Shown here in pieces: positions 1 to 50,545 of a DNA stretch of 50,545 bases. The DNA is from an uncultured Verrucomicrobia subdivision 3 bacterium (GTDB lineage: Bacteria > Verrucomicrobiota > Verrucomicrobiia > Limisphaerales > UBA11358), in NCBI GenBank assembly GCA_903865745.1, contig CAIPKV010000018.1, positions 1 through 50,545 of the forward strand, written 5' to 3'. The first letter of the stretch is position 1, and each line of letters opens with the position of its first letter. The notes beneath the pieces are model-generated. The model saw only the letters and a program-made list of their open reading frames with translations, was not told the DNA's origin and ran no database searches. The position numbers were made by a program, and so were the translations under genes.

Positions 1-270
1 CCCGCCTAGGATTTGCGAAATCCTACACAGTATTGCCGCATTCCCGTCTAGTTCTACGGCATTCCCGTTCAGTATTTCCCAAATCCCGACTAGTTCTTCG
101 CTATTCCTACTCAGTTCCATGGCATTCCCGACAAGTTTTGTGGCATTTCTAGTCAGTTCTAGGTTATTCCCGTTGAGTTTAAGCGCAGTCCTACACAGTT
201 CTGCGGTATTCCTAGCTGGGATTGCTCCATTCCTTGTCAGGATCACACCATTCCTGTGCCGGTTTCGGAT
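1..270. repeat. 21-bp tandem array A (degenerate, cut by window edge)
   Basis: Twelve to thirteen imperfect units follow one another in strict 21-base phase, with unit starts at 19, 40, 61, 82, 103, 124, 145, 166, 187, 208, 229 and 250. Most units begin ATTCCC or ATTCCT, have AGTTCT in the middle and end near CGGC or GGT. The first unit is cut by the window edge, so the array continues leftward. It fills most of the gene-free stretch downstream of coxB (1-351). No coding gene is supported here; the open frame through it follows from the period being a multiple of three. Confidence 0.9.
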
Positions 271-314
271 GGTTTTATACGACAATATCCCAAAGAGACC
301 CGGGATAATGGTGT

Positions 315-337
315 GTCACTTGTCAGGAATAAGTGAC
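315..337 (-). terminator. possible terminator hairpin after coxB
   Basis: Arms GTCACTT (315-321) and AAGTGAC (331-337) form a 7-bp stem with a 9-base loop just beyond the coxB stop. There is no good T-run on the minus strand, so this is only a candidate end of the cox transcript. Confidence 0.3.
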
Positions 338-351
338 TTCGGCGAGTCCGT

Positions 352-1125
352 TTATTCAAAACTTTGCGGGGCGGCGGTGCCAGACTTGGCCGCCAGCCAC
401 GCATCGTAGTCTTCCTTGCTTTGCACGACGACAAAGCCACCCGCCATGGCCGCGTGACCGTTGCCACAGAGCTGTGCGCATTCGATCTGGTAACGTCCGA
501 TTTTATTGGGCGTGAAGGTGCAGGGAATCCGCAGGCCAGGAATGGCATCCTGGGTCAGCCGCATGGCGACGAGCTTGAGCGAATGAATCACATCTTTGGA
601 GCTCAAATAAATCAGCACCGGCTTGTTTACCGGCACGTGGATTTCATTCAGCACTTGCACGTCATCTTTGCCGGCGGGGTCGGTGGGGTCCACGCCGAAG
701 ACATTGTTGTCGGCGATAAGCTTCATATCCTGCCGGCCGAATTTACCATCCGGTCCGGGATAACGCGCGTTCCAGGCAAACTGCTGGGCGACAATCTGGA
801 TGACGGTCGCATCCTTGGGGTCGGGAAAATGATTTACATTTTTTGCCCATAGCGGTACGGCAATGCCCAGCAGCAGCACCGCCTCAATGGCAACGATGGC
901 GAGTTCGACGTAGCTCGGCACCTTGCTTTTAGAGCCTTGATAATCCGCCTTCAGGCTGCGCGCTTCGTTGAAGCGATACAGCACATAGCCGAAATAAGCT
1001 ATCCAGCCAATAAACAGCGCGATCATCAGCCAGTGGACATAGACGATGAGATCGTCCACGCCCTGGCCGTTGGCGGAGGCGAGTTGGGGCAATCCGAGAA
1101 CGTTATGGGCAAACCAGTCTTTCAT
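352..1125 (-). CDS. coxB: cytochrome c oxidase subunit II (CuA subunit)
   Basis: Electron-entry subunit of the heme-copper oxidase: it carries the dinuclear CuA centre that accepts electrons from a cytochrome c or cupredoxin and passes them to subunit I. The 257-residue product has two membrane helices (about 29-50 and 72-94) and then a periplasmic cupredoxin domain. The CuA ligands are visible: H181, then C216, C220, H224 and M227 in CAQLCGNGHAAM. No C-terminal cytochrome c domain follows, so this is not a caa3-type fusion, and no cleavable signal peptide is obvious. It is the last gene of the cox operon; its ATG overlaps the stop of the 89-residue gene before it (ATGA). Placing coxB last rather than first is unusual. 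Confidence 0.96.
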   Translation of the reverse strand: MKDWFAHNVLGLPQLASANGQGVDDLIVYVHWLMIALFIGWIAYFGYVLYRFNEARSLKADYQGSKSKVPSYVELAIVAIEAVLLLGIAVPLWAKNVNHFPDPKDATVIQIVAQQFAWNARYPGPDGKFGRQDMKLIADNNVFGVDPTDPAGKDDVQVLNEIHVPVNKPVLIYLSSKDVIHSLKLVAMRLTQDAIPGLRIPCTFTPNKIGRYQIECAQLCGNGHAAMAGGFVVVQSKEDYDAWLAAKSGTAAPQSFE

Positions 1126-1391
1126 ACTTTTGTGACAACTAAGGAATTTTTCTGCTCGGCGGCGGCGGTCAGCGCCTCGCTTTTACGGATGAAACAAATC
1201 AGCAGGGTCAAGGCCGTGGCCAGCACGGTGCCGAGCACGACCAGCAGCGTGAGGATGCCGAGATTCATACCATCAACCATCGGCGAGTCGATGATCTGGC
1301 TATTGCCACTGCCGCAGGCGGCGCAGGCGGAAGCCTTTACCGGGGCAAAAGCGGCGGTCGTGAGCAACAAAATGGCACGAAACAATTTCAC
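1122..1391 (-). CDS. small secreted or membrane-anchored CxxC protein in cox operon
   Basis: I do not recognise a named family. The GTG start at 1391 overlaps the TGA of the preceding gene (GTGA), and the stop overlaps the coxB ATG; this translational coupling fixes the frame. The 89-residue product has an N-terminal hydrophobic signal-like segment ending near ASACAACGSGN, which contains a CxxC pair just after the likely cleavage or membrane exit point. A second hydrophobic helix follows at about 44-68, then a short basic and polar tail. A much longer upstream in-frame extension exists but runs antiparallel to nothing conserved and through the neighbouring gene, so I rejected it. The CxxC beside CuA and CuB subunits suggests a copper or thiol role in oxidase assembly, but this is inference. 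Confidence 0.7.
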   Translation of the reverse strand: MKLFRAILLLTTAAFAPVKASACAACGSGNSQIIDSPMVDGMNLGILTLLVVLGTVLATALTLLICFIRKSEALTAAAEQKNSLVVTKV

Positions 1392-1573
1392 AGATAGCTG
1401 ACGTTTTTGAGTTTCTTCAAAAAATAAACGCCATAGACAATGACGAAAATGCCAGCGGCGATTCCCGCCGCGCCCCAAACCAAGCTGCCCGATTGAAACG
1501 CCCACGCCGCGCAGCCAAATGACAGGGCGGTCAAGAGCGTGACAAAAATCAGATGGAAGGCTTTGAGTGACAT
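1388..1573 (-). CDS. small two-helix membrane protein in cox operon
   Basis: Unrecognised 61-residue protein beginning MSLKAFHL. It starts 2 bases after the stop of the subunit IV gene and its stop overlaps the GTG of the next gene, so it is translated within the cox operon. It consists almost wholly of two hydrophobic helices (about 5-25 and 30-50) joined by a short polar turn, with a basic C-terminus (LKKLKNVSYL). Size and position resemble small accessory oxidase subunits or assembly factors, but no motif proves this. An ATG 15 codons upstream is also in frame but would overlap the preceding gene. Confidence 0.65.
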   Translation of the reverse strand: MSLKAFHLIFVTLLTALSFGCAAWAFQSGSLVWGAAGIAAGIFVIVYGVYFLKKLKNVSYL

Positions 1574-1575
1574 TT

Positions 1576-1899
1576 TTAATGGGAAACTGTGCCGGGCGGA
1601 AAACCATTCGTGGCCCAAATCGTCAGCCCAATCAGGCCGATGAAAAAGAACACGGTAAAGGCGAGCACGGTATAAATAAGTTTTTTCTCAGACAACAAGT
1701 GCATCAAATAGCCGGCGACGAGGAACGCATTCACCACGGCTATGGCGAGGATGAGGGCAACCTTGAGCGTCCAGCCGTCACCAATATGCGAGAAGGACGT
1801 AGCAATCATGGCGGAAGTGGTGCAGAGCACGACGAGAAAGACCACCCCACAGAGGCGGATGTAGCTTTGTAAAGAAACTGGTTTTTCAGATTCGCTCAT
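1576..1899 (-). CDS. cytochrome c oxidase subunit IV family protein
   Basis: Small accessory subunit of the heme-copper oxidase, 107 residues. Three hydrophobic helices can be seen (about 14-36, 44-68 and 74-96) with a short polar N-terminus, as in the prokaryotic subunit IV (CtaF/CoxD-like) family; the middle helix region contains the AVVNAFLVAGYLMHL stretch typical of that family. It lies 6 bases after coxC and 2 bases before the next small gene. Subunit IV assists assembly or stability and holds no cofactor. The family call rests on size, helix pattern and operon position. Confidence 0.8.
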   Translation of the reverse strand: MSESEKPVSLQSYIRLCGVVFLVVLCTTSAMIATSFSHIGDGWTLKVALILAIAVVNAFLVAGYLMHLLSEKKLIYTVLAFTVFFFIGLIGLTIWATNGFPPGTVSH

Positions 1900-1905
1900 A
1901 AATTC

Positions 1906-2709
1906 TCAAGTCAAATAAAGCACAGGGAACAGGAAAATCCAGACCAAGTCCACGAAATGCCAGAATAGGCCGGACACTTCAATGCGGTTGGTGAAGCGCT
2001 CGGGATCGGTCTTCCACATCGCACCCCCAAAAGCCCAGAAGTAAAAGATGACTACCGTGCCACCTAAAATATGCAGCGCGTGCAGGCCGGTAAGCGTAAA
2101 ATAAATCGCGGTAAAGGTATTATGCTTCGGCCCGTAGTTTTCCATCTTCTTGATGTCGGTCGCGGCAATGGTGACTTCATCGAGCTTGGCCGACTGCGCC
2201 GCCGGCGTGCGCAAATCCATCAGGTCTTTTTCATCCTCAACGATGCGCCCGTGCAACGTGACCGAGCCGGTTTTATTGGCGAGGTCAAAGTCCTTCGATT
2301 TCTCGATGAGATGGCCGTCGGCAAATTTGCCATTGGTCAACTGGACTTCGTAATGAATCAGCTTGTCATGGTATTCGTAGGATTTAATGCCCAAGAACGT
2401 CAGCGCCAGCAAAATGGTGCAGGCATGGAAAATCTTGAACTTGGTAAAGTCGCGGACCTTGCACGCCGCCCACGCGAGCAGCGTGGTTATGGCCGAAAGC
2501 GCAAGCAGCAGGGTATTAATGGTGCCGAAGGTAACGTTGAGCCAGCCGTGCGGCCACATGCCCGGCTCCGCGCCGACCCGGAGTAATACGTAGGCGGAAA
2601 ACAGACCGCCGAAGAGCATCACTTCAGAGGCGAGAAACAGCCAGATACCCAGCTTAGCGTTGTAAAGGCCGGTATCGGGCCGGCTCTCAATTGTGTAGGG
2701 GATTTCCAT
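1906..2709 (-). CDS. coxC: cytochrome c oxidase subunit III
   Basis: Integral membrane subunit III, which stabilises turnover of subunit I and binds lipid near the proton-input side. The 267 residues include the conserved GIWLFLASEVMLFGGLFSAY helix near the N-terminus, YFTLTGLHALHILGG (203-217) and the C-terminal WHFVDLVWIFLFPVLYL. Between helices at about 95-112 and 200-220 there is a hydrophilic stretch (about 119-195) rich in Lys, Asp and Glu that ordinary bacterial subunit III lacks; it probably forms an extra soluble loop. It starts 6 bases after the coxA stop and ends just before subunit IV. Confidence 0.95.
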   Translation of the reverse strand: MEIPYTIESRPDTGLYNAKLGIWLFLASEVMLFGGLFSAYVLLRVGAEPGMWPHGWLNVTFGTINTLLLALSAITTLLAWAACKVRDFTKFKIFHACTILLALTFLGIKSYEYHDKLIHYEVQLTNGKFADGHLIEKSKDFDLANKTGSVTLHGRIVEDEKDLMDLRTPAAQSAKLDEVTIAATDIKKMENYGPKHNTFTAIYFTLTGLHALHILGGTVVIFYFWAFGGAMWKTDPERFTNRIEVSGLFWHFVDLVWIFLFPVLYLT

Positions 2710-2715
2710 GAAAAA

Positions 2716-4590
2716 TCAGTGGTGCGCGGTTGGGGTAAGTGGCGTAGTGGGACTTTCGGCTTCGTCCTGCGGCGTAAAATCCTCCGCGTGGCCGGGCGCG
2801 CTGTATTCGTAAGGCCCGCGCACAACGACCGGCGAATGTTCAAAATTCCCGTGCGGCGGCGGCGTGGGCGTCTGCCAGTCGAGCGTGGTTGCACGCCAGG
2901 GATTCGCACCCACCTTCTCACCGTGGTTGATGCTCCAAAACAAATTGATGATGAACGGAATTTGCGCAATGCCCAGACAGACGGCCGCCCACAAGATGAC
3001 GCCGTTCAACTGCATTACGCTCCCGGGCAGCGCATCAATCGCACCGGGCACGCGCGCGGCGGAATAATTCACCGCACCGTCACTCATGCGGCGCAACATG
3101 CCTTTGATGCCCTGCGCAAACATGGGCATGAACACGATGTTCATGAACGCGAGGGAGCACCAAAAGTGGACGCGCCCCCAGAACTCATTCATCTTGCGCC
3201 CAGTCATTTTGGGGAACCAGAAATAGACACCCGCGAAGAGGGCAAAGATTGTTCCCGGCGCAACCACGTAATGGAAATGCGCAATGATGTAATAGGTGTC
3301 GTGCAGATATAAATCTGCCGCAGCCAGGCCGAGCGGCAAGCCGGTCAGACCACCGATGCCGAACATCGGCAGGAAGCCCAGTGCGAACAGCATCGGCGTA
3401 TTAATCCGGATTGAGCCGCCCCACAGCGAGAGGAACATACACGTTAAAATGATGACGGATGGCACGGAAATCATCATCGTGGTGGCTTGGAAGAACGTGG
3501 CGATTTTCTGGCCCATGCCAGTCAGATACATATGATGCGCCCAAACGATGAAGGACAGAAAACCGACGAAAAGCACGGAATAGACGAGCGATTTGTAGCC
3601 CCAGATTGGCTTGCGCGTGTTGTTGGCGATAACTTCGATGACGATACCCATCGCCGGCAAAATCAAAACGTACACTTCAGGATGACCTAGGAACCAAAAC
3701 AGATGCTGCCACAATAGCGGGCTGCCACCGCCGCTGCGGTCGGCCAGTTGGCCACCAACGGCTAGCCCGGTCGGGAGGAAGAAACTGGTGTGAGCCAAGT
3801 TGTCCATCAATTGCAAAACACCGGCGGCTTCGAGCGGTGGAAAGGCCAGCAACAGAATGAAGGCGGTCACGAATTGCGCCCAGACGAACCAAGGCAGGCG
3901 CATCCAGGTCATACCCGGCGCGCGCAGCTGGATGATGGTGGCGATGAAATTGACTGCGCCCAGCAGGGACGAAGTGATGAGCAGCACCATGCCGACCAGC
4001 CAGAAGGCCTGGCCGTTTGTGGGAATGGTCGTTGCGAGCGGCGAATAGGAAGTCCAGCCTGCCTGCGCCGCACCGCCGGGAATGAAAAAGCTCACGAGCA
4101 TCACCACACCGCCGAGGAAAAACGCGTGGAAGCTCGCCATGTTGATGCGCGGAAACGTCATGTCCGGCGCACCGATCATCAGCGGCACAACGTAATTACC
4201 GAAGGCCGCGAACGCCAGCGGCACGACGCCGAGGAACACCATGATGGTGCCGTGCATGGCACCGAAGGAATTATAGAGATCGGGCGAAATGGCCCCGTGT
4301 GCCGCCGGCTGGCCGAGGATTTTTTCGAGCAGCGGACCCAGCACCGGCACCGGCACGCCCGGATGTGCAATCTGCCAGCGCATCAGAATCATTAGGAAAA
4401 AACCAAACAGCATGAAGCAAAGCGACATGAACCCGTATTGGATGCCGATAACCTTGTGGTCGGTGGAGAAAATATACTTCTGCCAGAAATTGGGCTCGTG
4501 ATGTTCGCCGTGGCCATGGCCATGGTCGTCATGCGCGTGCACATCGGTAACTTCGCGAAACGGCGGAAATTGTTGAACGGTTGCCTGCAT
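2716..4590 (-). CDS. coxA: cytochrome c oxidase subunit I
   Basis: Catalytic subunit: reduces O2 to water at the heme a3-CuB site and pumps protons. All key residues are visible: heme a ligands H113 and H440, heme a3 ligand H438 (HDTYYIIAHFHYVVAPG), CuB ligands H303, H352 and H353, and the cross-linked Tyr307 and proton-gating Glu305 in GHPEVY, which mark an A-type (D-channel plus K-channel) enzyme; K362 fits the K-channel lysine. Length 624 residues with about 12 helices and a C-terminal extension. The N-terminus is odd: residues 18-31 hold seven histidines (HAHDDHGHGHGEHH), a likely metal-binding tail. It starts 4 bases after ctaB and is followed by coxC. Confidence 0.98.
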   Translation of the reverse strand: MQATVQQFPPFREVTDVHAHDDHGHGHGEHHEPNFWQKYIFSTDHKVIGIQYGFMSLCFMLFGFFLMILMRWQIAHPGVPVPVLGPLLEKILGQPAAHGAISPDLYNSFGAMHGTIMVFLGVVPLAFAAFGNYVVPLMIGAPDMTFPRINMASFHAFFLGGVVMLVSFFIPGGAAQAGWTSYSPLATTIPTNGQAFWLVGMVLLITSSLLGAVNFIATIIQLRAPGMTWMRLPWFVWAQFVTAFILLLAFPPLEAAGVLQLMDNLAHTSFFLPTGLAVGGQLADRSGGGSPLLWQHLFWFLGHPEVYVLILPAMGIVIEVIANNTRKPIWGYKSLVYSVLFVGFLSFIVWAHHMYLTGMGQKIATFFQATTMMISVPSVIILTCMFLSLWGGSIRINTPMLFALGFLPMFGIGGLTGLPLGLAAADLYLHDTYYIIAHFHYVVAPGTIFALFAGVYFWFPKMTGRKMNEFWGRVHFWCSLAFMNIVFMPMFAQGIKGMLRRMSDGAVNYSAARVPGAIDALPGSVMQLNGVILWAAVCLGIAQIPFIINLFWSINHGEKVGANPWRATTLDWQTPTPPPHGNFEHSPVVVRGPYEYSAPGHAEDFTPQDEAESPTTPLTPTAHH

Positions 4591-4594
4591 ATTT

Positions 4595-5497
4595 TTATTT
4601 CAATTTGTTGCCAACCAGCGCCGCAATGAGCAGCGGCAGATAAATGATTGAGGCCAAAAACAACTGACGGGCGCGCTGTTCCGTGAGCTGTCGCGCGAAC
4701 CGCGCCGCACACCAGAAATAACCAACTCCGAGCGCCAGCGCGGCGACCAGATAGATTTTCCCATCCAGATGAAAGGCAAACGGACACAGGCTCGCGAGCA
4801 AAAGCGCAATCGTGTTACTGACGGATTGCTGCGCGGTGCGGCTGCCAGTGGCGTCAAGGTTAGGCAGCATGACGAAACCGGCCTTAGCGTATTCGTCGCG
4901 ATACAACCACGCGATGGCCATGAAATGCGGGATCTGCCAAAACGCCAGAATCGCAAAGAGTGCCCAGCCTTCGCCGCTCAGCTCATTGCGCGCCGCCGTC
5001 CAACCCATCAGCGGCGGGAGCGCCCCGGGAATCGCGCCAACCAAAGTATTCAACCACGTCACGCGCTTGAGCGGCGTATAAATGAAAAGGTAACTGACGC
5101 TCGTGACCGCACCAACCACACTCGTAAGCGGATTCACCAATGCCGCGAGATAGACGAGGCCGATGACGGAACAGGCCCCGCCGAATATTGCAACCGTCGC
5201 CGGCTGCATCCGACCGGACGGCAACGGACGGCTGGCGGTGCGCCGCATCTTGGCGTCGTAGTCGCGTTCGAGCCACTGGTTCAACGCCGCCGCGCCGGAC
5301 GCGACCAGCGCCGTGCCGAACAGCGCATGGAACATCAGCAGGTAATTCAGGGTGCCGCGTTCGCCCAGATAAAAACCAACGAAAGTTGTGAGCAGCACGA
5401 GGGCGGTCAGCCGGGCCTTGACGAGATCCGCCAAGACCGCCGTAAAACTTTTTTCCGAAACCGCCTTTGTGTCCAATGCTGCCGCCGATAATTTCAT
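4595..5497 (-). CDS. ctaB: protoheme IX farnesyltransferase (heme O synthase)
   Basis: Transfers farnesyl to heme b to make heme O, the first step toward the heme A needed by the neighbouring oxidase. It is a UbiA-superfamily membrane prenyltransferase of 300 residues with about nine hydrophobic helices. The prenyl-diphosphate/Mg site is seen in NQWLERDYDAKMRRTASRPL, and a second Asp-containing loop in AWLYRDEYAKAG. It seems to be the first gene of the ctaB-coxA-coxC operon, with a promoter-like sequence about 45 bases upstream. coxA follows after 4 bases. Confidence 0.95.
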   Translation of the reverse strand: MKLSAAALDTKAVSEKSFTAVLADLVKARLTALVLLTTFVGFYLGERGTLNYLLMFHALFGTALVASGAAALNQWLERDYDAKMRRTASRPLPSGRMQPATVAIFGGACSVIGLVYLAALVNPLTSVVGAVTSVSYLFIYTPLKRVTWLNTLVGAIPGALPPLMGWTAARNELSGEGWALFAILAFWQIPHFMAIAWLYRDEYAKAGFVMLPNLDATGSRTAQQSVSNTIALLLASLCPFAFHLDGKIYLVAALALGVGYFWCAARFARQLTEQRARQLFLASIIYLPLLIAALVGNKLK

Positions 5498-5542
5498 TCT
5501 TTTGGTAAAGGGACGAGATGAGAACCTCGCCTAATTCTCCCT

Positions 5543-5572
5543 ATTTTGTCATGCCTTGGCAAAATATGTCAA
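5543..5572 (-). promoter_or_regulatory. sigma70-like promoter for ctaB-cox operon
   Basis: On the minus strand a perfect TTGACA (plus positions 5567-5572) is followed after 18 bases by CAAAAT (5543-5548, four of six matches to TATAAT). It lies 46 bases upstream of the ctaB start in a 131-base AT-richer gap. Seen by eye only. Confidence 0.45.
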
Positions 5573-5628
5573 TGTCGTTTGCCACGAAATTTGGTTGATA
5601 GATTGATTAAATTAGGTTGTTGAATCAA

Positions 5629-6618
5629 TTATACCGCCAACCGCGTGCGCCGCGCCGCCACCAGCCACCACAGCGCGCCCGTCAACAGCGCCGAGGCCCC
5701 GACCATGACGTGTAGCGTCGTCACATCCGCCGCCTTGTTCGACCAGATGGTGGCGGCACCCAAAACGATTTGCAGCGAAAGTAGTATCAGCCAGAATAAA
5801 GCAAACTTCGCCAGCGGGTCGCGCCCGCCGAGCCGCTTCCGCGCCAGCATCGCGGCGGCGGCGACCCCAAGGAAGATTGTGTAGGCCACGAACCGGTGGA
5901 TCATCTGTAGATTCACCTGAAACGCCGTGATGGATTTGCCGATGGTGCCCGGCGGGCGCGTGGCATTATAATGAGCGACGGCTTCTGGCGTCGTCGCTGG
6001 CCAGATTTTTCCATAGGCCAGGGGGAAATCCGTGATGGCCAGGCCGGCGTGCTGGTGGCGCATGGTCGCGGCAATGAGTAACTGGATGAAAATTAATATC
6101 GTCACGTAAAGCACATGGCTACGCAATCCGCGCGGGACCGAAATTTGTTTTTCCGTGGCGGATTTCTGCCACCAGCGGCTCGAGAACAGCGCAATTGAGC
6201 AGGTCAGCACCAGGAATGTCTGCGCCACCGCACCGTGCGGCACGCCAAGCCAGTCAAGCTGCCAGCGCACGCGCAGACCGCCGAGAATCCCTTGCAGAAT
6301 CACAAGCAAAAACGCGCCAATGCCCAGCCAATGCATCCATTTGCGCGCATCTTTCAACCAGAGCCACACCGCCAGCACCGTCGTCAGAAAGCCCACGATG
6401 GAAGCGAGGAGCCGATGCGAATGTTCGTAGAAGATACCCCCAATCCATTTGTCCACCGGAAATAGAAACATGTTATAGCCGTAAGTCGTCGGCCAGTCCG
6501 GCACGGACATCCCGGCTTCATGGCTGGTGACGAGGCCACCTAGCCCGATGAGCAGAAAGGTCGTAACCGCGTTCAGGACCGCAAACCAAAACAGGGCGGG
6601 TTGATACTTATTATTCAT
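5629..6618 (-). CDS. ctaA: heme A synthase (COX15/CtaA family)
   Basis: Oxidises the C8 methyl of heme O to a formyl group, giving heme A for the oxidase. The 329-residue membrane protein has about eight helices in two similar halves. Histidines expected to bind heme are present: EHSHRLLAS (about 65-73), PHGAVAQ, MIHRFVAY and LHVMVGA. The N-terminal GLVTSHEAGMSVPDWP segment matches the family. It is separated from the upstream cupredoxin gene by a strong terminator and from ctaB by a 131-base gap with its own promoter-like sequence, so it may be partly independently expressed. Confidence 0.93.
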   Translation of the reverse strand: MNNKYQPALFWFAVLNAVTTFLLIGLGGLVTSHEAGMSVPDWPTTYGYNMFLFPVDKWIGGIFYEHSHRLLASIVGFLTTVLAVWLWLKDARKWMHWLGIGAFLLVILQGILGGLRVRWQLDWLGVPHGAVAQTFLVLTCSIALFSSRWWQKSATEKQISVPRGLRSHVLYVTILIFIQLLIAATMRHQHAGLAITDFPLAYGKIWPATTPEAVAHYNATRPPGTIGKSITAFQVNLQMIHRFVAYTIFLGVAAAAMLARKRLGGRDPLAKFALFWLILLSLQIVLGAATIWSNKAADVTTLHVMVGASALLTGALWWLVAARRTRLAV

Positions 6619-6620
6619 GT

Positions 6621-6664
6621 TTCAAAAAAGAAGGACCGCTGCGGTTTTTTTCGCGCAGCGGCCC
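6621..6664 (-). terminator. intrinsic terminator downstream of cupredoxin gene
   Basis: Arms CCGCTGCG (6636-6643) and CGCAGCGG (6654-6661) pair perfectly and extend by two further pairs past one mismatch. Read on the minus strand, the stem is followed by a T-rich run (complement of 6622-6631). It ends the cupredoxin message only a few bases before the ctaA start codon, so it could also attenuate read-through into ctaA. Confidence 0.7.
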
Positions 6665-6680
6665 TTCGTTGGCGAAAAAA

Positions 6681-7379
6681 TTACTTCAGCTCGAACGTGA
6701 AGTCTTGGACCGCTCCGTCGGCTTTCACCTCGATATCGGCCGTCTGCACGCCCAATTTGCGGTGCGCGGCTTCCAGCGTGTATTTGCCGGGCGGAACATT
6801 CTTGATGGTGAACTTGCCATCCGCGCCGCTCACCGCGAAATACGGATGATCAAACACACTCACCCACGCGAACATCCACGGATGCACATCGCATTGGAAT
6901 TTCAGGAACGGCTCCGGCTTGTCAAAGGTGTAGGTCAAATCCGGTCCGCCGCCCATCTGCACCTGATTGGATTCCGGATTCGCCGTCGGCTTCGTGTGCA
7001 CATTGTGAACGAAACTGTCATCATTCTTAACGATCAACTTCTGGCCCGTTTGCACCGCGAGAATCTGCGGCGTGTAGAGCGCGCCCTTCTGATCGATGGT
7101 CACCGGGGCCGCACTCGCGCCCGTGGACTGGCTGGGAACGCCCTTCAGCGACACAATGACATCCGCGAGCTCGCCATTCGCGCCGACCACATAAAATTTC
7201 GTTTTCGGCAGGCCGTTCGGATACAGCGGTGCACAATTCGGGTCATCCTTGATGGGCGTAATCTCTTTCGCGGCCGGCGCCGTGCCTTTGAAGGTGATGG
7301 TACCCGTTATGTCGCCCGCCGTAGCGATGCGGCACAGGGTGAAAACTCCGAGGGATAGGATGAATAAGGATTTTTTCAT
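6681..7379 (-). CDS. periplasmic cupredoxin-like protein with C-terminal carboxypeptidase-regulatory-like domain
   Basis: Exported protein of 232 residues with a clear signal peptide (residues 1-21, ending IATA-GD). Residues 100-180 look like a cupredoxin: H125 and H128 in FVHNVH, then C163, H166 and M169 in CDVHPWM, giving the His-Cys-His-Met set of a type 1 copper site. Residues 183-232 (SGADGKFTIKNVPPGKYTLE) resemble the beta-sandwich carboxypeptidase regulatory-like domain that often follows such domains in planctomycete and verrucomicrobial proteins. Lying just upstream of ctaA-ctaB-cox, it could deliver electrons or copper to CoxB; the role is inferred from position. Its own terminator follows directly. 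Confidence 0.75.
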   Translation of the reverse strand: MKKSLFILSLGVFTLCRIATAGDITGTITFKGTAPAAKEITPIKDDPNCAPLYPNGLPKTKFYVVGANGELADVIVSLKGVPSQSTGASAAPVTIDQKGALYTPQILAVQTGQKLIVKNDDSFVHNVHTKPTANPESNQVQMGGGPDLTYTFDKPEPFLKFQCDVHPWMFAWVSVFDHPYFAVSGADGKFTIKNVPPGKYTLEAAHRKLGVQTADIEVKADGAVQDFTFELK

Positions 7380-7429
7380 AACTTGATTTAGTGGTGAAAA
7401 CTAGCACCCCCACGCCAACCTCGCAAGGC

Positions 7430-7451
7430 GTTTGTGAAAGGTTTCACAAAC
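7430..7451. other. perfect palindrome over the ribH stop codon
   Basis: GTTTGTGAAA (7430-7439), GG, then TTTCACAAAC (7442-7451) form a perfect 10-bp dyad that includes the ribH stop codon. No T-run follows on the minus strand, so it is not a classical terminator; it might be an operator for the cupredoxin gene 50 bases on, or a Rho-type 3' end structure. Confidence 0.4.
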
Positions 7452-7923
7452 CCTTCATCACCTGTGCCATGGCCAGCGCGGTCTGCGCCGCCTCCGTGCC
7501 GCGATTATGCTTTTTGTCCAGGCAACGTTCCACGGCCTGCTGCACATTTTCCAGCAGCAATACCTCATGCACCACCGGAATCTCGTGCTGAATCTGGATC
7601 TGCACCAGCGCATTGCTCACCGCCTCGCCAATATGCTGCGCGTGCGTCGTCGCCCCGCGCAGAATTACGCCCAGACAGATGATGGCCGAGAGCTCTGCGT
7701 TTTGAGTTTTGAGCTTTGAGTTGGCGGCCAGCTTGGCGGCAACCACGGGAATTTCATAAGCGCCCGGCACCCGGATGACTTGCACCCGGCCGCCGGCGCG
7801 AAGAATCTCACTTTTCGCCGCGCGCAACATGGCGTCCACAAAACGGGCATTGTATTTGGACGCTACGATGGCAAAGCGGTCGCCGCGCGCGTGAATTTTT
7901 TTGGACTGAACGGTTTGTAACAT
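7444..7923 (-). CDS. ribH: 6,7-dimethyl-8-ribityllumazine synthase
   Basis: Penultimate enzyme of riboflavin synthesis, condensing 5-amino-6-ribitylaminouracil with dihydroxybutanone phosphate; the family forms 60-mer shells or pentamers in the cytosol. Seen: PGAYEIP (53-59), RGATTHAQHI with catalytic His94, and NRGTEAA (140-146). The 159 residues are slightly longer than usual because residues 68-77 (NSKLKTQNAE) replace the normal short turn before the strand AIICLGVILRG. That insertion is encoded by a 'gttttgagttttgagctttgag' type simple sequence (7691-7726) like others in this window. The gene follows the ROK kinase gene after 8 bases. Confidence 0.93.
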   Translation of the reverse strand: MLQTVQSKKIHARGDRFAIVASKYNARFVDAMLRAAKSEILRAGGRVQVIRVPGAYEIPVVAAKLAANSKLKTQNAELSAIICLGVILRGATTHAQHIGEAVSNALVQIQIQHEIPVVHEVLLLENVQQAVERCLDKKHNRGTEAAQTALAMAQVMKGL

Positions 7924-7931
7924 TGAATAAA

Positions 7932-8975
7932 TTATCCCTGCTTCTGGTTTTGATACAAGGCGACTAACGCCGCGCCGATCGCCTGCGAGAGCTCACCGAG
8001 TTCTGCGGGCACAATCTTGAGAGTGTCCCGCTGCTGCGGCCAAAGGTACGGGTGCGCCGACTCGCGGATGAGGCGCAGATAGCGTTCGCGAAACTCCGGC
8101 GTCGTCGTCTCGTGATCCATCAAGCCGCCGCCGATGACGAAAATGCCCGGGTCCAGCGCCATCGCTAGATTCGCCACGTGCAAACCCATGACGCGGGCCT
8201 GAAAATCGAATATCTCCACCGCCAACGCGTCGCCCTTTTGCGCGCGACCGCGCAGCGACAACACCTTTTCCTTCATCGGTGCCTCCGACTTCGCCAGCTC
8301 GTGGTCGGGATACTTCAACAACTTCTCCGCCAACAAATGCGGCAGACCGGAAATCGTCGTGTACGCCTCCACACAGCCCCAGTCGCGACCGCAACCGCAC
8401 GGGAACGGCTTCCCCGTCATGCCCAACAGTTGCAACGGCACCGGCATGTGCCCCGCTTCCATGCCCGCGAGCGTATCGCCGTCCAGCGAGAGACCGTCCG
8501 CGCCGACGAAGGCCGCGCCCAAGCCGGAGCCGGGCATGAGCATGGCGACCGACACCTGCGACTGGCCGCGCGCGAGCCGCGCCTCCGCCACGCCGCCATA
8601 ATTACCGTCATTGCCCACCACGAGCGGCACCGGGTGGCCAATCTGTTTGGCAATGGCCGCATGATAATCCGAATACACATCCCAACCGGAGAAGCTGGCG
8701 GGCAGATTCGGCGATTTGCCAAACACGCCGTAGCGTTCGTACGGACCGGGAATCGCGAGGCCGACCCCCGCGACCTGTGACCAGTTTAAATTGTTTTGAA
8801 CGAGGAATTCGCCGATGCCCGCGATCCAACCGGCGATGACGGCGGCGCGGCCGTTCTGCGAATTGGTGGGACGCTGCAAGACTTTGCTGGAAACGGGTTC
8901 GCCATCGGCGCGCACGGCGGAGAATTTGGTGGTGGTGGCCCCGCTATCCGTGCCAATGAAAATCTGTTCGCTCAT
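7932..8975 (-). CDS. ROK family sugar kinase (glucokinase-like)
   Basis: Cytosolic ATP-dependent hexose kinase of the ROK family, 347 residues. The N-terminal phosphate loop IGTDSGATTTKFS, the catalytic region VVGNDGNYGGVAEA (Asp acting as base), GMEAGHMPV with the sugar-binding Glu-Gly-His, and the zinc-binding CGCGRDWGCVEAY motif are all present; no N-terminal HTH occurs, so it is an enzyme and not a ROK repressor. Substrate cannot be told from sequence; glucose is commonest. It opens a two-gene unit with ribH, and its start faces a large 21-bp repeat array placed between it and the divergent holB gene. Confidence 0.85.
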   Translation of the reverse strand: MSEQIFIGTDSGATTTKFSAVRADGEPVSSKVLQRPTNSQNGRAAVIAGWIAGIGEFLVQNNLNWSQVAGVGLAIPGPYERYGVFGKSPNLPASFSGWDVYSDYHAAIAKQIGHPVPLVVGNDGNYGGVAEARLARGQSQVSVAMLMPGSGLGAAFVGADGLSLDGDTLAGMEAGHMPVPLQLLGMTGKPFPCGCGRDWGCVEAYTTISGLPHLLAEKLLKYPDHELAKSEAPMKEKVLSLRGRAQKGDALAVEIFDFQARVMGLHVANLAMALDPGIFVIGGGLMDHETTTPEFRERYLRLIRESAHPYLWPQQRDTLKIVPAELGELSQAIGAALVALYQNQKQG

Positions 8976-9028
8976 GATTGGCGGTTAAAGTGGGGACACC
9001 CACGGTAAAGGCAAGAAATATTTGGTAG

Positions 9029-9048
9029 TTGAGGGTGGGAAGTTGAGC
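9029..9048. repeat. 'ttgagggt' simple-sequence copy
   Basis: TTGAGGGTGGGAAGTTGAGC lies between the ROK gene and array B. It is the same kind of simple sequence found inside queE at 26541-26578, suggesting one dispersed low-complexity family. Confidence 0.5.
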
Positions 9049-9094
9049 GTTGCGGGCCGAACCCGACGGCCAGCCGCCCGGTTTGCTGCCATTG

Positions 9095-9514
9095 GGAACA
9101 GGTTCCGCCTCACTGGGAACAGGTTCCGCGTGGTTTGGAATGTGTTCCGGACGGTCTGGAACAGGTTCCCAGCGTCTCGGAACCGACCCCGCGTGGTCGG
9201 GAACAGGTTCCGCGTCATTGGGAACAGGTTCCGCCGGGTTCGGTAAATGTTCCAGAAGGTTTGGAACAAGTTCCGAATGGGTTCGAACCCATGAATTTTG
9301 CCTTGGAAGTACTCACGCGCGGCGCGGAACCCCTCACGCGTCGTCTGGAAGTACTTCCGCAGCTCGCGGAACCCCTCACGCATGACGCGGAACCTCTCAC
9401 GCGTCACGCGGAACCCCTCACGCGTCGCTTGGAAGTACTTCCGCGGCTTGCGTAACCTCTCACGCGTGACGCGGAACCCCTCACGCGCGACGCGTAACCT
9501 GTTCCGCGTGGCTT
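9095..9514. repeat. 21-bp tandem array B (20 units)
   Basis: Twenty consecutive units of exactly 21 bases run from 9095, each beginning GGAAC, GGAAG or GTAAC; a weaker unit follows to 9535. Two subtypes cluster: GGAACAGGTTCCGCG types dominate 9095-9283, while GGAACCCCTCACGCG and GGAAGTACTTCCGCG types dominate 9305-9493. Many units contain a dyad (GGAAC...GTTCC, or the perfect GGAAGTACTTCC at 9347 and 9431). It occupies the divergent region between the ROK kinase and holB (8976-9705). Long open frames on both strands give heptad peptides such as RNLFPTT, which I treat as by-products of the period. The remaining sequence of this gap (9536-9705) shows nothing recognisable. Confidence 0.95.
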
Positions 9515-9705
9515 GGAAAGGGTGGCCAACCGTGGGTGACAGGTTCGGAACCGCCTGTAAGACAGCCGGTTGCACTTAAAAGGCCCTTTTTATGGCGCGC
9601 GCGCGGTTTTTAATCAACCGGGCTTGGACCCGTTGCCCGCCCCAGATAATCATCGACAAGCGGAATGGCCAGTTTTAGGGTTGGAACCGAAACGCTTTAA
9701 CCAGC

Positions 9706-10731
9706 ATGGCTTTCACCCAATTTTCTGACCAGTCCCAGGGCGTCCAGCTCTTGCAACGCTCGCTCGCTCGCGGCCGGCTCGGCCATGCCTACCTCTTCTC
9801 CGGCCATCAGCTCGAAACCCTCGAGACGCTCGCGCGTACCCTCGCCAAAACGCTCAACTGCCAGCACCCCGTCCAGACCGCCGGCGTCGCGACGGATTGC
9901 TGCGATGCCTGCCCGAATTGCCAGAAAATCGATAATGATGCCCACGCGGATATTCACTGGGCACGCGCGGAGTCTAAGTCGCGGATCATTTCGGTGGACC
10001 AGACCCGCGAACTCTCGCGCGAGATCCAACTGAAGCCGACGGCGGGCGGCTATAAGATTGCCATCATCGCGGGCGCCGACCGGCTGAACGCGCAGGCGGC
10101 GAACGCCTTCCTCAAAACGTTGGAGGAGCCGCCGCCGAAGTCGGTCTTGATCTTGCTGACCACGGAGCCTTCACGCATCTTGGAAACGATTTTGTCGCGT
10201 TGCCTGCGCTTGAACTTCTCTGCTGAATCCGCGCGTCAGCTTTCCACTGAGCAGGCGATCTGGTTGCAACAGTTCAGCTCCGCCGCCGCCGGGGAACAGA
10301 AGAGTTTGTTCGGGCGTTATCGCCTGCTGGATGCGTTGCTCCAACATCTCACGGCGCTCCGCGCCCGCGTGGAGGAGACGCTGTCCGCGCGCTCGCCCTT
10401 GGAGAAATATAGCGACGCGGAAAAGGACCTGCGCGAGAAGTGGGAGGAGGAATTGAAGGCGGGCATCGAGGCGGAGTACCGGCGTCAGCGCGCGGAGGTC
10501 CTGCTGTTGTTGCAATGGTGGCTGCGGGATGTTTGGTTTTGGACGTTGGCGGCCGGGGAAGAGTTGTTGCACCTGCCGCAAATCGCCGGGGCCGATGAGG
10601 TGGCCAAACGCATCAGCCCGCGTCAGGCGGAGGCGAATCTGTCGGTGCTGGAACAAACCCAGCGGCTGCTCCATAGCAACGTGCAGGAGGCGCTCGCGCT
10701 CGAAGTCGGCCTGCTAAAACTGCAGCTTTGA
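9706..10731 (+). CDS. holB: DNA polymerase III delta' subunit-like clamp loader protein
   Basis: Clamp-loader component that helps place the beta clamp on primed DNA. The 341-residue protein shows the AAA+ arrangement of delta': HAYLFSG in place of a functional P-loop (degenerate, as is normal for delta'), a zinc cluster CCDACPNC (about 66-73), the ISVDQTRELSREI region, NAFLKTLEEPPPKSVLILLT with sensor-1 Thr residues, and the SRC element. The C-terminal half is helical and weakly conserved. It is the first plus-strand gene after array B and is followed after 4 bases by the O-antigen ligase-like gene, with which it is probably co-transcribed. Confidence 0.85.
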   Translation: MAFTQFSDQSQGVQLLQRSLARGRLGHAYLFSGHQLETLETLARTLAKTLNCQHPVQTAGVATDCCDACPNCQKIDNDAHADIHWARAESKSRIISVDQTRELSREIQLKPTAGGYKIAIIAGADRLNAQAANAFLKTLEEPPPKSVLILLTTEPSRILETILSRCLRLNFSAESARQLSTEQAIWLQQFSSAAAGEQKSLFGRYRLLDALLQHLTALRARVEETLSARSPLEKYSDAEKDLREKWEEELKAGIEAEYRRQRAEVLLLLQWWLRDVWFWTLAAGEELLHLPQIAGADEVAKRISPRQAEANLSVLEQTQRLLHSNVQEALALEVGLLKLQL

Positions 10732-10735
10732 CGCG

Positions 10736-12127
10736 ATGAAAAAACTTACCGCGCCGAAACTGTTCGCGCTCGTGTTCGGCCTGTTCCTCGGCCTGTGTAT
10801 CTGGAAATTTGGCAACCCGGTCATCCTCGATCACAAGATTGCGCCACCCGCTGCGCCGGCGGAATTCTTCTATCAGGCGTGGCCAACGCACTGGGCGAAT
10901 TGGATTCTGCTCCCACTCGTGGGGCTCGGTGCGGGGCTGATATTGCAGGCGAAGATTTCCTGGCGGCAGTCCCAATGGCTGTGGCTGCTGCCATTGATAT
11001 GGCTGGGCTGGCAGTTCCTATCCGCGACGCAAACCTGCGATGCGGATTTGACGCACGCGTCGCTCTGGCAGTTTAGCGGCTGCGTGGCGTGCTATTTCTT
11101 GGGGGCGCTGGTGTTCGCCCGCGATAACTTGTGGCGTTGGCTGCTACCGGGTGTGCTGGCGGCGTTTGCGTTTTGCCTCGTGCGCGGAATCGATCAGCAT
11201 GTCTTTGAATTTCCGCAGAACCGGCAAATGCTCGTCGAGGGTGAACGCGATGGCTGGACTAATTTCCCCCCCGAAACCGTCGCGCAGATGAAAACGGATA
11301 ACATCATCATCCTTACGAACGGCATGGAAATGGCGAATCCGGCGATGCTGGAGAAATTCAAAAAGGGTCGCTGCGCCGGCACGCTGGTGTATCCGAACGC
11401 GCTGGCTGGCATCATCCTGCTACTGTGGCCGCTGTCGCTGGCATTGGCTTTTAGCACGACCAAGAACCTTAAACCAATGATTCGTCTGGCGGTGATCGGA
11501 CTGACGATTTTTCTGGGGGGCGCAGCTTTATTCTGGAGCGGCTCGAAGCTGGGTTGGTTGATCGCCATCGCCATCGCTGGGTTATATTTGCTGCGGCTCG
11601 ACTGGCCAAAGAGCCTCAAGCTGGCGAGTTTCGCTTTGGTGCTAACCGTGGGACTGGGTGTTTTTGCGTTACGCTTTCACAATTACTTCTCTGCCGGGGC
11701 GACGAGTGTCGGAGCGCGGTTTGATTATTGGCGGGCGGCGGTTCAAACCACCGCGGCCAAGCCGGTCTTCGGCTCTGGTCCGGGTACTTTTCAACGGCCC
11801 TACGCGCAAATCAAGTCCCCGAAAGCCGAAATGGCCCGCCTGACGCATAACGACTACCTCGAACAATTTTCGGATTCCGGTGTCGTCGGCGGTCTGGCCT
11901 ATGGCGCTTGGATTGTCCTCACTCTGACCTTAGTCATTAGGAAAAACTGGTGTGATGGTAGCATAATGATGTTTGCCATAATGGCCGGACTCATCGCTTG
12001 GTTTGCACAAGGGCTGGGTGAGTTTGGACTATTTATTCCTGCTTTGGGGTGGACGGCTTTTACGTTATTGGGCATTGCGATTGGCCAAAAAATAATTGAA
12101 TTCGACAAGAAAAAGGCTGATTGTTAG
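10736..12127 (+). CDS. O-antigen ligase-like polymerase/ligase membrane protein
   Basis: Polytopic inner-membrane protein of 463 residues with about ten to eleven hydrophobic helices. The large periplasmic loop near residues 320-390 holds the Wzy_C/O-antigen-ligase pattern: an Arg in GARFDYWRAAVQT, GSGPGTFQRPY and THNDYLEQFSDSGVVGG. This family joins or polymerises lipid-linked glycans at the periplasmic face, using conserved Arg and His residues. No other lipopolysaccharide genes surround it, so the acceptor is unknown. Its 3' end (about 11900 on) becomes visibly more AT-rich than the 5' part, continuing into aroQ and accB. Confidence 0.75.
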   Translation: MKKLTAPKLFALVFGLFLGLCIWKFGNPVILDHKIAPPAAPAEFFYQAWPTHWANWILLPLVGLGAGLILQAKISWRQSQWLWLLPLIWLGWQFLSATQTCDADLTHASLWQFSGCVACYFLGALVFARDNLWRWLLPGVLAAFAFCLVRGIDQHVFEFPQNRQMLVEGERDGWTNFPPETVAQMKTDNIIILTNGMEMANPAMLEKFKKGRCAGTLVYPNALAGIILLLWPLSLALAFSTTKNLKPMIRLAVIGLTIFLGGAALFWSGSKLGWLIAIAIAGLYLLRLDWPKSLKLASFALVLTVGLGVFALRFHNYFSAGATSVGARFDYWRAAVQTTAAKPVFGSGPGTFQRPYAQIKSPKAEMARLTHNDYLEQFSDSGVVGGLAYGAWIVLTLTLVIRKNWCDGSIMMFAIMAGLIAWFAQGLGEFGLFIPALGWTAFTLLGIAIGQKIIEFDKKKADC

Positions 12128-12136
12128 TTTATTGCC

Positions 12137-12577
12137 ATGAAAGTTTTGATTCTAAACGGCCCCAATTTAAATTTGCTCGGCACTCGGGAACCGGAAGTTT
12201 ATGGTAGGCTTACCTTAGCCGACATCGAGGCACAAGTCCGCGCCCGGGCGGAAGAGTTAAAGCTGGAAGTGGATTTTCGCCAGTCAAACATTGAAGGCGA
12301 ATTGGTAACCTGGATACAAGAAGCCAAGGGCAAATATCAGGCGATTATTATTAATGCGGCCGCTTACACGCACACTAGCGTCGCCTTACGTGACGCCATT
12401 TCAGCAGTGGGTGTGCCGACGATAGAGATCCATCTTTCCAACATCCATGCCCGGGAAGAATTCCGCCACACGTCATTGATTGCCCCAGTATGCAAGGGAC
12501 AGATCTGCGGATTCGGTGCAAAATCATACATTTTAGGGCTTGAGGCATCAGTTTACGTTAACCTTAGCTTAAAATAG
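12137..12577 (+). CDS. aroQ: 3-dehydroquinate dehydratase, type II
   Basis: Third step of the shikimate pathway, dehydrating 3-dehydroquinate; type II enzymes are small dodecamers. The 146 residues match the usual length. Motifs: [17 protein letters not shown] with the catalytic Tyr22 and the Arg17 lid, [16 protein letters not shown], and [17 protein letters not shown] with the catalytic His. It is followed by a hairpin terminator that overlaps its own stop, so the acc genes downstream use a separate promoter. Confidence 0.96.
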
Positions 12578-12600
12578 CCGTAATTTTGGCTATTTTATCT
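12571..12600 (+). terminator. intrinsic terminator after aroQ
   Basis: AAAATAGCC (12571-12579) pairs perfectly with GGCTATTTT (12588-12596) around an 8-base loop, followed by a T-rich stretch. The stem includes the aroQ stop codon. Confidence 0.6.
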
Positions 12601-12623
12601 GTTTCAATGTCCGTAATTAAGGC

Positions 12624-12652
12624 TTGACGTTCGATCTTTCAGAAAATAAACT
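12624..12652 (+). promoter_or_regulatory. sigma70-like promoter for accB-accC
   Basis: TTGACG (12624-12629), a 17-base spacer and TAAACT (12647-12652) lie about 108 bases upstream of the accB GTG. Five and four of six positions match consensus. The long AT-rich leader (12653-12759) shows no riboswitch I recognise. Confidence 0.45.
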
Positions 12653-12759
12653 TCAAAAGTATTCTCCTTACGTTGTGTAGGGACACACATCAATCTCAGT
12701 TTTGTCGAAAACAAACCTGAAATTTAACCGCATTATAAAATCTTTAACGAAAACGAATC

Positions 12760-13227
12760 GTGGAACTCAAAGATATTAAAGCCATCATTGATTTGATGAA
12801 GAAAAACTCCATAACGGAGTTTGAACTCGAAGAAAAAGACTCTAAAATTCGCTTAAAACGCGGACTGAATGGCGCATCGGGAGCGGCACCTCAAGCCGAA
12901 GAGTCGATTCAGATGATTCCTTTGCCGGTAGCAGCTCCGATTTTGCCAGCAACAACGACAGCTGCAGCTCCAATAGCTAATTCTGGAGAAATCGACATAA
13001 AATCACCCATGATTGGAACTCTTTATCGTTCACCTTCTCCTGAGTCTGCCGCTTATGTTGAAGTTGGTGCCGAAGTTAATCCCGATTCCGTGGTTTGTAT
13101 TATTGAGGCGATGAAGGTAATGAACGAAATAAAAGCCGAAGTTAAGGGAGTAATTACCCAAATTCTGGTCGAAAATGGCAAACCAGTCGAATTTGGTCAG
13201 CCGATGTTCAAAGTTCGTCCGTCTTAA
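12760..13227 (+). CDS. accB: biotin carboxyl carrier protein of acetyl-CoA carboxylase
   Basis: Carries biotin between the carboxylase (AccC) and carboxyltransferase halves of acetyl-CoA carboxylase in fatty-acid synthesis. Of 155 residues, the N-terminal 35 are a charged helical region ([16 protein letters not shown]), then an Ala/Pro linker (about 40-75), then the biotinyl domain with the biotin-accepting Lys119 in EAMKVMNE. The start is a GTG, chosen because MELKDIK is the conserved family start. accC follows after 20 bases. The gene is clearly more AT-rich than its neighbours. Confidence 0.95.
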
Positions 13228-13247
13228 ACGGTTTTACCGCATTCATC

Positions 13248-14630
13248 ATGTTCGAAAAAGTTTTGGTTGCCAACCGCGGGGAAATTGCCGTCCGTATCAT
13301 CCGCGCCTGCAAGGAAATGAACATCCGCACGGTTGCGGTATATTCCGAGGTGGATGCAAACTCGATGCACGTCCAGATGGCGGACGAGGCGATATGTATC
13401 GGTAAGGCCGCATCCTCGGAAAGCTATCTGCGCATTGACCGTATCATTAGCGCGGCGGAAATTGCGGACGTGGATGCGATTCACCCAGGCTACGGCTTCT
13501 TGTCAGAGAACGCTCATTTTGCAGAGGTCTGTGAGAGTTGCAATATCCGCTTCATCGGCCCCAGCCCGCGTGCCATGAGCGCGCTGGAGGATAAAGCGGT
13601 CAGCCGCGCCCTTGCAAAAAAGGCTGGCGTGGAAACCCCGCCCGGTTCCGAGGGAACGGTGGAAAATGAAAAGGATGCGTTGGTCATCGCTAAAAAAATT
13701 GGTTACCCGGTCATGATCAAGGCCGTCGCTGGGGGCGGTGGCCGCGGAATGCGTATCGCGCATAACGATATTTCATTGGTTAAAGGCTATCATACGGCTC
13801 GTTCAGAGGCGGAAAAATGTTTCGGCAATTCCGGGGTCTATATAGAGAAGTTCATTGAGAATCCGCACCATATTGAGATTCAAATTCTCGGTGATGCCAA
13901 GGGGAAAATCATCCATCTTGGCGAACGTGACTGCTCAGTGCAACGCCGCAACCAAAAACTAATTGAAGAATCGCCATCGCCGTTGCTGGAACAGAAATTT
14001 CGTAAGCTGCGCGATAAAATCGGCAAAGCAGCTATCCGCATTGCCGAAGCCGCACGTTATACGAATGCTGGCACAGTGGAATTCATCGTGGATGACCACG
14101 GGAATTTTTATTTTCTTGAAGTCAACAAACGCATTCAGGTGGAGCATCCGGTCACGGAAGAAGTCACGGGCATCGACCTCGTGCGCGCCCAAATTGAAAT
14201 TGCGATGGGCGAGCCGCTCAAGTATTCGCAAAGCGATATTGTAATGAAAGGACACGCCATTGAATGCCGCATCAATGCAGAGGATCCTTTTAACGACTTC
14301 CGGCCCAGCCCTGGGCGCATTGAGATGTATTACCAGCCAGGCGGCCGCGAAGTGCGCGTGGACACGCACGCTTATGCGGGCTACACGATTCCGCCGACCT
14401 ACGATTCGATGATTGGCAAGCTCATTGTCCGCGGCAAAGACCGACGCGATGCGATCGACCGTATGAATCGGGCGTTGAATGAGTTCATGATTACCGGCGT
14501 CAAGACCACGATGTCCTTTCAGCAGGCCATTATGCAGGATCCGAATTTCCGGCGCGGTGTGTATTCGACCAATTTTGTCGAGCAACTTTTGGGCGGCGCC
14601 CGGCGTGAGCTGATTGAAGAAAAGGCCTGA
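13248..14630 (+). CDS. accC: acetyl-CoA carboxylase, biotin carboxylase subunit
   Basis: ATP-grasp enzyme that carboxylates the biotin on AccB using bicarbonate. The 460 residues are slightly longer than the usual 445-450. Seen: N-terminal [16 protein letters not shown], the Gly-rich ATP loop GGGGRGMR (162-169), [24 protein letters not shown] and [14 protein letters not shown] (291-304) with the catalytic Arg and Glu. Most homologues read N-T-R where this reads N-K-R; I note this without inferring loss of function. It forms an operon with accB. The carboxyltransferase genes accA and accD are not in the window. Confidence 0.97.
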
Positions 14631-14679
14631 CCACTTACCTTGAAATAAGCAACTCAGCGGGATTGTCGTAGAATTAAAT

Positions 14680-14707
14680 TTGACAGCACCCCCGCCCCGT
14701 TTATCTT
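14680..14707 (+). promoter_or_regulatory. sigma70-like promoter for the Pro/Ala-rich protein-trxA unit
   Basis: A perfect TTGACA (14680-14685), 16-base spacer and TATCTT (14702-14707) end only 14 bases before the ATG at 14722, so the transcript would have a leader of fewer than ten bases. Confidence 0.5.
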
Positions 14708-14721
14708 GAGCCACAAATAAT

Positions 14722-15228
14722 ATGGCTGAAATTCCTCCGATTAATCCTGCTCCTACGCCCGGACCAGCCGGTGCCGTGCCGCCGCCGAAAAAAGACACTA
14801 GTCCGGTGCTGCCGCCGAAAAAGGAAACTGGCAAGGTTCAGCCGAAAAAGGAAACTGTCCGCATCAATTTGCCGCCGAAACCGACAGCCGCGCCGACCAT
14901 CAAGCTACCAACGCTTCCGCCTGGTGGGCCGACCGGCGCACCTAGTCCCGTGACCGCGGCTCACGCTCCGTCTGCTCCGGCACCCGCCTTGAGAACTGCG
15001 GCTGCGCCCGCCGCGCAAGCCGCCCCGACCAAAGGTGCCGCGCCCGCTGCGGCGACTAAACCAGCGCCAGTTGTCCAACGTGCCGCTGCGCCGGTCGTGC
15101 CAACCATCAAGACGGTTGATAAGGTTTTGATTTACGTCGCCGCCGTGGCCAGTCTCGCCGCCGTTGGTTATAATTTTTACGTGTTGTTTTTTGTCCTGAA
15201 ACCCTTGGTCGAGAATTTTTCCAGCTAA
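14722..15228 (+). CDS. Pro/Ala-rich protein with C-terminal membrane anchor
   Basis: Unrecognised 168-residue protein. Residues 1-130 are low-complexity and disordered, with a repeated PPKK-D/E-T motif (PPKKDTSP, PPKKETGK, PKKETVRINLPPK) followed by Ala/Pro-rich sequence. A single hydrophobic helix near the C-terminus (about 133-160) would anchor it in the membrane, leaving the tail cytoplasmic if it is a tail-anchored protein. The KKETVRINLPPK stretch is the only part that looks constrained. trxA begins 3 bases after its stop, so the two are co-expressed. No function is claimed. Confidence 0.7.
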   Translation: MAEIPPINPAPTPGPAGAVPPPKKDTSPVLPPKKETGKVQPKKETVRINLPPKPTAAPTIKLPTLPPGGPTGAPSPVTAAHAPSAPAPALRTAAAPAAQAAPTKGAAPAAATKPAPVVQRAAAPVVPTIKTVDKVLIYVAAVASLAAVGYNFYVLFFVLKPLVENFSS

Positions 15229-15231
15229 ATT

Positions 15232-15564
15232 ATGTCATCCCCTTTAATCGTCACCCTCACGCAAGATAATTTTGAAGCCGAAGTACTGAAATCCGCCACG
15301 CCTGTGCTCGTTGATTTCTGGGCTGAATGGTGTGGCCCATGCAAGATGATCGCTCCCGTGCTGGATGAACTCGCAACTGAGTTTCAGGGCAAGGTTAAGA
15401 TTGGCAAGGTCAACATTGACGAGCATCAGGGGCTCGCTGCGCAATATGGCGTCCGCGCGATTCCGACATTGCTCGTGATCAAAAACGGTCAAGTCGCCGA
15501 ACAGATGGTCGGCGCCAAGAGCAAGCGTGATTTAAAGGCGAGTCTCGACAAGGCGGTCGCCTAA
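15232..15564 (+). CDS. trxA: thioredoxin
   Basis: Small cytosolic disulfide reductase of 110 residues. The active site WCGPC is at residues 33-37, preceded by VDFWAE and followed by the cis-Pro loop AIPTLLV, as in classical thioredoxin 1. It follows the Pro/Ala-rich gene by 3 bases and is ended by a strong terminator. Confidence 0.97.
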
Positions 15565-15580
15565 GCAATTTCAACCCAAT

Positions 15581-15615
15581 ACGGCAAGGCGGATTTTCCC
15601 GCTTTGCCGTTTTTT
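15581..15615 (+). terminator. intrinsic terminator after trxA
   Basis: ACGGCAAGGCGG (15581-15592) pairs with CCGCTTTGCCGT (15599-15610), with one G-T pair, around a 6-base loop, followed by a run of T residues (15610-15615). Confidence 0.85.
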
Positions 15616-15636
15616 ATTTTCCGCTAACTTCATAGT

Positions 15637-16785
15637 ATGACTTTGTCTGAAATTCTTTCCAACGAGGAACTCCGCCAGCATGAGTTCCCCGCTGCAATTA
15701 ATAAAATCTTCCTCGGCCATGCTGGCGTCTGCACACTGCCGCGCCGTGTTGCACAGGCCATGATTGATTGCGCCAATGGCGGCACGCTCGGCGATCAGGA
15801 AGCTTTCATCATGCTTAAGATAGCGAACGCGCGCAATGCCGGTGCACGATTGCTAAACTGCGAACCAGATGAAGTCTCCCTTGTTGGCCCAACCTCGCTG
15901 GCGTTAAGTCTTGTCGCTTCTGGATTAAACTTTCGCAAGGGCGACAATATTCTGATTTACCACGACGATTATCCGTCCAATGTCTATCCCTGGTTGGCGC
16001 TCGCCGACAAGGGCGTGAAGGTCCGTCTCCTCAATACACGCGGCCTCGGCATCATTCGCGCAATAGATGTGATGGGCCAAGTGGACGAAAATACACGCCT
16101 TGTCGCGCTCGCGTCCAATCACTTCATCAGCGGCTATCGGCTGGACCATAACGCCGTCGGGAAATTCCTGCGTGAACGCGGAATCTTATTTTGCCTCGAC
16201 GCGATTCAAACGCTCGGCGCGTTTCCGACGACCGTTGAGCAAGTTGATTTTCTGGCCGCCGATTCGCACAAATGGCTGCTCGGCCCTTGCGGTGCAGGTT
16301 TGCTTTACGTTAAAAAGGATTTGCAGGAGAAATTAAATCCGCCCGTTTACGGCTGGCACAACGTACGCAATCCCAATTTTGTCGCGCAGGAAAAAATTGA
16401 GTTCCGCAGTGGTGCGGCCAAGTTTGAGGCCGGCACACATAATCTCGTCGGCCTCGCGGGCTTGCTCGCGGCGATGGAACTGGCGTTGGAAATCGGCGTG
16501 GAAAACATCGCCGCTGAGTTGTTGCGCAAACGCGCATGGCTGGTGCCGGCCTTACAATCTAAGGGTTTTGTCGTTTTGAACGCCGAACCAAAACCCGAGA
16601 ACGCCAGTGGCATCACCACCTTTTTTACGCCAGGGAAGGACCTGGCACCGCTGCACCAAAAACTTGCCGACGCTGGCATCATCACCTCACTACGCACCGA
16701 TCGCAAAGGACAAAACTATATTCGCCTCTCGCCACACTTCTACAACACTGACGCTGAACTCCAGCGTGTGTTGGAACTGCTTTAG
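15637..16785 (+). CDS. class V aminotransferase (cysteine desulfurase-like fold)
   Basis: PLP enzyme of the aminotransferase class V family, 382 residues. The PLP lysine is K212 in ADSHKWLLGPCGAG, the pyridine-nitrogen Asp is in FCLDAIQTLG, and a conserved Arg occurs near YIRLSPHFYN at the C-terminus. It lacks the cysteine-bearing RxGHHC loop of group II desulfurases such as the sufS product at 50 kb, so it is not an obvious cysteine desulfurase; isopenicillin-N-epimerase-like or selenocysteine-lyase-like members give the closest overall look. Substrate unknown. It stands alone after the trxA terminator and converges on opgH with a 2-base gap. Confidence 0.8.
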   Translation: MTLSEILSNEELRQHEFPAAINKIFLGHAGVCTLPRRVAQAMIDCANGGTLGDQEAFIMLKIANARNAGARLLNCEPDEVSLVGPTSLALSLVASGLNFRKGDNILIYHDDYPSNVYPWLALADKGVKVRLLNTRGLGIIRAIDVMGQVDENTRLVALASNHFISGYRLDHNAVGKFLRERGILFCLDAIQTLGAFPTTVEQVDFLAADSHKWLLGPCGAGLLYVKKDLQEKLNPPVYGWHNVRNPNFVAQEKIEFRSGAAKFEAGTHNLVGLAGLLAAMELALEIGVENIAAELLRKRAWLVPALQSKGFVVLNAEPKPENASGITTFFTPGKDLAPLHQKLADAGIITSLRTDRKGQNYIRLSPHFYNTDAELQRVLELL

Positions 16786-16787
16786 TT

Positions 16788-18935
16788 TTAGCGGTAGCTG
16801 AATTCGCGGATCATCGCGCGCCACCATGGCGCAAGCTTTTCCTCCGGTCGTAACCAGGCTTGCTGATGCAACCAGACCATCACACGCTGGTCAGCCATTA
16901 CAACCATTCGCTCTGACGGCTTTAGCTTTTCCGGCCCGCCCGCCAATAGTTTTTCGCCCAGATCGCGTATGGCGTCTGTTCCAGCGCCAATTCGGGTGAA
17001 ATGCTCGGCATAGACCGGGTTCAATTGTTTCTCGCGCAACAACGTAACGTGAATTGCGTTCACATACGGATCGAGCACGGCAGCGGCGAGGCCGGCATGG
17101 ACACGGCAACGCGGTGTTTCATCCTCTGTCAGATCGTGAATTTTCATCCGCGACCGCAACGAAACAAGTTCCATCGGCGGCTTCGTTTCTTCCGGCGTCA
17201 GAAATAGCCCGGCGCTTTTGGCACGCGCGCCGATGCTGCGGCGGCTTGTCAATACACTCAAGGGCACGGAAAAGACCATACCCGCCAATACCGGCGTAAA
17301 CCACCAGAATAAACCTGGATCTAACTTCCAAGTAAACGAACCCCACGCTAAACCGATGAGCGTGTGGCCCCAGTGGCGTTGCAGGGCGTAAAACCAGTCC
17401 GTACCGTCCGCCGAACGCTTTTGCGTTGTCCAATTGACACTGATGCCAGCGATGTTCGTCACCACGAAGCGAGTGTGCCAGAGCATGAGCAGTGGCGCGT
17501 GCAAGGTGGAAAAAATTGTTTCGCAGATTACGCCGCCGGTGGCGTTGAGCAGACCGCCAAACAATTTGCGCCGCGGCCAGTCGTTGGCGAGGTCAATTAG
17601 TGAGAGAAATTTCGGCAGCATGATGACTGTCATGCAGATGATAAAAACGAGCGACGCGTGCGCCGTACCAGTCCAATCCTTGAGATACGGATTGAACGAC
17701 TGCACTGTGATATCGGACAGGCCGGTCAGCTTCTGCACGCAATAAATCCACTCAAAAGTGATGAGAAATGCGAGCCAGAGCGGGCTGGCGACGTAGCCAA
17801 AAATTCCCAAAATCAAATGCATCCGACTCACACCGCGTAAGCCTCTGGCGAAGAGCACAAGGCCATGCTGCAGATTGCCCTGGCACCAGCGGCGCTCGCG
17901 TTGGGCGTTTTCGATTAATGCCTGCGGGGCCTCTTCATAGCTACCTTCCAAATCGTAGGCAAGCCAGACCGTCCAGTTTTCACGGAGCATCAGTGCAGCC
18001 TCAACAAAATCGTGCGAGAGGATTTGCCCGCCGAAGGGCTTGCGTCCCGGGAGTTGCGGTAAATCGCAGAACTGCATGAACGGTTCAGTGCGGATGATGG
18101 CGTTGTGCCCCCAGTAATTTCCAAAATCCAGCACCCAATAATTCAACCCAGCAATGAACACCGGCGCGTAGAGACGATTTGCGAATTGTTGGATGCGACC
18201 AAACAAACTTTCCGCATTCACCAGCGCCGGCACGGTCTGGATCAGGCCGACGGTCGGATGCGCTTCCATGAGCTTAACCATATCCACCAGCGTTTCACCG
18301 CGCATTACGCTGTCGGCGTCGCAGCAGACGAAGTAGCGGTAGCGCATGCCCCAAGTATTGAGGAAGTCGCGGACATTGCCGCTCTTGCGCGCCTCGTTGA
18401 ACAGGCGGCGACGATAATAAATTTTTCCGAGTGCATCGAGGTCGCGCACGAGTTCCGACCAGCGGGCCTCTTCCTCAACCCAGCAGTCAGGGTTTGTCGA
18501 GTCGCTCAGGATGAAAAAATCGAAGCGGTCCAGTTGGCCGGTACGTTCGAGCGATTCGTAAGTCGCGCGCAGACCTTCAAGCACGCGAACGGAATCTTCA
18601 TTGTAAATCGGGAAGATGATGGCTGTGCTGACGCCATCGATCTTCTGCTCCTTGTACGGTTTTAGCCCGATGATGCGGCGGTTCGTGCCAAAGGTGCGGA
18701 TGAAAAATCCATAGACGCCGTGCATGCAGCCGATGGCCGTGAGCAAAAATAAAATGATGAACAATACCAGCAACACCGTGCGCGAAGCGCTCCAGCCCGT
18801 GCGCCAGAGCAAATCAGCGAACAACATCGAAACGAAACCGGTGAGCAATACCGCTGAGGAGAAAAACAAAAACAGCCGCCAGCCGCGCCGGAGTCGCGGC
18901 ACGGAAACAGCGGTGATGTTGGGTGCGTCAGCCAT
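16788..18935 (-). CDS. opgH: glucans biosynthesis glucosyltransferase H
   Basis: Inner-membrane family 2 glycosyltransferase that builds the beta-1,2 backbone of osmoregulated periplasmic glucans from UDP-glucose. The 715 residues have two N-terminal helices (about 19-43 and 52-76), a cytosolic catalytic domain with FILSDSTNPD (141-150), the D206-A-D208 metal site, SHDF (307-310) and RERRWCQGN (346-354), then several helices from about residue 370. It is shorter at the N-terminus than the roughly 850-residue enterobacterial enzyme, and the missing part may be supplied by the separate gene just upstream. Its ATG directly abuts the stop of that gene. Confidence 0.93.
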   Translation of the reverse strand: MADAPNITAVSVPRLRRGWRLFLFFSSAVLLTGFVSMLFADLLWRTGWSASRTVLLVLFIILFLLTAIGCMHGVYGFFIRTFGTNRRIIGLKPYKEQKIDGVSTAIIFPIYNEDSVRVLEGLRATYESLERTGQLDRFDFFILSDSTNPDCWVEEEARWSELVRDLDALGKIYYRRRLFNEARKSGNVRDFLNTWGMRYRYFVCCDADSVMRGETLVDMVKLMEAHPTVGLIQTVPALVNAESLFGRIQQFANRLYAPVFIAGLNYWVLDFGNYWGHNAIIRTEPFMQFCDLPQLPGRKPFGGQILSHDFVEAALMLRENWTVWLAYDLEGSYEEAPQALIENAQRERRWCQGNLQHGLVLFARGLRGVSRMHLILGIFGYVASPLWLAFLITFEWIYCVQKLTGLSDITVQSFNPYLKDWTGTAHASLVFIICMTVIMLPKFLSLIDLANDWPRRKLFGGLLNATGGVICETIFSTLHAPLLMLWHTRFVVTNIAGISVNWTTQKRSADGTDWFYALQRHWGHTLIGLAWGSFTWKLDPGLFWWFTPVLAGMVFSVPLSVLTSRRSIGARAKSAGLFLTPEETKPPMELVSLRSRMKIHDLTEDETPRCRVHAGLAAAVLDPYVNAIHVTLLREKQLNPVYAEHFTRIGAGTDAIRDLGEKLLAGGPEKLKPSERMVVMADQRVMVWLHQQAWLRPEEKLAPWWRAMIREFSYR

Positions 18936-19550
18936 TTATTCGAACCATGATTTTACCCGCTCGAAGCCGCCGTGCGTCAGCCAGAAAACCGCGATGAGCA
19001 GCAGCGCAAAGAAGGCCCACGCCAAGGCCATGCGAACATAAGGCAGCTTGCTGAAATTGGTCAGCGTGGTGAAGGGGCCGAGGTCCAGCGGGCGCGGTGT
19101 CATCTTGGCCAACTGGAAGTCGGGGCCGGCGCGAAAGAAGCTTTCGCGCATTGCCTCGACAAATTCTTGCGGCCACGGGCCTGGGCGAAGGAACTGGTCC
19201 TGCCATTTACCCGGCATATCCGCCAATAGCAGCGCGAGGCGCCCACGAGTCGAGAGCGTCTGCTCGCTGCCGATAGGTGAGGTTTGCAACACCTCGCCGA
19301 ACCAGTCGGTTACGATGCGGTCCATCTCTTCAGCGGCGATTTCCGTGGCACTACGCTTAGGCTCGGCGGGCGCGCGGCGCTGGGCGCGTTCGAGTACTCG
19401 CAGGACGAGCTGACCGAGCAGCGGCTTGTTGCGGATGCGCAGGGCGTGAAAGTAGTTTTCCACTTTCACATACGCCGCGTTCCATTCTTCCAGCGAACGT
19501 CCGGCGATCTCGCCGGACACGTCCGGCAGAATTTTCAAGGCGGGCTCCAT
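18936..19550 (-). CDS. membrane protein between opgG and opgH
   Basis: Unrecognised 204-residue protein. Residues 1-170 are soluble and mostly helical (RNKPLLGQLVLRVLERAQRR; EEMDRIVTDWFGEVL), with a single strong membrane helix at about 172-192 and a short C-terminal tail. It overlaps the end of opgG by 16 bases and its stop abuts the opgH start, so the three genes form one translationally coupled unit. Since OpgH here lacks the long N-terminal cytosolic segment and first helix of the enterobacterial enzyme, this protein could be that part as a separate polypeptide. This is inference from size, helix count and position; I see no clear sequence match. Confidence 0.75.
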   Translation of the reverse strand: MEPALKILPDVSGEIAGRSLEEWNAAYVKVENYFHALRIRNKPLLGQLVLRVLERAQRRAPAEPKRSATEIAAEEMDRIVTDWFGEVLQTSPIGSEQTLSTRGRLALLLADMPGKWQDQFLRPGPWPQEFVEAMRESFFRAGPDFQLAKMTPRPLDLGPFTTLTNFSKLPYVRMALAWAFFALLLIAVFWLTHGGFERVKSWFE

Positions 19551-21100
19551 TGATAAACCCAGGTTTCGCCAACCACATTCGCGCCCTGGGACAGCGAACA
19601 GCGCAAATCAATCGCGTCTTTACTGCCGGCGGGCGGAATCATCTTCAAGATCACGCGCCACGTCCCGAGATATTCGTTGCGAAACACCGAGCAGTCGGCG
19701 ATGCGCGCGCCGCCGCTGCAATTGGCAATTGCCGTGGGCGGCTGATTTTCCGGAATGGCGTCAAACTTCGGCCCTGCGAAATCAATCACGAACTGCCGCC
19801 CGCCAAACTGCGCGTCCGGCCCAATGCGCGTGGCTACGGCACGGTCAGGCGAACGTTTCACATCCGCATCGCCGCCCTCCCAGTAGAGCGTATAACCAAA
19901 ACGATACGGCTGCAGCGGTGCTGGCTTGTTCTTCGGATCCCAAAAAGCAACCACGTTATCCAGACCTTCGTAGCCGGTGCTCAACTCGACCAGATGCAAA
20001 TCGCCATCGCCCCAGTTGCCATCCGGTTCCACCCACACGCTCGGCACCTGATGGTAGAGATTGAACATATCCTGATACGCCGCAAAGTTCCTTTCGCGTT
20101 GCAGCAAACCGAAGCCCTTAATACTGGGTGCGTGAAACACCTGATGCCGCGTCACCGGCGGATTATCCAGCGGCCGCCAGAAAGTTTCGCCATTGCCCAT
20201 GTGCACCAGCAAGCCGTCGCTGTCGTGAACCTCCGTGCGATAGTCGTCAAACTTACGTTCCGTGTCCTTACCAAACCAAAACATGCTCGTCAGTGGCGCG
20301 AGGCCGATGGTCTTGACCGGCTTCCGATTCTTCAGCACGGCGTGAACCGTATTCGTTTCGCGGAAATACAAAACCGCGTGGATGTTGGCCATCGTCGTCT
20401 CCCCGGGCTTGATGAAAAACTCATACGCGCCCGTGCAACTAGGGCTGTCGAGAATCGCATACAAGCGCACCTGCGTATCCTCCGGCTGTGGCTTACCGAG
20501 CCACCAATCGGTGAAGATGGGAAACTCCTCATCCCGGTCGCCCTCGCCCGAATCCAGTGCCAGACCGCGCGCGGACTGACCGTAACGCAGATTTTTCCCG
20601 AGCAACCGATAGTAACTCGCCCCGAGGAACGCACCCAGCTCATCGAGTTGGTTGGTTTGGTTCAGTGGATACAGCACGCGGAAACCGGCGTAGCCCGTCT
20701 TCGTCGGAATCTGACCGGCGATATCCAGCTTGCCGTAATCGAAGAAATCCTGCACGAAGCGGATGGGCTGGGTATGAGTGAGTGTGAATTCATTCACGTG
20801 CACCGGCTCTTGATACAGGTAGCCAGGATGGAAAAACTCGATGCGGAAGGGTAATTGATCGGCCGACCAGAGGGCGCGGTCACGACGAAACCGGATTTCA
20901 CGGTACTTATCGTAATCCAGATTATCCTGACGCAATACCTTCGGCAGATCGGCGCGCGGGGAATGGAAGGGAGACTGGGCGCGCTCGAGGGCGCGCTGCG
21001 CAACGTAATCGAGATTCACCTCGGCGGACTCCGCACCGAAAGCAACCCGCGCGGTCAACAAACCTGCGATTAAAATCAGCCGGCCAAATCGTCGCGACAT
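19535..21100 (-). CDS. opgG: periplasmic glucan biosynthesis protein OpgG/MdoG
   Basis: Periplasmic glucoside-hydrolase-related protein needed for synthesis or release of osmoregulated periplasmic glucans. The product is 521 residues from the ATG at 21100, chosen because AGGGG precedes it and because the signal peptide (MSRRFGRLILIAGLLTARVAFGA) then begins properly; an ATG at 21136 is also in frame. The mature protein shows family segments such as YDKYREIRFRRDRALW, the FHPGYLYQEPV region, and the C-terminal all-beta domain from about residue 390 (WDPKNKPAPLQPYRFGYTLYW). First gene of the opgG-204aa-opgH unit. Confidence 0.93.
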   Translation of the reverse strand: MSRRFGRLILIAGLLTARVAFGAESAEVNLDYVAQRALERAQSPFHSPRADLPKVLRQDNLDYDKYREIRFRRDRALWSADQLPFRIEFFHPGYLYQEPVHVNEFTLTHTQPIRFVQDFFDYGKLDIAGQIPTKTGYAGFRVLYPLNQTNQLDELGAFLGASYYRLLGKNLRYGQSARGLALDSGEGDRDEEFPIFTDWWLGKPQPEDTQVRLYAILDSPSCTGAYEFFIKPGETTMANIHAVLYFRETNTVHAVLKNRKPVKTIGLAPLTSMFWFGKDTERKFDDYRTEVHDSDGLLVHMGNGETFWRPLDNPPVTRHQVFHAPSIKGFGLLQRERNFAAYQDMFNLYHQVPSVWVEPDGNWGDGDLHLVELSTGYEGLDNVVAFWDPKNKPAPLQPYRFGYTLYWEGGDADVKRSPDRAVATRIGPDAQFGGRQFVIDFAGPKFDAIPENQPPTAIANCSGGARIADCSVFRNEYLGTWRVILKMIPPAGSKDAIDLRCSLSQGANVVGETWVYQWSPP

Positions 21101-21200
21101 CACCCCTATGAAAACGGAAAATGGCGCAATTTGCAAGTTCTGCGAGGGTGGACAGCTAAGCTGTTAGCACGACCGACATTGGCAATTGCCATTCCGCCCT

Positions 21201-21247
21201 AAAAAAAGTGTCCAATTAATGGAACCGCTCTTCCATGAATTGGACAC
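21201..21247 (-). terminator. strong intrinsic terminator after the prepilin gene
   Basis: GTGTCCAATT (21208-21217) pairs with AATTGGACAC (21238-21247), and ATGGAA (21219-21224) with TTCCAT (21231-21236) inside it. On the minus strand seven T residues (complement of 21201-21207) follow directly. It ends the prepilin message and shields opgG. Confidence 0.9.
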
Positions 21248-21275
21248 GCTTGCGGCGGTAGTTTGCCGACAATGA

Positions 21276-21647
21276 TTATTGCAAGCGGTGCGCCGGAGTG
21301 AGCGTGCTCAGGGTGCAGCTTGGGTTCGTGCCCACGATGCCATCGGCATAAGTGCCACCGGCAGGACATGGCGGGATGCTACCATTTGAGTTCAGCTTGA
21401 TATAAGGCGACAAATCGGTGGGATAATTGATAGTGGCACCGGTGGCCTTGCCGGCGGTGATTGCGAACTGGGCGGCCGCCGCATCGATTTGGCGTAGGTT
21501 GTTAATGCAGGCGTTGCACTGGGAGGTGGCGCGGGCTTTCACGAAGTTGGGGATCGCGATGGCCGCCAAAAGTCCGATGATGGACACGACAATCATAATC
21601 TCCACCAGCGTAAACCCCGCTCTTTGGTTGTTTTTGGTCTGTTTCAT
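21276..21647 (-). CDS. type IV pilin-like / type II secretion G-like prepilin
   Basis: Prepilin of 123 residues. A short basic leader (MKQTKNNQRAG) is cut before F12; the mature N-terminus FTLVEIMIVVSIIGLLAAIA has the Glu at position 5 and the hydrophobic assembly helix. The small C-terminal domain has four cysteines, two near the helix (QCNAC) and two near the C-terminus. Proteins of this size in Verrucomicrobia are often annotated as pseudopilins. No assembly ATPase, prepilin peptidase or secretin is nearby. It is a single-gene transcript between the response regulator and a strong terminator. Confidence 0.88.
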   Translation of the reverse strand: MKQTKNNQRAGFTLVEIMIVVSIIGLLAAIAIPNFVKARATSQCNACINNLRQIDAAAAQFAITAGKATGATINYPTDLSPYIKLNSNGSIPPCPAGGTYADGIVGTNPSCTLSTLTPAHRLQ

Positions 21648-21680
21648 ATTGTTTACTTTCCGTACACGCGGCGGAACAGC

Positions 21681-21731
21681 GCAGTCGGCGGGTTATGATA
21701 ATGACTTTTTCGTTCCGGTATTGCCGACTGC
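21681..21731. other. inverted repeat upstream of the prepilin gene
   Basis: GCAGTCGGC (21681-21689) and GCCGACTGC (21723-21731) are perfect 9-base arms with 33 bases between; a second pair CGGAAC/GTTCCG (21672-21677 and 21712-21717) is interleaved. They sit 34-84 bases upstream of the prepilin start, where a promoter, operator or leader structure would be. I see no clear promoter hexamers. Confidence 0.4.
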
Positions 21732-21843
21732 TACCGCGTTGCCTCCAGTGTAGCAACCGCGTTACCAAAGCGAAGAAAACGACCGTGTGAATTGGCCTAA
21801 TTCTAATGTAGGAATCCGCCGTACAGGCCGTAACGAGCTGAAT

Positions 21844-22494
21844 TCAGTGCGGCGACTGGCTTTCGTGCCAGCGCACGGCCTGAAAAATCAGCTCGTTGAT
21901 GTTGGCGAGATTGAGCTTTTCCTTGATGCGGGCGCAATATGCTTGAACGGTCTTAAAACTCACGTTCATCTGTTCCGAGATTTGCCGCGTATTGAACCCG
22001 CGCCCGAGCAGTTGAAAGACTTCCAGCTCGCGGTCACTCAAAATCTCCGTCGCCGTGGGCTTGCCCACCGCGCCTTGCACCAGTTTTTGCGCGAGTTGGG
22101 CATTCACGGCATTGCTGAAATAAAGTCCCCCCCCCAGTACCATGCGCAAAGCGTCCAGTACTTTGCTCGTGGCCTCACGCTTCATGATATAACCAGCGGC
22201 CCCGGCGCGCATGGCCCGCTCCGCGTATAGCGCCTCGTCGTGCATGGACAGCACCAGCGCATCCACTTTCGGATACTGCACCTTGATATCCTTGATTAAT
22301 TCCAAGCCGGAACCGCCATCCAACGATATATCCACGACCACCAGGCGCGGTGACAGTTTGCCCAATAAATCCAGCGCCTCGCGGGCGGTGCCCGTCTGGC
22401 CGCAGACCTCGAAGTCCGGCTCCTCGTTAATCAGGTTCGCGAGCCACTCGCACACGAGCGGATGGTCATCCACCAGCAGCACTTTAGTTTTCAT
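21844..22494 (-). CDS. NarL/LuxR-type response regulator
   Basis: Cytosolic transcription regulator of 216 residues. Receiver domain: acidic pair D9-D10 (VLLVDDHP), phospho-accepting D55 (LVVVDISLDGG), Ser/Thr switch (LVLSMHD) and Lys (YIMKREA). The C-terminal LuxR-type HTH (ILSDRELEVFQLLGRGFNTR onward) covers about residues 150-212. The start at 22494 overlaps the stop of the histidine kinase by 11 bases and has GGAAG just upstream; an ATG 18 bases earlier is also possible. It forms a two-component pair with that kinase. Its targets are unknown; the prepilin gene downstream is a candidate. Confidence 0.93.
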   Translation of the reverse strand: MKTKVLLVDDHPLVCEWLANLINEEPDFEVCGQTGTAREALDLLGKLSPRLVVVDISLDGGSGLELIKDIKVQYPKVDALVLSMHDEALYAERAMRAGAAGYIMKREATSKVLDALRMVLGGGLYFSNAVNAQLAQKLVQGAVGKPTATEILSDRELEVFQLLGRGFNTRQISEQMNVSFKTVQAYCARIKEKLNLANINELIFQAVRWHESQSPH

Positions 22495-23533
22495 CAGCTT
22501 CCTTTTCAGCAAGTTTCTGACTGGAATTCAAGACGCACACCGCCCGCGCACCGCCGGTCGGCAGGTTTTGAATGTCAAACGTGGCCCCAATCATGTCGGC
22601 CCGATAACCCATGATGCGCAAACCCATGCCCGACTTCGTCCGCGCATCCGCCGCCAGACCGGTGCCATCGTCGGTGACGGTGAGCATGGTTTTTTCGCCA
22701 ACGGCCGCCAAGGCAATCACCACGTTACGGGCGCGGCCATGGCGGATGGCATTGCTCGCCGCCTCCTGCGCGATACGGTACAACTGGATTTCTGCATCCC
22801 GCCCCGTCATCGTCACGGTGCCAGCCGGTTCAAAGCGGCACCCCACATTAAACGCCTTGGAAATGTTCGCGGCCAGGTTTTGCAATGCATCCGCAAGTCC
22901 ATTGGCTTGCAATTCGATGGGATGCAAGCTGCGCGCCAGCCGCCGCGTCAATTCGATGGATTCCTCCACCATGGCCACCAGCCTTTCGGCGACGGCGGCT
23001 TCCTCCGCCGACTTGTTCGCCAGCTTTTTGGCCAGCACTTTACCGGCGAGTGCCGTGGCGGTCAGTTGCTGCCCCAGGCTATCGTGCAAATCATGGCCGA
23101 TGCGACGCTGCTCGCGTTCACTGGCAGCCAATACTTCCTTTTCCAACCGGACACGTTTCTGGATTTCCTGCTGCAACTTTTCCGTCCGCTGCCGCACGAG
23201 CACCTGCAATTCATCCCGCGCCGAGGCCATGATGACCACCTGAATGAAAATGGACATGCGGACGACCAGATTCCACACCGGTGTCAGGTAATCTGAATAC
23301 TGGTCGCCAGCGGCAATATCGGCGACCAGCCAGACCACAGCCGACAACATGGCCATCCCGAAGGCGAAGCTTTGGCCCACCCGCCGGAGGACAAACAGAA
23401 TGGGCACCAGATAAAAAACCAGCACCGTGATCTTGTAGCCGGTGACGTAGTCAATCCAGCCCACCAACGCCAACAGGAACAGACCGAGCAGCACGCCGGC
23501 GGTTTTGGTTTGCAGCCAGAGAGGAAGCTTCAT
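22484..23533 (-). CDS. membrane histidine kinase, NarL-partner (HisKA_3) type
   Basis: Sensor kinase of 349 residues. Four hydrophobic helices in the first 105 residues form a membrane sensor with only short loops, then a coiled coil (about 108-145), the HisKA_3 dimer-phosphoacceptor region with H150 in RRIGHDLHDSLGQQL, and an HATPase domain ending with DDGTGL and GMGLRIM. I start it at the ATG at 23533 because the in-frame extension upstream to 23752 runs straight into 21-bp array C and encodes only repeat-derived Val/Gln/Thr heptads. The array lies 70 bases upstream, so it may be part of the promoter region. Confidence 0.88.
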   Translation of the reverse strand: MKLPLWLQTKTAGVLLGLFLLALVGWIDYVTGYKITVLVFYLVPILFVLRRVGQSFAFGMAMLSAVVWLVADIAAGDQYSDYLTPVWNLVVRMSIFIQVVIMASARDELQVLVRQRTEKLQQEIQKRVRLEKEVLAASEREQRRIGHDLHDSLGQQLTATALAGKVLAKKLANKSAEEAAVAERLVAMVEESIELTRRLARSLHPIELQANGLADALQNLAANISKAFNVGCRFEPAGTVTMTGRDAEIQLYRIAQEAASNAIRHGRARNVVIALAAVGEKTMLTVTDDGTGLAADARTKSGMGLRIMGYRADMIGATFDIQNLPTGGARAVCVLNSSQKLAEKEADEN

Positions 23534-23603
23534 GCGGGGAAAATGTGACCGGTTTGACGTCGCGCGACAAGCGAAAGCGGAAATTACCTTCAACGATTTG
23601 GCC

Positions 23604-23876
23604 GGTGAGATATCAGCAACCGTCGTTTGTGGTATGACCAGCGTGGTTTGCTTATCAACAAGGGTGGCTTGTCTACCAACCAGCCGCGTTTGTCGTACAA
23701 CAACGTCCGCGTGTTGATTAACAACCGAGGCTTGTTGTGCAGCAGACGGCATGGGTTGTATGACAGCCGGCGATTGTTTATCAGCAAGCCACGTTTGTCG
23801 TATAACAAAGCCCGCTTGCTGTACGACAAAAGACGTTTGTTGTACAACAAACGTCGTTTGCTTATCAACAAGAGGT
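23604..23876. repeat. 21-bp tandem array C (13 units)
   Basis: Thirteen units of exactly 21 bases run from 23604 (starts at 23604, 23625, 23646 and every 21 bases to 23856). The core resembles TTGTNGTACAACAA and is self-complementary; the unit at 23835 contains the perfect 18-base palindrome GTTTGTTGTACAACAAAC. It lies in the 459-base gap (23534-23992) upstream of the histidine kinase and downstream of the ABC permease. Frames stay open on both strands because the period is a multiple of three. Beyond it, 23877-23992 holds only a TGGGACAGTTTT motif also seen near array D. Confidence 0.95.
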
Positions 23877-23992
23877 CATGTTCGTCTGTTGTGGCGGGGA
23901 TGTTTTATCGAAAACCGGCTGGTTCACAACGCTTTCCACGAAAATACCAATAATGGGACAGTTTTTTGGGCTAATCTGGTGAGGAGGCAATT

Positions 23993-25123
23993 TTAATCCA
24001 GCGTCTGCCGGTAGCGTTTGATGCCGAGGAATAGCATCACGACCACAAACAGAGCGATTGGCCACAAATCCGGCGCGCATTCGGTCAGGCCATTGCCCTT
24101 GAGCAAGATGCCGCGCACGACCCGCAGGAAATGGGTGAGCGGCAGGCATTCGCCCAAGTCCTGCGCCCAGCCGGGCATGCCGCGAAACGGGAACATATAG
24201 CCGGAGAGCAGCAGCGATGGCAGGAAGAAAAAGAACGTCATCTGCACCGCCTGCAATTGGTTCTTGGCAATGGTCGAGAACGTGATGCCCACCGCGAGGT
24301 TCGCCACTATGAATAGGAATGTCAGCACCACCAGTAACGGCACGCTGCCAATGAATGGCACGTCGAACAGGAATTTTGCCGCCAGCAGTACCAATGTTAC
24401 CTGCACGTAGCCGACCATGATGTAGGGAATGATTTTGCCGACGATGACTTCGCCCGGATGCACGGGGGTCGAGAGCAAATTTTCCATCGTACCGCGCTCG
24501 CGCTCGCGCGTGATGGCGAGGCCGGTGATCATTATCATGGTCATTGTCAGCATCACCCCCATGAGGCCAGGGACGATGTTGTATTGGCTGATATTCTCGG
24601 GATTGTAATGCTGGTGCGAGACGAGGTTGAACGGCGGCGCGGAAGATTGCAGCGGTGCGAGCGGCCCGGTGAGGTCGCGATTGATGACAGTGGTAGCGAG
24701 TTGGGCGACGGCCGCCTGCGCCGAACCGACGGCTGCCGGATCGGTGGCGTCGGCTTCGAGCAGCAAATCGGGCTTTTCGCCGCGCACCAGCTTGCGCGAG
24801 AAATCCACAGGGATGGTCACGGCGAACTGGACTTTGTTTTCGGCGAGCCAGTTCTCAATTTCCGCCGGGCTATGCGCCTCACGCACGATATCGAAGTAGC
24901 TGCTGTTGCGCAGTCCCCAGATGAGCGTGCGCGAAAACGGGCTGTTATCCGCCGCATAAACCGCGGTGGGCAGATGCTTGGGATTCGAGTTGATGGCGTA
25001 ACCGAAGAGGACGAGCTGGATCATCGGGATGCCGACCATCATGCCGAACGTTAGCCGATCACGCCGCATCTGGATGAACTCCTTCAGCACGATGGCGAAC
25101 AGACGCTGGAGATTGAAGCTCAT
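23993..25123 (-). CDS. ABC-2 type exporter permease (YbhR/YbhS/YhhJ-like)
   Basis: Membrane half of an ABC exporter, 376 residues: one N-terminal helix (about 22-42), a large periplasmic domain (about 45-175), then five helices from about 178 to the end. The opening KEFIQMRRDRLTFGMMVGIPMIQLVLFGYA (seen in parts LTFGMMVGIPMIQL and FGYAIN) and ITRERERGTMENLLSTPVHP after the sixth-domain region are typical of the YbhS/YbhR/YhhJ group, which with a HlyD adaptor and TolC exports drugs or cations. The ATPase gene overlaps its start by 4 bases. The HlyD and TolC partners may be those at 39.0-41.3 kb. A second permease, as in ybhSR, is absent here. Confidence 0.9.
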   Translation of the reverse strand: MSFNLQRLFAIVLKEFIQMRRDRLTFGMMVGIPMIQLVLFGYAINSNPKHLPTAVYAADNSPFSRTLIWGLRNSSYFDIVREAHSPAEIENWLAENKVQFAVTIPVDFSRKLVRGEKPDLLLEADATDPAAVGSAQAAVAQLATTVINRDLTGPLAPLQSSAPPFNLVSHQHYNPENISQYNIVPGLMGVMLTMTMIMITGLAITRERERGTMENLLSTPVHPGEVIVGKIIPYIMVGYVQVTLVLLAAKFLFDVPFIGSVPLLVVLTFLFIVANLAVGITFSTIAKNQLQAVQMTFFFFLPSLLLSGYMFPFRGMPGWAQDLGECLPLTHFLRVVRGILLKGNGLTECAPDLWPIALFVVVMLFLGIKRYRQTLD

Positions 25124-26046
25124 GAAAAATTATCCTTGGCACTGTCCATCAGGCTGATGAAGACGTCTTCCAGACCGGATTCGATTTGGGTCCAACGATA
25201 CGCGCCGGCCATGAACGGGCCGACGGCTGTCTGTAGCTTGGCCGCGTCGCGTCCACTCACGTGTAACGCGGTGCCAAACGCGACAACCTGTTCCACGCCG
25301 GGCAGACTACGAATCTTATCCGCGAGCACCGCTAAGTTCTCGCCAGAGACTTCCCACGTCGTTAGGCCGCCGGCTTTCACCACTTCAGCCACCGTGCCGT
25401 GGGCGAGGAGATTGCCATAGGCGATGTAAGCGAGCCGATGGCAGCGCGAGGCTTCATCCATGTAATGCGTGGTGATGAGGAAGGTCAGTCCTTCGGCCGC
25501 GAGCTTGTGTATCTCTTCCCAGAAATCACGTCGCGCCTTCGGATCCACACCCGCAGTCGGCTCGTCCAACAGGAGCAGTTGCGGCTCATGAATCAGGCAC
25601 GCCGCGAGCGCGAGCCGTTGTTTCCAGCCACCGGACAATGTGCCCGCGAGTTGCTTGCGCCGCTCGACCATGCCGAGCCGCTCGAGACTTTTCTGCACGG
25701 CGTCCTGGCGCGACGGCATTTGGTAGAGGCGCGCGATGAAATCGAGGTTTTCTTCAATGGTCAGATCTTCGTAGAAAGAAAATTTCTGCGTCATGTAACC
25801 GACGCGTTTTTTGATCTCGGAAGATTCGCGGCGGAAATCGAGACCCAGACAATTGCCGCTGCCGGCATCGGGTTTGAGGAGACCACAGAGCATCCGCAGG
25901 AAAGTGGTCTTGCCACTGCCGTTCGGGCCGAGAAAGCCGTAAATCTCGCCGGGCCGCACCTGCATGGCGATGTCGTTGACGACGGTGCGCGTGCCGAATT
26001 TCTTCGTCACGCCGCGCACATCGATGGCAAAGGTTTCCATGGTCAA
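25120..26046 (-). CDS. ABC exporter ATP-binding protein
   Basis: Cytosolic ATPase of the ABC-2 exporter, 308 residues. Walker A GPNGSGKTT (40-48), Q-loop MTQKFSFYED, signature LSGGWKQRLALA, Walker B LLLLDEPTAGVDP and switch His in LITTHYMDEA are all intact. The C-terminal 80 residues form the extra domain common to DrrA/YbhF-type ATPases. It overlaps both queE (upstream, ATGA) and the permease (downstream, ATGA), so these three genes are one operon. Confidence 0.95.
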   Translation of the reverse strand: MTMETFAIDVRGVTKKFGTRTVVNDIAMQVRPGEIYGFLGPNGSGKTTFLRMLCGLLKPDAGSGNCLGLDFRRESSEIKKRVGYMTQKFSFYEDLTIEENLDFIARLYQMPSRQDAVQKSLERLGMVERRKQLAGTLSGGWKQRLALAACLIHEPQLLLLDEPTAGVDPKARRDFWEEIHKLAAEGLTFLITTHYMDEASRCHRLAYIAYGNLLAHGTVAEVVKAGGLTTWEVSGENLAVLADKIRSLPGVEQVVAFGTALHVSGRDAAKLQTAVGPFMAGAYRWTQIESGLEDVFISLMDSAKDNFS

Positions 26047-26786
26047 ACACCGCGCTGGTCAGGCGGCCAGATGATTTTATGCTGCTGAATCTGGAACCGC
26101 ACCGGCAAAGCGTCGGCGATGATTTTCTCCGCGAGTTCTGTTCGTGTGATCGGCGTGAGATCAGCTGGAACTTTCTTGAGCACTTGATTTTGCTGCGCGG
26201 GCGCGAGCGGATGCACCCACGAAAACAGCAGCGGACATAGGCCTGCCAGCTTATGCGTGGTGATTTGCGCTTTCGCCCATTCGTAATCTTCGAGCGCACC
26301 GATGACGAACTTGATTTCGTCAGTGCCTTTCAAGTGCGCGAGATTTGAAAACAGATTCCGGTCAACTTCACCGCTGGACGGGCATTTCAAATCCATGATG
26401 CGCCGGACGCGCGGGTCAATCTTGGAGATATCATGGGCACCGCTAGTCTCGATCAAGACGGTAAAGCCATCGTCGCAAAGTGCTGACATCAGCGGCCGGG
26501 AATTTTTCTGCAAGAGCGGTTCGCCACCGGTTAATTCTACGAGTGGGAGAGTTGAGGGTTGAGGGTTGAGGGTTGAGTTTTTGAAGGGTTTAGCTAGGGC
26601 GCGGACCTTTTCAATAACATCCGCGAGTGTTTGCTTTTTGCCTTCAGTGAAAGCGTAGGCGGTATCGCAATAGGAGCAGCGCAGGTCGCAGCCGGTGAGC
26701 CGAATGAAGACGCAAGGCAAGCCGGCAAAGGTGCTTTCGCCCTGCAGGCTGAGATAGATTTCGTTGACGACAAGGGTACCGGTCAC
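26043..26786 (-). CDS. queE: 7-carboxy-7-deazaguanine synthase (radical SAM)
   Basis: Radical SAM enzyme of queuosine/deazaguanine synthesis, rearranging carboxytetrahydropterin to carboxydeazaguanine. The 247 residues show YLSLQGES near the start, the cluster motif C33-x3-C37-x2-C40 (GCDLRCSYCDT) and GGEP (87-90). Residues 70-81 (NSTLNPQPSTLP) are an in-frame insertion encoded by four tandem 'ttgaggg' repeats (26541-26578); without them the reading would run directly from the helix into the VELTGGEPLL strand. It is coupled by a 4-base overlap to the ABC exporter genes. No queC, queD or queF is in the window. Confidence 0.92.
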   Translation of the reverse strand: MTGTLVVNEIYLSLQGESTFAGLPCVFIRLTGCDLRCSYCDTAYAFTEGKKQTLADVIEKVRALAKPFKNSTLNPQPSTLPLVELTGGEPLLQKNSRPLMSALCDDGFTVLIETSGAHDISKIDPRVRRIMDLKCPSSGEVDRNLFSNLAHLKGTDEIKFVIGALEDYEWAKAQITTHKLAGLCPLLFSWVHPLAPAQQNQVLKKVPADLTPITRTELAEKIIADALPVRFQIQQHKIIWPPDQRGV

Positions 26787-26895
26787 AGGCGCATTCTAGT
26801 CGGATGCGCGAAAAAAGAAATGCGCTTTGCGCGCTACGGGTTGGATTTTCCCAACGGCATGGATTAGTTTCCTGAAAACTCAACCAGAAGCTTCA

Positions 26896-29430
26896 ATGAA
26901 CCGATACATTTGGAATACTTTTGTCCTCGTCATGCTGCTAACGGGAGGCAGAGTTTGGGCCGGCGGCAGCGGTTTGAACGTAATTGTCGTGGTCAATCAG
27001 CACAGCACTAATTCGCTGCAACTTGGCAATGACTATTGCGAACAGCGCGGGGTGCCGCCCCAGAACCTGCTGCGCATGACCAACTGGACGGGTGGGTCCA
27101 TTAATTGGAACTTGGGCGACTTTCAAACCAATTTGCTCAATCCATTATTGTCCATGGTCGCCAATCGCGGTCTGACGAATCAGGCTCAGTTCGTCCTGCT
27201 ATCCATGGACATTCCTTATCGCGTGACGGATGGCAGTAGCTATAACAGCACCACGGCGGCCTTGTTTTACGGATTCAAAACCAACTCAGATCCGATTCTG
27301 GGAACCTGCTCGCTGCCGGACAATTCCTCCAACAGTTACGCCTACTCCGAACTGCCCTTCAGTCAGGCGCCACCCGATACAGCCATCACCAATTCGTTTC
27401 TAGCCATGATGCTTACGGATACCAACCTTGCTACCGCCGAAGCCACCCTTGCCCGCAGTGTGGCGGCGGATTATTCGCATCCAACTCAGACCGTCTATCT
27501 TGCCAAGACCACCGACGGCATCCGCAACGTGCGGTTTATCGAGTTTGATAATTCAGTGTTTGAAAACCAAGTAATCGGCAATGATGCCGTGACCCGCATT
27601 AATACTGATTCAACCTCCTTCACCAATCTTTTTGGCCTGCTGACGGGACTATCGAATTATTTGCTTCCTACCAACGGCTTTGAGGCCGGAGCCGTGGGCG
27701 ACAGCCTGACTTCGTTTGGCGGTTACATTTTGGAATCCAGCGGACAGACGCCGGCGCTGGCATTCTTGGAGGCCGGCGCTTCGGGAAGTTACGGAACGGT
27801 GGTAGAACCATGCAACTACACCCAGAAGTTTCCCGACCCGGTGGATTATTTTTATCAGGCGCGCGGTTTCTCGCTGGCTGAGGCCTACTACCAGAGTTTG
27901 CTAAATCCGTTTGAGGGACTGTTTGTGGGCGAACCACTCGCGGCACCGTTCGCAAGGCCCGGTACCGCGAACTGGAGTTCGTTGACCAATGGCACGGTAT
28001 TGAGTGGAACCGCGATGTTGAGCCTGAATTTCACCGCCGCCACCACTAACCTGCCACTGGCGCAGGCGGATTTGTTTGTAGACGGCACGTTTTTCCAGAC
28101 GATGACTAACCTGACGCCAGCCGCCGGAAATGTCCTGTCAGTCATTTTAAATGACTACACAAATAAATACACCATACTGACAAATGACACTTTGCCGAGT
28201 GCCGCAGTTGGGCTGGCGAGCATTTTGAACCTGCATAGCAGTCTCACCCATGTTGCCGCTTTTCCGGTGGGCGACCGGATTGAACTGCAATCGTTTGCTA
28301 CCAATGTTCCCGGCAGCAATGTCACAGTGAGCGCCAGCTCCGCCAGCGGCACCGCGACGAATCTGACAACGCAGTTATCCGCTGTCCGCCCAATATTTCT
28401 CGATAGCGTCGCCTATGGTTACCAATATGTGACGGTTAGCAATACGCCCATCATCGGTGACTGGCTGCAAATCACCTTCACCAAGACCAACGGCACGACG
28501 GTGACACTGACCATTACCAATACGACTTCCGGCACCACCGTAGGAACAATGGCACAAAACCTGGTGAACCTGATAAACGCCAACTTGACCCTGCAAGCCA
28601 CGGACGGCGTGTTCGCAGCGGACTTGTTTGACTATGATCCGTATGGCCAGCCAATCGTGCAATTTTTCCTGTATGCCCGCACATCGGGTTGGCCGGCTTC
28701 GCAGATTCTGGCCACGCTGACCAGCTCCACTAATCTGCTAACCACGCCAACCGGCACAAATCCGTTGGCGGACAATGTCTCCGATCTTCGTCCACGCAAT
28801 CATCTCTACCTAAGTTCGGGAAAGAATTTGCTGGGTGTCAATTTTGCATTGGACACCACGCATTTCTCCGATGGATGGCATCAGTTTACTGCCGTTGCCT
28901 ACGAAGGCACCAGTGTTCGCACGCAAAACCGCATGGTGCGAAACGTGCAGGTTCAAAATACCAGCCTATCCGCAACACTAGCCGCGCTACCCGTTGGCAC
29001 GAACACCAGCCAGTTGCAATTTGTGGTGACGGCAAACGCTACCAACATTGCGCGTATCGAACTGTTCAGCACCGGCGGCTCGGTGGGCGTTACCACTAAT
29101 CTGGCCACCGTCGTTTTAACCGTGAACACCGCGTATCTGGGGGTGGGCCTACATCCTTTTTACGCGCTGGTCACCGACTTAACTGGCCATCGCTACCAGA
29201 CACAGACCATATGGGAAATTAATCCTGTCATTAATCTCACGCTGACCGGCACGCCGCCAGTTTTGGCATGGCCAGCCATTCCTGGTCGCCGATATACCCT
29301 GCAATCCACGACAAATCTAGCAACCACATTTCAGACGATCACTAACATTACCGCGTCTAATTCCATCATCGAATGGCCAATCGCAACTATAAGTAGCGCG
29401 GGATTTTATCGAGTACAAGTGAGCCCGTAA
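26896..29430 (+). CDS. TIGR03790-like secreted protein of unknown function
   Basis: Exported protein of 844 residues from the ATG at 26896, where a signal peptide follows (MNRYIWNTFVLVMLLTGGRVWAGG). Residues about 25-375 match my recollection of the TIGR03790 family, known from Verrucomicrobia, Planctomycetes and Acidobacteria: FVLLSMDIPYRV, GASGSYGTVVEP, FYQARGFSLAEAYYQS and LFVGEPLAAPFA. The remainder (about 380-790) is Thr/Asn-rich beta-sandwich-like sequence, and the end (LAWPAIPGRRYTLQSTTNLATTF) is a surface or sorting-type beta domain common in this phylum. Molecular function is not known. It diverges from queE and converges on thiD with a 1-base gap. Confidence 0.75.
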   Translation: MNRYIWNTFVLVMLLTGGRVWAGGSGLNVIVVVNQHSTNSLQLGNDYCEQRGVPPQNLLRMTNWTGGSINWNLGDFQTNLLNPLLSMVANRGLTNQAQFVLLSMDIPYRVTDGSSYNSTTAALFYGFKTNSDPILGTCSLPDNSSNSYAYSELPFSQAPPDTAITNSFLAMMLTDTNLATAEATLARSVAADYSHPTQTVYLAKTTDGIRNVRFIEFDNSVFENQVIGNDAVTRINTDSTSFTNLFGLLTGLSNYLLPTNGFEAGAVGDSLTSFGGYILESSGQTPALAFLEAGASGSYGTVVEPCNYTQKFPDPVDYFYQARGFSLAEAYYQSLLNPFEGLFVGEPLAAPFARPGTANWSSLTNGTVLSGTAMLSLNFTAATTNLPLAQADLFVDGTFFQTMTNLTPAAGNVLSVILNDYTNKYTILTNDTLPSAAVGLASILNLHSSLTHVAAFPVGDRIELQSFATNVPGSNVTVSASSASGTATNLTTQLSAVRPIFLDSVAYGYQYVTVSNTPIIGDWLQITFTKTNGTTVTLTITNTTSGTTVGTMAQNLVNLINANLTLQATDGVFAADLFDYDPYGQPIVQFFLYARTSGWPASQILATLTSSTNLLTTPTGTNPLADNVSDLRPRNHLYLSSGKNLLGVNFALDTTHFSDGWHQFTAVAYEGTSVRTQNRMVRNVQVQNTSLSATLAALPVGTNTSQLQFVVTANATNIARIELFSTGGSVGVTTNLATVVLTVNTAYLGVGLHPFYALVTDLTGHRYQTQTIWEINPVINLTLTGTPPVLAWPAIPGRRYTLQSTTNLATTFQTITNITASNSIIEWPIATISSAGFYRVQVSP

Positions 29431-29431
29431 G

Positions 29432-30268
29432 TCAAACTGAAGATTTACGCTTGGCTGGAGAGACCTGACCGAGCGCAAAGTAATTTCCAATGCGATAGCT
29501 ATTGGCAATCGCCGCCGTGATAAAGTTTTTTCCCAGCCCCACCGCATTCGGCAAATCGTAACCGAGCGCGAGCGCAGCGCAAATTGCAGCCGAATAAGTG
29601 CAGCCAGTGCCGTGCGTGGAGACGCCTTTCACAAACGGCGCTGAGAGGAGCAACTCGTTTTCGCCATTGAAGAAAACATCAATGGCCACTGGTGATTTTT
29701 TCAGGTGGCCACCTTTCACCAATACCGCACAGCCGTAACGGCCATGAATTTTCCTCGCGGCGGAACGCAAGTCTTCCGGCGACGATATTTTCTGTCCCGC
29801 CAGTATTTCCGCCTCGTCCACGTTTGGCGTGACGAGCGTAGCCAGCGGCAGCAATTTATCTCGCAGGGTTTTTTCTGCTGCTGGCTGAAGCAAACGCGCT
29901 CCACTCGTGGAGACCATCACCGGGTCAACAATCAATTGCGGAATGCGGCTTATGAAATGTCGCTTTTGAAAAAGATTTGCGACAACAGAAATGTTCTGCG
30001 CCGAGAACAGCATGCCGGTTTTCACTGCGACTGGGTTCAGCTCTTCAAACACGGCTTTGATCTGTTGTTGCAGCATTTTTGGCGAACATGGTTCAACCGC
30101 CAAAATACGCTGAGGATTCTGAGCGGTCAGGCAGGTGATAGCACTCGCACCGTGGACGCCCAGCGCGGCAAAAGTTTTCAGGTCGGCCTGAATACCCGCG
30201 CCACCACCGCTGTCCGAGCCGGCGATGGTCAGGGCGACGGGCAATTGTCTACGTTTCGTCATGCACAA
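29432..30268 (-). CDS. thiD: hydroxymethylpyrimidine/phosphomethylpyrimidine kinase
   Basis: Ribokinase-fold enzyme that phosphorylates HMP and HMP-P for thiamine synthesis. The 278 residues show TIAGSDSGGGAGIQADLKTF near the N-terminus, HGASAITCLTAQNP, VKGGHL and the anion-hole/catalytic HGTGCTYSAAI with the Asp replaced region C-terminal to it as usual. Two ATGs (30268 and 30262) can serve as start. No thiE, thiM or TPP riboswitch is adjacent, so the gene stands alone, convergent to the TIGR03790-like gene and divergent from polX. Confidence 0.93.
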   Translation of the reverse strand: MCMTKRRQLPVALTIAGSDSGGGAGIQADLKTFAALGVHGASAITCLTAQNPQRILAVEPCSPKMLQQQIKAVFEELNPVAVKTGMLFSAQNISVVANLFQKRHFISRIPQLIVDPVMVSTSGARLLQPAAEKTLRDKLLPLATLVTPNVDEAEILAGQKISSPEDLRSAARKIHGRYGCAVLVKGGHLKKSPVAIDVFFNGENELLLSAPFVKGVSTHGTGCTYSAAICAALALGYDLPNAVGLGKNFITAAIANSYRIGNYFALGQVSPAKRKSSV

Positions 30269-30288
30269 AATTTAGCGGAGCAAGGTGC

Positions 30289-30307
30289 AACTTGAAACTT
30301 GGAACTT
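30289..30307. repeat. 'aacttgaaacttggaactt' simple-sequence copy
   Basis: A 19-base low-complexity stretch in the short gap between thiD and polX. Its style matches the simple-sequence copies inside ribH, queE and the class III aminotransferase. Confidence 0.4.
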
Positions 30308-30326
30308 ACAACGCCATCTTGGGTGC

Positions 30327-32084
30327 ATGGACAAAGACAAAGTTGCGGAGATTTTGACAGAGATTGGTACGTTGCTGGAGTTGAAGGGCGAAAATCCATT
30401 CAAGACGCGCGCCTACACGAACGGCGCGCGGACGATTCAGGGTTTAAATGAGCCGCTGGCAACGATTGTTGCGGAAAAACGCCTGGGTGAAATAAAGGGC
30501 ATCGGCGCGGCGCTGGAACTTAAAATAACCGAACTCGTTGAGACTGGAAAATTGAAATACTACGATGAGCTTAAGGCTTCCATCGCCCCAGGACTCATCG
30601 AGATGCTGGAAATTTCCGGACTAGGCCCAAAGAAAATTCAGGCAATGAACCTACGGCTGGGCGTTGATTCCATCGAGAAACTGGAAGTGGCATGCAAAGC
30701 GGGAAAAGTGGCGGAGTTGGACGGCTTCGGTGAGAAAACACAAGCAAACATTTTGGAGGGCATCACCCGCAAGCGCGCTTACGCGAGCAAACATCTATTG
30801 AGCGACGCGTGGCTGGCAGCGGAACCGTTGCTAGAAGATTTGCGGTCGCACCCGGACGTGATTCGGTGCAGCACAGCGGGCAGCTTGCGACGGTTCAAGG
30901 AGGTTATTGGCGACATCGATTTACTCGCGTCGTCCAAAAACGCAGCGGGCGTAATTGATTTTTTCGTTTCGCAACGCGGCATCGTCAAGGTGCTGGCGAA
31001 AGGCGAAACCAAGGCGAGCGTAATTTTGGAAGGCGGAATCCAGTGCGATTTGCGGGTGGTGAGCGATTCAGAATTCCCCTTTGCACTGGCTTATTTCACG
31101 GGCAGCAAGGAACACAATATCGTCATGCGGCAGCGGGCGATTACGCGCGGGTTACGGTTGAACGAATACGGGCTATTTAATTCGAAGGAAGAGACGCGCG
31201 ACGCAAAACTCCTAGTGCCTTGCAAAACGGAAGAAGACATTTTCGTTAAGCTGGAGCTAGCGTTTGTGCCACCAGAGTTGCGCGAAGACCATGGGGAATT
31301 TTCGGCGGCAGAGAAAAATGATGTCCCGAAGTTGGTTGAATGTTCGGATATAAAAGGCGCATTGCATAATCACTCAAACTGGAGCGACGGACATAATACG
31401 CTGGAGGAAATTGCTGAATACATGGAGGACCTCGGGCTTCAATATTGGGCCATCACAGATCACTCAAAGGCGTCGTTTCAGGCAAACGGGCTGGATGCAA
31501 AACGACTTCGTAAACAGGTATTGGAAATCACAAAGCTGAACGAAAAAATCGCGGCACGCGACAGTGAGTTCAGATTATTGACAGGTTGCGAAGTGGATAT
31601 TTTAAAGGATGGTTTAGATTTTGACGACGCCGTACTGGCGGAATTGGACGTAGTTGTGGCGAGTTTGCACGTTCCTTCGAGCAGTGAGGCGGAGAATACG
31701 AAGCGGCTGATTCGTGCAGCCGAAAATCCGTTTGTGCATATGCTTGGGCATTTAACAGGTCGGCTGCTTTTGCAGCGCGAGCCGTATCCGGTAAACATAC
31801 CAGCGGTGATTGATGCATGCGCAGCAACCGGGACATGGATAGAGTTGAATTGTAATCCCCATCGCCTTGATATGGACTGGCGCCACTGGAAATATGCGAC
31901 AAGAATGGTCGTCAAATGTGTTATCAATCCCGACTCGCATCACAACTCCCACGTGGGTTTTTTGCGGCTGGGGGCGGGTCTGGCCCGTAAGAGTTGGCTT
32001 GAAAAGACGGATGTAGTGAACACGCTTTCACGGCCAAAACTGGCAATCGAATTGAAACAAAAACGTTACAAAAACAAGGCGTAA
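30327..32084 (+). CDS. polX: DNA polymerase X with PHP domain
   Basis: Repair-type family X DNA polymerase, 585 residues from the ATG at 30327 (the family begins with this KVAEILTEIGTLLELKGENPFK helix). Order: 8-kDa-like helix-hairpin-helix region (1-150), nucleotidyltransferase with GSLRR (185-189) and metal-binding D196, D198 and D241, then a C-terminal PHP domain with HNHSNWSDG (347-355), DHS (378-380) and later His residues, which gives 3'-5' exonuclease and AP-endonuclease activities in characterised bacterial members. It likely acts in base-excision or gap repair. Transcribed alone, divergent from thiD. Confidence 0.95.
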   Translation: MDKDKVAEILTEIGTLLELKGENPFKTRAYTNGARTIQGLNEPLATIVAEKRLGEIKGIGAALELKITELVETGKLKYYDELKASIAPGLIEMLEISGLGPKKIQAMNLRLGVDSIEKLEVACKAGKVAELDGFGEKTQANILEGITRKRAYASKHLLSDAWLAAEPLLEDLRSHPDVIRCSTAGSLRRFKEVIGDIDLLASSKNAAGVIDFFVSQRGIVKVLAKGETKASVILEGGIQCDLRVVSDSEFPFALAYFTGSKEHNIVMRQRAITRGLRLNEYGLFNSKEETRDAKLLVPCKTEEDIFVKLELAFVPPELREDHGEFSAAEKNDVPKLVECSDIKGALHNHSNWSDGHNTLEEIAEYMEDLGLQYWAITDHSKASFQANGLDAKRLRKQVLEITKLNEKIAARDSEFRLLTGCEVDILKDGLDFDDAVLAELDVVVASLHVPSSSEAENTKRLIRAAENPFVHMLGHLTGRLLLQREPYPVNIPAVIDACAATGTWIELNCNPHRLDMDWRHWKYATRMVVKCVINPDSHHNSHVGFLRLGAGLARKSWLEKTDVVNTLSRPKLAIELKQKRYKNKA

Positions 32085-32151
32085 CAGTGTCAATCCCCAA
32101 CATATATGGGGTTTGCCTTCGTCTAATTAATATAATTGCCGGAAAATTGTT

Positions 32152-32179
32152 TTGACTGGCATCTTCCCCGACTGATAAA
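32152..32179 (+). promoter_or_regulatory. candidate promoter for exopolysaccharide export genes
   Basis: TTGACT (32152-32157), 16-base spacer and GATAAA (32174-32179) lie 74 bases upstream of the beta-barrel gene. Matches are five and four of six. Low confidence by eye. Confidence 0.35.
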
Positions 32180-32253
32180 TTCGACAAGCAATGGCCGTTA
32201 GAAAACTTTCAAGTATGTACTGTTGATTCCGGTTGAATGCAAAGCGTCGTAAA

Positions 32254-33555
32254 ATGAAAAAAATATTCGTCTCGGTCGGACTGGCGGCGGCAGGTGCCTC
32301 CGGATTGCCATCAGTGCATGCCCAAAGCATGGACGCTGGAGCATCTCCGAAGATTTGGAATGTAGCGGCCAACCTGCGCGGATTTTACGACGATAACTAC
32401 GCAGTTGCGCACAACAAGACTGGTAGTTTCGGTTTTGAGCTGTCTCCTTCCGTATCAGCAAATGTGGCTCTTAGACAAACTGACATCGGAGTGCGATACA
32501 CTTTTGGGATGTACTATTATCTGCAACGCGCCCAAAACGGGATTGACCCATTAGATTATACACATCAAGGTGATTTTTGGTTGGATCACTCTTTTAATGA
32601 ACGCTTTAAGTTGACAATAGCGGATACTCTGGCAATAGGTCAGGATCCGCAGTTGGTACAAGGAGGTTCCGTGATTCGAGTCAACGGCAACAATGTGGCC
32701 AATACTGCTAACGTTACCCTTAATTCTCAGTGGACTAGGCAGTTCAGCACGACCACACATTACAGTATTCTTTCGGTAAATTACACCGATGGAGGCACAA
32801 ACTCACCCAGCAATCCTAGTCAAGCAGCACTGTTAAACCGAATACAACAAGATATTGGCACGACGTTCAACTGGGAGTTCCAGCCTGAGACTACTGGCTT
32901 TATTGGGTATGACTTTACTTGGGTGGACTACACTGGAAACTCACAAATTGCGCCCCTTTATGTATTAATTGACCCGCCAAAAGCACCCAGAAATGTTTAC
33001 TATTATAGTGATGCTCGTAATTACCGCTCCCACACTCTTTACGTTGGCGTATCTAAAGTTTTTAGCCCCAATTTAAGTAGTTCTGTTAGTTTAGGGGCAA
33101 CTTCAACTTATCTTTATAATGACCCAATTTCCAAGCAAACCTCACTTTCACCATACGCAAATGCCAGCGTCACTTACACCTACATGCCAGGTTGTTATGT
33201 GCAGGCCAATTTTACGCAGACCCAAAATGCAACGGATGTATCTACACCCGGCCCTGATGGTCAGTTGACTCAATATCAGGAAAGTTCTATTTTCACCTTA
33301 AGCTTAAATCATCAACTTACTTCCAAGCTATCGGGATCAGTGATTGGCGGATATCAATACTCCAGCTACAAGGACGGCGCTTACAATAACAACACTGGAG
33401 ACAGCACGGTTAACGCCGGTCTCCATCTCAATTATACAATCAATCGTCACTTTACCGCAAATGCCGGTTATGACTTCAGTGAGTTGTTTTCCACCATTAA
33501 CCAACGCGGTAATAGCCGCAATGTGGTTTACCTAGGTCTTGGTGCAAATTATTGA
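32254..33555 (+). CDS. outer-membrane beta-barrel protein of the exopolysaccharide cluster
   Basis: Exported protein of 433 residues; the signal peptide MKKIFVSVGLAAAGASGLPSVHA supports the ATG at 32254 over one 21 bases earlier. The mature part is made of alternating short amphipathic strands rich in Tyr, Asn, Thr and Ser (TDIGVRYTFGMYYYLQRAQ; ANASVTYTYMPGCYVQANF) and ends in a strand with terminal aromatic residue (VVYLGLGANY), as in outer-membrane barrels recognised by the BAM complex. About 16-18 strands are plausible. Beta-barrels of this kind often precede Wzc/Wza genes in Verrucomicrobia. It is more AT-rich than most of the window. Confidence 0.75.
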   Translation: MKKIFVSVGLAAAGASGLPSVHAQSMDAGASPKIWNVAANLRGFYDDNYAVAHNKTGSFGFELSPSVSANVALRQTDIGVRYTFGMYYYLQRAQNGIDPLDYTHQGDFWLDHSFNERFKLTIADTLAIGQDPQLVQGGSVIRVNGNNVANTANVTLNSQWTRQFSTTTHYSILSVNYTDGGTNSPSNPSQAALLNRIQQDIGTTFNWEFQPETTGFIGYDFTWVDYTGNSQIAPLYVLIDPPKAPRNVYYYSDARNYRSHTLYVGVSKVFSPNLSSSVSLGATSTYLYNDPISKQTSLSPYANASVTYTYMPGCYVQANFTQTQNATDVSTPGPDGQLTQYQESSIFTLSLNHQLTSKLSGSVIGGYQYSSYKDGAYNNNTGDSTVNAGLHLNYTINRHFTANAGYDFSELFSTINQRGNSRNVVYLGLGANY

Positions 33556-33591
33556 TGACTGCTGGATGCTTAAGAGGCTCATCTGAACCCC

Positions 33592-33613
33592 ATGCCGGGA
33601 GCCGAGTCGGCAT
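33592..33613. other. hairpin between barrel gene and wzc
   Basis: ATGCCG (33592-33597) pairs with CGGCAT (33608-33613), loop 10 bases. No clear T-run. It might attenuate or process the transcript between the barrel gene and the kinase gene. Confidence 0.3.
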
Positions 33614-33634
33614 ACGCTCCCCTTCATTTTAAAT

Positions 33635-35800
33635 ATGGATTCATTAAACAATTCTGCACCGCCCGAAGCTAGGCTGCACTTTCTTGACTACTGGCGCGTG
33701 ATTCGCATCCGCAAAGCGATTATCATAACAGTCTTTCTTATCACCGCTATCATTGCAACGGCTGTCACCTTCATCCTGCCGGAATCTTACTCCAGCACTT
33801 GCAAAGTAAAGATTGAGAACGATGTGAACGACAGTCCTGGCGGTTATGCGCCCACACCATCTCAGACAACTTACGACCCGTATTTTGTCCAGACTACTTT
33901 TGAAATTATGTCCTCGTCGTTGGTATTAAGCAACGTGGTCAACACGCTTAACCTGAACGTCGAATGGGGCAAGAAATATTTTAATGGCGAGACACTCAAG
34001 ACTACTGAGTCGATGGAAATTCTCCGTGGCCGCATGTCGCTTGCCCCCGTGCGAAGCAGCAAGTTAATCACCATTACTGTTTATAGCGACGACCCAAAAG
34101 AGGCCGCGCTGCTGGCCAACACAATCGCCGAAGCCTATAAAAGTTACCGTATTGATACCCGTCGTGAAACCACCCTAAAGGGTTTGGATGTACTAGAAGG
34201 TCAATATCTAGACGAATCCAACCGGATTCAATCGACCCAGCAACAAATTGAAAACCTCCGGCACGATTTAGGCATAACCATGGACCAAGCGGACGCTCAA
34301 GGCTATGCGGCATCGCTAACAACTGAACAACTACAAACGCTACACAACCAGATGATTCAGGACGAGCGAGCTTTCAAGGAGCAGTCAAATCAACTCGCCC
34401 AATTAAAGTCTTTCAATAACAACCGGCTTCGTGATGTCCTGCCCAACGTGGTTAACGACAGCGCGTTGGTCGACCTGCTGGCCAAGTTGCACGAGGCTGA
34501 ACAGAGGATAGCGACCCTGAAAATTGACTATGCCGCTGACAACCTAAATGTGACCCGCGTACAGACTCTGATTAATACTTTGAACCAGCAGATAGACGAT
34601 CGCATTGCTGGCATCCTTTCCAGCCTCGATAGTCAGGTCAGTTCAAAGAAAGCCGCCTTGGATGCTCTGACACAATCCGTAGAGGATGCCAAGAATAAGG
34701 ACATGGAAGAATCAGCTAAATTCCAGCCTTATTACGACGCCAAGCGCAACTTGGAGCAGCTGCGCAGCCTGCACAACCTGCTCTATTCGAAAATCGAGGC
34801 CGAAAAGCTCGACGCGGAAATTCCTAAAAGTTCCATGGTGCAGATTACCGACCGAGCCGAGCCAGGTAAGACTCCAGTAAAACCTAACCGAACAGTCAAC
34901 ATTGTACTCGGCTTGGTTTTCGGGTTAATAATGGGCATCGGCTTGGCCTTCTTTATTGAATACCTCGACACCAGCGTAAAGACGATTGATGATGTCGAAC
35001 GCACTTTTCAGGCGCCCGTTCTCGGTGTCATCCCGCAAAATATTGGTTACCTTGTTGAGGAGGGATCCGAAAGCAAGCATGCCGAGGCTTATCGCGTGCT
35101 CCGCACCAATCTGCTTTTCACCCGCAAGGAAGAGACTCTCAACACCATTGTTATAGTCAGCGCCGGTGCTGGCGAGGGCAAATCAACCACGGCCATTAAT
35201 CTGGCCACCGTTTTCGCCCAAGCAGCCAACCGAGTGTTGATTGTAGATTCAGACTTACGCCGCCCGACGCTCCATAAACTTTTCAAGGTCACAAACAACC
35301 TTGGTCTTACGAATTATCTGCTTAAGCAGAACACCCTAGCCGAAATCGTCCAGACCACTGGCGTGCCCAACCTCGACTTCATGGCCAGCGGCAAATTGCC
35401 AAACAGCTCCATGGGTATCCTCGGTTCTGCGCAAATGAAGCAGATGATCACCGAACTCAAGCAGCGCTACGACTTCATCTTCTTTGATTCACCGCCGATT
35501 CTTGGTGTCAGCGACGCCTCCATTCTTGCCAGCGAAGTTGATTTGGTAATGCAAGTCATTCAATATCGCCGCTATCCGCAACCAATGACTATTCGCGCCA
35601 AGCAGATGATTGAGAAGGTTGGTGGTAACTTTGTAGGCATCGTTCTCAACAACATCAATATGTCACAGGACGAAGGGTATTACTACTATAGCGGATATTA
35701 CCACGACTACTATTACAACCGCAACCCCGCCGACCAAGAAGCCGAAGCCAAGGCCGACTTAGCGGCTGCCGGCGACACTGCAATCAAACAAAAAGATTAA
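33635..35800 (+). CDS. polysaccharide co-polymerase/tyrosine autokinase (Wzc-like)
   Basis: Inner-membrane chain-length regulator and BY-kinase for exopolysaccharide export, 721 residues. N-terminal Wzz domain with a helix at about 28-48, periplasmic coiled coils (about 180-400, e.g. residues around LDVLEGQYLDESNRIQST), a second helix at about 425-448, then the kinase: Walker A GAGEGKST (511-518), Walker A' VLIVDSDLRRP (534-544) and Walker B FIFFDSPP. The C-terminal tail holds a tyrosine cluster, nine Tyr between about 682 and 694 (YYYYSGYYHDYYY), the usual autophosphorylation site. Followed by wza-like and FHA genes. Confidence 0.94.
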   Translation: MDSLNNSAPPEARLHFLDYWRVIRIRKAIIITVFLITAIIATAVTFILPESYSSTCKVKIENDVNDSPGGYAPTPSQTTYDPYFVQTTFEIMSSSLVLSNVVNTLNLNVEWGKKYFNGETLKTTESMEILRGRMSLAPVRSSKLITITVYSDDPKEAALLANTIAEAYKSYRIDTRRETTLKGLDVLEGQYLDESNRIQSTQQQIENLRHDLGITMDQADAQGYAASLTTEQLQTLHNQMIQDERAFKEQSNQLAQLKSFNNNRLRDVLPNVVNDSALVDLLAKLHEAEQRIATLKIDYAADNLNVTRVQTLINTLNQQIDDRIAGILSSLDSQVSSKKAALDALTQSVEDAKNKDMEESAKFQPYYDAKRNLEQLRSLHNLLYSKIEAEKLDAEIPKSSMVQITDRAEPGKTPVKPNRTVNIVLGLVFGLIMGIGLAFFIEYLDTSVKTIDDVERTFQAPVLGVIPQNIGYLVEEGSESKHAEAYRVLRTNLLFTRKEETLNTIVIVSAGAGEGKSTTAINLATVFAQAANRVLIVDSDLRRPTLHKLFKVTNNLGLTNYLLKQNTLAEIVQTTGVPNLDFMASGKLPNSSMGILGSAQMKQMITELKQRYDFIFFDSPPILGVSDASILASEVDLVMQVIQYRRYPQPMTIRAKQMIEKVGGNFVGIVLNNINMSQDEGYYYYSGYYHDYYYNRNPADQEAEAKADLAAAGDTAIKQKD

Positions 35801-35834
35801 TAGGGCCGCCGTCCGACACTCAAATAATTTGCCG

Positions 35835-36464
35835 ATGAAACTTAAATCATTTTACCTGCTCCGCCGAAGCCTATTGGTACTGCTGCCTGTGCTGGCATTG
35901 TTGCTCGCGAGTTGTGCCAACTCCGGAAAAAAGCCAGACGTGATGGCCAATCCTGGTTATGTTAAGAATCCTGGTGAAGGTAACCTGCCTCGACTGCACA
36001 TTGGCGATGTGGTTACCATCACCTTTTCTGGACCGCCTGACCAAATACCAGAACAAGAACCGACCATCACTGAGGACGGCACCATCACGCTGCCCGATGT
36101 TGGACGCGTTCAAGCTGTCGGCAAAACCGTGGGTGAACTCGAAGACGCGATTCATGACCTCTACGTTCCAAAAATTTATACGCACCTGAATGTAAACGTC
36201 AAAGCGAGCAGCGACCGCGCCTTTTATATCAGCGGTGAAGTGCGTTCACCTGGCCGCCTGCTTTACACGGGAGACATCACGGTCAGCAAGGCCATCACCT
36301 CCGCTGGCGACCTCACCGATTTTGCCGACCGCACCGATGTTATCCTGATTCGGACCAACGGTGATCGTTTCGAGCTGAACCTCAACCGCATCCTGGCCGG
36401 CAAAGATCCTGATCCGCCGATTTTCCCCGGCGACCAGATCAAGGTCGGTCGTCGGCTTTTCTGA
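35835..36464 (+). CDS. polysaccharide export lipoprotein (Wza-like)
   Basis: Outer-membrane export lipoprotein, 209 residues from the ATG at 35835. The signal peptide ends in a lipobox with lipidated C27 (LLLASC). Residues about 50-130 are the poly-export domain (RLHIGDVVTITFSGPP; ITLPDVGRVQAVGKTVGELE) and 135-190 one SLBB domain (FYISGEVRSPGRLLYTGDIT). It is short compared with Wza (about 380) and lacks the C-terminal amphipathic pore helix, as in many non-enteric export proteins that work with a separate barrel, here plausibly the 32.2 kb product. Its stop overlaps the ATG of the FHA gene by one base. Confidence 0.92.
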   Translation: MKLKSFYLLRRSLLVLLPVLALLLASCANSGKKPDVMANPGYVKNPGEGNLPRLHIGDVVTITFSGPPDQIPEQEPTITEDGTITLPDVGRVQAVGKTVGELEDAIHDLYVPKIYTHLNVNVKASSDRAFYISGEVRSPGRLLYTGDITVSKAITSAGDLTDFADRTDVILIRTNGDRFELNLNRILAGKDPDPPIFPGDQIKVGRRLF

Positions 36465-36853
36465 TGATTCAGTTGAAAATCATTTCCGGCTCGACGGCGG
36501 ACACCACTCAGGTTGTCCGCCGTTTCCCTTTTCGCATTGGCCGCGCGCCGGAGAATGACCTGCGCCTTGAAGTTCCTGGCGTTTGGGACAATCACCTCAC
36601 CTTGGAATTTCAGAAGTCGGAAGGCTTTATGCTGCGCACCGCGCCGGACACCTTCGCCGCCATCAACGAACAACCGCTCACGTCCGCCCGCCTGCGGAAT
36701 GGAGACATCATTTCCTTCGGCTCCGCCAAAATCCAATTCTGGCTCGCCGCCCCGCACCAGCGCGGCCTGCAGTTGCGCGAACTTTGCGTCTGGACGTTGC
36801 TGGTCGGCGTCACCGCCTTCCAGTTTATGCTGATTTACCGGCTGATCCGGTAA
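36464..36853 (+). CDS. FHA-domain protein with C-terminal membrane helix
   Basis: Protein of 129 residues coupled to the Wza-like gene (TGATG). Residues 1-95 form a forkhead-associated fold: FRIGRAPENDLRL with G26-R27 and the NGDIISFGSAKIQF strand. The usual Ser of the SxxH phosphothreonine-binding loop is missing; the segment reads VWDNH with H44 kept, so phosphopeptide binding is doubtful. One helix (about 106-126) anchors it. Its place at the end of an exopolysaccharide kinase operon suggests a docking or regulatory role; this is inference. Confidence 0.8.
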   Translation: MIQLKIISGSTADTTQVVRRFPFRIGRAPENDLRLEVPGVWDNHLTLEFQKSEGFMLRTAPDTFAAINEQPLTSARLRNGDIISFGSAKIQFWLAAPHQRGLQLRELCVWTLLVGVTAFQFMLIYRLIR

Positions 36854-36892
36854 TCAACCTTCTGCGCGTCTTTACGCCTTCGCTTAAATTTC

Positions 36893-38440
36893 TCAATGCC
36901 GGAAGTGTCGCGCGCCCGTGAACGCCATGGCCATGCCGCGCGCATCCGCGGCCGCGATGACTTCCGCGTCCTTCACCGAACCACCCGGCTGAATCGCCGC
37001 CGTCGCGCCCGCCTCCGCCGCTGCGATCAGACCATCGGGAAACGGGAAGAACGCATCGCTGCAAACCACGCTGCCCGCGAGCGGCAGTTTGGCCTCGCCC
37101 GCTTTCCACACCGCGATGCGGCTGGAATCCACGCGGCTCATCTGCCCCGCGCCCGTGCCGAGCGTCCGGCCCTCTTCCACATAGAGGATGGCGTTCGATT
37201 TCAGGTGCTTCACCACGCGCCAACCGAACAGCATCGCCTTCATTTCCTGAACGGTGGGGGCGCGCTTCGTAACAATTTTCAAGTCCGCCGCCGCCGTGAT
37301 CTTCAAATCGCGTTGCTGCAACAAAAATGAATCCGCACCCACGCTGCGAATATCCCACGGCTGGGCCGAGAGCGGACACTTCTGGATTTGCAGCAGGCGC
37401 AGGTTTTTCTTCTTCTGCAAAATCTCCAGCGCTTCCTGCGAAAATTCCGGCGCCACGATCACTTCGCTAAAGATTTCCGCAATCGCCGCCGCGCAGGCGC
37501 CGTCGAGCGTCTGGTTCACCGCGATGATGCCGCCGAAGGGCGCCTGTTTGTCCGTGGCGAACGCCTTATCCCACGCCTCGCGCAGGCTCGCGCCCTGGCC
37601 GACGCCGCACGGGTTCGTATGTTTCAGGATTGCCAGTGTCGGCAAATCCTCGCGGAACTCCGTGATGAGCGCGGTCGCCGCCGTCAGGTCCAAAATGTTG
37701 TTATAAGAAAGTTCCTTGCCGTGCAGTTGCTTAAAATAGTCGTGGAACTTGCCGTAGAGCGCCGCCGTCTGATGCGGATTTTCGCCGTAACGCAGCGGCT
37801 GGGCGAGCGGTGCGGAGATGGTCAGCACTTGCGGCAACGCATTCTTATCGGCGGCAAACTCTTTTTGCAGATGCGCCGCGATGGCAGCGTCGTAAGCGGC
37901 GGTGCGCGCATAAACTTTCGCGCAGAGTTTGCGGCGCAGTTCCAAGGTGGTGTTGCCGCTCTCGGAAATCTGCTTCGCCACTTCCGCATAATCCGCCGGA
38001 TCCACGATGACCGTCACGCTATCGTGGTTTTTGGCCGCGCTGCGCAGCATCGACGGCCCGCCGATATCAATATTCTCAATGGCGTCGTGCAGCTTCACAT
38101 CCGGCTTGGCGACGGTCGCTTCAAAGGGATAAAGATTCACGACCACGAGATCAATCGGCTTGATGGCATGTTGCTGAACTGCCGCCTCGTGCGTGGCGTT
38201 GCCGCGAATATAAAGCAACCCGCCATGAACGAGCGGGTGCAACGTCTTGACGCGGCCATCCAGCATCTCGGGAAAACCAGTGTGCTCGGAAATATCCTTC
38301 ACGGCGAGGCCGGCATCGCGCAAGGCCTTGGCGGTGCCGCCGGTGGAAATGAGTTCGACGCCCGCTTGGGCGAGGGTTTGGGCGAAGGGAACCAGTCCGG
38401 TTTTGTCCGAAACAGACAGCAGGGCGCGTTGTATTTTCAC
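36893..38440 (-). CDS. purH: bifunctional AICAR formyltransferase/IMP cyclohydrolase
   Basis: Last two steps of purine synthesis: formyl transfer to AICAR and closure to IMP. The 515 residues match the family length. N-terminal cyclohydrolase domain: [44 protein letters not shown]-terminal formyltransferase: [13 protein letters not shown] and the catalytic KHTNPCGVG, with [14 protein letters not shown] and the C-terminal FTGARHFRH. It converges with the FHA gene and faces array D at its 5' side. Confidence 0.97.
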
Positions 38441-38598
38441 GCGCGTAAAAATCTACGAAAGCCGTGTCCGCCGCAACCGGCAAATTGCGCTTCTTGGCAC
38501 ATATTTTGTCGCACCCAGATTTTAACAGCGGGAAAGTCGCCTGGCCGGACGCGCTAGCTGCCGTCCGGGTCAGACGGGCAGCCAATTTAGCCGTTCTT

Positions 38599-38871
38599 GA
38601 AGGCAAATTATCCGCGCTAGACGACCATAAAGTCTGACTAGAAGGTTATCTCTTCCCAAGAGACAGCCATCGCTCGCGGAGAGTAGGCTCTCACTCCCTG
38701 AGCGAAGGTCATCTCTCTCGAAGCGGACGCCTTCTCTCCCTGAGCGAGACCCTTCGCTCCCCGAGAGACAGCCTTCGCTCCGCACTAGAAGGTCATCTCT
38801 CCGCGAGTGAGAGCCTTCTCTTCCGGAGTGAACGTCATCTCTTCGGGAGAGAGAGCCTTCTCTCGCGGAGA
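38599..38871. repeat. 21-bp tandem array D (13 units)
   Basis: Thirteen units of exactly 21 bases (starts 38599, 38620, 38641 and every 21 bases to 38851), the first two degenerate. Two motifs tend to alternate: AAGGTCATCTCT and GAGCCTTCTCT, each followed by a purine-rich end such as CGCGGAGA, giving CTCT...AGAG dyads within and across units. It lies in the 590-base gap between purH and the tolC-like gene (38441-39030). The rest of the gap has a small inverted repeat at 38923-38985 and no gene. Confidence 0.95.
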
Positions 38872-38922
38872 TATTACGTTTTCGCCGAGCTCGAAAGCCT
38901 CCTAACGCCGCTTTTTAGGTGA

Positions 38923-38985
38923 AACTGTCCCAATCTGAGTCAAAAAGCGCGGATTTACCCCGTGCCTGTGTAAAAAGAGACAGTT
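38923..38985. other. small inverted repeat beside array D
   Basis: AACTGTC (38923-38929) and GACAGTT (38979-38985) are perfect arms; CGCTTTTT and AAAAAGCG form a second pair overlapping them. The neighbouring AAACTGTCCCA recurs as its complement TGGGACAGTTT near array C. It could be the remnant of a miniature element. Confidence 0.35.
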
Positions 38986-39030
38986 CAGCTACCAAGCGAA
39001 GCGGTCAGTGCCGCGCGACCGACCAAACAA

Positions 39031-40374
39031 TTATGGTTTGGCCGAGGCGAGTTCCGCGCCGATGGAGCGTTCGAGCCGCGCGCGGGCGGCGGCGTAATCA
39101 TGCAACGCCTGCACCTGTGTGGTGCGCGCCTGCGTGAGGGAAGTTTCGGCGTCCAGCACATCCAATTGCGTACCGGTACCGGCATCGAAACGGGCATTGG
39201 CCTCGCGCAACGCTTCCTCGGCTTGTTCCTGCACCTTGGTTTGCGAATCGAGCACTTCCTGCGCCTCCAGAAAATCAGAATACGACGTGCGCACATCGAG
39301 TTCGATCTGACGGGAACGGTCTTCGAGCTCCGTCTGCGACTTTTTGTAGAGCGCCTTGGCCTGTTGCACCTTGCCGATGGTCAGCCCGCCGTCAAAAAGA
39401 GCCCAGGTCGCCTGCCCGCCGATATTCCAGCCATGAATCGTGTAGGTCAAATCGTTGGGGTCGGTAAACTGTGAATTATTCCACGTGTAACCAGCAAAGG
39501 CTTGAACGGTCGGCTTGTAGCCGGACTTGGCTTCGACCACATTCAACTTTTGTAAAACGACCTGCTGACGCAAATCTTGCAACTCCGTCCGGCGTTCGAG
39601 GGCCTGCTGGATGGCGTCCGGCAAAATCATGGTCCACGGCGTAATGTCAAAGGTGTCGGTGAGATTCAACGGAATGTCTTCCAGAACTTCGCGCGGCAGA
39701 TTATAGCCAAGCAGATTGGCCAGTGTGTTTTTGGCGATGCGATACTGGCTGATCGCGTGAAAAAGATTCGGCTTGGCATTGGCCAGCGCGACTTCGGCGC
39801 GTAGCACGTTGAAATGGGGCACGGTGCCGGCATTGAAGCGGCGTTGCTGGTCGTCGAGTTCCTTTTGCAGCAACTTGACCGAAGCCTCATTGACGGTGAT
39901 TTGCTGCGCCGCGAGCAGCACGTCGTAATAAGCGAGCCGCACGGCAAGCAGCGTGTCGGCGACCTGCGTCTGGTATTGCGCGATAGCTTGTTTCTTCGTC
40001 GCAGACGCGGCTTCGATGGCCGCAATCAGTTTCCCTCCCTCATAAATACCTTGGACCAGCTGGATATCGGAATTCCAATTGTTGTTCGGCGGGGTGGTGT
40101 TAGGAAAACTTTCAATCGCCTGCGGCTCGGAGTGTTTGACCTGGCTGCCTACCTGCAACGTCGGCAGCGCCACCGCGCGCGTCTGCACGACCACGCCGGC
40201 GGAGGCTTCGAGTTCGCTCTTCGCCTTGAGGATGTCCGCGTTTTGGGCCAACGCGATGTTGATGCAATCCGCCTGCGACAGCGGCCGCGAGAGCCACGCC
40301 GGAGCGTTCGTGTCCTCAGCGGAAACCGCAAAAGCGAAAATGGTCAGCAGCGAGAATAACGTCAATTTTTTCAT
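39031..40374 (-). CDS. TolC-family outer-membrane efflux protein
   Basis: Outer-membrane exit duct of a tripartite exporter, 447 residues from the ATG at 40374 where a signal peptide follows (MKKLTLFSLLTIFAFAVSA). Two outer-membrane-efflux repeats with long coiled-coil helices can be followed: an Ala/Gln/Glu-rich helix near NADILKAKSELEASAG and again near KVQEQAEEALREANARFDAG, each followed by GT-type turns (NAGTVPHFNVLRAEVAL; DAGTGTQLDVLDAETSL). It diverges from a HlyD-type adaptor gene across a 97-base region with a palindrome, so the two are likely co-regulated partners. Confidence 0.93.
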   Translation of the reverse strand: MKKLTLFSLLTIFAFAVSAEDTNAPAWLSRPLSQADCINIALAQNADILKAKSELEASAGVVVQTRAVALPTLQVGSQVKHSEPQAIESFPNTTPPNNNWNSDIQLVQGIYEGGKLIAAIEAASATKKQAIAQYQTQVADTLLAVRLAYYDVLLAAQQITVNEASVKLLQKELDDQQRRFNAGTVPHFNVLRAEVALANAKPNLFHAISQYRIAKNTLANLLGYNLPREVLEDIPLNLTDTFDITPWTMILPDAIQQALERRTELQDLRQQVVLQKLNVVEAKSGYKPTVQAFAGYTWNNSQFTDPNDLTYTIHGWNIGGQATWALFDGGLTIGKVQQAKALYKKSQTELEDRSRQIELDVRTSYSDFLEAQEVLDSQTKVQEQAEEALREANARFDAGTGTQLDVLDAETSLTQARTTQVQALHDYAAARARLERSIGAELASAKP

Positions 40375-40387
40375 ACGACGCTGGCAT

Positions 40388-40417
40388 CCTACCATTCGGT
40401 AGGTTAAAAGTCGAATG
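40388..40417. promoter_or_regulatory. overlapping palindromes in the tolC/hlyD divergent promoter region
   Basis: CCTACC-ATTC-GGTAGG (40388-40403) is a perfect 6-4-6 dyad, and CATTCG (40393-40398) with CGAATG (40412-40417) overlaps it. The position, 14 bases from the tolC-like start and about 55 from the adaptor start, fits an operator for a TetR-like repressor controlling both genes. No regulator gene is adjacent. Confidence 0.4.
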
Positions 40418-40471
40418 AATCGTTTCGCTCGTAAATTTTGCCGCCCGTGGTAACGTCATTCCGGCGTCCGC

Positions 40472-41278
40472 ATGAAACTTTTCTTGAACTCCGTCTGGTT
40501 CGCACTCGCCGCCGCACTGCTCGGCGGCTGTGCGAAGAATTCCTCTAACAATTTCCAAGGCTACATCGAAGGCGAATATGTCTATGTCGCCGCCCCGCTC
40601 AGCGGCGCGCTCACCAACCTCGCCGTTGCGCGCGGTGACGAGGTCAAGCCGGGCCAGCTGCTGTTTACGCTGGAACGGCAGTCTGAAGCCGCCGCGCTGG
40701 ATCAGGCGGAGAAAAACCTCGCGCAGGCCAATGCCAGCCTGACGCTTTCGGACGCCACGCTTCAACGTCGTCAGGAACTGCGCAATTCGCCGTCTGCCGT
40801 CATCTCCGCTGAGGAGCTCGACCAGGCACGTTCGCAGCGCGATGCCGACGCCGCGCAGGTCGCCGCGCAGCAGGCCGCGCTCACCAAGGCGAAATGGTCG
40901 TTCGATCAGAAGCAGCAGTTCGCACCAGCGGCGGCGCAGGTTCACGACACGCTTTTTCGTCAGGGCGAATTTGTCACGGCGGGAAATCCCGTGGTGGTTT
41001 TGTTGCCGCCAGAGAACATAAAAGTCCGCTTCTTCGTGCCGCAGGCAATGTTGCCACAGATTAAAGTTGGCCAGACGGTTTCCATCTCTTGCGACGGCGC
41101 TCCTCATGCGATCAGCGCGACGATCAATTATATTTCCACCCAGGTCGAGTACACGCCCCCGGTGATTTATAGCCGCGAGACGCGGGCGGAACTGGTCTTC
41201 ATGATTGAGGCGAAGGTTTCTCCGACCGACGCGATGATCGTGCGCCCCGGCCAGCCGGCCGACGTGCGCCTGAACTGA
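40472..41278 (+). CDS. HlyD/YbhG-type periplasmic adaptor lipoprotein
   Basis: Membrane-fusion protein of 268 residues linking an inner-membrane exporter to a TolC duct. It has a lipobox signal with C20 (LLGGC), a first half-lipoyl segment (YIEGEYVYVAAPLSGALTNL), a coiled-coil hairpin (about 70-150, Ala/Gln-rich), a second lipoyl half and the beta-barrel (IKVRFFVPQAMLPQIKVGQT). It is shorter than YbhG (about 330). No transporter gene is next to it; the ABC-2 permease/ATPase pair at 24-26 kb is the only candidate in the window. The aminotransferase gene starts 3 bases after its stop. Confidence 0.9.
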   Translation: MKLFLNSVWFALAAALLGGCAKNSSNNFQGYIEGEYVYVAAPLSGALTNLAVARGDEVKPGQLLFTLERQSEAAALDQAEKNLAQANASLTLSDATLQRRQELRNSPSAVISAEELDQARSQRDADAAQVAAQQAALTKAKWSFDQKQQFAPAAAQVHDTLFRQGEFVTAGNPVVVLLPPENIKVRFFVPQAMLPQIKVGQTVSISCDGAPHAISATINYISTQVEYTPPVIYSRETRAELVFMIEAKVSPTDAMIVRPGQPADVRLN

Positions 41279-41281
41279 AAA

Positions 41282-42598
41282 ATGACCGCGCGGCAAACCC
41301 TCCAACTCCTGCGCGCCCACGAATCGCGCAACGTGCTGTTCACCGAACCGGACGGCTCGTGGCCGATTGTTTGGGAACGCGCGAAAGGCGTTCACGTCTG
41401 GGATGCGGGCGGAAAGAAGTACTTGGATTTAACCGCCGCCTTCGGTGTTGCCGCCGCTGGTCATGCGAACCCCAATGTCGTCAAAGCCGGACAAAAGCAA
41501 ATGGGCAAGCTCTTGCACGCGATGGGCGATGTCCATCCGCACGCCCTCAAGGCCCAGCTCGCGCGCGAATTGAGTCGGATCACGTTTGAACGCTGGACAA
41601 ACCAGTCCAAAGTACAAAATCAAAAGTCTAAAACTTTAACCGGCAAAGTCATCTTTTCCAACTCCGGCTTCGAGGCCGTCGAATCCGCGCTCAAGACCTC
41701 CCTACTCGCGACTGGTAAACGCGGTGTCATCGCATTCGAAGGCGGCTATCATGGACTTGGCTACGGCGCGCTCAACACCACGCATCGCGAACACTTCCGT
41801 AGTCCGTTCCGCTCGCAACTCGGCAAGTTCGGCCACTTCGCCAAGTTCCCTTTGCAGTCAGCGGATATGCCCGCGCTGGAAGCGTCGCTGCGCAACCACT
41901 TCCGCCGCCAAACCATTGGCGCGATTCTCGTCGAGCCAATCCAGGCACGCGGCGGCATCAATGTTCCGCCGCTGGAGTTTCTCCCGTTGCTCCGCAAGCT
42001 GTGCAACGAATACGGTGCGCTGCTCATCCTTGACGAGATTTACACCGGCTTCGGTCGTACCGGCAAATGGTTCGCCTGCGAGCACAGCGGCGTGGTTCCC
42101 GAATTGATCTGCCTTGGCAAAGCGCTTACCGGCGGCTTCCCGCTCTCCGCCTGCGTCGGTCGCACGGCGGTAATGGACGCCGCGTGGCCGGTCTCGAATG
42201 GTGAAGCGATTCACACCAGCACGTTCCTCGGCCATCCGGTCGGCTGTGCGATGGCGCTCGCGCAGATTAACGAGATTCGTCGACTCAAGCTTTTTGAACA
42301 CAGCGCGGAGCTAGGCAAGTTTCTGCTAAGTGAATTGTCCAAAGTCCAAAGCGCAAAGTCCAAGGTCGACGCGCGCGGCCTCGGCTTGATGGTCGGGCTG
42401 GAACTCTCGCTGCCGAAGGGCAAGCCCGCGACAGCCGAGTCATTGACAGCGATCAAAAGACTGTTGCATCGCGGTTACATCTTCCTACCGGAAGGCGAAC
42501 ACGCCAATGTCATCAGCTTCACACCACCGCTAACCATCACAAAGGCGCAGCTCACCCAAGCTGTGACGGAACTAAAACAAGTCTTAGCCACAGATTAA
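41282..42598 (+). CDS. class III aminotransferase (4-aminobutyrate/ornithine type)
   Basis: PLP-dependent aminotransferase, 438 residues. PLP Lys is K280 in CLGKALTGGFPLSA; LILDEIYTGFGRTG holds the Asp that pairs with the PLP nitrogen; FSNSGFEAVESALK is the phosphate region. Substrate cannot be fixed. Two low-complexity insertions are in frame: residues 107-119 (NQSKVQNQKSKTL) and 353-363 (SKVQSAKSKVD), both encoded by 'gtccaaagt' type simple sequence. The last codons (ATD-stop) come from a cacagat inverted repeat that starts inside the gene. It follows the adaptor gene closely but is functionally unrelated to it. Confidence 0.85.
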   Translation: MTARQTLQLLRAHESRNVLFTEPDGSWPIVWERAKGVHVWDAGGKKYLDLTAAFGVAAAGHANPNVVKAGQKQMGKLLHAMGDVHPHALKAQLARELSRITFERWTNQSKVQNQKSKTLTGKVIFSNSGFEAVESALKTSLLATGKRGVIAFEGGYHGLGYGALNTTHREHFRSPFRSQLGKFGHFAKFPLQSADMPALEASLRNHFRRQTIGAILVEPIQARGGINVPPLEFLPLLRKLCNEYGALLILDEIYTGFGRTGKWFACEHSGVVPELICLGKALTGGFPLSACVGRTAVMDAAWPVSNGEAIHTSTFLGHPVGCAMALAQINEIRRLKLFEHSAELGKFLLSELSKVQSAKSKVDARGLGLMVGLELSLPKGKPATAESLTAIKRLLHRGYIFLPEGEHANVISFTPPLTITKAQLTQAVTELKQVLATD

Positions 42599-42676
42599 CC
42601 CAGATGGACACAGATAAAGAACCGGTTAAGCCAACACATTTTTTCCATCTGTGTTTCATCTGTGCCCATCTGTGGC
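42587..42676. repeat. cacagat inverted-repeat element, copy 1
   Basis: Left arm 42587-42615 (three CAGAT blocks spaced 10 apart) is complementary, with a few changes and one extra base, to right arm 42647-42676 (ATCTGTG, ATCTGTG, ATCTGTGG). The 31-base loop includes ACCGGTT. The left arm supplies the aminotransferase stop codon and the right arm ends 12 bases before the rsmA start. It would fold into a long hairpin in RNA. Confidence 0.85.
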
Positions 42677-42688
42677 TCAATTCCTCCC

Positions 42689-43528
42689 ATGAAGCTTTCT
42701 GAAATGCGCGACCTGCTCGTGAAGCGCGACATCCAGCTCACCAAGTCGCTCGGTCAGAACTTTCTGCACGACGCCCACCAATTGGAACGCATCGCCGCCG
42801 CTGGCGAATTGACCACAACCGACAAGGTGCTGGAGATCGGCCCCGGCCTCGGCCCGCTCACGGAATTGTTGCTGAAGAAAAGTGACCAGGTGCTGGCTAT
42901 CGAGATGGACGGCCGGCTCGTGGAAGTCTTGCAGGAACGGTTTGAAACCGATATCACCAACTCCAAACTTGAGTTGTTGCACGCCGATGCGTTGAAGTAT
43001 TTGCAGAAGGAACCGCGCGACTGGCGCGACTGGAAGCTCGTCGCCAACCTCCCCTACTCCGTCGCCTCGCCGATTCTCGTAGAGCTGGCCGCCGGCGTGC
43101 GTGCACCCAAAATGATCGTCGTAACGCTCCAGCTCGAGGTCGCGCAGCGGCTGATGGCGCCGACGGATGACGACCATTACGGCGTGCTGACGTTGCTGGT
43201 GCAATTAGACTTCAAGCCGCGCGGCTGGTTCAAGATTCCGCCGGGCTGTTTCTTTCCATCGCCGGAGGTGGACTCCGCCTGCGTCTGCCTCGTGCGCCGC
43301 GAGCCGTCGCTGCTGGCGGCAGATAAGCGTGACACTTTCCGCAAGATCGTGAAGAAAGCTTTTTCGCAACGCCGGAAGATGATGTTGAAATTACTGAAAC
43401 AGGACTGGCCGAAGGAGAAGCTCGACTCCGCCTTCACCGCGCTCAACATCTCGCCGCAAGAACGCGCGGAAAAGTTGAGCTTGGAACAGTTCGTCGCCCT
43501 GACGGAAAAAATTTTATCGCCGAACTAA
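42689..43528 (+). CDS. rsmA: 16S rRNA dimethyladenosine transferase (KsgA)
   Basis: SAM-dependent enzyme that dimethylates two adenines in the 3' hairpin of 16S rRNA during 30S maturation. The product is 279 residues from the ATG at 42689; an earlier GTG falls inside the repeat element and was rejected. Seen: KSLGQNFLHD near the N-terminus, VLEIGPGLGPLTELL (SAM loop), AIEMDGRLVEVL, and the catalytic NLPYSVASPIL. The C-terminal helical domain ends with SLEQFVALTEKI. It converges with mrp, gap 2 bases. Confidence 0.96.
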   Translation: MKLSEMRDLLVKRDIQLTKSLGQNFLHDAHQLERIAAAGELTTTDKVLEIGPGLGPLTELLLKKSDQVLAIEMDGRLVEVLQERFETDITNSKLELLHADALKYLQKEPRDWRDWKLVANLPYSVASPILVELAAGVRAPKMIVVTLQLEVAQRLMAPTDDDHYGVLTLLVQLDFKPRGWFKIPPGCFFPSPEVDSACVCLVRREPSLLAADKRDTFRKIVKKAFSQRRKMMLKLLKQDWPKEKLDSAFTALNISPQERAEKLSLEQFVALTEKILSPN

Positions 43529-43530
43529 GA

Positions 43531-44568
43531 CTACTTCAGATTCTTGCGCAAGGTCTCCGCAATCTGGATGAATACCTTCCCCACCGCGTGATTCGGCGTG
43601 GAGACGACGATGGGCGTGCCCCGGTCGCCGCCTTCGCGGATTTCCGTGAAGAGCGGCACTTCGCCAAGGAACGGCACGTCCTGCCGCGCCGCTTCCTCTT
43701 GTCCACCGCCGTGTCCGAAGATTTCCACGCGTTCGCCGTTCGGCGCCGTGAAGTAACTCATGTTTTCCACGATGCCGAGGATCGGCACGTTCACCTTGCG
43801 AAACATCGCAATGCCTTTGCGCACCACCCCGAGCGACGCCTCCTGCGGCGTGCTAATGATGACGCCGCCATCGAGCGGCACGGTCTGGCAAAGCGACAAC
43901 TGCGCGTCGCCGGTGCCAGGCGGCAAGTCGACGAGCAGGTAATCCAAGTCGCCCCACTCAACGGCGAGCAAAAACTGATTGATGGTCTTCGTAATCATCG
44001 GGCCGCGCCAGATGACCGGCTGATCGTCTGTAAGCAGCAAGCCGATGCTCATGACCTTCACGCCATGATTGGACGGCGGCACGAGGCGCTCGGCTTCGTT
44101 GACGGTCGGGCGTTCGTGCACGCCCATCATGAGGGGAATGCTCGGACCATAGATGTCGCAATCCAGCAGGCCGACTTTTGCGCCGAGATGTTTGAGCGCG
44201 CAGGCGAGGTTGACGGAGCAGGTGGATTTGCCGACGCCGCCCTTGCCGCTGGCGATGGCGATGACGCGCTTCACGCCGGCCACCTTGTTTTGGCCAAAGG
44301 TCTTGCCGGTCTCAGCCTGGCCGGTGGTCGGCTGGCGTACCTCGACAATGACGTGCTTGACGCCGGAAAGTTTTTTCAACACTTGCTCGGCATCGATCTT
44401 GATCTGCCGGGCGGCATCGGGATTGGGCGAGGTCAATTGCATGACCACGCTGACCGCGCCGTTGGCCACGGAGATTTCCTTCACGAGGCCAAAGGAAATG
44501 ATGTCGCGGGAGAAGCCGGGATATTTTACGGCGCCTAAAGCGTTCTTGATGTCGTCTTGCGAAAGCAT
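43531..44568 (-). CDS. Mrp/NBP35-type iron-sulfur carrier ATPase
   Basis: P-loop ATPase that carries Fe-S clusters to apoproteins, 345 residues from the ATG at 44568. An N-terminal DUF59/MIP18 domain (1-80) precedes the deviant Walker A GKGGVGKST (108-116). YLLVDLPPGTGDAQLS and VENMSYFTAPNGER follow. The CxxC often found after VENMSYF is absent here (APNGE), a variant that is common in such proteins but bears on whether the cluster is bound there. It sits 2 kb from the suf genes and likely serves the same Fe-S pathway. Confidence 0.9.
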   Translation of the reverse strand: MLSQDDIKNALGAVKYPGFSRDIISFGLVKEISVANGAVSVVMQLTSPNPDAARQIKIDAEQVLKKLSGVKHVIVEVRQPTTGQAETGKTFGQNKVAGVKRVIAIASGKGGVGKSTCSVNLACALKHLGAKVGLLDCDIYGPSIPLMMGVHERPTVNEAERLVPPSNHGVKVMSIGLLLTDDQPVIWRGPMITKTINQFLLAVEWGDLDYLLVDLPPGTGDAQLSLCQTVPLDGGVIISTPQEASLGVVRKGIAMFRKVNVPILGIVENMSYFTAPNGERVEIFGHGGGQEEAARQDVPFLGEVPLFTEIREGGDRGTPIVVSTPNHAVGKVFIQIAETLRKNLK

Positions 44569-44622
44569 GGCGGTAAAATGCCATTCCAACGCCGGAACGC
44601 AAAATTAATTCGCGTCGCTGGT

Positions 44623-46479
44623 TTACTCGAAGACGCTCAATTCGCGGTTGGCCTTGCGGAGCTTGGTCGTGAGGTCAAGGCAGAGTTTCTCCAGCATCTT
44701 GATCTTGATGGCCGGATGGTTTTCGCCCAGCCACTCGAAATCCTTGAGGGCGAGCTGGTCGCATTCAACGTCGGTGTCGGCCACGATATTGGCGGAACGC
44801 GGGGCGCCGTCGAGGAACGCCATTTCACCGAAAGACATCCCCGGCGAGAAGCGGGCGAGCCGATGGCCGTCCTCCCCAGGCAGGAACACGCTGACATGGC
44901 CGCGCGCGAGGAAAAACACTTCGCGCGCCGCGTCACCGGCCTTGATGATGGTCTGGCCGACCTTGAAGGCGCGCGTTTGCAGCAGTGGCTGGACGACCTT
45001 GAGTTCCTCGGCGGAGAAACCGACGAACAGATGATATTCGGACGGCTTGGCCTTGTAATTGGCGGAACGCGCGTGCCGCGTGTGTTCGAGCAGGCAGCTT
45101 TCGCACCATTCGAGGGCGAGATCGTTGTTCGGATAAGTGACGTATGCTTCAGCAAAGGTGTCGCCGAGCTTCTTCTTCATGAGGCGGCGCAGGAGCGGCA
45201 GATGGTCGCAGTGCGTGAAGAGCACGGCCTTGTGCTGGGCGCGCAGCTTCACGAGCAGCGCATGCATCAAATGCCCCGCGCTTTCGTTGAGGCTCAAAAC
45301 GCGTTTCAAATCGAGGAGCACAAATTGGACCTCCTCGTTACCGCCCAAAACATCGCGCACCAGCGGCTCGGTGGTGGCGAAAGCCAGATGGCCCTGAACC
45401 TGGTAAACCTGCACGGCCTTGCCCAGTTCACGAAGATCGTCGCCCTCCTCCTTGGTGCGAACGTGGTTGGAGTTAAATTCCGCAGCGGTGAACTTGTTGA
45501 GTATGGTAGACCGACCGGCCACCGGGCGGTTGTAAAGGTGCAAGTCGAGGTGGCGCGATAATTCCTGGCAAACGCGGATGCCGCGGACGCTGTTGCCGTG
45601 AGCGTCCAGCTTTGGCGAAAAAACACCGATACCAACCTGCCCCGGCAACACGGCCAGCACTCCGCCCGCCACGCCGCTCTTCGCCGGGATGCCCACGTTG
45701 TAAAGCCATTCGCCAGAGTAATCATACATGCCGCAGGTGCCCATCACGCTTAAGACGCTCTCGACGTATTCACCGCGCAACGCCTGCTTGCCGGTAATGG
45801 GATTTATACCGCCATTCGCCAATGTGGCCGCCATGACACCGAGGTCGCGGCAGTTCACCGAGATGGAGCATTGCTTGAAATAAATCTCCGTCGTGGGCAT
45901 CGGGTCGCCGGTGAGCTTATCAAAATTGCGGAGCATGTAGCCAATGGCGCGGTTGCGATGACCCGTCTCACTCTCCGAACGATAAACGGTTTCATCCAAG
46001 CCTAATTCGCGGCCGGCATAGAGTGAAAAGGTTTCCAAAACGCGTTTGAACCGCGAGGCCGGGGTCTTGCCCGCAATCAATCCAGCAGTAGCGATCGCGC
46101 CGGCATTGATCATCGGGTTGCGCGGCCGGCCGGTGCCAGGATCCAGACTGATGGAGTTGAAAGCGTCGCCGGTCGGCTCGACGCCCACGCGTTCCAAGGT
46201 CGCGGCGCGGCCATTGTCTTCGAGGGCAAGCCCGTAGACGAACGGCTTCGAGATGGACTGGATGGTAAACTCCTGCTGCGTCTCGCCGACCTCATAAACC
46301 GCCCCGTTCGCGGTGACCACGCAGATGCCGAACCAATCGGGGTTTGCTTTTGCGAGTTCCGGGATGTAAGTAGCCACCTGTCCGCTGTCTTCTGCAACGC
46401 ATTTGCGGTAAAGCTCTTCGAGAAAATCCTGGATGGGGGAAACAATTGTGGACGCGCTGTTCTTCTTCATAATAGTCAT
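44623..46479 (-). CDS. glsA: glutaminase fused to STAS and cyclic-nucleotide-binding domains
   Basis: Three-part protein of 618 residues. Residues about 15-325 are a serine-dependent beta-lactamase-fold glutaminase that hydrolyses glutamine to glutamate and ammonia: S75-x-x-K78 in FTIQSISKPF, NPMINAGAI, SVNCRDLGVMAATLANGG and SGVAGGVLAVLPG. Residues about 345-450 resemble a STAS domain (VQFVLLDLKRVLSLNESAG). Residues about 480-605 form a cNMP-binding domain with the phosphate cassette FGEMAFLDGAPRSAN. Ordinary bacterial GlsA is about 310 residues, so the rest is regulatory addition. Start at 46479 or 46470. It diverges from the suf genes. Confidence 0.9.
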   Translation of the reverse strand: MTIMKKNSASTIVSPIQDFLEELYRKCVAEDSGQVATYIPELAKANPDWFGICVVTANGAVYEVGETQQEFTIQSISKPFVYGLALEDNGRAATLERVGVEPTGDAFNSISLDPGTGRPRNPMINAGAIATAGLIAGKTPASRFKRVLETFSLYAGRELGLDETVYRSESETGHRNRAIGYMLRNFDKLTGDPMPTTEIYFKQCSISVNCRDLGVMAATLANGGINPITGKQALRGEYVESVLSVMGTCGMYDYSGEWLYNVGIPAKSGVAGGVLAVLPGQVGIGVFSPKLDAHGNSVRGIRVCQELSRHLDLHLYNRPVAGRSTILNKFTAAEFNSNHVRTKEEGDDLRELGKAVQVYQVQGHLAFATTEPLVRDVLGGNEEVQFVLLDLKRVLSLNESAGHLMHALLVKLRAQHKAVLFTHCDHLPLLRRLMKKKLGDTFAEAYVTYPNNDLALEWCESCLLEHTRHARSANYKAKPSEYHLFVGFSAEELKVVQPLLQTRAFKVGQTIIKAGDAAREVFFLARGHVSVFLPGEDGHRLARFSPGMSFGEMAFLDGAPRSANIVADTDVECDQLALKDFEWLGENHPAIKIKMLEKLCLDLTTKLRKANRELSVFE

Positions 46480-46635
46480 GCCTACGGATTCCTTTTTGAT
46501 GATTATACAACTGGCTCCTTACGTCGACAAAATGAACTTTCCCGCCGGTTTCGTCAAGCCGGTTGCCCGACTTATTCTTCGGCTCGCTTTTCAATTGCGC
46601 AACGCCCCGCGAAATGGGAGATTATCCACCGACTT

Positions 46636-46655
46636 TATAATTAGAATCATTCTAA
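46636..46655 (+). promoter_or_regulatory. suf promoter -10 with a Fur/PerR-like 7-1-7 palindrome
   Basis: A perfect TATAAT (46636-46641) runs into the perfect 7-1-7 palindrome TTAGAAT-C-ATTCTAA (46641-46655), which ends 2 bases before the sufD ATG. The palindrome matches the Fur-family layout and differs from the PerR consensus (TTATAATNATTATAA) by one symmetric change. No good -35 is seen. Bound protein would cover the start site, so repression by iron or peroxide status is the natural reading. Confidence 0.6.
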
Positions 46656-46657
46656 AC

Positions 46658-48001
46658 ATGACGCAAAAAGCCAATCACGGAACAGACCTGCTGGTGCAAC
46701 AGTTTTCGCAGTTTGAAGCCGCCACCCACCAGCCGAAATGGCTGGCCCCGGTGCGCAAAGCCGGGCTTGCCAGCTTTGCCGAAGCGGGGTTCCCCCAATT
46801 AAGCGACGAAGACTGGCGCTTCACCAACGTCGCGCCCATCGCCAACCTCCCTTTCACGCTCGCCCGCGAGGCCGCAGTGAATGGCGCCGAGTCCAAGCTG
46901 ATTGATGCCTCGGTCTTCGCCCAGCTAGCCGGGCATCGGCTCGTGTTTGTGAATGGATTCTTCTGCGCGAAGCTTTCCCACATCAAGCAACCCCTCACCA
47001 GCGGCGTGCGCATCGAGAGTCTCGCGGCCGCGCTGGCAAAGGATTCCACGCTCATCGAAAAACATCTCGGCAAATACGCGCACACAACGAACAATACCTT
47101 TGCCGCGCTGAATCAGGCCTTCTTCACCGACGGCGCGTTTATCTTCGTGCCACAAGGCGTCGAGGTCGCCGAACCGGTTCAACTGATCTACATCTCGTCC
47201 GCCAAGGAAAATGGCGAAGTCATTCTGCCGCGCAACCTCGTCATCGCCGAGGCGAACAGCAAATTGACCGTCGTGGAAAGCTACCTCAGCACCGGCAACG
47301 TCGCCTACTTCACGAACGCCGTGACGGAAATCTTTGCTGCGGACAATGCCCGCGTGGAGCACGTCAAGTTGCAGGACGAAGCCGTGGCCGCCTATCACAT
47401 CGCCACGATCGCGGGCGAGTTTGGCCGCACCAGCAACGTGACCGTTCACTCCTTCGCGCTCGGCGCCAAGCTGTCGCGCACGAGCATTCGCACCAAGCTC
47501 GCGGGCGAAGGTCTCGAATGCATTCTCAACGGCCTCTACCTGACCAAAGACGAGCAATTGGCCGATCATCACATGATTGTCGAGCACGCGCAGCCGCATT
47601 GCGCCAGTCACGAGTATTTCAACGGCATCTTGGATGACAAATCCAAAGGCGTTTTTCACGGGCGCATTTACGTTCATCCCGTTGCGCAGAAAACCGATGC
47701 GAAGCAGACGAACAAAAACCTGCTGCTCTCCGATGACGCGACCGCGGACACCAAGCCGCAATTGGAGATCTACGCCGACGACGTGAAATGCACGCACGGC
47801 GCGACCATTGGCCAGTTGAATCCCGAGAGCATCTTTTATTTACGCGCGCGCGGCATCGGTTCCGACATGGCGCGGCAGATGTTGATTCACGCTTTCGCCG
47901 GCGAAATCATTGAGCGCATCAAATGCGAGCCGGCGCGCGAGGTGATTGACAAGCTCGTGTGGGATCGCCTCGAGGCGAATCCGCATTTGCTCGGAAAATA
48001 A
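46658..48001 (+). CDS. sufD: Fe-S cluster assembly protein SufD
   Basis: Beta-helix scaffold component of the SufBC2D complex that builds Fe-S clusters. 447 residues from the ATG at 46658; a long in-frame extension upstream to 46433 crosses the promoter palindrome and was rejected. Family segments: DEDWRFTNVAPI near the N-terminus, GVFHGRIYVHPVAQKTDAKQ, NLLLSDDATADTKPQLEIYA and DDVKCTHGATIGQL with the conserved Cys/His of the SufB-SufD interface. It heads sufD-sufU-sufT-sufS; the partner genes sufB and sufC are not in this window. Confidence 0.94.
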   Translation: MTQKANHGTDLLVQQFSQFEAATHQPKWLAPVRKAGLASFAEAGFPQLSDEDWRFTNVAPIANLPFTLAREAAVNGAESKLIDASVFAQLAGHRLVFVNGFFCAKLSHIKQPLTSGVRIESLAAALAKDSTLIEKHLGKYAHTTNNTFAALNQAFFTDGAFIFVPQGVEVAEPVQLIYISSAKENGEVILPRNLVIAEANSKLTVVESYLSTGNVAYFTNAVTEIFAADNARVEHVKLQDEAVAAYHIATIAGEFGRTSNVTVHSFALGAKLSRTSIRTKLAGEGLECILNGLYLTKDEQLADHHMIVEHAQPHCASHEYFNGILDDKSKGVFHGRIYVHPVAQKTDAKQTNKNLLLSDDATADTKPQLEIYADDVKCTHGATIGQLNPESIFYLRARGIGSDMARQMLIHAFAGEIIERIKCEPAREVIDKLVWDRLEANPHLLGK

Positions 48002-48004
48002 ATC

Positions 48005-48460
48005 ATGTTCGACGACATCAACGACCTTTACCAGCAGGTCATTCTTGATCATTGCAAGAAGCCGCGCAATTTCCATGAGATGCCGGCGTGCTCCTGCTCC
48101 GCGCAAGGGTTCAATCCGCTCTGTGGCGACAATTTAAAACTCTTTCTCACGCTCGACGGCGACGTCATCAAGGACGCGAGCTTCGTCGGCTCCGGCTGTT
48201 GCATCTCCAAGGCGTCCGCATCCCTGCTCACCGAGAACGTGAAGGGCAAGACCAAGGCCGAAGCGGAAAAGATGTTCGAGCTCGTGCGCGAGATGGTCAC
48301 CACCGGCCAGGTTACCGGCGATGTCGCCAAGCTTGCCGTGTTCGCGGGCGTCTATAAATATCCCGCGCGCGTCAAGTGCGCCATTCTCGCGTGGCATGCG
48401 CTCATCGGCGCACTCAAGGGCGAGGCCGCCCCTGTCAGCACCGAAAACGAGCAGACCTGA
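48005..48460 (+). CDS. sufU: SufU-type iron-sulfur/sulfur-transfer protein
   Basis: NifU/IscU-fold protein of 151 residues that takes sulfur from SufS (or serves as scaffold). Ligand residues: C40 and D42 in NPLCGDN, C65-C66 in GSGCCISKAS and C125 in RVKCAILAWHAL. The insertion between the second and third cysteine regions separates SufU from IscU, and is present. It starts 3 bases after sufD, indicating cotranscription. Confidence 0.94.
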   Translation: MFDDINDLYQQVILDHCKKPRNFHEMPACSCSAQGFNPLCGDNLKLFLTLDGDVIKDASFVGSGCCISKASASLLTENVKGKTKAEAEKMFELVREMVTTGQVTGDVAKLAVFAGVYKYPARVKCAILAWHALIGALKGEAAPVSTENEQT

Positions 48461-48499
48461 TTTGATTTTGACCGGCACAACAGCGAAGATGATTTAATT

Positions 48500-49057
48500 A
48501 TGAGCGAACAAAAGATTCTGACCCGCGACGTCGAGGCGTCCGTCGTCCCCATCGGCACGAAGGTTACCTTGCAAAAGGGCGAGACCGCGCACATCACGCA
48601 GTCGCTCGGCGGCACTTACACCGTCATCGTCAATGGCAACATGTTCCGCATCGGCTCAAAAGACGCCGACGCGCTGGGTTTTGATCTGCCCGCCACGCCG
48701 ACCTTGACCGCCGACGCCGCTGCGACCGGCCCGCTCACGCAGGAGCAGTTGGAAAAGAAGGTTTGGGAACAGCTCAAGACCTGTTACGACCCGGAAATCC
48801 CCGTCAACGTGGTTGACCTCGGCTTGATTTACGATTGCCACCTCACGCTCATCGGCGAAGCCAACTACAAGGCCGATGTTAAAATGACTTTGACCGCGCC
48901 CGGCTGCGGCATGGGGCCGGTCCTCGCGCAGGATGTGCAAAACAAATTGATTTCGCTGGAGCCGATTGACGAGGCGAACGTCGAGCTCGTCTGGGACCCG
49001 CCGTGGAACCAGAGCATGATGACCGAGGCGGCGAAGTTGCAGCTCGGCCTGCTTTGA
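48500..49057 (+). CDS. sufT: SUF system protein SufT
   Basis: Fe-S maturation accessory protein, 185 residues. N-terminal about 70 residues form a small beta domain (GTKVTLQKGETAHITQSLGG), followed by a DUF59/MIP18 domain (about 85-180) with YDPEIPVNVVDLGLIYDC and the conserved Cys in TLTAPGCGMG. This two-domain layout is that of the SufT family, which is needed for Fe-S protein maturation under high demand. It lies 39 bases after sufU and is followed by a cacggat inverted element. Confidence 0.92.
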   Translation: MSEQKILTRDVEASVVPIGTKVTLQKGETAHITQSLGGTYTVIVNGNMFRIGSKDADALGFDLPATPTLTADAAATGPLTQEQLEKKVWEQLKTCYDPEIPVNVVDLGLIYDCHLTLIGEANYKADVKMTLTAPGCGMGPVLAQDVQNKLISLEPIDEANVELVWDPPWNQSMMTEAAKLQLGLL

Positions 49058-49063
49058 TTTTTC

Positions 49064-49139
49064 AACCACGGATGGACACGGATTAACACGGATGGCTTCC
49101 GCTTCTGATATCTGTGTCCATCCGTGTTTATCTGTGGTT
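49064..49139. repeat. cacggat inverted-repeat element, copy 2
   Basis: The 30-base arms 49064-49093 and 49110-49139 are complementary at 24 positions; each contains three GGAT/AGAT blocks spaced 10 apart (CCACGGAT, ACACGGAT, ACACGGAT). The loop is 16 bases. It begins 6 bases after the sufT stop and ends 11 bases before the sufS start, so it splits the suf operon with a long hairpin. Confidence 0.9.
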
Positions 49140-49150
49140 AATCATTTTTC

Positions 49151-50389
49151 ATGAGCGACACAAAAACAATTGATTGGTCAAAGCTACGCGCGGACTTTCC
49201 GATTCTACATCAGCAAGTCCACGGCAAACCGCTGGTTTACTTCGATAACGCCGCGACCTCGCAGAAGCCCCGCGCCGTCATCGACGCCCTCGTCCACTAT
49301 TACGAGCACGACAACGCCAATGTCCACCGCGGCATCCATGAATTAAGCAATCGCGCCACGAACGCCTTCGAAGCTGCGCGCACCCGCACGGCCAAATTCA
49401 TCAACGCCAAGTCCGCCGACGAAATCATCTTCACGCGCGGCACCACCGAGAGCATCAACCTCGTCGCCGCCACCTGGGGCGCGAAGCATCTCAAGGCCGG
49501 CGATGTCATCCTGCTCACCGAACTCGAGCATCACAGCAATCTCGTGCCGTGGCAGATGCTCGCGGCGAAGACCGGCGCGAAACTTGCCTACGTCCCCGTC
49601 ACCGGCGACGACGGCGTGCTGGATTTAAGCCAGCTCGACGCCTTGCTCACGCCGGCGGTAAAAATATTCTCGATGGTGCACATCTCGAATTCCATGGGCA
49701 CCGTCAATCCCGTTGCCGAAATGTGTGCGCGCGCCAAAAAGCTTGGCATCGTCACGCTGGTGGACGGCGCCCAAAGCGCGGGCCATCTGCCCGTTGACGT
49801 GCAGACCATCGGGTGCGACTTCTTCGCCTTCTCCGGTCACAAGATTTGCGGGCCCACCGGCATCGGCGTGCTCTACGGTCGCACCGAAGTGCTGGCCACC
49901 ATGCCGCCGTACCAGGGCGGTGGCGAAATGATTTTGTCCGTCGGCTACCAGAAATCCGATTTCAAGCCCGCGCCGCACCGGTTCGAGGCCGGCACGCCGG
50001 ACATCTCCGGCCCCATCGGTTTGCACGCCGCGATGGATTACTTGGACGCCATCGGCCGCGCGAACATCTGGCGGCACGACCAGGAACTCGCCAATTACGC
50101 GGCGGAACAACTCGGGTCGCTCAAGAATATCCGCATCTTTGGCCCCAAGAACAACCGCGCCGGGCTGGTCTCTTTTCTCTTAAAAGATGTGCACGCGCAC
50201 GACGTGGTGACGCTCGCCGATCAAGGCGGCGTGGCCTTGCGGGGCGGACACCATTGCACGCAGCCGTTGATGCACAAGCTCGGGGTGGAATCCACCGCCC
50301 GCGCGAGTTTTTACTTCTACAACACGAAGGCCGAAGTGGACACCTTCATCGAAGTCATCAAAGAGATTCAGAAGTTCTTCGCCGCGTAA
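49151..50389 (+). CDS. sufS: cysteine desulfurase SufS
   Basis: Group II PLP cysteine desulfurase that supplies persulfide sulfur to SufU for Fe-S assembly. 412 residues: FDNAATSQKP near the N-terminus, ELEHHSNLVPW, DGAQSAGHLPVDVQ with Asp and His, PLP Lys231 in FSGHKICGPTG, and the catalytic Cys369 in RGGHHCTQP, in the short loop typical of SufS. It is the last gene of the suf set in the window and is followed by array E. Confidence 0.96.
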   Translation: MSDTKTIDWSKLRADFPILHQQVHGKPLVYFDNAATSQKPRAVIDALVHYYEHDNANVHRGIHELSNRATNAFEAARTRTAKFINAKSADEIIFTRGTTESINLVAATWGAKHLKAGDVILLTELEHHSNLVPWQMLAAKTGAKLAYVPVTGDDGVLDLSQLDALLTPAVKIFSMVHISNSMGTVNPVAEMCARAKKLGIVTLVDGAQSAGHLPVDVQTIGCDFFAFSGHKICGPTGIGVLYGRTEVLATMPPYQGGGEMILSVGYQKSDFKPAPHRFEAGTPDISGPIGLHAAMDYLDAIGRANIWRHDQELANYAAEQLGSLKNIRIFGPKNNRAGLVSFLLKDVHAHDVVTLADQGGVALRGGHHCTQPLMHKLGVESTARASFYFYNTKAEVDTFIEVIKEIQKFFAA

Positions 50390-50450
50390 AGCCGGTTTCC
50401 CGCCGCCCGCTGGCCAACATTTAACCGTCGGAACAGCCGTTTCGCTGCCG

Positions 50451-50545
50451 GTCGAACACGATTATCTACGTGTCGAAGACGATTATCTACGTGTCGAAGA
50501 CGATTATCTACGTGTCGAAGACGATTATCCACGTGTCGAAGACGA
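50451..50545. repeat. 21-bp tandem array E (near-perfect, cut by window edge)
   Basis: Four complete units begin at 50451, 50472, 50493 and 50514, and a fifth is cut by the window end. Units differ by only single changes (AACACG versus AAGACG; TCTACGT versus TCCACGT). Each has GTCGAAGAC, a dyad with GAA as loop, and GATTATCTACGT. A possible degenerate unit precedes it (50430-50450). It lies 61 bases after sufS. Confidence 0.95.

Follow-up and report, generated by a model that had tools for sequence, protein, structure and literature searches.

Why should the gap between two divergent genes, those for a ROK family sugar kinase and for HolB, the delta' subunit of DNA polymerase III, be occupied by a long series of in-phase 21-bp units? 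The original prediction for this locus was that the series, here called array B, consists of 20 units in two halves, appears to have grown by duplication of multi-unit blocks, and could act as a multi-site operator of the two neighboring genes. We analyzed array B within the 50,545-nucleotide stretch of DNA in which it lies (hereafter the window), and compared it with other arrays of the same genome and with corresponding loci of related genomes. Judging by its best ROK relatives, the genome is probably that of a member of Limisphaerales (Verrucomicrobia subdivision 3).

Array B Consists of Two Block-Duplicated Halves

Array B reads in a 21-bp register as 20 units covering positions 9095 to 9514, without a single break of phase, and the predicted division into two halves was recovered (Table 1). 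Among units 1–9, the core sequence GGAACAGGTTCC is exact in five, carries one mismatch in one, and is more degenerate in three; allowing at most one mismatch, it occurs seven times in the window, all seven within array B, compared with 0.18 occurrences expected. In the second half, GGAAGTACTTCC units starting at 9347 and 9431 are, as had been claimed, interspersed among units of the GGAACCCCTCACGCG type, and a hybrid unit starts at 9305. Mean identity between units is 0.65 within units 1–9 and 0.68 within units 11–20, in comparison with 0.52 between the halves.

The stretches 9326–9367 and 9410–9451, which the original prediction had singled out as similar, are 90% identical. With P values computed by shuffling the order of the units, units 1–9 show a 5-unit (105-bp) periodicity (identity 0.79 at lag 5, P value 0.007) and units 11–20 a 4-unit periodicity (identity 0.83 at lag 4, P value 0.012). 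TRF reports a period of 84 bp with 84% match and 0% indels for 9312–9518, and a BLAST self-comparison aligns the array with itself at a shift of 84 bp (84.6% over 123 bp) and of 105 bp (84.2% over 76 bp). Higher-order block structure is thus present, the duplicated blocks of 84 and 105 bp being seen both by BLAST and by the unit lags and that of 84 bp also by TRF. The units of array B are, in addition, self-complementary (z 4.0, P value 0.002).

Table 1. Features of array B and its surroundings, and the other period-21 arrays of the window
Feature	Position	Strand	Description
Array B, units 1–9	9095–9283	.	GGAACAGGTTCC-type palindromic 12-bp core and variable 9-bp spacer
Array B, unit 10	9284–9304	.	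In phase, of neither type
Array B, units 11–19	9305–9493	.	GGAACCCCTCACGCG-type with GGAAGTACTTCC units; 4-unit (84-bp) repeat
Array B, unit 20	9494–9514	.	Hybrid (GTAACCTGTTCCGCGTGGCTT), last clear unit
Leader after array B	9510–9640	+	Homologous to C13, 79% over 131 bp
Tail	9621–9686	+	80% over 66 bp to sequence 3' of the 221-aa gene of C82
ROK family sugar kinase gene	7932–8975	-	Neighbor of array B
holB, DNA polymerase III delta'	9706–10731	+	Neighbor of array B
Promoter-like block of ROK	8986–9014	-	TTGCCT, 17 nt, ACTTTA; outside the array; putative
Array A	1–168 or further (to ~260)		
Array C	23616–23890		
Array D	38627–38906		
Array E	50401–50545		

The Array Is a Gene-Less Copy of a Dispersed Module

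Array B has two sister loci in the genome, C13 (L121:10475–10998) and C82 (L185:4163–4443), and a more distant one, C61 (L282). At C82, array, leader, a 221-aa gene, and tail follow each other in this order, and its units are arranged in the same manner as those in the second half of array B. The window copy has the array, the leader, and the tail without the 221-aa gene and ends at holB; the first 86 bp of its leader (9510–9595) match the C82 leader between array and gene at 78%. The C13 sister is gene-less as well and aligns with the window through the leader and the sequence beyond; it shares its units and 3' flank with array B and lies between the 3' ends of convergent predicted genes. Across C13, C61, and array B, half-sites change in pairs, giving GGAAC/GTTCC, GGAAG/CTTCC, GGGGT/ACCCC, and GGGGC/GCCCC, and C13 also contains units altered in one arm only.

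Genes following arrays elsewhere in the genome include three families, F1–F3 (see below), of which the C82 sister has a member downstream. Since such a gene is absent downstream of array B, we term the array a gene-less copy and do not count it as a full member of the module. Array B is accordingly a gene-less copy of a dispersed module of array, leader, and gene, the gene being known from C82. It looks like a leftover of this module and less like a switch for its present neighbors, and we infer that the gene was lost from the window copy instead of being gained in C82.

Period-21 Arrays Form a Genome-Wide Class

We searched 1,033,207 bp of the 3.63-Mb genome (the window plus L109–L128 and L164–L203) for tandem arrays using a plain lag test that required at least 55% match over 84 bp. 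Period 21 yielded 46 arrays, and its multiples 42 and 63 yielded 43 and 42; no other period from 5 to 80 exceeded nine, period 22 having four and period 20 one. Extrapolated from this sample, the whole genome may hold ~160 arrays. With genes predicted by our own hexamer gene finder, period-21 arrays overlap with genes over 8% of their length, where 83% of the DNA is coding. The 32 classifiable among the 46 arrays lie in 21 tandem, 8 divergent, and 3 convergent gaps, in comparison with 148, 56, and 35 among all gaps of at least 150 bp; divergent gaps are not favored by the arrays.

Unit sequences mostly differ between arrays and only small groups are alike; the window itself contains five period-21 arrays whose letters are unrelated to each other, and the contig both starts and ends inside such arrays. 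In one pair of arrays (L124:11–147 and L171:10040–10352), the left flanks are 98.5% identical over 137 bp and the arrays align over 42 bp only, as if the array content had been exchanged and the flanks had stayed. Sequence stretches sampled from further families of the order also gave arrays with periods of 20–22 (one in G026, five in G035, and one in G032), but there periods of 18, 24, and 27 are about equally common, as in coding DNA.

An Operator of the Neighboring Genes Is Not Supported

The predicted role as a multi-site operator of ROK and holB was not supported, and we consider it highly unlikely. Array B does occupy a divergent gap, and the leader and tail of the module end just before holB. 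Against these stand the C13 sister, placed in a convergent gap, the indifference of the arrays to gap orientation, and the position of the conserved upstream sequence of ROK. The latter, a block of ~50 bp conserved in several of 25 aligned relatives, is clear of array B. Its window copy contains TTGCCT-N17-ACTTTA, for which relatives such as L001 have TTGCCT-N17-AATTTA; since a consensus scan of 8950–9760 found no sigma-70 consensus sites or terminators, we regard it as a putative ROK promoter only. DNA similar to array B was likewise absent among the best 10 or fewer candidates in each of 58 other genomes.

In the 25 ROK loci of relatives, no clear array was found in the 1.5 kb before the gene (L012 is borderline, with 46 of 84), and no period-21 array was found at holB in 24 same-genus loci. 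Within the flanks available, holB is near ROK in one of the 25 ROK loci (L020, ~4 kb away) and ROK is near holB in none of the 24 holB loci; with the two genes so rarely adjacent, the gap between them is not widely shared. Array D precedes purH, whose upstream block resembles that of some relatives and lies downstream of the array. The purH–tolC gap is without an array in seven relatives, being only ~65–160 bp in five and wider in two. Given these holB loci and tolC–purH gaps, both arrays seem to have arrived locally; each lies upstream of a gene without containing that gene's conserved upstream block. One same-genus genome (G014) has another 21-bp array directly before purH (L154:12400–12800), its letters unrelated to those of array D, so that the two arrays either arrived independently or were turned over where they stand. 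Array B could be a set of phased protein-binding sites belonging to the missing gene of its module.

Arrays Are Linked to Families of Downstream Genes

The three families F1–F3 encode proteins of ~205–240 aa and follow no more than 11 of the 46 arrays sampled. Three of five F3 proteins match Pfam fn3 (E values 5.2e-10, 0.00018, and 0.0016, of which the first alone passes the curated cut-off), and the F3 profile matches Fn3 structures in PDB, the Fn3-like domain being C-terminal; the N-terminal part of the array-linked proteins appears helical from its sequence. The F1 and F2 proteins scanned had no Pfam match. In a profile comparison, A1 and A3 were related (E value 6.6e-5, probability 64%) and A2 was linked to neither, and homology of F1 or F2 to F3 was not established. 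Among 10 proteins, three gave weak matches to PHROGs phage tail families (L168, 3.1e-06; L189, 6.1e-06; L185, 0.003), those of L168 and L189 covering the Fn3-like end; these matches make a structural role of the protein possible. No PADLOC match was found for nine proteins, and we rejected a defense system; an origin from phages or viruses was rejected likewise, as there was no DNA match in phages or viral contigs and, for the one protein searched, none in plasmids.

F1 has three copies in the genome, all three with an array upstream. When the three profiles were run against the ORFs of the sample (2741 reading stop to stop over 110 aa or more), they recovered 12 members: 11 were those from which the profiles had been built, all preceded by a 21-bp array, and the twelfth (L187:1636–2277) has a 20-bp array upstream (L187:2389–2548). 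To measure the linkage independently, we used members that had not contributed to the profiles and scored arrays with a period of 20–22 within 1 kb, excluding from the totals L187 and the members for which fewer than 300 bp were available upstream (L289, L359) or downstream (L410, L389). For F3, an array was present upstream in 47 of 68 cases and downstream in 3 of 68; the best repeat above the limit had another period between 15 and 30 in no case upstream and in three downstream. In relatives alone, the counts were 34 of 54 upstream and 3 of 54 downstream, 20 of the 54 having no detectable upstream array. Period-21 arrays accompanied F2 genes upstream in 27 of 35 and downstream in 0 of 34 cases, and in three further members the best upstream repeat had another period (16 or 28). 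Outside the order, arrays of period 20–22 were found upstream of F3 genes in 6 of 9 cases and downstream in 1 of 10.

Counting the genome of the window, F3 is present in 16 of 40 genomes, with 20 copies in that genome and 14 in G014; of these 40, 13 contain F2. Across 387 genomes of the phylum, scored for the best eight candidates per genome, at least four have F3, again including the genome of the window. In 16 same-genus genomes, sampled by stretches of 20–80 kb each that were picked regardless of arrays, arrays of period 20–22 were seen in five of nine genomes with F3 and in none of seven without it (one-sided P value 0.029); three of these seven (G002, G003, and G020) hold F2 genes. One module is common to three species (L332, L351, and L353), its genes being 80–87% identical and the upstream sequence with the array 66–71%. 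In several relatives (L337, L348–L350, L290, and L304), the sequence right before the Fn3-family gene would encode a short peptide with many TYD..YDD or TWN..G..W motifs; a small gene may thus separate the array from the main gene.

Units Are Mostly Palindromic and Rigidly Phased

The consensus unit is self-complementary in 34 of the 46 arrays (P value ≤ 0.05, mean z 3.0 in comparison with column permutation), 12 lacking a significant dyad, and among the module arrays 53 of 71 have a dyad z above 2. Each unit has two dyad axes, with 0.57 bits at the middle of the odd-centered and 0.88 bits at that of the even-centered axis (31 arrays); given the more variable middle of the odd-centered axis, units can usually be described as even palindromes separated by a spacer that is short and variable. 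Covariation within units is weak: the mean excess is +0.023 at one axis, with 22 of 31 arrays positive, and +0.012 at the other, with 15 of 31 positive.

Phase is kept over long distances. The match at lags of 21k is 0.58 for k = 1 and still 0.50 for k = 7, and at lags of 21k ± 1 it is 0.26–0.28 over the same k. Within arrays, 4121 mismatches to the consensus were accompanied by 4 phase slips, and in the flanks 285 mismatches by 14 gap openings. This depletion is an upper estimate, as the ungapped detector favors in-phase arrays; in the flanks, some related pairs were counted more than once, and the contig-end overlap of L109 and L124 was left out. Alignments of sister arrays were gapped in 6 of 16 cases, four having a single gap of 21, 21, 21, or 42 bp and the remaining two a pair of 1-bp gaps each.

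Discussion

The fixed spacing of two helical turns together with the palindromic units is best explained by a symmetric protein binding to one face of the DNA. Array B may well be a solo copy of the module that retains putative palindromic protein-binding sites in helical phase, a reading whose chances we put at about even. Palindromic double-stranded sites exactly two helical turns apart would lie upstream of the module's own gene, and a symmetric (dimeric) protein would bind all of them on the same face. The sites within an array would be alike because units multiply by duplication of single units or multi-unit blocks and drift by substitution, and shifts that break the phase would be removed. 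In the window, the gene would have been lost and the array, leader, and tail left between ROK and holB. The diversity of the palindromes counts against the proposed binding, as a single protein could hardly recognize such different sequences. The weak covariation within units, the arrays lacking a significant dyad, and the arrays and F3 genes that occur without each other also weigh against this reading. As to the diversity, either the modules might have binding proteins of their own, or recognition might be by shape and spacing. We tentatively extend this reading to a new class of gene–array modules, in which a private palindromic array would be read by a co-diverging protein, either the gene product or a partner, with array B as an orphaned member. 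On the same tentative footing, the geometry (21 bp and dyads) would be fixed and the sequence free, and modules would expand, move, and lose genes.

Growth without any bound protein is one alternative. A neutral or selfish satellite could expand by replication or recombination, with its dyads arising from template switching between quasi-palindromic arms and its gene linkage from joint movement. The unit and block duplications agree with this, as do the near-identical left flanks of L124 and L171 beside mostly unalignable arrays and the appearance of arrays B and D as local arrivals. A constant period among unrelated arrays, the scarcity of phase slips, and the retention of an array upstream of related genes in three species are, however, not easily accounted for by a satellite, which we find rather unlikely. 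The arrays could also be the ends or recognition arrays of a mobile element, to which a transposase or recombinase would bind, with the gene as cargo or as part of the machinery: copies are dispersed with shared flanks, the gene-less layout is common to the window and C13, and the gap occupied by array D is narrow in five relatives. No target duplication or transposase was shown, though, Y1_Tnp genes number only two in this genome and more in 28 of 39 others, and no relative was found in viral contigs or, for the one protein searched, in plasmids, all of which makes a mobile element unlikely; on the same Y1_Tnp counts we disfavored a RAYT/IS200 origin. One Y1 transposase gene (G000:C16:16134–16472) lies near an array–gene module (C16:16706–17705).

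Two further explanations are a transcribed array of hairpins and a coding repeat. If transcribed, units could pair over the odd-centered axis with its variable center and form a series of RNA hairpins. This is improbable, with pairing of just 0.58–0.63 at arm positions 5–8 and hardly any local compensation around this axis; no Rfam family matched within array B, and the sole match in 8500–10000 was below threshold and outside the array. A coding repeat of seven codons per unit appears very unlikely, even though the gene strand is unusually open: one stop-free frame covers at least 95% of the array in 46 of 71 module arrays, an open frame exists in 51 of 71 compared with 34.9 after column permutation, and stop trinucleotides on this strand are fewer in 41, more in 22, and tied in 8. 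The remaining 25 module arrays are not covered by one frame, gaps of 3 bp between sister arrays are lacking, and the third position is not relaxed, with 0.90, 0.87, and 0.91 bits at codon positions 1–3 in the 29 module arrays having exactly one open gene-strand frame. A codon-phase signal was seen in 6 of the 46 sampled arrays (P value ≤ 0.05).

Returning to phased binding sites, the arrays share features with several known systems. Plasmid iterons are tandem, in-phase binding sites ~two helical turns apart, a layout common to both, whereas here very many chromosomal arrays have differing sequences; their neighbors are ROK and holB at array B and assorted genes elsewhere. REP and BIME elements are palindromic, intergenic, and multi-copy like the period-21 arrays; they are linked with RAYT transposases and have a consensus common throughout the genome. 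The period-21 arrays differ in having no common palindromic consensus, mainly geometry being shared, and in a genome with only the two Y1_Tnp genes. Tandem operators of transcription factors, too, lie upstream of genes and have regularly spaced palindromic cores, but array B has 20 sites, the palindromes vary between arrays, and promoter-bearing gaps are not preferred. Bacterial minisatellites, or VNTR loci, change their copy number by whole units and blocks, as these arrays do; unlike them, the arrays keep one fixed period across unrelated sequences, carry dyads, and are linked to gene families. Spacing and symmetry that are kept while the letters are free, together with linked families of poorly annotated proteins, do not fit REP elements, iterons, CRISPR, or minisatellites as we know them. 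We found no description of such arrays in the literature searched, from which subscription journals are mostly missing, so that this absence is weak evidence. If the arrays are read by their own proteins, they would be natural orthogonal, phased DNA-binding systems with many addresses per genome and a test bed for the co-evolution of proteins and satellites; even if they are neutral, a mechanism that measures two helical turns is needed.

Other Repeats in the Genome

Repeats with other periods were also observed. Four period-22 arrays have similar units (L118:11915, L166:17846, L175:9646, and L196:14421), of the CCCGAGGGGTC type in three, and two arrays have a period of 41 bp (L123:13946–14302 and L167:10690–10965). 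Period-7 repeats of the GATTTACG type occur at L164:7233, L166:10905, L177:12914, L191:19619, and L193:10699, apparently as inverted pairs.
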